Of a stretch of 24,078 nucleotides of DNA, positions 1-24,078 are shown piece after piece. This DNA is from a virus. The notes beneath the pieces are model-generated. The model was not told the DNA's origin and searched no databases. It worked only from the letters and a program-made list of their open reading frames with translations. Every line of letters starts with the position of its first letter. Position 1 is the stretch's first letter. Location: the IMG/VR virus record IMGVR_UViG_3300032092_000250, positions 1-24,078 of that record; one strand, 5' to 3'. The position numbers and the translations under genes were made by a program.

Positions 1-821
1 TTCAGTTTGTTGATAGATTGCGAGGATTAGGAACGCCTAACAATACGTTTACTGCATCAGCACCTAGGCTAGTTTCAAGTGACACTTCTGCTGAAAATAC
101 AGGTTCAAGTTACGTTCAACTTAAAGCTGACAGTCAAAACATTACCAGAGGGAGTGGATGGAACTCTACTACTTATGGCAATTGGATTGATTACTTTTGG
201 AGACGTGCCCCCAGTTTCTTTGATGTGGTTTGCTATACAGGGACTGGAGTAAACCGCACAATCGCACACAACTTAACTGTTGCGCCTGAGTTGGTAATAA
301 TTAAATCAAGAAGTAATACAGTTGATTGGGTAGTTGGAAATACCTCGCTTGGTTTTGCAAACTTTTTATATTTAAATAGAACTGATGCAAGTGGTGCGGC
401 CTCTAGTATATTTAATAACACAGCACCAACATCTTCTGTTTTTTCAGTTGGTGCTTCCTCGGGAACAAATGAGGTTACCCTAACCTATGTCGCTTATCTA
501 TTTGCCACTTGTGCTGGTGTTTCTAAAGTAGGCTCATACACGGGCACAGGCGCACTTCAAACTGTAAACTGCGGGTTTGCGGCAGGGGCAAGATTTGTTC
601 TTATCAAGCGTACCGACAGCACAGGCGATTGGTGGACATACGACTCAGCCCGTGGTATCACCTCTGGTAATGACCCATATTTGTTTTTAAATAGTACAGC
701 CGCTGAAGTTACAGGCACTAACTATGTAGACACCGACACAACTGGCTTCAAGGTTACAGCCGCAGCACCAGCAGGTTTAAATGCAAGCGGTGGAACATAC
801 ATCTTTTTGGCGATAGCGTAA
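1..821 (+). CDS. Tail fibre protein, DUF7483 repeats (5'-partial)
   Basis: The frame is open to the left edge: residues FVDRLRGLG precede the TTG at 18, so this is the C-terminal part of a longer protein and that TTG is not its start. Two related units of about 100 residues follow each other. Each begins with a YTGTG motif, continues with a VIIK or VLIKR strand and a D-W pair, and ends in a hydrophobic YLFATC or YIFLAIA strand. This matches the DUF7483 type of phage fibre domain, which I recognise from the VLIKRTDSTGDW and ASGGTYIFLA motifs. The likely role is host-surface binding at the virion tail. The tail chaperone-like gene follows 9 bases downstream. Receptor specificity cannot be read from the sequence. 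Confidence 0.75.
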   Translation, partial: QFVDRLRGLGTPNNTFTASAPRLVSSDTSAENTGSSYVQLKADSQNITRGSGWNSTTYGNWIDYFWRRAPSFFDVVCYTGTGVNRTIAHNLTVAPELVIIKSRSNTVDWVVGNTSLGFANFLYLNRTDASGAASSIFNNTAPTSSVFSVGASSGTNEVTLTYVAYLFATCAGVSKVGSYTGTGALQTVNCGFAAGARFVLIKRTDSTGDWWTYDSARGITSGNDPYLFLNSTAAEVTGTNYVDTDTTGFKVTAAAPAGLNASGGTYIFLAIA

Positions 822-830
822 GGAAAAATC

Positions 831-1328
831 ATGCAAATCAGAATTCGTGAATCAGGCGCAGTCATGTACGAGGCAGAATTTCGTGCATACACAAAAGCCA
901 ATGGTGGCCCATCATGGGAGACAACAACAACTGAAGTCTTAGAGGCTTTGGGTGCTGATGTAGTCTTTGAAGGCCCACAAGCAACAGGTGGTACTGTTTA
1001 CCAATACTCTCAAGCCTCTGGTGTCGAGCAAGTAGATGGTAAGTGGTACACAAAGTATGTGCTTGGCCCTGTCTTTACTGATGGCGAAACAACTGCCGCA
1101 GAACAAGAAGCCGCATACAAAGCCATGAAAGATGCAGAGCAGGCTAAATCTGTTCGTCAAAGCCGTGATGACAAACTCAAAGAAACAGATTGGGTTGTTA
1201 TTAAGAACTTGGAATCAAATGCCAACATACCTGGCATTTGGGAAGTTTATCGCCAAGCATTAAGAGATATACCTACGCAAAGCGGTTTCCCTTGGACAAT
1301 CGTGTGGCCTACGCAACCTGCGGAGTAA
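831..1328 (+). CDS. Phage tail assembly chaperone-like protein
   Basis: A 165-residue protein. The C-terminal 55 residues carry the pattern of the phage tail assembly chaperone family (PF16778 type): SRDDKLKETDWVV, then IWEVYRQALRDIPTQSGFPW and a terminal WP. The N-terminal 90 residues (MQIRIRESGAVMYEAEFRAY onward) resemble a domain often found in small proteins next to tail fibres. It has a good AAGGAAAA ribosome site before ATG 831. Its place between a fibre gene and a tailspike gene suggests it assists folding or attachment of one of them, as fibre-assembly factors do. That role is inferred from the family and neighbours only. Confidence 0.7.
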   Translation: MQIRIRESGAVMYEAEFRAYTKANGGPSWETTTTEVLEALGADVVFEGPQATGGTVYQYSQASGVEQVDGKWYTKYVLGPVFTDGETTAAEQEAAYKAMKDAEQAKSVRQSRDDKLKETDWVVIKNLESNANIPGIWEVYRQALRDIPTQSGFPWTIVWPTQPAE

Positions 1329-1331
1329 GAA

Positions 1332-2630
1332 ATGGCACTTACAAAAGTTTCTTATTCGATGATTACTGGTGCGCCAGTAAACGTGCTTGATTGGGGTGCT
1401 GACCCCACGGGTGTGGCTGACAGCCAACCAGCAATCCAAGCAGCCATCAATTCAGGCGCAGTTGAAATCATTATTCCATCGGGAACGTATCGCATAAATT
1501 CGCCTCTGATAATCAACAAAAATGATTCTTTAAAAAAGATCAGTGGATTTGATATGTCCACAACTTTGAAGTTGTACACATCAACATCAGCGGCTATTTT
1601 TGAAATTCAATACCTTGCACCCCAGCCTGAGACAAAACAATTCTTTGCCATTGAGAATTTGATTCTCACTTCTAACGGCACAAAAAATGATGCGTTTTTA
1701 ACTTACGGCATTCTCTCTACTGGAACGTCTTATGCTTATTTCAACAATATTCGAGCAACTAACTTCAGTGGTGCTGGTTGTGAAATAAAGGGTTGCGTCT
1801 ACATTGGTCTTGATAACTACACTGCGGGTGAATGTAGATATGGTTTAGCCTTTGAACTTAACTTGGGTACTGCTTGCACCTCAGTTGTGGTCAATCGTGC
1901 ATACATCTCTGGATGCTTGCGTGGTATCACTCAGACTAACGCCAACAACATGACGTACATCAATTGCGTTATTGAGTACAGTGGTAGTAGCACAACAACC
2001 GATGGTGCATTCCACCTTGCTGGTGGTATGGCTGAGATCATTACGCCCTACTTTGAGCAAAACGGACGTAACTTTGTCAGTATTGAGGCCACACCAGTTA
2101 TCAGAGCACCCTACGGATGGACATCTGGCACTGCGGCTAACGTATTCATATTCACGGCTGTAGCTTTTGATGAACGTGGCGTAACGCTTCAGTATCCCTA
2201 CAACTTGTATCTGCCAAGGATTAACGCAGACATTTCGTCTAATCGTGATTTGGTGATTGGCACGAACGTGACTGTGCCTGTGGCTGGCGGTAGCGTTATC
2301 TTTGGTAACGAGACAATGGCCTCTGCCAATGGATTTCTTACTAGTGGTGCATGGACTCCAGTTTACACAATCCCTGCGGCTGAAGTCACAGGAACTGCCG
2401 TTAACTCAAAAGCATTGTACGAATATACATGTTATGCGGGTGCAGCCGATCTAAGCACTGGCTTTGATGCTGGTACGATCATGAATAGCACACTCCGTAG
2501 TTATTCTGGCACTACCCCAGCTTGGTTGCGATTGAATGGCAACGTAGTTGAGATGAACGTTACTGGTGCTAGTTATGGATTGACGTATAAAATCATTATG
2601 CGTAGAGTATTCCCAGGCATTGCCGTTTAA
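1332..2630 (+). CDS. Tailspike protein, pectate-lyase-like beta-helix
   Basis: A 432-residue protein. The N-terminal stretch (VLDWGADPTGVADS, then AIQAAINSG and IIIPSGTYRI, about residues 18-55) is the classic entry to the pectate lyase 3 / right-handed beta-helix superfamily found in phage tailspikes. The middle (about 60-300) is rich in short beta-strand and asparagine-turn patterns, as expected for a parallel beta-helix. The C-terminal region from about residue 310 looks like a separate beta-rich trimerisation or binding domain. It probably binds and possibly cleaves host surface polysaccharide. I cannot point to catalytic residues, so enzymatic activity is unproven. It starts three bases after the chaperone-like gene, which suggests translational coupling. 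Confidence 0.8.
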   Translation: MALTKVSYSMITGAPVNVLDWGADPTGVADSQPAIQAAINSGAVEIIIPSGTYRINSPLIINKNDSLKKISGFDMSTTLKLYTSTSAAIFEIQYLAPQPETKQFFAIENLILTSNGTKNDAFLTYGILSTGTSYAYFNNIRATNFSGAGCEIKGCVYIGLDNYTAGECRYGLAFELNLGTACTSVVVNRAYISGCLRGITQTNANNMTYINCVIEYSGSSTTTDGAFHLAGGMAEIITPYFEQNGRNFVSIEATPVIRAPYGWTSGTAANVFIFTAVAFDERGVTLQYPYNLYLPRINADISSNRDLVIGTNVTVPVAGGSVIFGNETMASANGFLTSGAWTPVYTIPAAEVTGTAVNSKALYEYTCYAGAADLSTGFDAGTIMNSTLRSYSGTTPAWLRLNGNVVEMNVTGASYGLTYKIIMRRVFPGIAV

Positions 2631-2635
2631 CCCGT

Positions 2636-2654
2636 ACCAATTCGGATAATTGGT
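2636..2654 (+). other. Small hairpin after the tailspike gene
   Basis: Perfect inverted repeat ACCAATT / AATTGGT with the 5-base loop CGGAT, starting six bases after the tailspike stop. Two G-U pairs could extend the stem. No T-run follows, so it is not a convincing intrinsic terminator. It may mark an RNA processing site or a weak pause. Confidence 0.35.
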
Positions 2655-2697
2655 GTCTTAATATCACAAAAGATTTTGTGGTTGGAAACAAGGAAAA

Positions 2698-2952
2698 ATG
2701 ATGGCTCTCGAAAAAATTAGTTCAGTTGATTTAATTGAAATCGTTGAAAACCGTATTGTTCAAGTTCGCACTAAAACTTCAATTTTAGAAAATGGCGAAC
2801 AAATTACAACTCAATACCATCGTGATATTGTTGTGCCAAATGGCAACTACAGTAATCAAGAACCTATGGTGCAAGCGATTGCAAACCTTATTTACACTCC
2901 TGAGATAGTTGCAGCTCATGCAGCCAACTTAGCAGCCTCTCAATTAACCTAA
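2698..2952 (+). CDS. Small protein of unknown function
   Basis: An 84-residue protein that I do not recognise by domain. The N-terminal half reads as a beta-hairpin with the phrase TKTSILENGEQITTQYHR, and the C-terminal half as an alanine-rich helix (AAHAANLAASQL). Two ATG codons are adjacent (2698 and 2701). The AAGGA ribosome site lies three bases before the first and six before the second, so translation probably starts at 2701 with MALEKISS. It sits between the tailspike and another small beta-rich protein, in the late rightward unit. A minor virion or assembly role is possible from position alone. Confidence 0.65.
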   Translation: MMALEKISSVDLIEIVENRIVQVRTKTSILENGEQITTQYHRDIVVPNGNYSNQEPMVQAIANLIYTPEIVAAHAANLAASQLT

Positions 2953-2981
2953 AGCAGTTTGAACTGCAAAGAAAGCATGAC

Positions 2982-3335
2982 ATGGCAAGTAATAGTCAAA
3001 TCGCATTTGCCCCACTAGGCAACACAGTCGTAGTAGCGGCAACAACTTCTGCACCAACAGGTGTTCAGGCTTTGGTCACAACTCGCAATGATGCACTCGG
3101 CACAGGTCAATACCGCATTGTTAACAACAGTTCAAACACGGTGTTTTTGGGAGTTGGTAGCACAGCGGCAATCGCACAAGCAAATGCAGTTGCACCAGTT
3201 GCTGGAACACCATCTGCGGCCATTGTGCTAGTGCCTGGTGCTATTGAAATTCTGCGCTTTGCTCGGGAGTCATTTTTCAGTGGTTTGGCTTCTTCTGCAT
3301 CTACTGTTTACATCGTGCAGGGCGAAGGCATCTAA
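2982..3335 (+). CDS. Beta-rich small protein, possibly structural
   Basis: A 117-residue protein low in charged residues and rich in Ala, Val, Thr and Ser. It has alternating hydrophobic strands (NTVVVAATT, YRIVNNSSNTVFLGVG, AIVLVPGAIEILRF, STVYIVQGEG). Such composition is typical of small phage virion decoration or tail-associated beta-sandwich proteins, but I see no diagnostic motif. Its stop overlaps the next start by one base (TAATG at 3333-3337), linking it to the lysis region. Function unknown; a structural role is inference from composition and neighbourhood. Confidence 0.65.
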   Translation: MASNSQIAFAPLGNTVVVAATTSAPTGVQALVTTRNDALGTGQYRIVNNSSNTVFLGVGSTAAIAQANAVAPVAGTPSAAIVLVPGAIEILRFARESFFSGLASSASTVYIVQGEGI

Positions 3336-3532
3336 TGTCCGAGGATACTGACAAGCGGCTGGCGGTTCATGAGGCGGTTTGTGCTGAGAGGTACACCGCC
3401 ATTGAAAAGTCGTTTGATTCAGGCTCACAGCGCATGACACGCATTGAGTATTTGCTTTATGTAGTGATTGCGGCAGTGTTGCTAGGGCCAGGCTTTGCTG
3501 GTGAATTAATCAAAAAAGTAATCGGCTTATGA
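3335..3532 (+). CDS. XhlA-like small membrane protein (possible lysis accessory)
   Basis: A 65-residue protein with a charged N-terminal helix (residues 1-38, DKRLAVHEAVCAERYTAIEK), then one clear membrane segment (about 39-58, YLLYVVIAAVLLGPGFAG) and a short basic tail. This layout resembles haemolysin XhlA-like proteins that sit in phage lysis cassettes. It is coupled at both ends: TAATG with the gene before, ATGA with the 30-codon gene after. It probably acts in the inner membrane during lysis. Family assignment rests on shape rather than strong sequence identity. Confidence 0.6.
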   Translation: MSEDTDKRLAVHEAVCAERYTAIEKSFDSGSQRMTRIEYLLYVVIAAVLLGPGFAGELIKKVIGL

Positions 3533-3621
3533 GAGATTGGGTCGAAGCATTTATCGTTGCGGCCTTTTTAACCATCTTCGTTGTTTGGGGTACGTTCACT
3601 ATCCTGTGGATTTGGGGATGA
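3529..3621 (+). CDS. 30-residue single-pass membrane peptide
   Basis: A very short frame running from the ATG at 3529 (sharing ATGA with the preceding stop) to a TGA at 3619-3621. The product begins MRDWVEAFIVAAF and is almost wholly one hydrophobic membrane segment ending in IWG. Both its start and stop are coupled to neighbours by ATGA overlaps, which supports real translation despite the size. It could be a small holin-like or regulator peptide. No family is recognised. Confidence 0.5.
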   Translation: MRDWVEAFIVAAFLTIFVVWGTFTILWIWG

Positions 3622-3770
3622 AATGGATATTAGTAATTTTTATGCTAATGCCAAATTCTTCAAGCCAAAAGAAGAAAGATGAATATCGCTGTGTGAGGTG
3701 GGCGTGGACGGGTGATGTTTATAACCGCAAAGTTGTTTGCCTACAGTGGGAAAAGGTTGTACGGAAATGA
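3618..3770 (+). CDS. Small exported-looking protein, CVRWAWTGDVYNRK type
   Basis: A 50-residue protein starting at ATG 3618, chosen because it gives an ATGA overlap with the preceding stop; an upstream in-frame TTG at 3537 lacks support. The N-terminus (MKWILVIFMLMP) looks like a short signal peptide or membrane anchor. The mature part has two cysteines in the compact motif YRCVRWAWTGDVYNRKVVCL, which could form a disulfide in the periplasm. I know similar short proteins from phages of Gram-negative bacteria but no assigned function. The lysis neighbourhood suggests an envelope role; there is no lipobox, so it is not an obvious outer-membrane spanin. Confidence 0.65.
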   Translation: MKWILVIFMLMPNSSSQKKKDEYRCVRWAWTGDVYNRKVVCLQWEKVVRK

Positions 3771-4264
3771 TTGACCCAGTTGCAGCACTAGATGGTTTAC
3801 AAAATGCCATCCAACTTGTACGCAAAGCGGCTAAGGTTGCTAACGATCTAGGCGGTTTGGGAGTTATGGTTGGGCGGATGTTTGACGCTAAAAGTCAAGC
3901 ATCTAAGGCGATGGTTGAGACCAAGAGGTCAGGCAACAAATCCAACTTTAGCGTGGCAATGCAGATTGAAAATGCGTTGATGCAAACGGCTAAATTAGAG
4001 TCTGAACTTCAACTCCTATATATGCAAACTGGCAATATAGACGTTTGGAACAAGATTAAAGCTAGAGCCGCAGAAATGGACAGGGATGATGCTATTGCCG
4101 CCCGTGATGCAAAGCTAGAAGATAAGAGGCGTAAGGAAAAAGAACAGCGAGATTTTGAGATTGGCTTGGGAATTGGTGCTGTTTGTTTATTGGTGTTTTT
4201 GGTTGTAGTTGGTCTAATTGAACTCAAAGAATTCTGCGATACAACTCGTAGATGTGGGCGATGA
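3767..4264 (+). CDS. Coiled-coil protein with C-terminal membrane anchor
   Basis: A 165-residue protein starting at ATG 3767 (ATGA overlap with the gene before). A valine-alanine-glycine-rich N-terminus (residues 1-45, LVRKAAKVANDLGGLGVMVG) is followed by a long charged helical stretch (about 50-135) rich in Glu, Lys and Gln that looks like a coiled coil. One strong membrane segment follows (about 138-155, IGAVCLLVFLVVVGLIEL), with a short tail. It could be an inverted spanin-like protein or a tail/membrane-associated factor; the orientation (membrane anchor at the C-terminus) does not fit a classical inner-membrane spanin. Function unassigned. Confidence 0.65.
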   Translation: MIDPVAALDGLQNAIQLVRKAAKVANDLGGLGVMVGRMFDAKSQASKAMVETKRSGNKSNFSVAMQIENALMQTAKLESELQLLYMQTGNIDVWNKIKARAAEMDRDDAIAARDAKLEDKRRKEKEQRDFEIGLGIGAVCLLVFLVVVGLIELKEFCDTTRRCGR

Positions 4265-4410
4265 ATGAGTACCAAAAGCAATTTGACCTTTTCCTTAAAG
4301 TTTTCGTGCGATTGTGCGTTGCTTGGTGGGTGCTTGGTCTTTTACGATTCCTGCCAGATGATTTGTCGGACAAGATTGTCAATAAACTACTTGGAATGAT
4401 TGGACTGTAA
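4261..4410 (+). CDS. 49-residue small hydrophobic protein
   Basis: The frame from ATG 4261 (ATGA overlap with the preceding stop) ends at TAA 4408-4410, which itself overlaps the next ATG as TAATG. The product begins MNEYQKQFDLFLKVFVR, has a hydrophobic stretch (CVAWWVLGLLRFL) and ends in an amphipathic helix (KIVNKLLGMIGL). Coupling at both ends supports translation. It resembles other small membrane peptides of lysis cassettes. No family is recognised. Confidence 0.55.
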   Translation: MNEYQKQFDLFLKVFVRLCVAWWVLGLLRFLPDDLSDKIVNKLLGMIGL

Positions 4411-4913
4411 TGCTATCTCTATTTTCTACTCTTGGTGGCTTGTTAATTTCTGGCTTACCTAAACTCTTAGATTTCTTTCAAAACAAGGCTGACCAAAAGC
4501 ATGAGTTGGCTTTAGCCCGTGTTCAAGTAGAACTTCAGCTACAGATGATGGCGCAGGGTTTTGCGGCACAAGAGCGCATGGAAGAAATACGCACCGACCA
4601 GATTGCGATGCAGACAGATGCTGAGATGACCGTGGCGGCTTATGACCACGATAAAAAGGTCATGGAAAACGCAAGTCGCTGGGTCGTGAACTTTGTGGGT
4701 ACTGTTCGCCCGATGGTGACTTACATCTTTGTGCTTGAACTGTGTGCAATTAACGCATGGATTGCGTATTACGTTTACAGCCGCCCAAGTCTGGTGGTAA
4801 GTATAGAAGACCTGATTCGCCTGTCCGACATTATCTTTTCCACTGATGAGATGGCAATGCTTGGAGGCATCATTGGTTTCTGGTTTGGTTCACGTTCTTG
4901 GTCTAAGAAATGA
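4410..4913 (+). CDS. Holin, GTA-type 3TM family
   Basis: A 167-residue protein. It has a hydrophobic N-terminus (LFSTLGGLLISGLPKLL), a long charged helix (about 24-88, many Gln, Glu, Met), then a membrane hairpin region (about 95-125, VRPMVTYIFVLELCAINAWI). The last hydrophobic segment ends in GFWFGSRSWSKK. That ending and the overall layout match the holin of 3TMs described for gene-transfer-agent release (PF11351 type). It should permeabilise the inner membrane at the programmed time so the lysozyme can reach the peptidoglycan. It overlaps the lysozyme start by four bases (ATGA at 4910), the usual holin-endolysin arrangement. Confidence 0.75.
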   Translation: MLSLFSTLGGLLISGLPKLLDFFQNKADQKHELALARVQVELQLQMMAQGFAAQERMEEIRTDQIAMQTDAEMTVAAYDHDKKVMENASRWVVNFVGTVRPMVTYIFVLELCAINAWIAYYVYSRPSLVVSIEDLIRLSDIIFSTDEMAMLGGIIGFWFGSRSWSKK

Positions 4914-5413
4914 AAGTCAGTAAAGCTGGTGAGGACTTGATGCACTTCTTTGAAGGCTACAGAAACAAGCCTTATCGGTGCTCTGCCGCCATTTGGACAG
5001 TGGGTTGGGGTCACGCTATGTATGCAGACCAATTAGCCTTGCCAAACGTGCGAAAAGAAGGTTACACAGGGCTTATCAGGTCTGACTATCAACTAAAAGA
5101 GGGAGATGCTCGTGTTTGGTCGAAAGAGGAATTGGTCAACTTATTCAAGATGGACATCGATAATTTTGAGCGTGGTGTTCTTCGACTTTCTCCTAATCTT
5201 GCTAGTCATCAAAGCAAATTCGATGCTGTTGTCTCTTTTGCCTACAATGCTGGGCTAGGAAACTACCAAAGGTCAACCATTCGCATGAAGGTCAATCGTG
5301 GTGAATGGGATGATGCGGCTACTGCTTTTATGAGTTGGACAAAAGCGGGAGGCAAAGAAGTAAAAGGTTTAGTCAAACGCAGACAAGCCGAACGTGCTTT
5401 GTTTTTATCTTAA
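4910..5413 (+). CDS. Endolysin, GH24 lysozyme with Glu-Cys-Thr triad
   Basis: A 167-residue muramidase-like protein, close to the 164 residues of T4 lysozyme. The catalytic region is HFFEGYRNKPYRCSAAIWTV: Glu15, then Cys24 where T4-type enzymes have Asp, then Thr30, with exactly the E-8-x-5-T spacing of the family. WGH (33-35) and the FNxG-like YNAGLGNY region near residue 110 are further family landmarks. There is no signal peptide or SAR segment, so it should depend on the holin encoded just upstream. It cleaves the glycan strands of peptidoglycan at lysis. Cys in place of Asp is a known natural variant in GH24 phage enzymes. Confidence 0.9.
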   Translation: MKVSKAGEDLMHFFEGYRNKPYRCSAAIWTVGWGHAMYADQLALPNVRKEGYTGLIRSDYQLKEGDARVWSKEELVNLFKMDIDNFERGVLRLSPNLASHQSKFDAVVSFAYNAGLGNYQRSTIRMKVNRGEWDDAATAFMSWTKAGGKEVKGLVKRRQAERALFLS

Positions 5414-5448
5414 ATTAAATTGTCATAAATCTCGTTTAAGGTGTTGAA

Positions 5449-5823
5449 ATGGCTAACATTCCTACACTAGAACACGCTGAATTGTTTGCACAAAGTGTCA
5501 AAAAGTGGCAACAAGTGCTGAGTCTTGGTGATTGGAGAATTGAAAAAGGAAGTAAACCAGCCAAGGGTGCAATGGCATCTGTTGAATTTACACCAGCTGC
5601 AAGACTTGCTGTTTATCGTTTGGGAGATTTTGGTGCTGAAAAAATCACACCCGATAGTCTAGATAAAACAGCACTACATGAGTTGCTTCATATTTTTTTA
5701 TATGATTTGCTAAGTGTAGCAACAGACCGCCAAGCGTCTGATGAGGACAGAGAAATGCAAGAGCATCGCATAATCAATACGCTAGAGCATCTTTTGACTA
5801 AGGATTCTCATGGTATCAAGTAA
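5449..5823 (+). CDS. HExxH metallopeptidase-like protein
   Basis: A 124-residue protein. A helix carries HELLH at residues 77-81, the HExxH zinc signature, and a second acidic helix with EH at 105-106 (EHRIINTLEHLL) could supply a third ligand. The N-terminal half (W20 onward, LGDWRIEK, then ASVEFTPAARLAVYRLGDF) reads as the strand-rich lead-in seen in small zincin-like phage proteins. I judge it a putative zinc metalloprotease; substrate unknown. ATG 5449 has an upstream AAGG. Its end overlaps the next gene by 14 bases. It could also be an inactive zincin fold used structurally. Confidence 0.6.
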   Translation: MANIPTLEHAELFAQSVKKWQQVLSLGDWRIEKGSKPAKGAMASVEFTPAARLAVYRLGDFGAEKITPDSLDKTALHELLHIFLYDLLSVATDRQASDEDREMQEHRIINTLEHLLTKDSHGIK

Positions 5824-6802
5824 TAACATGAATTCTTGTACAGATGAACAGTTTATGGAACTGTGGGACAAGCATCGGTCTGTTACAAAAATAGCAAAGA
5901 TTCTAGGCATAACTGAAAGAGCAGTTAACTACCGCAGACGTAGCATGGAAAATATCCATGAGGTCAAATTAGGCGCAAATGACTCTCGTAGTGCTAAATA
6001 TGATGCTAAAAGACCCAAGTCTTTCTCTCCACTAAAACAAGTAAATCTCGGCATACTGGACGGAACAGTTATTGTGTTCTCAGATGCCCACTTTATCCCT
6101 GCACAGCGTACAACAGCGTTTAAAGGGCTTCTGTGGGCTATCCAAGAGTTCAGGCCCCGCGCAATCATCTGCAATGGTGACGCATTTGATGGTGCGTCTA
6201 TATCAAGGCATGACGTAACTGAGCAACCAGCGACTACTGTCATTCAAGAACTAAAAGCCTGTCAGGGTGCATTGAGTGAGATTGAGGAAACCGCTAAAGC
6301 AGCGAGGCACAATGTAAAGCTATTGTGGACATGGGGCAATCACGATATTCGGTTTGGCAACAGATTAGCGCAACACGCACCACAGTTTAAAGATGTGATT
6401 GGCTTTAAGCTGACAGACCACTTTCTTGATTGGGAATTCTGCTGGGCAGTCTGGGCTACTGAGCAATGTATCATCAAGCACCGATATAAGGGTGGAATTC
6501 ATGCTACTCACAACAATACTGTCAATGCGGGTGTGTCAGTAGTTACTGGACACTTGCACTCTTTGAAGGTAACGCCATTCTCAGATTTTAATGGCGTGAG
6601 GTTTGGCTGTGACACAGGAACACTTGCTGAAATTGATGGCCCTCAATTTACTTATGCTGAACTTAATCCAGCCAATCACAGATCAGGGTTTGCGGTGTTA
6701 AACTTCTTCAATGGTCAGCTTTTATGGCCTGAGCTCGTTCATAAATTTGATGAAGACCACATTCAGTTCAGAGGCGAAGTAATTGATGTAGGTGCATTTT
6801 GA
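5810..6802 (+). CDS. HTH-metallophosphoesterase fusion
   Basis: A 330-residue protein with two parts. Residues about 11-45 form a helix-turn-helix (VTKIAKILGITERAVNYRRR). Residues about 85-290 form a calcineurin-like phosphoesterase with the metal-binding motifs in order: SDAH (91-94), GD (123-124), GNHD (176-179), HATH (231-234) and GHLH (247-250). All expected ligands are present, so it is probably an active dinuclear-metal phosphoesterase, perhaps a nuclease or nucleotide phosphatase guided to DNA by its HTH. ATG 5810 is preferred over ATG 5828 because AAGGA lies five bases before it. Phages use such enzymes in DNA metabolism; the actual substrate is not evident. Confidence 0.85.
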   Translation: MVSSNNMNSCTDEQFMELWDKHRSVTKIAKILGITERAVNYRRRSMENIHEVKLGANDSRSAKYDAKRPKSFSPLKQVNLGILDGTVIVFSDAHFIPAQRTTAFKGLLWAIQEFRPRAIICNGDAFDGASISRHDVTEQPATTVIQELKACQGALSEIEETAKAARHNVKLLWTWGNHDIRFGNRLAQHAPQFKDVIGFKLTDHFLDWEFCWAVWATEQCIIKHRYKGGIHATHNNTVNAGVSVVTGHLHSLKVTPFSDFNGVRFGCDTGTLAEIDGPQFTYAELNPANHRSGFAVLNFFNGQLLWPELVHKFDEDHIQFRGEVIDVGAF

Positions 6803-6942
6803 GTGCTTGGCTAATCATTCTCACAGGGGCTATCTATGCCTATATTGCTGGTGAACAGCTTTTAAAAGATAACCCGCATATGGCGATTGTCTATGCGGGT
6901 TATGCGTTCAGCAACGTAGGTCTTTACCTATTGGCAAAGTAG
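6799..6942 (+). CDS. 47-residue membrane protein, SNVGLYLLAK type
   Basis: The frame starts at TTG 6799, overlapping the preceding stop as TTGA, and stops at TAG 6940-6942. The product begins MSAWLIILTGAIYAYIAGEQ and ends YAGYAFSNVGLYLLAK, with two hydrophobic segments separated by a short charged turn (KDNPH). I recall near-identical short proteins in other phages, often with the same AGYAFSNVGL motif, so the TTG start is plausible. It is an inner-membrane peptide of unknown function. The stop lies inside a 16-bp palindrome shared with the convergent gene. Confidence 0.65.
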   Translation: MSAWLIILTGAIYAYIAGEQLLKDNPHMAIVYAGYAFSNVGLYLLAK

Positions 6943-6954
6943 CTTATAAGCTAC
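6939..6954. terminator. 16-bp palindrome between convergent genes
   Basis: GTAGCTTATAAGCTAC is a perfect palindrome. As RNA it folds into a six-base-pair stem with a UAUA loop on either strand. It holds the TAG stop of the rightward gene (6940-6942) and the TAG stop of the leftward gene (6951-6953) at mirror positions. T-runs on either side are short, so it would be a weak bidirectional terminator at best. It may also simply be a boundary hairpin. Confidence 0.45.
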
Positions 6955-7142
6955 CGCACTCTTCTTAAAGGTTGAATATCCTTTTCGGGTGGCGGTGGTA
7001 ACATCTTCTCGCTTGGTGGATTCCAGCCATATTTTTTCCAGATTGCTTGAACATCTGAACCAGAAGACCATTTAAAGTCTTTTGTTGGCACAGAAGGATA
7101 ACTAATCTTTGAATAGGGTGGTTTTTCTAACATATTGACCAT
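6951..7142 (-). CDS. Small protein of unknown function, WKKYGWNPPSE motif
   Basis: A 63-residue protein, last gene of the leftward early operon. It has a proline-rich N-terminus (EKPPYSKISYPSVP) and a central aromatic motif, AIWKKYGWNPPSE, followed by a polyproline stretch (LPPPPEKD) and a basic end (LRRVR). I know the KYGW-PPSE phrase from small phage proteins but no function. ATG 7142 overlaps the upstream gene by 16 bases; ATG 7133 is an alternative start. The lack of helices and high proline content suggest an extended binding peptide. Confidence 0.6.
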   Translation of the reverse strand: MVNMLEKPPYSKISYPSVPTKDFKWSSGSDVQAIWKKYGWNPPSEKMLPPPPEKDIQPLRRVR

Positions 7143-7441
7143 TCTCTTTCGTTTCTGCCTGAGTTTGATTTAACTGTATTACCAGTTGGCTCTATTAAAC
7201 CAATCACTTTCATTTCCTTTAACCGTCTGGCGACTTGATTGCCATCTAGGTTTGTCAAGGCGGCAATGCCATCTTTGCCCAAAGCACCATATTTTTTTAA
7301 GCATTCAAAGATGATGATGTGATGTTCCGAGGCTACTGGTTTTATGGCTTCTGCCGCCTCAAATGAAGTCATTGGGTCATTGGTTCTAACCCGTGGAAAC
7401 TCTAGAAAAATTTGCTCAAACATTCTTTTGTAGTCCATCAT
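7127..7441 (-). CDS. Winged-helix DNA-binding protein
   Basis: A 104-residue protein. From about residue 24 it reads as a winged helix: TSFEAAEAI, then a helix HIIIFECLKKYGALGKDGIA, then a likely recognition helix (GNQVARRLKEMKVIGLIEPTG) and a wing. Such proteins are frequent in phage early regions and may regulate transcription or act in replication. Two ATGs are adjacent; AGGAG lies three bases before the first (7441) and six before the second (7438), so the second is the better start. It is transcribed leftward after the SSB-like gene. Confidence 0.65.
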   Translation of the reverse strand: MMDYKRMFEQIFLEFPRVRTNDPMTSFEAAEAIKPVASEHHIIIFECLKKYGALGKDGIAALTNLDGNQVARRLKEMKVIGLIEPTGNTVKSNSGRNEREWSIC

Positions 7442-7484
7442 GTACTCCTAAAAGGTGGGGGTACTAACTGCTCGTCTGCAAGCT

Positions 7485-7495
7485 AGGAATTTCCT
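7485..7495. other. Short palindrome in the gap 7442-7518
   Basis: AGGAA-T-TTCCT is an 11-base dyad, flanked by outer arms TGCAA (7477-7481) and TTGCA (7496-7500) with a three-base bulge on one side. It lies in the 77-base gap between the SSB-like and winged-helix genes. It could be a protein-binding site or an RNA hairpin. The gap also holds the AGGAG ribosome site of the winged-helix gene and a G-run (7455-7460) opposite a C-run near 7508. Confidence 0.3.
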
Positions 7496-7518
7496 TTGCA
7501 CAGCTTTCCCCCCGTTAT

Positions 7519-7761
7519 TCAAAATGGTATATCGTCTTCGTCTTTTGGTAAACCTTGGTAACCCTCTTTTGGTTTTGGGTCATTGATATACGCCCAGCCA
7601 TCCCAACCACCCTTGATTAGCGGTGTCACATCTAGCTTTAACATATCCCCATTTTTGGTGTCAATTATTGAACCAATTTTTTGGTATCTGTTTTTCTGTT
7701 GACCATCTTTGTTCAGATAAGTGCCTTGAATGACGCTGATTTCTTTAAGTATTTTTGACAT
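7519..7761 (-). CDS. SSB-like small protein with acidic DDIPF tail
   Basis: An 80-residue protein. The strand pattern (ISVIQGTYLNKDGQQKNRYQKIG, IIDTKNGDMLKLDVTP) is compatible with half of an OB-fold. The C-terminus, PKDEDDIPF, copies the acidic tip ending in I-P-F that single-stranded DNA-binding proteins use to recruit partners. The gene lies directly downstream of an exonuclease and an annealing protein, which strengthens a role in ssDNA handling. It is much shorter than canonical SSB (about 110 residues to the end of the OB domain), so the assignment is tentative. GGAG lies seven bases before the ATG. Confidence 0.55.
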   Translation of the reverse strand: MSKILKEISVIQGTYLNKDGQQKNRYQKIGSIIDTKNGDMLKLDVTPLIKGGWDGWAYINDPKPKEGYQGLPKDEDDIPF

Positions 7762-7763
7762 TT

Positions 7764-8405
7764 TTATTCTCCAATGATTGATTTTAGGGACATGACTTTG
7801 GCATCTACTTCTGCCAAAAATTTAATAACTTCGTCTTCGGCTATTTTTAGCCAATCAGCATTACGATCAACCCGAAAAACGAAGACTTGTGCTTTGGCTG
7901 GCATCCGTGGGTCAAAGACCACGTAATCGCACCAAGACCTATCAGCACAGCGCATTTGCCACTGCATCTGTGCGTAGTACTTGGCATCCACTGGATTGCC
8001 GCCCTGTGCGTGAATCAACCAACATTCTAAAGCAGTGCTGGATGATGGGCATTTGATCTCAATCATGCCATCATCACCCACCAAACCATCAGGCGAGGCT
8101 CCAGACGCTTCAATATGAGGGTGAGGTATAAACCCAACTTCTTCAACCATTTCGCCCGTGAGCACCTCATAAGCGGCTCGAGCAAAAGGTTCTTGTTCCG
8201 TACCCCACTGCATTGCCGCATTGGAATAAGAATCAGCTCTAGTTTGGGTGATGCGCTCAAGTACAAGTTGTGTCATGTAATTGGTACGGTTAGTGCTGTA
8301 ACCAGTTTTTGTTTTCGCAAGCACATCAGCCAATCGGCTTGCTGTGACTTTGCCAAGACGCATGGCAAACCATTCGTCTGTGCCTTGGTCCATTGTTTCA
8401 ATCAT
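7764..8405 (-). CDS. YqaJ/lambda-type recombination exonuclease
   Basis: A 213-residue PD-(D/E)XK nuclease. The start at 8405 is chosen because it shares ATGA with the preceding stop, although the frame opens further upstream. Landmarks: QGTDEWFAMRLGKVTAS (7-23), the family signature of YqaJ; WGTEQE (67-72); SPDG with Asp106; and EIK with Glu116 and Lys118, the catalytic core. It should digest one strand from double-stranded DNA ends, leaving ssDNA for the annealing protein encoded just upstream. Together they form a phage recombination module comparable to lambda Red. All key residues are present. Confidence 0.9.
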   Translation of the reverse strand: MIETMDQGTDEWFAMRLGKVTASRLADVLAKTKTGYSTNRTNYMTQLVLERITQTRADSYSNAAMQWGTEQEPFARAAYEVLTGEMVEEVGFIPHPHIEASGASPDGLVGDDGMIEIKCPSSSTALECWLIHAQGGNPVDAKYYAQMQWQMRCADRSWCDYVVFDPRMPAKAQVFVFRVDRNADWLKIAEDEVIKFLAEVDAKVMSLKSIIGE

Positions 8406-8962
8406 AATTTTGCCTTTGCTTGATCTTTGGCTGCAATCACTCTCTTTTGCCATTCAGCATCACCATTGCAAGCGGCATAAGCGGCTTTGTAGGAGTTCTT
8501 CAAGCTGTCTTGATCAGTAGATGCCTCAATAGCCGCCAAATGATCTACGAGGGCATTTTCATTGATTGGTGGCTTTTCAATAACTGTTTTGCGTGTGGCG
8601 GCATTTCCGTCATCGTCCTCTGGTGCGATACCGCAAGCCGCCATGAGGCTATATCTCCGAGCATAAGTCAAAGCACTACCATAGCCCTGAGGGTCTTGCT
8701 TGCTGGCTGGTACGTGTAATTTGCCACATTCCAGCATCTCGCCTGATTCGTGGATAAATACAGTCTCTACAGTGACCCCGTTCATGTCCTCACTTGTTCT
8801 TTGAATAAGCGCAATGCCAGCCTCGTTCAAACCCTCAATAACAGCCTCTACGCAAGCACTGAGGTCTGCATATCTACTTTTAAAATGCGGGTTGGTGGAT
8901 GATTTAAGAGCAGGGCCAAATGCCTTTTGAGCCTTGACCAATGCGGTTGCTATATTTTTCAT
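8402..8962 (-). CDS. erf: ERF-family single-strand annealing protein
   Basis: A 186-residue protein starting at ATG 8962, which has GGAGAGG upstream; the longer frame to 9025 lacks support. The N-terminus (ALVKAQKAFGPALKSSTNPHFKSRYADLSA) and the signature GYGSALTYARRYSLMAACGI followed by an acidic EDDDGNAA are hallmarks of the ERF superfamily, whose founder is P22 Erf (204 residues). It anneals complementary ssDNA and is used for genome circularisation or recombination. The C-terminal 70 residues are less conserved and helical. The stop overlaps the exonuclease start by four bases, so the two are translationally coupled. Confidence 0.9.
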   Translation of the reverse strand: MKNIATALVKAQKAFGPALKSSTNPHFKSRYADLSACVEAVIEGLNEAGIALIQRTSEDMNGVTVETVFIHESGEMLECGKLHVPASKQDPQGYGSALTYARRYSLMAACGIAPEDDDGNAATRKTVIEKPPINENALVDHLAAIEASTDQDSLKNSYKAAYAACNGDAEWQKRVIAAKDQAKAKL

Positions 8963-8964
8963 GT

Positions 8965-9057
8965 TCAGCCTCTCCAAGCTAGTAATACGCCAATGCCGCC
9001 AAAGATAACAATGGCTAAAAAGCACTCAATAAGTGTTTGGATAATTTTGTGTTTCAT
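8965..9057 (-). CDS. 30-residue membrane peptide in the recombination operon
   Basis: A short leftward frame starting at ATG 9057, which overlaps the stop of the upstream gene as ATGA, and ending at TGA two bases before the ERF start. The product begins MKHKIIQTLIECFLAIVIFG and is one membrane segment ending LLAWRG. The tight packing supports translation, and the ERF ribosome site (GGAGAGG) lies in its last codons. Function unknown; it may act mainly as a translation-coupling leader. Confidence 0.5.
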   Translation of the reverse strand: MKHKIIQTLIECFLAIVIFGGIGVLLAWRG

Positions 9058-9314
9058 GATGCCTCGCAAGAGTAAAAGTGACGTTTTGTTTCATCCATCA
9101 AACGCTTGTATTCGTCATTAGGGATGTCGTAAGTGATGTGCTTGCCTTGAGAGTTAAAAACAAACACATCAAACATTTCTGCATAGTCGTAGTCATAGGG
9201 ATAGTTATTTTGTGCTGGTAAATGGTCATAACCAATGGTTACGACTTCAACAGTCTCGCCATCATCAAATGAAACTGCGTCTTGAAAATAATACTGGAGT
9301 TTGAGATCAGTCAT
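9054..9314 (-). CDS. Acidic protein of unknown function
   Basis: An 86-residue acidic protein, rich in Asp and Tyr (NNYPYDYDYAEMFDVFVF), with no recognised domain. The pattern of strands (LKLQYYFQDAV, EVVTIGYD, DVFVFNSQGKHITYDI) and a final helix (YKRLMDETKRHFY) suggests a small alpha/beta fold. AAGG lies about ten bases before its ATG. Second gene of the leftward early operon. Early acidic phage proteins are sometimes inhibitors of host DNA-binding enzymes, but nothing here shows it. Confidence 0.6.
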   Translation of the reverse strand: MTDLKLQYYFQDAVSFDDGETVEVVTIGYDHLPAQNNYPYDYDYAEMFDVFVFNSQGKHITYDIPNDEYKRLMDETKRHFYSCEAS

Positions 9315-9326
9315 TTTTTGATTACC

Positions 9327-9524
9327 TTATGCGAATTCAACATGGTGCATTTCGTAATAGGCCTGTGCATCTTCCGCAGTTGATGCCTCCCATTCACGGC
9401 AGATAGCAACTTCATGACCATTGTTGAAAACAGCAATCCAAGCGGCAGGGATTGTGCAATTCAAGCGATGATTGAAATACTCAGCCTTTAGATAAACTTC
9501 GGTAATTTTGATTTGTTTACGCAT
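9327..9524 (-). CDS. Small protein of unknown function, first leftward early gene
   Basis: A 65-residue protein opening the leftward operon, about 40 bases downstream of the predicted promoter start. It has a strong AGGAG ribosome site. The sequence shows strands (IKITEVYLKAEYFN, AAWIAVFNNGHEVAICREW) followed by a helix (TAEDAQAYYEMHHVEF), compatible with a small alpha/beta protein. It is not repressor-like: no HTH is visible. Function unknown. Confidence 0.6.
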   Translation of the reverse strand: MRKQIKITEVYLKAEYFNHRLNCTIPAAWIAVFNNGHEVAICREWEASTAEDAQAYYEMHHVEFA

Positions 9525-9570
9525 TTTGATTTCTCCTAAAAAGACCCCGAGAAGTTCAGGGCATGTGTGT

Positions 9571-9598
9571 ATTGTATAGGGTTCTTAACAGTTATCAA
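9571..9598 (-). promoter_or_regulatory. Leftward early promoter
   Basis: On the minus strand: -35 TTGATA (9598-9593), a 16-base spacer, and -10 TACAAT (9576-9571). Each box matches the sigma-70 consensus at five of six positions. Transcription would begin near 9563 and give a leader of about 40 bases before the first gene of the recombination operon. This is the best promoter match I found in the window. Confidence 0.6.
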
Positions 9599-9616
9599 GA
9601 CTTTTTTATCAGTTTT

Positions 9617-9636
9617 TATTAGGACTTTCCCTAATA
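9617..9636. promoter_or_regulatory. Candidate operator dyad in the divergent control region
   Basis: Perfect seven-base arms TATTAGG (9617-9623) and CCTAATA (9630-9636) separated by six bases. The dyad lies between the leftward promoter and the Cro-like gene, and its right arm overlaps a possible rightward -10 box (TAATAT, 9632-9637). Size, symmetry and place fit an operator for a small HTH dimer such as the product encoded at 9671. A second -10-like box (TATAGT, 9654-9659) lies closer to the gene and would give a nearly leaderless message. No good rightward -35 box is visible. Confidence 0.5.
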
Positions 9637-9670
9637 TAAAAATTCTCGTTTTGTATAGTAAAATGCACTG

Positions 9671-9829
9671 ATGTCAAAAGATGATGCAATTTTAAAAGCT
9701 GGTTCACAAGCCGCCCTTGCAAGGTTGCTTGGCGTGACTCGAGGTGCTGTTTCCCAATGGAAGCATCTGCCAAAAGGTCGGCTGTATCAGCTCATGGTCA
9801 TAAGGCCAGAATGGTTCAATCGTTTATAA
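9671..9829 (+). CDS. Cro/YdaS-like HTH regulator
   Basis: A 52-residue protein from ATG 9671 to TAA 9827-9829. Residues 12-31 (SQAALARLLGVTRGAVSQWK) form a clear helix-turn-helix of the Cro/YdaS kind, followed by the typical LPKGRLYQLMVIRPEWF tail in which short Cro-type proteins end. It probably represses one or both of the divergent early units by binding the dyad just upstream. No ribosome site is obvious before the ATG, which fits a short-leader or leaderless message. No CI-like repressor gene faces it in this window. Confidence 0.75.
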   Translation: MSKDDAILKAGSQAALARLLGVTRGAVSQWKHLPKGRLYQLMVIRPEWFNRL

Positions 9830-9848
9830 TTTTTTTGAAACACGGCTA

Positions 9849-9870
9849 GGTTGGGAGTTGCTACCCAACC
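9849..9870 (+). other. Hairpin in the leader between regulator and replication gene
   Basis: Stem GGTTGGG / CCCAACC (seven base pairs) with the eight-base loop AGTTGCTA, 19 bases after the regulator stop. No T-run follows. A weaker outer pair GAAAAGA / TCTTTTC lies downstream (from 9871). The 108-base gap 9830-9937 holds no gene that I can see. The hairpin may control expression of the replication gene or serve as a binding site. Confidence 0.4.
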
Positions 9871-9937
9871 GAAAAGAGTTATCCCTTCTCCTGCCGATTG
9901 TTTCTTTTCAAAGGGTGTTTTAAAAAGGTAAAAATAA

Positions 9938-10708
9938 GTGCATTACTACACATTTAACATCGGTGACTATCGAGGTGCAACTGCACATCTTTCAAACGAA
10001 GAAGACCTTGCTTACAGAAGACTTCTTGATATGTATTACGACACAGAAAAAAAAATCCCAGCAGATAGCCAATGGGTTGCCAGACGCTTGCGTTTGGATA
10101 GTAAAGTAATTGAAATTGTGTTGGCTGATATGTTTGAAAAACAAGAGGATGGTTGGTTTCATGCTCGTTGTCATGATGTGATTGCTCAATATCATGCAAT
10201 GGCAGAAAAGAACAGGAAGAATGGTAAGTTAGGTGGTAGAAAAAAGAACCCAGTGGGTAACCAAGTGGCAAGCGACTCGGAACCCATCGCTAAGGCAACT
10301 AATAACCAAGAACTAATAACCAAGAACCAAGTTAATACATCTATATGTCCACCTGAGGGTGAACTTGAGCAAAAACTGCCTGATTGTGAACACAAGGCAG
10401 TCATCAGTCTTTATCACGAACACTTGCCAACATTGAGGAAAGTTGAGGTCTGGAATACAACCAGACATGGATATTTGAGGCAGAGATGGCGAGAGGTAGC
10501 GATTGAGTTATCTCAAGGCAAAACAATTCAGACTGAAGATGTGCTGAGCTGGTGGGAAGACTTTTTTAAACATATTTCACATTCAAAATTCTTAACTGGC
10601 AAAGTAAACAGTAAAGATGGTCGGGCATTTACAGCCGACCTAGAGTGGATACTTAAACCAAGCAATTTTGCGAAAATCGTAGAGGGAAAATACCATGGCA
10701 CTAACTAA
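9938..10708 (+). CDS. DUF1376 replication protein (YdaU-like)
   Basis: A 256-residue protein starting at GTG 9938, with AAAAAGG ten bases upstream. The N-terminal 85 residues (YYTFNIGDYRGATAHLSNEE, then AYRRLLDMYYDTEKKIP, then VARRLRLDSKVIEIVL) are the DUF1376 domain typical of phage replication proteins such as YdaU. A basic, low-complexity linker follows (RKNGKLGGRKKNP, then NNQELITKNQ). The C-terminal domain (about 150-256) is helical with WREVAIELSQGKT and RAFTADLEWILKPSNFAKI, as in replication-initiator or helicase-loader C-termini. It probably marks the phage origin and recruits host replication proteins. No helicase gene is next to it. Confidence 0.8.
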   Translation: MHYYTFNIGDYRGATAHLSNEEDLAYRRLLDMYYDTEKKIPADSQWVARRLRLDSKVIEIVLADMFEKQEDGWFHARCHDVIAQYHAMAEKNRKNGKLGGRKKNPVGNQVASDSEPIAKATNNQELITKNQVNTSICPPEGELEQKLPDCEHKAVISLYHEHLPTLRKVEVWNTTRHGYLRQRWREVAIELSQGKTIQTEDVLSWWEDFFKHISHSKFLTGKVNSKDGRAFTADLEWILKPSNFAKIVEGKYHGTN

Positions 10709-10925
10709 TTTCAAATACCAAAACAATCAGATTGACGAAACAAACCACTCTTTATGCAGTGTTACTGGTTGTGGCAATCGTTGGTCGGTTCATATGGAAG
10801 GTCAGCGACCGATGTGTTCAGAACATCAATGGTCCGATAAAAAACCAGCAATAAAGCGAGACATTACTGTTGCAAACTTCACTAAACTACCTGTTCAGCA
10901 CTGGCAAGATGACGAGGTTTTTTGA
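10695..10925 (+). CDS. Small zinc-binding protein (C-x4-C, C-x2-H)
   Basis: A 76-residue protein overlapping the end of the replication gene by 14 bases. Residues Cys21, Cys26, Cys41 and His44 form a plausible zinc knuckle (CSVTGCGNRW, then PMCSEHQW). The rest is polar. I have seen the pattern CS-x-GC-x-RWSV in small proteins of phage replication operons, but without known function. A role as accessory factor of replication is inferred only from its place. Its stop overlaps the next ATG (TGATG, 10923-10927). Confidence 0.65.
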   Translation: MALTNFKYQNNQIDETNHSLCSVTGCGNRWSVHMEGQRPMCSEHQWSDKKPAIKRDITVANFTKLPVQHWQDDEVF

Positions 10926-11188
10926 TGTATGACCACAAATCCTTGTTGGACAAAAGACGGGAAGGCCAAGAATTTAGCCTTGCTGACATCAACAGAGCAT
11001 TGCGAGATGCTGGAGACCTTGAGCCAGAGCGAAGCGAGGGAGTGGATAAAACGTTATCGCAAGAAACGACTAGAGCTGGGCAAGCAGGAAGCCCAAGCAT
11101 GGTGGGAAGGTGTCAAGATGGACATCAGAAAAAAACGTGGGCAGGATGGTCACGATACCTTGATTACCAACATGAGGCAACAAAATGA
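10925..11188 (+). CDS. Small protein, frame A of an overlapping pair
   Basis: An 87-residue frame with ATG 10925 coupled to the preceding stop (TGATG) and a GAGG site seven bases upstream. Its stop is coupled to the nuclease start (ATGA at 11185). The first 35 residues (MYDHKSLLDKRREGQEFSLA, then DINRALRDAGDLEP) look like a genuine helical phage protein. The remaining 50 are low in pattern (TLSQETTRAGQAGSPSM) and resemble an out-of-frame reading. Either this gene is real throughout, or its first part was once joined to the frame-B protein. Function unknown. Confidence 0.45.
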   Translation: MYDHKSLLDKRREGQEFSLADINRALRDAGDLEPERSEGVDKTLSQETTRAGQAGSPSMVGRCQDGHQKKTWAGWSRYLDYQHEATK

Positions 11189-11207
11189 GACGAGCCGCTC
11201 GGGTTGA
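10929..11207 (+). CDS. Small helical basic protein, frame B of an overlapping pair
   Basis: A 92-residue frame lying in the +1 register relative to frame A. Its first 25 residues look like a shadow, but from the internal ATG at 11007 it reads as a convincing helical basic protein (MLETLSQSEAREWIKRYRKK, then EAQAWWEGVKMDIRKKRGQ), a type I associate with small proteins of phage replication operons. The true start may therefore be 11007, with 66 residues. The end overlaps the nuclease gene by 23 bases. Function unknown; the basic face suggests nucleic-acid contact. Confidence 0.5.
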   Translation: MTTNPCWTKDGKAKNLALLTSTEHCEMLETLSQSEAREWIKRYRKKRLELGKQEAQAWWEGVKMDIRKKRGQDGHDTLITNMRQQNETSRSG

Positions 11208-11451
11208 TGCAAATCAAGAGCAAATTGTTAGTGCGCTTCGTGCCGCTGGTGCGTATGTTTGGATTATTGGCCTACCTGTGGATTTGCTTGTGGGATATAA
11301 AAACCATACTTTTCTTGTAGAGATCAAAACAGACTCCAAAAAACGTTTAACGGGGTTGCAAGCGGATTTTTTTGAAAATTGGTCAGGTAATACCTTGGCA
11401 AGAATTGACAGCCCTGAAGCGGCTTTGAGAATGATTGGAGTTATAAAATGA
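11185..11451 (+). CDS. Small PD-(D/E)XK nuclease (VRR-NUC/resolvase-like)
   Basis: An 88-residue protein. Glu12 in an N-terminal helix (NQEQIVSALRAAG), Asp33 in LPVDLLVGY and the pair Glu46-x-Lys48 in FLVEIK form the compact nuclease core of the VRR-NUC / archaeal-resolvase-like group. LTGLQADFFENW follows as the expected helix, resembling the T-x-x-Q-x-x-F pattern of such enzymes. It is near the minimum size for the fold but appears complete. It may resolve branched DNA or nick DNA during replication and packaging. It is coupled to the preceding frame (ATGA) and overlaps the next gene by four bases. Confidence 0.7.
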   Translation: MRRAARVDANQEQIVSALRAAGAYVWIIGLPVDLLVGYKNHTFLVEIKTDSKKRLTGLQADFFENWSGNTLARIDSPEAALRMIGVIK

Positions 11452-11777
11452 AACCAGAAGAAGCAGCCCAAACAATCAGAGATAAAGCACCAGCTTATGG
11501 AGAAGCCAAAGCACAAAGGGTGTACCTTGAAGAATTCCGTAAGTCCAAAAAAGCCCTGCTGATGAAAGATGCACTAAAACTTGGAGTAGAAGCGGCAAAT
11601 GCACAGGAGAGAGAAGCATACGCAGACCCAGCTTATCACCAATTACTCAAAGGTCTAGCACTGGCAATCGAGCAAGAGGAGACCCTAAAATGGGAACTTG
11701 AGGCGGCAAGGCTTGACATAGAAATTTGGCGAACTAGAGAAGCAACTAACAGGATGCAAGATAGGTCGCACCAATGA
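11448..11777 (+). CDS. Helical protein, KAxRVYLEEFRKSKKALLMK type
   Basis: A 109-residue, almost wholly helical protein rich in Glu, Lys and Ala. The motif RVYLEEFRKSKKALLMKDAL and the later QEREAYADPAYHQLLKGL are shared with small proteins that I recall from many phage replication operons; I know no assigned function. Overlaps of four bases on both sides (ATGA at 11448 and at 11774) place it firmly in this operon between a nuclease and a zinc-ribbon protein. A DNA replication or recombination accessory role is inference. Confidence 0.65.
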   Translation: MKPEEAAQTIRDKAPAYGEAKAQRVYLEEFRKSKKALLMKDALKLGVEAANAQEREAYADPAYHQLLKGLALAIEQEETLKWELEAARLDIEIWRTREATNRMQDRSHQ

Positions 11778-11959
11778 AATGCCCAGAATGTGGGACATGG
11801 ACAATCGTAAAAGAAACCAGAACAAGCACAACAAACACACGCAGACGCAGGCTTGAATGTGCAAATGAACACAGATTCACTACTTTGGAGACCATAATTG
11901 TTTCAAAAACACCAATACGTCAGAAGCAAAAAACTATTAAAACTGGTAGCAAGTCTTGA
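11774..11959 (+). CDS. NrdR-like zinc-ribbon protein
   Basis: A 61-residue protein. Cys3, Cys6, Cys29 and His33 form a zinc ribbon, and the surrounding sequence (MKCPECGTWTIVKETRTSTT, then RRRRLECANEHRFTTLE) follows the zinc-ribbon half of the ribonucleotide-reductase repressor NrdR (C-P-x-C, then RRRRxC, then RFTTxE). The ATP-cone half is absent, so it cannot be a full NrdR. It may bind DNA or act as a small transcription factor of the phage. ATGA overlap with the gene before. Confidence 0.65.
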   Translation: MKCPECGTWTIVKETRTSTTNTRRRRLECANEHRFTTLETIIVSKTPIRQKQKTIKTGSKS

Positions 11960-12221
11960 TTGTCAACTCTGCGGCTCAAACCATTTTGTTCAAGCGGCTC
12001 ATACAAATTGGGGCGGTGGTAAAGGCAGAAGCATCAAAGCTGATGATAATTTAACCGCCGCATTGTGCATGACTTGCCATTACGAAATTGATGCAGGGGC
12101 TAAATGGTCGAAAGTGGAAAGACAAGAGGCGTGGCAAACAGCACACCACAAAACAGTGCAGTTATTGTTGCAAACAAACCAATGGCCTGTTGACATACCT
12201 ATACCAAACACAGCAAAATGA
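11898..12221 (+). CDS. HNH/DUF968-like protein with TTG start
   Basis: A 107-residue protein. Cys22 and Cys25 (CQLCG), then VQAAHTNWGGGKGRSIKADD, then LCMTCHYEID give the Cys-Cys, His, Cys-His layout of DUF968/HNH-type phage nucleases, which are thought to serve in recombination. No ATG precedes the first cysteine motif. TTG 11898 is the likely start because GGAG lies seven bases before it (11887-11890), even though this makes a 62-base overlap with the zinc-ribbon gene. It is the last gene of the replication operon. The fold call is moderate; nuclease activity is inferred. Confidence 0.65.
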   Translation: MFQKHQYVRSKKLLKLVASLDCQLCGSNHFVQAAHTNWGGGKGRSIKADDNLTAALCMTCHYEIDAGAKWSKVERQEAWQTAHHKTVQLLLQTNQWPVDIPIPNTAK

Positions 12222-12250
12222 ATACGCTGACAGTTGCCATTGCCAGCTTT

Positions 12251-12272
12251 GGGGCTTCGGCCCCTTTTTTTT
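12251..12272 (+). terminator. Intrinsic terminator with UUCG tetraloop
   Basis: Stem GGGGC / GCCCC closed by the very stable C(UUCG)G loop and followed by eight T residues (12265-12272). It lies 29 bases after the HNH-like gene and just before the ParB-like gene, whose GAGGA ribosome site overlaps the end of the T-run. It should stop most rightward early transcription at the end of the replication operon. Confidence 0.85.
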
Positions 12273-12281
12273 GAGGACACT

Positions 12282-13079
12282 ATGAATCCAGCAGATAAAG
12301 TCGAAAAATGGGCTATTGACAAACTAATACCCTACGCACGCAACGCACGCACGCACTCTGATGAGCAAGTTGCACAGATTGCGGCAAGTATCAAAGAGTG
12401 GGGTTGGACAACGCCAGTGCTGGTGGATGAGCAAGGTAGCATCATCGCAGGGCATGGGCGCACATTGGCGGCTCAAAAACTTAAAATGACAGAAGTGCCT
12501 GTAATGGTGGCAACAGGTTGGTCAGATGCCAAAAAACGGGCTTACATCATTGCTGACAACAAGTTAGCTCAAAATGCTGGCTGGGATAATGTAATGCTAT
12601 CCCTAGAACTTGAAGAACTTAGTAATTTGGGTTTTGATATTGATTTAACTGGATTTGCACCAGAAGAGATTACAGAATTGTCATTCACGGATGCTGATGA
12701 TGAGCAAATTGACAACAGTAAGTACACCAAAAAAATAGATGCACCAGTTTATACGCCAACTGGAGATTGTCCAGGAGTCAATGAGCTGTACGATAAGGTT
12801 AAATACGAAGAATTGACAGCAAAAATATACCAAAACCCTGACATCAAGCAAGAGATAAAAGACTTTTTGTTAGCGTCAGCCGCAAGACACATACGATTTG
12901 ACTTTGAGCAAATTGCGGAGTTCTATGCCCATGCTGACCCAGATTTACAGGAACTTATGGAAGAAAGTGCCTTGGTCATCATTGACTTTGATAAAGCTAT
13001 TGCCAATGGATATGTAAAGCTATCTCAAAACATCAGTGATGTTTACACCAGTGAAAAGGGTGAAGAACATGATGCCTAA
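12282..13079 (+). CDS. ParB-like domain protein with an unassigned C-terminal domain
   Basis: A 265-residue protein starting at ATG 12282 (GAGGA five bases upstream). Residues 1-100 are a ParB/sulfiredoxin-like domain: LIPYARNARTHSDEQVAQIA, then IKEWGWTTPVLVD, then the phosphate-binding box IAGHGRTLAA (55-64) and IADNKLAQNAGWD. In many phages this domain and the linker seen here (LGFDIDLTGFAPEEI) lead into an adenine methyltransferase. Here they lead into a different domain (about 145-265: KYTKKIDAPVYTP, then RHIRFDFEQIAEFYAHAD, then ESALVIIDFDKAIANGYV). I recall similar domains next to TAGT glycosyltransferases. Its role may be sequence recognition or partner loading. Confidence 0.75.
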   Translation: MNPADKVEKWAIDKLIPYARNARTHSDEQVAQIAASIKEWGWTTPVLVDEQGSIIAGHGRTLAAQKLKMTEVPVMVATGWSDAKKRAYIIADNKLAQNAGWDNVMLSLELEELSNLGFDIDLTGFAPEEITELSFTDADDEQIDNSKYTKKIDAPVYTPTGDCPGVNELYDKVKYEELTAKIYQNPDIKQEIKDFLLASAARHIRFDFEQIAEFYAHADPDLQELMEESALVIIDFDKAIANGYVKLSQNISDVYTSEKGEEHDA

Positions 13080-13974
13080 GACCTTTGCCGTGTTTATTCT
13101 GACGCATGGTCGGGCAAATTCTGTTTATACCTACCAAACTCTACGCAAACAAGGTTACACAGGCAAAATTTACCTGATATGTGATAACGAGGATAAGCAA
13201 CTCGATCAATACAAAGAGGTGTACGGCAAAGAGTCAGTCATCATCTTTGATAAACAAGAAGCGATTGATTTTACTGATAGCGGAGATAACTTCAAAAAAC
13301 GCAATAGTGTGGTTTACGCAAGAAATATCAGCTTCAATATTGCAAAAAGCCTTGGTTTGACACACTTTTGGCAACTGGATGACGATTACACAAGGTTTGA
13401 TTACTCGACCAATGAAGAAATGCAGTACATCACATCTGAGAATAAGATTGGCAAACTGGATGATGTTTTGGTTGCATTAATTGAGTTTTTAGACACAACA
13501 CCGTTTCACTCAGTGGCATTTGCACAGGGGGGCGACTTCATTGGTGGCGAGGGTTGCGTATTACTGAGCAAGATGCGAAAAGATGAAATTTACCGAAAAG
13601 TAATGAATTCGTTTATGTTTCGTGTTGATCGCCCCGTTAAGTTTATGGGTCGAATTAACGAGGATGTGAATATGTATGCTGAATGGGGCAGACGTGGCAT
13701 ATTGTTTATGACCACACCGCAGTTACGCTTACAGCAAATCGTGACCCAGCAGAACGCAGGCGGTTTGACTGAAATCTACCTAGACCTTGGCACTTACACC
13801 AAATCGTTCTACTCAGTCATGTATGCACCATCGTGTGTGAAAATCTCAGAAGTGGGCACAAATGACAAACGAATACATCATCAGTTATCATGGAAGCATA
13901 CTGTGCCAAAAATACTAGATGAACAGCATCGCAAACCAAGATTATTATCACGTATCACTAGCACAGTTAAATAA
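13069..13974 (+). CDS. TAGT/GREB1-like glycosyltransferase
   Basis: A 301-residue protein starting at ATG 13069, with AAGGGTGAAG just before; a second ATG follows at once, and the first 11 residues of the longer frame are unsupported. The fold reads as a GT-A glycosyltransferase: AVFILTHGRANSVYT (7-21), KIYLICDNED (33-42), the region RNSVVYARNISFNIAKSLG (78-96), and the DXD-like motif WQLDDDY (101-107). Further on come GGEGCVLLS and RINEDVNMY, the second acidic motif. This matches the TET-associated glycosyltransferase (TAGT) group related to GREB1, proposed to glycosylate modified bases in DNA. It overlaps the ParB-like gene by 11 bases. Confidence 0.7.
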   Translation: MMPKTFAVFILTHGRANSVYTYQTLRKQGYTGKIYLICDNEDKQLDQYKEVYGKESVIIFDKQEAIDFTDSGDNFKKRNSVVYARNISFNIAKSLGLTHFWQLDDDYTRFDYSTNEEMQYITSENKIGKLDDVLVALIEFLDTTPFHSVAFAQGGDFIGGEGCVLLSKMRKDEIYRKVMNSFMFRVDRPVKFMGRINEDVNMYAEWGRRGILFMTTPQLRLQQIVTQQNAGGLTEIYLDLGTYTKSFYSVMYAPSCVKISEVGTNDKRIHHQLSWKHTVPKILDEQHRKPRLLSRITSTVK

Positions 13975-14007
13975 ACGCAGCAAACCAACCTTTCGCGGAG
14001 GTTAACT

Positions 14008-14442
14008 ATGAAAAAAACTACTGAAAAATCCACCCAACTGCTTAAAAAAGAGGCAGATAAGCCAAAACAAAATGGCGGTGCACGTGCAGGGTCAGGCCGA
14101 AAGCCATTTTTACCTACTGATGCAGAACGTAAACAGGTCGAGGCAATGTCGGGTTATGGTGTGCCTTTTGAACAAATAGCCGCTTTGGTGCGTGATGGCA
14201 TTGACATAGATACGCTGAGAAAGTACTTTAGCCCTGAACTTGTCAACGGCAAGGCAAAAGCTAATGCACAGGTTGGCAAGGGTATTTTCCAAAAAGCAAT
14301 GGCTGGTGATACGACAGCTCAAATTTGGTGGAGTAAAACGCAAATGCGATGGGCAGAAACCCAAAAGCATGAGTTAACTGGTGCAAATGGTGTGCCGCTA
14401 GAATTTACCAAGATTGAGCGTGTTGTTGTAAAGCATGGATAA
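14008..14442 (+). CDS. Terminase small subunit
   Basis: A 144-residue protein. A basic N-terminus with the GGARAGSGRKP motif (23-33) is followed by a helix-turn-helix-like region (ERKQVEAMSGYGVPFEQIAA, then LRKYFSPEL) and helices likely used for oligomerisation (AQVGKGIFQKAMAGDTTA). This layout is typical of phage small terminase subunits. It selects the packaging site and hands DNA to the large subunit, whose start overlaps its stop by eight bases. The ribosome site GGAGG (13997-14001) is the strongest seen in the window and can pair with AACCT (13987-13991) in a small hairpin. Confidence 0.8.
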   Translation: MKKTTEKSTQLLKKEADKPKQNGGARAGSGRKPFLPTDAERKQVEAMSGYGVPFEQIAALVRDGIDIDTLRKYFSPELVNGKAKANAQVGKGIFQKAMAGDTTAQIWWSKTQMRWAETQKHELTGANGVPLEFTKIERVVVKHG

Positions 14443-15661
14443 AACCCTAAAAATCCAGACTCCAGAGTGGGCTTTGCCTTTACTGGAAGCAAGGCGTTAC
14501 AAGGGGGCATGGGGTGGTCGAGGTTCTGGCAAGTCGCATATGTTTGCCGAGTTGATGGTTGAGATGCACATACTTGACCAAAAGCGCAGAAGCGTTTGTG
14601 TGCGTGAAATACAAAAATCACTGAATCAATCTGTCAAGCGTCTGCTGGAAACCAAAATTGAGGCCATGAACGCTGGCGCATACTTTGAGATACAAGATGC
14701 TGTAATCAAGTCTAAAAAGGGTGATGGTGCAATTATTTTCCAAGGTATGCAAAACCATACAGCCGATTCAATTAAGTCGCTAGAAGGCTACGATTGCGCT
14801 TGGGTTGAGGAAGCTCAGTCCCTCAGTCAGACCAGCCTTGACCTTTTGAGGCCAACAATCCGCAAACCCGATTCAGAACTATGGTTCACTTGGAATCCAA
14901 GACAACAGTCTGACCCTGTGGATTTTCTACTGCGTGGACCTGAACCGCCAACCGATGCCACAGTTATCAAGGTGAACTTTGGTGATAATCCGTGGTTTCC
15001 ACAAGTCTTAAAAGACGAAATGGAGTACGACAAGCGCAGAGACCCTGACAAGTATCAGCACGTTTGGATGGGTCAGTACCTGAGAAACAGTAATGCAAGG
15101 GTGTTCCGCAACTGGAAAATTGACGATTTTGAAGCACCATCAGATGCAATTCATCGCCTTGGTGCTGATTGGGGCTTCTCGGTTGACCCCACTGTTTTGG
15201 TCAGATGCCACATAATCGGGCGCACGCTTTATATTGATTACGAAGCCTATATGGTTGGATGTGAGATTGTGAATACGCCCGAGCTGTTTATGCAAGTCCC
15301 TGAGGCAGAGAAATGGCCTATCGTGGCAGATTCAGCCCGACCAGAGACCATCAGCCACATGAAACGCAATGGCTTTCCTAAGATAATGAACGCAGTAAAA
15401 GGCCCTAAGTCGGTCGAGGAAGGCATTGAGTTCTTGAAGAACTACGACATCGTGGTTCACCCTCGTTGCGTTCACACTATTGACGAATTAAGCCTTTACA
15501 GTTATAAGTCAGACCCATTAACTGGCAGAATATTGCCTATGCTTGAGGACAAGAAAAACCACGTCATTGATGCCTTGCGATATGCTTGCGAGGGTGTCAG
15601 GCGTGCGGCAGTAACGAAAGTAATGAACTTCACGCCATTGCCTACTATGAATAAATGGTAG
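14435..15661 (+). CDS. Terminase large subunit (PBSX-type)
   Basis: A 408-residue packaging motor. Walker A is GGRGSGKS (27-34), Walker B is YDCAWVEEAQ with Glu125-Glu126, and the coupling motif is FTWNP (151-155). The C-terminal RNase H-like nuclease has acidic residues at Asp245 (GADWG), Asp299 (VADSA) and Asp379 (HVIDALRY). All expected motifs are intact. The sequence resembles the PBSX / Terminase_3 family rather than that of P22 itself, so the packaging module is mosaic with respect to the P22-type head genes. It translocates DNA through the portal using ATP and cuts concatemers. Confidence 0.93.
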   Translation: MDKTLKIQTPEWALPLLEARRYKGAWGGRGSGKSHMFAELMVEMHILDQKRRSVCVREIQKSLNQSVKRLLETKIEAMNAGAYFEIQDAVIKSKKGDGAIIFQGMQNHTADSIKSLEGYDCAWVEEAQSLSQTSLDLLRPTIRKPDSELWFTWNPRQQSDPVDFLLRGPEPPTDATVIKVNFGDNPWFPQVLKDEMEYDKRRDPDKYQHVWMGQYLRNSNARVFRNWKIDDFEAPSDAIHRLGADWGFSVDPTVLVRCHIIGRTLYIDYEAYMVGCEIVNTPELFMQVPEAEKWPIVADSARPETISHMKRNGFPKIMNAVKGPKSVEEGIEFLKNYDIVVHPRCVHTIDELSLYSYKSDPLTGRILPMLEDKKNHVIDALRYACEGVRRAAVTKVMNFTPLPTMNKW

Positions 15662-15685
15662 AAAATCGCACAAACAAGGACAGAC

Positions 15686-17749
15686 ATGGCACGAATTCCA
15701 AACGACCAAAGACTCGCCAATTTACACGCTGAAGCCTTACGCCAGTTTAATGATATTCAGACTGCGCTACGGGATGAACGCCTGCAATGCCTGCAAGACA
15801 GACGCTTTTATTCCCTATGCGGTGCTCAGTGGGAGGGCCCATTGTGGGATCAGTACGAGAATAAGCCTAAGTTTGAGGTCAACAAAATCATGTTGGCTGT
15901 CATTCGCATCGTCAACGAATATCGCAATAACCGCATTACAGTCGATTATGTGAGCAAAGATGGCTCAGAGAACGACAAGCTGGCAGAGGTCTGCGATGGT
16001 CTTTATCGTGCTGATGAACAAGCATCGGTAGCAGATGAGGCATACGACAATGCTTTTGAAGAGGCCGTGGGTGGTGGCATCGGTGCATGGAGACTGAGAA
16101 CAGTTTACGAAGACGAAGAGAATGACGAAGATGACCGACAGCGCATCAGGTTTGAACCAATCTACGATGCCGACAGCTCAGTATTCTTTGACCTGAATGC
16201 CAAGCGACAAGACAAGTCAGATGCTAAATTCTGCTTTGTGGTCACCAGCATGACCCGTGAAAGCTACAAAGAAATTTACAACGATGACCCAACGGATTGG
16301 CCTAAGATCATTCACCAATACGAGTTTGATTGGTCAACCCCTGATGTGGTGTTTGTGGCTGAATACTACAAACTTGAGGAAAAGACAGAGACAATCCGCA
16401 TTTTCCAAGCGATTGATGGCACTGAGGAACGTTACACAGCCCAAGACTTTGAAAACGATGAGACATTAGAAGAAACCCTAATGGCAATCGGCACGACAGA
16501 AGTCAGGCAAAAGCGTGTAAAGCGTATGCGTGTTCGCAAATACATCATGTCGGGTGGCAAGGTTTTGGAAGACGCTGGCTATATTGCTGGCAAGTGCATC
16601 CCCATTGTGGTGGTGTACGGCAAACGCTGGTTTGTGGATAACATCGAGCGTTGCATGGGTGCTGTCAGATTGGCAAAAGATGCTCAACGCTTAAAAAATA
16701 TGCAACTGTCAAAACTGGGCGAGATCAGCGCATTGTCCAGCATCGAAAAGCCTATATTGACCCCCGAGCAAGTAGCTGGGCATCAACTGATGTGGGCTGA
16801 AGACAATTTAAGAGATTACCCATATCTTTTGGTGAACCCGATTACAGGGCCAGACGGAAGCCAAAGCATCTCAGGCCCTGTGGCTTATACCAAGTCGGCT
16901 GCAATTCCACCAGCAATGGCGGCACTTTTGCAGATTACAGAGCAGGATATGCAGGACATCTTGGGCAACCCACAAGGTGCAGATAAGATCGTTTCAGGCG
17001 TGTCTGGTAAGGCCGTAGAGATGATTCAAACCCGTGTGGATATGCAGACGTTTATCTACATGAGTAACTTTGCCAAGGGAATGAAGCGTTGCGGTGAAAT
17101 CTGGCTAAGTATGGCAAAAGAGATTTACACCGAAGACAGACGCAAAATGAAAACCATCGCCCGTACGGGTGAAGCTGGCACGATAGAACTTATGCAGCCA
17201 ATGATTGACCAAAAGTCTGGTGCTGTGATGATGGGCAACGACCTATCAGCCGCCACTTTTGATGTGGTTGCAGAAGTTGGCCCATCCAGTAGCAGTAAAC
17301 GTGCCGCCACTGTCAGGGCGTTGACAGGAATGCTTCAGATCACCACCGACCCAGAGACAGCGCAAGTGCTGACTGCAATGGCGATGATGAACATGGAAGG
17401 CGAAGGCGTGGGTGATGCCAATGCCTACTTCCGCAAGAAATTACTTCGCATGGGTGTGGTTCAGCCTACCGATGACGAAGCACAAGAACTTATGGCAGAA
17501 ATGCAGGGCAAACCGCAAGACCCGAACGCCATGTATTTGCAAGCGGCAGCAGAAGAGGCGATGGCAAAAGCAGCCAAAGCCAGGGCTGACACTGTGGAAA
17601 CTGTGGCCTCGGCAGAACTCAAACGTGCTCAAACATTGGAGACATTGGGCAAAGTTGAGGAAAGTTCACAGAACATGGCAATGACCAACGCACAGGCTGT
17701 ACAAGAAATTTTACGTGGTCAGATAGTCCAACCTGTTGCGAATCAGTAA
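15686..17749 (+). CDS. Portal protein, P22 type
   Basis: A 687-residue protein, near the 725 of P22 gp1. The N-terminus (RRFYSLCGAQWEGPLWDQYE, then FEVNKIMLAVIRIVNEYRNN) is the classic P22-like portal beginning. It is followed by EEAVGGGIGAWRLRT, then EPIYDADSSVFFDL, and the central crown/stem region. The last 120 residues form a long helix rich in Ala and Glu (QAAAEEAMAKAAKARADTVE), resembling the barrel extension of P22. It forms the dodecameric ring through which DNA passes and nucleates procapsid assembly with the scaffold. An unbroken frame and good length suggest function. Confidence 0.93.
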   Translation: MARIPNDQRLANLHAEALRQFNDIQTALRDERLQCLQDRRFYSLCGAQWEGPLWDQYENKPKFEVNKIMLAVIRIVNEYRNNRITVDYVSKDGSENDKLAEVCDGLYRADEQASVADEAYDNAFEEAVGGGIGAWRLRTVYEDEENDEDDRQRIRFEPIYDADSSVFFDLNAKRQDKSDAKFCFVVTSMTRESYKEIYNDDPTDWPKIIHQYEFDWSTPDVVFVAEYYKLEEKTETIRIFQAIDGTEERYTAQDFENDETLEETLMAIGTTEVRQKRVKRMRVRKYIMSGGKVLEDAGYIAGKCIPIVVVYGKRWFVDNIERCMGAVRLAKDAQRLKNMQLSKLGEISALSSIEKPILTPEQVAGHQLMWAEDNLRDYPYLLVNPITGPDGSQSISGPVAYTKSAAIPPAMAALLQITEQDMQDILGNPQGADKIVSGVSGKAVEMIQTRVDMQTFIYMSNFAKGMKRCGEIWLSMAKEIYTEDRRKMKTIARTGEAGTIELMQPMIDQKSGAVMMGNDLSAATFDVVAEVGPSSSSKRAATVRALTGMLQITTDPETAQVLTAMAMMNMEGEGVGDANAYFRKKLLRMGVVQPTDDEAQELMAEMQGKPQDPNAMYLQAAAEEAMAKAAKARADTVETVASAELKRAQTLETLGKVEESSQNMAMTNAQAVQEILRGQIVQPVANQ

Positions 17750-17778
17750 AAAACAAGCGAGAATGTATTAACGGATGC

Positions 17779-17799
17779 CACCCACCGTTTCAATGGGTG
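17779..17799 (+). other. Hairpin before the scaffold gene
   Basis: Stem CACCCA / TGGGTG with a nine-base loop, in the 69-base gap between portal and scaffold genes. There is no T-run. It may set the portal-to-scaffold expression ratio by RNA processing or by hindering readthrough. GGGG at 17808-17811 serves as the ribosome site of the next gene. Confidence 0.4.
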
Positions 17800-17818
17800 A
17801 GTTTAATGGGGTCAAAAG

Positions 17819-18652
17819 ATGAATGAAAAGGCAGTAATTGAGGACGAAGAAACCTTTGTTGAGGAAGAAGTCGAGGAAATCACGGAAATCGTTGAAGACC
17901 TAGAAGAACCCGATACCGAGGAAGTAGTTGTCAGCATTGGTGAGGATGCGCCACCTCCTGAAGAACAAGCTCCTGCGCCTGAATGGGTGAGAGAGTTGCG
18001 GAAAACAAACAGAGAATTACAACGACAGAATCGTGAACTGCAAAGCAAGCTACAAGTCCTGCCAACTGAGAACAAGCCAGTTGCCATTGGAGCAAAGCCA
18101 AAGCTAGAAGACCACGACTATGACGCTGATAAATACGAAGAAGCATTGACCTCTTGGTTTGAGCGCAAGCGTCAAGTTGATGAGGCAAACGCCAAGCAAG
18201 AAGCTGAAGTTATGAATCAGCAAAAAGCATGGCAAGCCAAGTTGGATGGCTACGGCAAAGCGAAAGCTGAGTTGAGAGTCAGGGATTACGAAGATGCCGA
18301 GGCTATTGCTCAGGAAGTCTTCTCAATCACCCAGCAGGGCGTGATTCTTCAAGGGGCTGAAAACCCCGCACTGGTTGTTTACGCACTCGGAAAGAACCCG
18401 AAAAAGGCCAAAGAGTTAGCAGAAGTCACAGACCCCGTAAAGTTTGCCTTTGCGGTTGCAAAACTGGAGAAAGAATTGAAAGTTACAAATCGCAAAGCAG
18501 CACCCGCACCAGAGCGTATCATCTCGGGAACTGGAAGATCATCTGGTGCTGTAGACTCAACACTTGAACGGCTGAGAGAAGAAGCGGCACGTACTGGAAA
18601 CATGACGAAAGTCATTCAGTACAAATCGCAAAAACGATCAGCATCCAAATAA
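17819..18652 (+). CDS. Scaffolding protein
   Basis: A 277-residue protein, similar in length to P22 gp8 (303). The N-terminal 60 residues are extremely acidic (EDEETFVEEEVEEITEIVED). A coiled-coil stretch follows (about 60-85, RELRKTNRELQRQNRELQSK), then a helical middle, and a basic C-terminal tail (VIQYKSQKRSASK) suited to binding the coat protein. Position between portal and coat genes is that of the scaffold in P22-like phages. It would direct procapsid assembly and then leave the head. The identification is by layout and composition more than by sequence. Confidence 0.8.
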   Translation: MNEKAVIEDEETFVEEEVEEITEIVEDLEEPDTEEVVVSIGEDAPPPEEQAPAPEWVRELRKTNRELQRQNRELQSKLQVLPTENKPVAIGAKPKLEDHDYDADKYEEALTSWFERKRQVDEANAKQEAEVMNQQKAWQAKLDGYGKAKAELRVRDYEDAEAIAQEVFSITQQGVILQGAENPALVVYALGKNPKKAKELAEVTDPVKFAFAVAKLEKELKVTNRKAAPAPERIISGTGRSSGAVDSTLERLREEAARTGNMTKVIQYKSQKRSASK

Positions 18653-18669
18653 TTTATTAGGAGCTTATT

Positions 18670-19956
18670 ATGAGCAATTCATTCAGTAAGGAAGAGCGTG
18701 TAGCGTTTGAGGATATCCTCGAAGGCTTTAATGACGCTTTAGTTTTGTCCCGCAACGTGTCCATCTACAACACAGATGGCTCGATGATGGAACGCACCAA
18801 CAACGTTATCTATCGTCCACAGCCTTACATCGCACAGTCGTATGATGGCATGGACCAGACTAACAACTTCACCGCATACACACAGCTTTCAGTCCCAGCG
18901 ACACTTGGCTTTCAAAAGTCTGTGCCGTTCATTCTGGATGCTTTGGAGTTGCGTGATGCGTTGCAAGAAGGTCGCTTGGGCGAAGCCGCAAAGCAAAAAC
19001 TTGCATCCGACATCAACATTGCAATCATGAACGTGGCTGCGGCTCAAGGTTCTTTGGTTGTAACCGTTAGCACTGCGGCTGGTGATTATGATGATGTGGC
19101 CTTGTGCGACAGCATTATGAACGAGCAGGGTGTCCAAGCCTTTGATCGTTACTTGGCTTTGTCTAGCCGTGACTACAACGGCATCGCTGGCAACATTGCT
19201 GGTGGTACTGGTGGCGCATCTGTGTCACGTAGTTTTGCTGGCACTAAGTCCAACACCGCTTTCGAGCGTTCTTTCGTTGGTATGGTTGCAGGCTTTGAGA
19301 CTTACAAATTGGATTACGCCAACCGCCTTGCAGCGGCCACTGGTGCTGACCCAACAATGAGCACTTTGGCTGCCGCTAACAACTACTATGTTCCTGTGGC
19401 AACATCCACAGCATCAACTGGTGAAACGCAAAACGTGGACAATCGTTTCCAAACGATTACCGTGTCAAGCACCACTAATTTGCCTGCTGGTTCAGCCATT
19501 GAGATCAGCGGAGTTGAGGCTGTCCATCACATCACAAAACAAGGTACTGGTTTCTCCAAGACTTTCCGTGTAGTGAGCGTGACCAACTCAACAACTTGCG
19601 TAATCACACCTCCTATCATTTCCGCACAAGGTGGAACTGATGCCGAGTTGCAGTACCAAAACTGTATCGTGACACCTAACGCATCAGCAACCATCAACCG
19701 TTTGAACACAGTGACTGCTCCAGTTAACTGCTTCTGGCAAAAAGATGCGTTGGAGATTCTGCCTGGTCGTTACGCTGTTCCCTCTGATGCTGGCGTTGCA
19801 GTGATGCGTGCCTCTACAGATCAGGGCATCGAGTTGGTCATGCAAAAGCAATACGATGTGAATACCATGAAAACTAAGTATCGTCTTGATACCTTGTTTG
19901 GCGTGGTAAATAAACAGCCAGAAATGTCTGGTATTTTGCTGTTCAATCAGACTTAA
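18670..19956 (+). CDS. Major capsid protein, P22 coat type
   Basis: A 428-residue protein, against 430 for P22 gp5. The N-terminal arm and helices (ERTNNVIYRPQPYIAQSYDG at 41-60, LELRDALQEGRLGEAAKQKL at 92-111) and NVAAAQGSLVVTV (121-133) follow the P22 coat fold. NVDNRFQTITVSSTT (255-269) matches the motif in P22 coat just after its inserted I-domain region. A strong AGGAG ribosome site precedes the ATG. It builds the icosahedral shell (T=7 expected by analogy). It should be the most abundant late product, and a terminator-like hairpin lies downstream of the next gene. Confidence 0.92.
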   Translation: MSNSFSKEERVAFEDILEGFNDALVLSRNVSIYNTDGSMMERTNNVIYRPQPYIAQSYDGMDQTNNFTAYTQLSVPATLGFQKSVPFILDALELRDALQEGRLGEAAKQKLASDINIAIMNVAAAQGSLVVTVSTAAGDYDDVALCDSIMNEQGVQAFDRYLALSSRDYNGIAGNIAGGTGGASVSRSFAGTKSNTAFERSFVGMVAGFETYKLDYANRLAAATGADPTMSTLAAANNYYVPVATSTASTGETQNVDNRFQTITVSSTTNLPAGSAIEISGVEAVHHITKQGTGFSKTFRVVSVTNSTTCVITPPIISAQGGTDAELQYQNCIVTPNASATINRLNTVTAPVNCFWQKDALEILPGRYAVPSDAGVAVMRASTDQGIELVMQKQYDVNTMKTKYRLDTLFGVVNKQPEMSGILLFNQT

Positions 19957-19965
19957 GGAGTTATC

Positions 19966-20577
19966 ATGAGCTACAACGTAATTTTTACACAAGGTACTGC
20001 AACAGTTACCGTACCCGCAGGCGAGAAAATCGCTGTTCAGGCCTTTTCACCAGCACTGGTGTTTCAAGAAGTTGGTTTCCCCAACTTTCCCGATTCACAG
20101 GATTTGTTGACTACGGTTGAGAATACTACCTATGTTTCAGGCGCATTCACCAATGCCACCAGCGTGACTATTCAAGCTGGTGCATCGGGTGCGCTTTACG
20201 CAGTAGGCGTTGCTCCAACTATCAGCAACAATGGTAACTGGCAATCTCAAGGTGCGCCTGCTGACATAACTGATGGTGGTTCAATGATTGCCACAGCAGC
20301 CAATGTGCTGACTAGTATCATTACCGCAACTCCCACGCAAGCCCGAAACATTCAACTTCCAACAGGTGCAAATTTAGATTTGGCTACCGAGTGGGCTGTT
20401 GATGATTCGTTTGACTTTAGTGTCATTACTTTGGCCGCATTTGCTTTGACTCTTACAGTCAATACAGGCGTAACCATTGTTGGGTCGGCTGCAACTGGTT
20501 CTGGTGCTGGTGCTGCCGCACGTTTCCGCATACGTAAAACTGCTGCAGACACATTTGTTGTTTACCGCATAATGTAA
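19966..20577 (+). CDS. Putative capsid decoration or head-associated protein
   Basis: A 203-residue, beta-rich protein directly behind the coat gene, with AGGAG before its ATG. It has an N-terminal beta-domain (VIFTQGTATVTVPAGEKIAV, then SVTIQAGASGALYAVG). The C-terminal domain (about 110-203: NIQLPTGANLDLATEWAVDD, then SFDFSVITLAAFALTLTVN, then ARFRIRKTAADTFVVYRI) is a form I know from phage virion proteins. Position and composition suggest a head decoration or stabilising protein. No enzymatic motif is present. It could instead be a head fibre. Confidence 0.65.
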   Translation: MSYNVIFTQGTATVTVPAGEKIAVQAFSPALVFQEVGFPNFPDSQDLLTTVENTTYVSGAFTNATSVTIQAGASGALYAVGVAPTISNNGNWQSQGAPADITDGGSMIATAANVLTSIITATPTQARNIQLPTGANLDLATEWAVDDSFDFSVITLAAFALTLTVNTGVTIVGSAATGSGAGAAARFRIRKTAADTFVVYRIM

Positions 20578-20582
20578 AAACC

Positions 20583-20610
20583 ACAGGCCAGCAGAAATGT
20601 TGGCCTGTTT
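20583..20610 (+). terminator. Hairpin with GAAA tetraloop after the head genes
   Basis: An 11-base-pair stem ACAGGCCAGCA / TGTTGGCCTGT with one G-U pair and the stable GNRA loop GAAA (20594-20597). It is followed by TT and then AACATGG, so the T-run is short. It begins six bases after the stop of the decoration-like gene. It probably works as a partial terminator or 3' end stabiliser that keeps coat message abundant. Confidence 0.6.
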
Positions 20611-20625
20611 AACATGGAGTTCAAT

Positions 20626-20787
20626 ATGATGAAAAAAGGTTACTCGGACAAGACCGTTTCCAAGAACATCAAAATGGAAATGAAATCAGGCAAGCCCCAA
20701 AAGCAAGCCGTTGCAATGGCTTTAGGCATGGCAAGCAAGTCGGCAAAAGCCGCTGGCAAGCCAAGCAAAGCACCGATGAAGAAATGA
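20626..20787 (+). CDS. Small lysine-rich protein
   Basis: A 53-residue basic protein from ATG 20626 (GGAG at 20616-20619, six bases upstream) to TGA 20785-20787. The first half (KKGYSDKTVSKNIKMEMKSG, then KPQKQAVAMALGMAS) follows a pattern repeated in small proteins of aquatic phages. The tail is Lys, Ala and Pro rich (KSAKAAGKPSKAPMKK). The start of the next gene overlaps its stop (ATGA). It may bind nucleic acid inside the head; function unknown. Confidence 0.65.
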   Translation: MMKKGYSDKTVSKNIKMEMKSGKPQKQAVAMALGMASKSAKAAGKPSKAPMKK

Positions 20788-21122
20788 TTAAGTCAGCCGC
20801 AATCGTTAAGACCAAAACTCTTGCCCCGTGGAAAGAGTTGCGGTTGCAAAAGCGTAAACTGAAAAAGTCACAGGCAGTAGAGCGCAAAGCAACAAAGCAG
20901 ATTCGACCATCGCCCATCAACTCACAGATTATTGAAGTGCCTGATGAGCCAGTTGAAATGCTTGAAGTTGTTGAGACTGTTGAGGACAGCCCACCGACCC
21001 GTGAGGAAATGTTGCAACAAGCTGAGATGCTTGGTATAAAGGTTGACAAACGCTGGTCAGATGCGACACTGCTTAAACACATTGAGGAGTTCGAATGGGC
21101 TACACAAAACAACAATTCATAA
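20784..21122 (+). CDS. Protein with C-terminal SAP/HeH-like motif
   Basis: A 112-residue protein with a basic N-terminal half (APWKELRLQKRKLKKSQAVE), an acidic linker (VEMLEVVETVEDS) and a final helical motif (REEMLQQAEMLGIKVDKRWS, then DATLLKHIEEF). The last part resembles the SAP / helix-extension-helix units common in phage head and replication proteins. These bind DNA or other proteins. It overlaps the gp4-like gene by 28 bases, whose GAGGAG ribosome site lies inside it. In the head-gene order this could be a head-completion accessory protein. Confidence 0.6.
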   Translation: MIKSAAIVKTKTLAPWKELRLQKRKLKKSQAVERKATKQIRPSPINSQIIEVPDEPVEMLEVVETVEDSPPTREEMLQQAEMLGIKVDKRWSDATLLKHIEEFEWATQNNNS

Positions 21123-21577
21123 GCGCAGCCTTTGAAGAAATTGGTCTTGCGTCTTACGTCTTTGATTTACAGCCCGAACAGCTTGAATCTGCCTTGCGTA
21201 GATTAGATGCAATGATGGCAGATTGGAATGCAAAGGGCATCCGATTGGGTTACCCTTTGCCATCCAGCCCACAAGATAGCAGTTTGAGCGAAGAAACCCT
21301 AGTGCCTGACTCGGCTTATGAAGCAATCATTTGCAGTCTAGCCATTAGGCTTGCGCCTAGTTTTGGCAAAACCGTGATGGTTGAAACCAAGACCACTGCC
21401 AAGCAAGGGTACGACATTTTGCTTCAACGTGCGACATTCCCTCTGGAGAAGCAACTGCCTGCCACTACTCCTGCTGGTGCTGGCAATAAGCCGTGGAGAG
21501 TCTACGATAATCCGTTTGTACGACCACCCTACTTTCCTGTCGATGCTGGCCCTGATGGGCCTATTGAATATAACTAA
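21095..21577 (+). CDS. Tail accessory factor, P22 gp4-like
   Basis: A 160-residue protein, against 166 for P22 gp4. The N-terminal helical part (KQQFISAAFEEIGLASYVFD, then PEQLESALRRLDAMMADWNA, then KGIRLGYPLP) is the signature of gp4-type head-completion proteins. VPDSAYEAIICSLAIRLAPS continues it. The C-terminal tail is proline-rich (PFVRPPYFPVDAGPDG). Twelve copies should bind below the portal and start tail assembly. In P22 gp4 is also reported as a muramidase, but no lysozyme motif is visible here. ATG 21095 has GAGGAG upstream. Confidence 0.85.
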   Translation: MGYTKQQFISAAFEEIGLASYVFDLQPEQLESALRRLDAMMADWNAKGIRLGYPLPSSPQDSSLSEETLVPDSAYEAIICSLAIRLAPSFGKTVMVETKTTAKQGYDILLQRATFPLEKQLPATTPAGAGNKPWRVYDNPFVRPPYFPVDAGPDGPIEYN

Positions 21578-21585
21578 GGACAATC

Positions 21586-22626
21586 ATGCCAACGATCAAT
21601 CAGTTGCCTGTACTGAATACCATTTCCAGTGGTGACCAGTTACCCGTTTATTCACCCAATAATGGAGATGCACGCAGAACCTCGATTGGTTCGTTGCTGA
21701 CGTTTTTCCAGCAAAGTTTTGCATCGCCTACATTGGCGGTGAATCTCTACGTACCTGGCTCTGGGTTCAATATCACTGTCCCAACTCCTGTCAGCAATGA
21801 CCAATGGATGCTGATACAACCCGCTGGAACACTGGCTACAGGCACAATTACATTGCCTTTGAACACTGGTGTGCCTGATGGCACTACAGTGCTAATTACT
21901 ACTACGCAAGAGATTACCTCACTGACGATTGCGCTGAATGGTGCAACTGCTCTTTATGGTGGCGTGACATTTTTAGGCGCAGGAACTGCAACTGCAATCC
22001 GTTTCTATCAGCCGACAAACTCTTGGTATCAAATCAATGCTGATACAGTTTATGCGGCTGGTATTCAAACATTCTTGGCAACACCAACCAGTGCAAACCT
22101 ACGTTCAGCGATGACTGATGAAACAGGTACAGGCTTACTCGTATTTGCAACCAGCCCAACACTTACAACTCCAGTAATTACCAATCCAACTGTAAGCACT
22201 GGAACGTTTACCAGCCCAGCATTGGTAACACCAGCAATCGGTGCGGCTACAGGCACAAGTTTGACAGCGACAGGCCTGATTGCATCAACTGGCACTTCAG
22301 GAGTGGGTTATTCCACTGGTGCTGGTGGCACTGTTACCCAAGTCACAAGTCGCACCACAGGCGTAACGCTGAATAAAACAACGGGTGCAATTACATTAGT
22401 TAGTGCGGCTGGTTCGGCAACAGCGGCAACTTTTACTGTTACCAACAGCACCGTGGCGGCAACCGATGTGATTATCTTGAACCAAAAATCAGGCACTGAT
22501 CTTTATGACTTGATGGTCACTGCGGTTGCGGCTGGTAGTTTTAACATCACATTCCGCACCACTGGCGGCACGACAACTGAGACACCAGTATTTAACTTTG
22601 CGGTCATTAAAGGCGTGGCGGCATAA
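21586..22626 (+). CDS. Fibre-like virion protein
   Basis: A 346-residue protein, strongly Thr, Gly, Ala and Val rich. The N-terminus (INQLPVLNTISSGDQLPVYS) is a common virion-attachment beginning. The middle (about 155-225) has fibre repeats of the kind FATSPTLTTPVITNPTVSTG. The C-terminal domain (about 240-346: GVGYSTGAGGTVTQVTSRTT, then GVTLNKTTGAITL, then ETPVFNFAVIKG) is known from phage fibre and head-decoration proteins. It may be a head fibre or a tail fibre; being among head-completion genes favours a head-neck location. Its stop overlaps the next ATG (TAATG). Confidence 0.7.
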   Translation: MPTINQLPVLNTISSGDQLPVYSPNNGDARRTSIGSLLTFFQQSFASPTLAVNLYVPGSGFNITVPTPVSNDQWMLIQPAGTLATGTITLPLNTGVPDGTTVLITTTQEITSLTIALNGATALYGGVTFLGAGTATAIRFYQPTNSWYQINADTVYAAGIQTFLATPTSANLRSAMTDETGTGLLVFATSPTLTTPVITNPTVSTGTFTSPALVTPAIGAATGTSLTATGLIASTGTSGVGYSTGAGGTVTQVTSRTTGVTLNKTTGAITLVSAAGSATAATFTVTNSTVAATDVIILNQKSGTDLYDLMVTAVAAGSFNITFRTTGGTTTETPVFNFAVIKGVAA

Positions 22627-22808
22627 TGGCAACCAAACCTAAGTCCTCAGTCAATGCGGCTGGCAACTATACGAAGCCAACTATGCGGAAAGCCTTATTT
22701 GAAAAAATCAAGGCAGGGACAAAGGGCGGTGACCCCAATGAATGGTCAGCCCGAAAAGCCCAACTTTTAGCAGTGGAGTATAAGAAAAAAGGCGGTGGCT
22801 ACAAATGA
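22626..22808 (+). CDS. Small basic protein, KSSVNAAGNYTKPTMRK type
   Basis: A 60-residue basic protein. Its motifs KSSVNAAGNYTKPTMRK, then KIKAGTKGG, then WSARKAQLLAVEYKKKGGGY recur in aquatic phages, usually in this same three-gene cassette. I know no experimental function. One-base overlap before and a four-base overlap after show tight coupling. Composition (many Lys, Gly) would fit a packaged DNA- or RNA-binding peptide; this is inference. Confidence 0.7.
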   Translation: MATKPKSSVNAAGNYTKPTMRKALFEKIKAGTKGGDPNEWSARKAQLLAVEYKKKGGGYK

Positions 22809-23038
22809 AAGCCCCGCAAAAAAGCCTGAAAGATTGGGGTTCTCAGGATTGGCGCACCAAGTCGGGCAAACCATCGTCTGAAACGGGCGAAAGGTATCTG
22901 CCTGCAAAAGCAATCAAGGCATTAACTTCAGCAGAATATGCGGCAACAACAAAAGCCAAACGTGAGGCCACTGCTAAAGGTAAACAGTTTGCAAAACAAC
23001 CTAAAAAGGTTGCTGAAAAGATTAAGAGTTTCAGATGA
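22805..23038 (+). CDS. DUF5872-like small basic protein
   Basis: A 77-residue basic protein with the pattern SLKDWGSQDWRTKSGKPSS, then TGERYLPAKAIKALTSAEYA, then KGKQFAKQPKKVAEK. I match this to DUF5872, a short domain seen in phages and giant viruses. Function unknown. It overlaps its neighbours by four bases on both sides, so the three small genes form a unit inside the late operon, between the fibre-like gene and gp10. Confidence 0.7.
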   Translation: MKAPQKSLKDWGSQDWRTKSGKPSSETGERYLPAKAIKALTSAEYAATTKAKREATAKGKQFAKQPKKVAEKIKSFR

Positions 23039-23328
23039 AAACACCAGCTTACGCACGCAAAGAAGGTCAGAACCCTAAAGGCGGCTTAAACGCCAAGGGA
23101 AGGGCTGCGGCAAAGGCTGAAGGCATGAATCTAAAGCCACCCGTAAAGTCTGGTGACAATCCACGCAGGGCATCGTTCTTGGCTCGTATGAGTGGTAACG
23201 CTGGCCCTGAATACAAAGATGGTGAACCCACTCGATTGCTGTTAAGTTTAAGAGCATGGGGCGCATCATCTAAGGCAGATGCTAAAGCCAAAGCAAAACG
23301 TATCTCTGAACGCAACAAGGTCAAGTGA
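23035..23328 (+). CDS. DUF6321-like small basic protein
   Basis: A 97-residue basic protein. The motifs EGQNPKGGLNAKGRAAAK, then PPVKSGDNPRRASFLARMSG, then GEPTRLLLSLRAWGASSKAD fit the DUF6321 kind of small protein found in phages and nucleocytoplasmic viruses. The conserved SLRAWG and NPRRASFLARM phrases suggest a defined binding role rather than a plain basic tail. Function unknown. Its stop overlaps the gp10-like start by one base (TGATG, 23326-23330). Confidence 0.7.
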   Translation: MKTPAYARKEGQNPKGGLNAKGRAAAKAEGMNLKPPVKSGDNPRRASFLARMSGNAGPEYKDGEPTRLLLSLRAWGASSKADAKAKAKRISERNKVK

Positions 23329-24078
23329 TGCAAATACCCATTCTGAACGGTATTTACACCGACAACACACCTGAACTGCGTACATCGTACCCAGTGAATC
23401 TCGTGCCTGTGCCAAAACAATCTGGCATTAGCAATGGGTTTTTACGTCAAGGTGATGGCATTGTTGCCAACGGCACAGGGCCTGGCACTGATCGAGGCGG
23501 CATCAATTGGCAGGGCAATTTGTATCGGGTGATGGGTACAAAGTTGGTTGAAATAGATAACGCAGGCGCAGTGACTATATTGGGCGATGTGGGTGGGTCT
23601 GCAGATGAACTGGTAACTTTTGATTACAGTTTTGATGTGCTTGCGATTGCTTCTGGTGGTAGTCTTTATTATTGGATTCCAGTAAATACAGCATCAACAT
23701 TGGTATGGAATCCAACTGCACCAATTCTGAGAAAAGTTACCGATGTTGACCTTGGCGTTGTTCTTGACTTCTGCTGGGTAGATGGTTATTTCATGACCAC
23801 AGACGGGGAGTTTTTAATTGTTACAGACTTAACCGACCCGATGGCTGTTAACCCATTTAAGTACGGAAGTTCAGAGGTTGACCCTGACCCTGTGGTTGCT
23901 TTACTAAAACTTAGAAACGAGGTCTATGCGCTAAACAGAAATACGATTGAGGTATTCGATAACGTGGGCGGTGAGCTTTTCCCGTTCGCTAGAATTGATG
24001 GCGCACAGATTCAAAAAGGCGTGGTTGGCACACACGCTTGTTGCGTTTTTATTGAGCGCATTGCTTTTTTAGGTGGTG
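23328..24078 (+). CDS. Packaged-DNA stabilisation protein, P22 gp10-like (3'-partial)
   Basis: The frame from ATG 23328 is open through the right edge (250 codons seen; P22 gp10 has 472). The N-terminus (MQIPILNGIYTDNTPELRTS, then YPVNLVPVPKQSGISNGFLR, then GDGIVANGTGPGTDRGGI) and the repeated strand pairs (YRVMGTKLVEIDNAG, YFMTTDGEFLIVTD, EVYALNRNTIEVFDN) match the P22 gp10 stabilisation family, a beta-propeller-like tail-machine component below gp4. It plugs the portal channel together with gp4 and the needle. A needle gene and ejection proteins would be expected beyond the edge. Confidence 0.85.
   Translation, partial: MQIPILNGIYTDNTPELRTSYPVNLVPVPKQSGISNGFLRQGDGIVANGTGPGTDRGGINWQGNLYRVMGTKLVEIDNAGAVTILGDVGGSADELVTFDYSFDVLAIASGGSLYYWIPVNTASTLVWNPTAPILRKVTDVDLGVVLDFCWVDGYFMTTDGEFLIVTDLTDPMAVNPFKYGSSEVDPDPVVALLKLRNEVYALNRNTIEVFDNVGGELFPFARIDGAQIQKGVVGTHACCVFIERIAFLGG

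Follow-up and report, generated by a model that had tools for sequence, protein, structure and literature searches.

A ParB-adaptor and TAGT glycosyltransferase gene pair ahead of phage terminase genes is a probable TET-independent DNA-glycosylation cassette in an exchangeable DNA-modification slot

The stretch of DNA analysed here (the window) is the 24,078-base virus record IMGVR_UViG_3300032092_000250; it comes from a podovirus-like genome whose portal is of the P22 type. Its central gene order is HNH gene, terminator-shaped hairpin, ParB-type gene, TAGT gene, small and large terminase subunits (TerS and TerL) and portal, with these features:

11898..12221, plus strand: HNH endonuclease (phrog_131, E 3.2e-23), upstream landmark of the exchange slot described below
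12251..12272, plus strand: intrinsic-terminator-like hairpin GGGGCTTCGGCCCC followed by T8, abutting the ParB ribosome-binding sequence GAGGA (12273-12277)
12282..13079, plus strand, ATG at 12282: ParB_N-adaptor protein, 265 aa (PF02195, phrog_620, AlphaFold2 model)
12282..12686, plus strand: its ParB N-domain, approximately residues 1-135, predicted CTP-clamp fold, no HTH (Foldseek against the PDB)
12687..13076, plus strand: its predicted TAGT-specific adaptor domain, approximately residues 136-265, no Pfam family
13069..13974, plus strand, ATG at 13069: TAGT glycosyltransferase, 301 aa (PF20691, predicted GT-A fold)
13378..13386, plus strand: DDD (residues 104-106) of LDDDY, the metal/nucleotide-sugar site of GT-A enzymes
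13660..13665, plus strand: ED (residues 198-199) of INEDV at a helix start, the catalytic-base position in inverting GT-A enzymes
14008..14442, plus strand: TerS (phrog_309, E 5.7e-13), downstream landmark of the exchange slot
14435..15661, plus strand: TerL (PF04466, E 5.4e-32), landmark for the tree of relatives

A first-pass annotation, made from the letters of the sequence, had described a ParB-domain ORF overlapping a TAGT-like ORF by 11 bases, directly before the terminase. Both ORFs are present as claimed and share bases 13069-13079, an AAGG-type ribosome-binding sequence lies ahead of the TAGT start at 13069, and the pair is indeed followed by TerS from 14008, TerL from 14435 and then the portal. 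The LDDDY (13375-13389) and INEDVNMY motifs that it had pointed out were both located in the 301-aa protein. When the window was compared with its relatives, dN/dS was 0.025-0.13 for the ParB and TAGT genes, indicating that both are under purifying selection. Elsewhere in the window (7519-9025, minus strand) lies what appears by inspection to be a recombination-type gene group, comprising YqaJ-like and ERF-like ORFs and a small ORF.

The pair had also been described as isolated by a strong terminator. Judged by its sequence, the GGGGCTTCGGCCCC-T8 hairpin has a convincing terminator shape, and that part of the description holds; the isolation does not, since the hairpin ends right at GAGGA and so leaves no space for a promoter between it and the ParB gene. 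Expression of the pair would therefore need read-through or antitermination. Hairpin and T-run are kept in relatives L008, L009, L010, L011 and L019 and absent from L012, L014 and L016. The position of the hairpin is compatible with late expression, though no proof of it.

Profile searches of both proteins, which the first-pass annotation had called for, gave matches in each case. The ParB protein matched ParB_N (PF02195, E 2.3e-6, residues 8-78) and PHROG 620 (E 1.4e-66). Its AlphaFold2 model (pLDDT 86.1) consists of two well-folded parts with a disordered joint between them. In a Foldseek search of the PDB the N-domain matched Noc, ParB and KorB structures with CTP or CDP (E 1e-6), the matches being confined to approximately residues 1-135, and G57, R60 and N93 are conserved. 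The HTH (parS-binding) domain is absent, as judged from the model and the Foldseek matches. The C-terminal part, of about 110 residues, is a separate, well-modelled helical domain in which Y148, Y157, R202, Y215, Q223, E227 and D235 are invariant in 61 homologues. No Pfam family was found for this domain, and the listed PDB and viral-structure matches of the protein were ParB-domain matches only. On the evidence of the model, the protein appears to be a ParB/CTP-clamp N-domain joined to a TAGT-specific adaptor, and it is predicted to tether the glycosyltransferase to DNA. No ParA partner was recognised among the ORFs of the window by inspection. A plain partition role for the ParB protein was considered and rejected, as the model has no HTH domain and the adaptor is linked to TAGT.

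The TAGT protein matched PF20691 over its full length (E 1.9e-34, 119.8 bits against a cut-off of 27.5, all 205 profile positions, 1-205, covered). An AlphaFold2 model built from 91 homologues reached a pLDDT of 92.9 and a pTM of 0.89, and its Foldseek matches in the PDB were GT-A enzymes (best E 2.6e-5): collagen galactosyltransferase (COLGALT1), SpsA, TarS/TarP, chondroitin polymerase, GalNAc transferases and AvpGT with the nucleoside Ara-A. The GT-A-like fold proposed in the first-pass annotation is borne out by this model and these matches. No variation was seen among 91/91 homologues at D105 and D106 in LDDDY or at D199 in INEDV, as expected for a predicted active enzyme, and the model has a helix at residues 198-207. 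A GT-A fold with DxD and xED motifs is thus supported by the model, and the enzyme looks like an inverting one. A sequence search of the window TAGT against the PDB gave no match, and hhalign found no significant match between its profile and the TAGT of T6. The window TAGT is therefore too distant from that of T6 for T6 chemistry or function to be transferred to it. For the same reason the PHROG name 'beta-glucosyl-HMC-alpha-glucosyltransferase' is no guide to what it does.

Linkage between adaptor and enzyme was counted over 137 non-redundant TAGTs, each with at least 1.5 kb of upstream sequence, from seeds picked without regard to ParB. An adaptor lies near the TAGT in 134 of the 137, and 94 of these 134 also carry a ParB N-domain. 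The reciprocal search, starting from the adaptor, found a TAGT in all 67 new, independently fetched loci (directly adjacent in 47), showing that the linkage is obligate. The hosts in which linked TAGTs were seen span Pseudomonadota, Bacillota, Bacteroidota, Actinomycetota, Spirochaetes, candidate phyla and haloarchaea; a search of plasmids found no TAGT. A second TAGT subtype, seen in a Pseudomonadota genome (L340 1285-2797, minus strand) and at L045 11232-12392, has a different C-terminal partner domain on ParB or an unrelated N-terminal extension on TAGT.

In about a quarter of cases (34 of 125 adjacent ones) the adaptor comes without ParB. Among 47 complete ParB-less adaptors, 14 start with Qxx[LM]F (0.2 in shuffles) and 38 contain [LMIF]F (11 in shuffles), counts that are not independent, the sequences being related. 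The N-terminal peptide of these adaptors is like a beta-clamp-binding peptide in sequence. Such adaptors are found, for example, at L042, L122, L123, L125, L128, L129, L189 and L197, many with a clamp-binding-like N-terminal peptide. In large phages the adaptor-TAGT unit adjoins DNA polymerase and sliding-clamp genes, and in T4 the alpha-glucosyltransferase is known to co-purify with the gp45 clamp (PMC13216743). ParB and the clamp peptide may be alternative means of holding the same enzyme on DNA.

We then turn to the stretch ahead of the terminase, which was inspected in 80 relatives fetched by TerL (at least 88% identical); 60 rows, the window and MW202867 included, were labelled. The slot behind ParB holds TAGT in 6 of these rows, an N6/N4 methyltransferase in 18, Mom in 7, a C5 methyltransferase in 5 and TET in 3, where beyond the profile-checked representatives the Mom, C5 and TET labels were given by eye from similarity to these and the N6/N4 labels by phmmer. 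Profile matches of the representatives reached 6.5e-55 for Mom (PF25680), 1e-53 for C5 (PF00145) and 2.7e-24 for PF01555; the TET representative matched PF12851 at 7.5e-10, above the cut-off. ParB is absent in 21 of the 60 rows, and in two of the three TET rows a further gene sits between ParB and TET. In the relative MW202867, where TerS is 77%, TerL 80%, the portal 69% and the ParB part 70% identical to the window, a methyltransferase fused to ParB stands in place of the adaptor and TAGT. On the TerL tree the slot label changes at least 30 times (shuffled mean 33), a count that recombination within the terminase or chimeric assembly could inflate without erasing the pattern. The sister of the window is a relative with a ParB-methyltransferase (L360, 100% support), and TAGT carriers also pair with a TET carrier (L408 with L372) and with a methyltransferase carrier (L417 with L427).

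The slot between HNH gene and terminase is thus an exchangeable ParB-linked DNA-modification site, and exchange within it argues for a shared substrate class, though it is no proof of one. The first-pass description of the pair as a candidate DNA-modification unit is strongly supported by this context and by the swap of partners with methyltransferases, Mom and TET. That description had noted neither the two-part build of the ParB protein nor the exchange at this site. The slot also provides a rule for finding further modification enzymes, namely to inspect the gene behind ParB and ahead of the terminase. In the same slot at L382 1425-3022 and L372 456-2068, ParB is followed by a protein with a FASDDF motif and then by TET; the FASDDF-motif protein had no Pfam or PHROG match and is possibly another GT-A enzyme.

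If TAGT acts on DNA, it needs an acceptor. The first-pass annotation had seen no TET/JBP or hydroxymethyl-pyrimidine gene in the window, and profile searches likewise found none there; nine relatives sharing the window's TAGT again gave no match. These searches of the window, a genome fragment, and of the nine relatives covered TET/JBP (controls L374 and L382 positive) and the thymidylate-synthase-like hydroxymethylases of the PF00303 family (T6 control positive). TET/JBP was also absent from 48 other TAGT-bearing virus records, T6 apart, with mycobacteriophages Nigel and Zemanar serving as family control for the profile. Among 49 virus records (T6 included as control), the hydroxymethylase family was found in T6 and one Vibrio jumbo phage only. 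TET was absent from 20 whole host genomes, E. coli included, that carry a linked TAGT, and among 398 Pseudomonadota searched for TET no TAGT carrier matched. We also considered TET as a partner of the window-type TAGT and rejected it: none of the TAGT carriers searched was positive, and in other relatives TET replaces TAGT in the slot. An acceptor that depends on TET is accordingly not supported, both families being absent from the window and the nine relatives and TET occupying the slot instead. Many genomes carry the two genes alone, including Rac-type E. coli phages and, among complete phages, c5 and HHTV-2; for HHTV-2 a literature search found no report of modified DNA. Isolated phages with the pair include Lactobacillus phages c5 and phi jlb1, HHTV-2 and Nocardia phage NTR1.

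Because the searches gave neither TET/JBP nor a hydroxymethylase, the sugar most likely goes onto either a canonical base or a mark that some unrecognised enzyme puts in place. The canonical base is the simpler choice and agrees with the methyltransferases and Mom found in the same slot; otherwise the mark might come from an unrecognised enzyme or from the adaptor itself. We propose, tentatively and as somewhat doubtful, that a GT-A enzyme tethered by ParB or the clamp may sugar an unmodified base of dsDNA directly, without prior oxidation or hydroxymethylation. If true, one-step DNA glycosylation would be widespread in bacterial and haloarchaeal phages and in Rac-type prophages of E. coli. 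No glycosyltransferase is known to us that modifies canonical DNA bases directly, and every characterised DNA glycosyltransferase we know requires a hydroxyl, either on the base or on a sugar.

Other loci are more elaborate. A neighbouring radical SAM gene (CxxxCxxC protein) accompanies the adaptor-TAGT unit for 31 of 169 non-redundant TAGTs, examples being L120, L131, L133, L040, L155, L188, L191 and L173. Tandem arrays of three to five TAGTs behind one adaptor occur at L197 1440-6849 (up to five) and L166 3304-6846, and could possibly build an oligosaccharide on DNA stepwise; the L197 array includes a cytidylyltransferase-like gene. An N-terminal P-loop kinase-like domain is fused to TAGT at L127 6498-7898, L153, L184 and L198, and a free P-loop kinase is found at L166 and L194, with a weak match to PF18751, the kinase family of the Nigel/Zemanar TET cluster. 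Nucleotidyltransferase genes are added at L212 and L226 and SAM methyltransferase genes at L084, L122 and L123. With these additions the adaptor-TAGT core seems to be extended into longer pathways for a sugar or side chain. PAPS-reductase-type genes lie upstream of ParB-TAGT clusters at L173 1273-2037 and L133 4986-5825, the one in L173 (PF01507 match) immediately adjoining the cluster.

The pair is also present in E. coli, where at least 80% of the query was covered in 885 of 5426 complete genomes (16%). It is located in Rac-type prophages ahead of the terminase (ON470614 20903-22619) and annotated as ynaK plus 'hypothetical' or 'GREB1-related protein', the latter being the RefSeq name. K-12 retains a 254-base remnant of it, the ynaK-ydaY stretch being a deletion remnant. 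Bclasvirinae mycobacteriophages have a modification cluster that ends at the terminase and whose first gene is overlapped or abutted by a gene with a ParB domain. The cluster comprises TET, ADDT and a P-loop kinase in Zemanar, TET and a kinase in Nigel, DpdA, QueC, QueD, QueE and FolE in TA17A, and PAPS reductase in Kronus. Rosebush, of the same genus as TA17A, has dPreQ0 in about 28% of its G (PMC6884629). Heath gp2 (Mycobacterium phage, L356 785-1759; phrog_6059) carries the name 'queuine tRNA-ribosyltransferase', while its Zemanar equivalent and two phrog_6059 matches score as TET/JBP (PF12851); the name is likely a misannotation. ParBc domains have been described fused to MTases and near the cytosine carboxymethyltransferase CmoX, the ParBc role being called unknown (PMC12783734). 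The present analysis suggests what phage ParB domains may do in modification systems, in a form open to testing.

Altogether, the pair is probably a cassette that glycosylates DNA independently of TET, housed in a slot where DNA-modification genes are exchanged. As the same slot in relatives holds other DNA-modifying enzymes, the pair most likely sugars the phage's own DNA. In the mechanism we infer, the ParB N-domain would hold the complex on DNA and the C-terminal adaptor would bind and position TAGT, which would take a sugar from a nucleotide-sugar of the host and attach it to phage DNA. This transfer may occur late in infection, next to packaging, a timing "before packaging" that gene position suggests, and the packaged sugared DNA may then resist the nucleases of the next host.

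The nearest alternative keeps DNA as the target and has TAGT glycosylate a hydroxyl-bearing base made by an unrecognised enzyme, encoded elsewhere in the phage, by the host, or residing in the adaptor. It would fit the need of the characterised DNA glycosyltransferases of T4 and T6 for a hydroxyl on base or sugar (PMC13216743), the invariant Y, R, Q, E and D residues of the adaptor, and the radical SAM, kinase or MTase genes added at some loci. We nonetheless regard it as unlikely, because the TET/JBP and thymidylate-synthase-like families are absent from the window and nine relatives under positive controls, and many genomes (c5, HHTV-2, Rac-type E. coli phages) make do with the two genes. 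With this alternative counted in, DNA is very likely the target of TAGT.

The enzyme might instead glycosylate a protein, such as the terminase, a capsid or tail protein, ParB or a host DNA-binding protein, with ParB merely localising it. The pair does adjoin head genes, the GT-A fold also suits protein glycosyltransferases (COLGALT1 and GalNAc-T are among the PDB matches), and a protein is the reported substrate of GREB1, a distant eukaryotic relative of TAGT. A protein target, which we consider quite improbable, is at odds with the exchange against DNA-base-modifying enzymes at this site and with the location in replication clusters in large phages. That ParB serves partition or regulation, with TAGT as an unrelated passenger gene, as the database name 'ParB-like partition protein' would have it, is disfavoured to the point of being barely credible: the ParB model has no HTH domain, inspection revealed no ParA, and adaptor and TAGT are linked in 134/137 cases and reciprocally in 67/67.

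The reading of the pair as a DNA-glycosylation cassette narrows the question posed by phages that have TAGT but no known acceptor pathway; in 288 of 753 phage genomes TAGT occurs without alpha- or beta-GT (PMC13216743). Such phages form a system with a dedicated adaptor, and the TAGT locus swaps with known DNA-modifying enzymes. The outcome would be phage DNA glycosylation, a kind of modification already known, with a real chance of new chemistry. The presence of the pair in 885/5426 E. coli genomes makes the question testable in laboratory E. coli, and since two genes suffice in most cases and 16% of complete E. coli genomes hold a version of the pair, a new DNA base could be found from one expression strain and one mass-spectrometry run.

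Several known systems share parts of this arrangement. Iyer, Aravind and colleagues reportedly proposed that TAGT proteins glycosylate oxidised bases made by TET/JBP enzymes. The TAGT family is common to those systems and the window, and TET occurs in the same ParB slot of relatives; here, however, TET and TAGT replace each other and no TET is found in the ten window-type records. Phage fusions of ParB_N to methyltransferases have the same ParB N-domain (70% identical) at the same site before the terminase, whereas the enzyme of the window is a glycosyltransferase, on a separate polypeptide joined through the adaptor domain. In near relatives of the window, homologues of Mu Mom (PF25680) occupy this slot behind the same ParB, but Mom is unrelated to TAGT; it modifies a canonical base, adenine, adding a carbamoylmethyl group and not a sugar. 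In the Rosebush-type DpdA cluster a ParB protein overlaps a base-modifying enzyme and the cluster ends at the terminase, as in the window; modified DNA is proven for Rosebush. Unlike the window, that cluster contains a base-exchange enzyme and a biosynthetic pathway. T6 ggt (beta-glucosyl-HMC-alpha-glucosyltransferase) belongs to the same PF20691/PHROG 842 as the window TAGT, lies in a DNA-replication cluster and, as a TAGT relative, acts on DNA (PMC13216743). Its substrate is glucosylated 5-hydroxymethylcytosine and a dCMP hydroxymethylase is adjacent, while the window type has neither, has an adaptor partner and is very distant in sequence. T4 alpha-glucosyltransferase has a GT-B fold and needs 5-hydroxymethylcytosine (PMC13216743), in contrast to the GT-A fold predicted for the window TAGT, but its co-purification with the gp45 clamp parallels the clamp-like peptide of the ParB-less adaptors.
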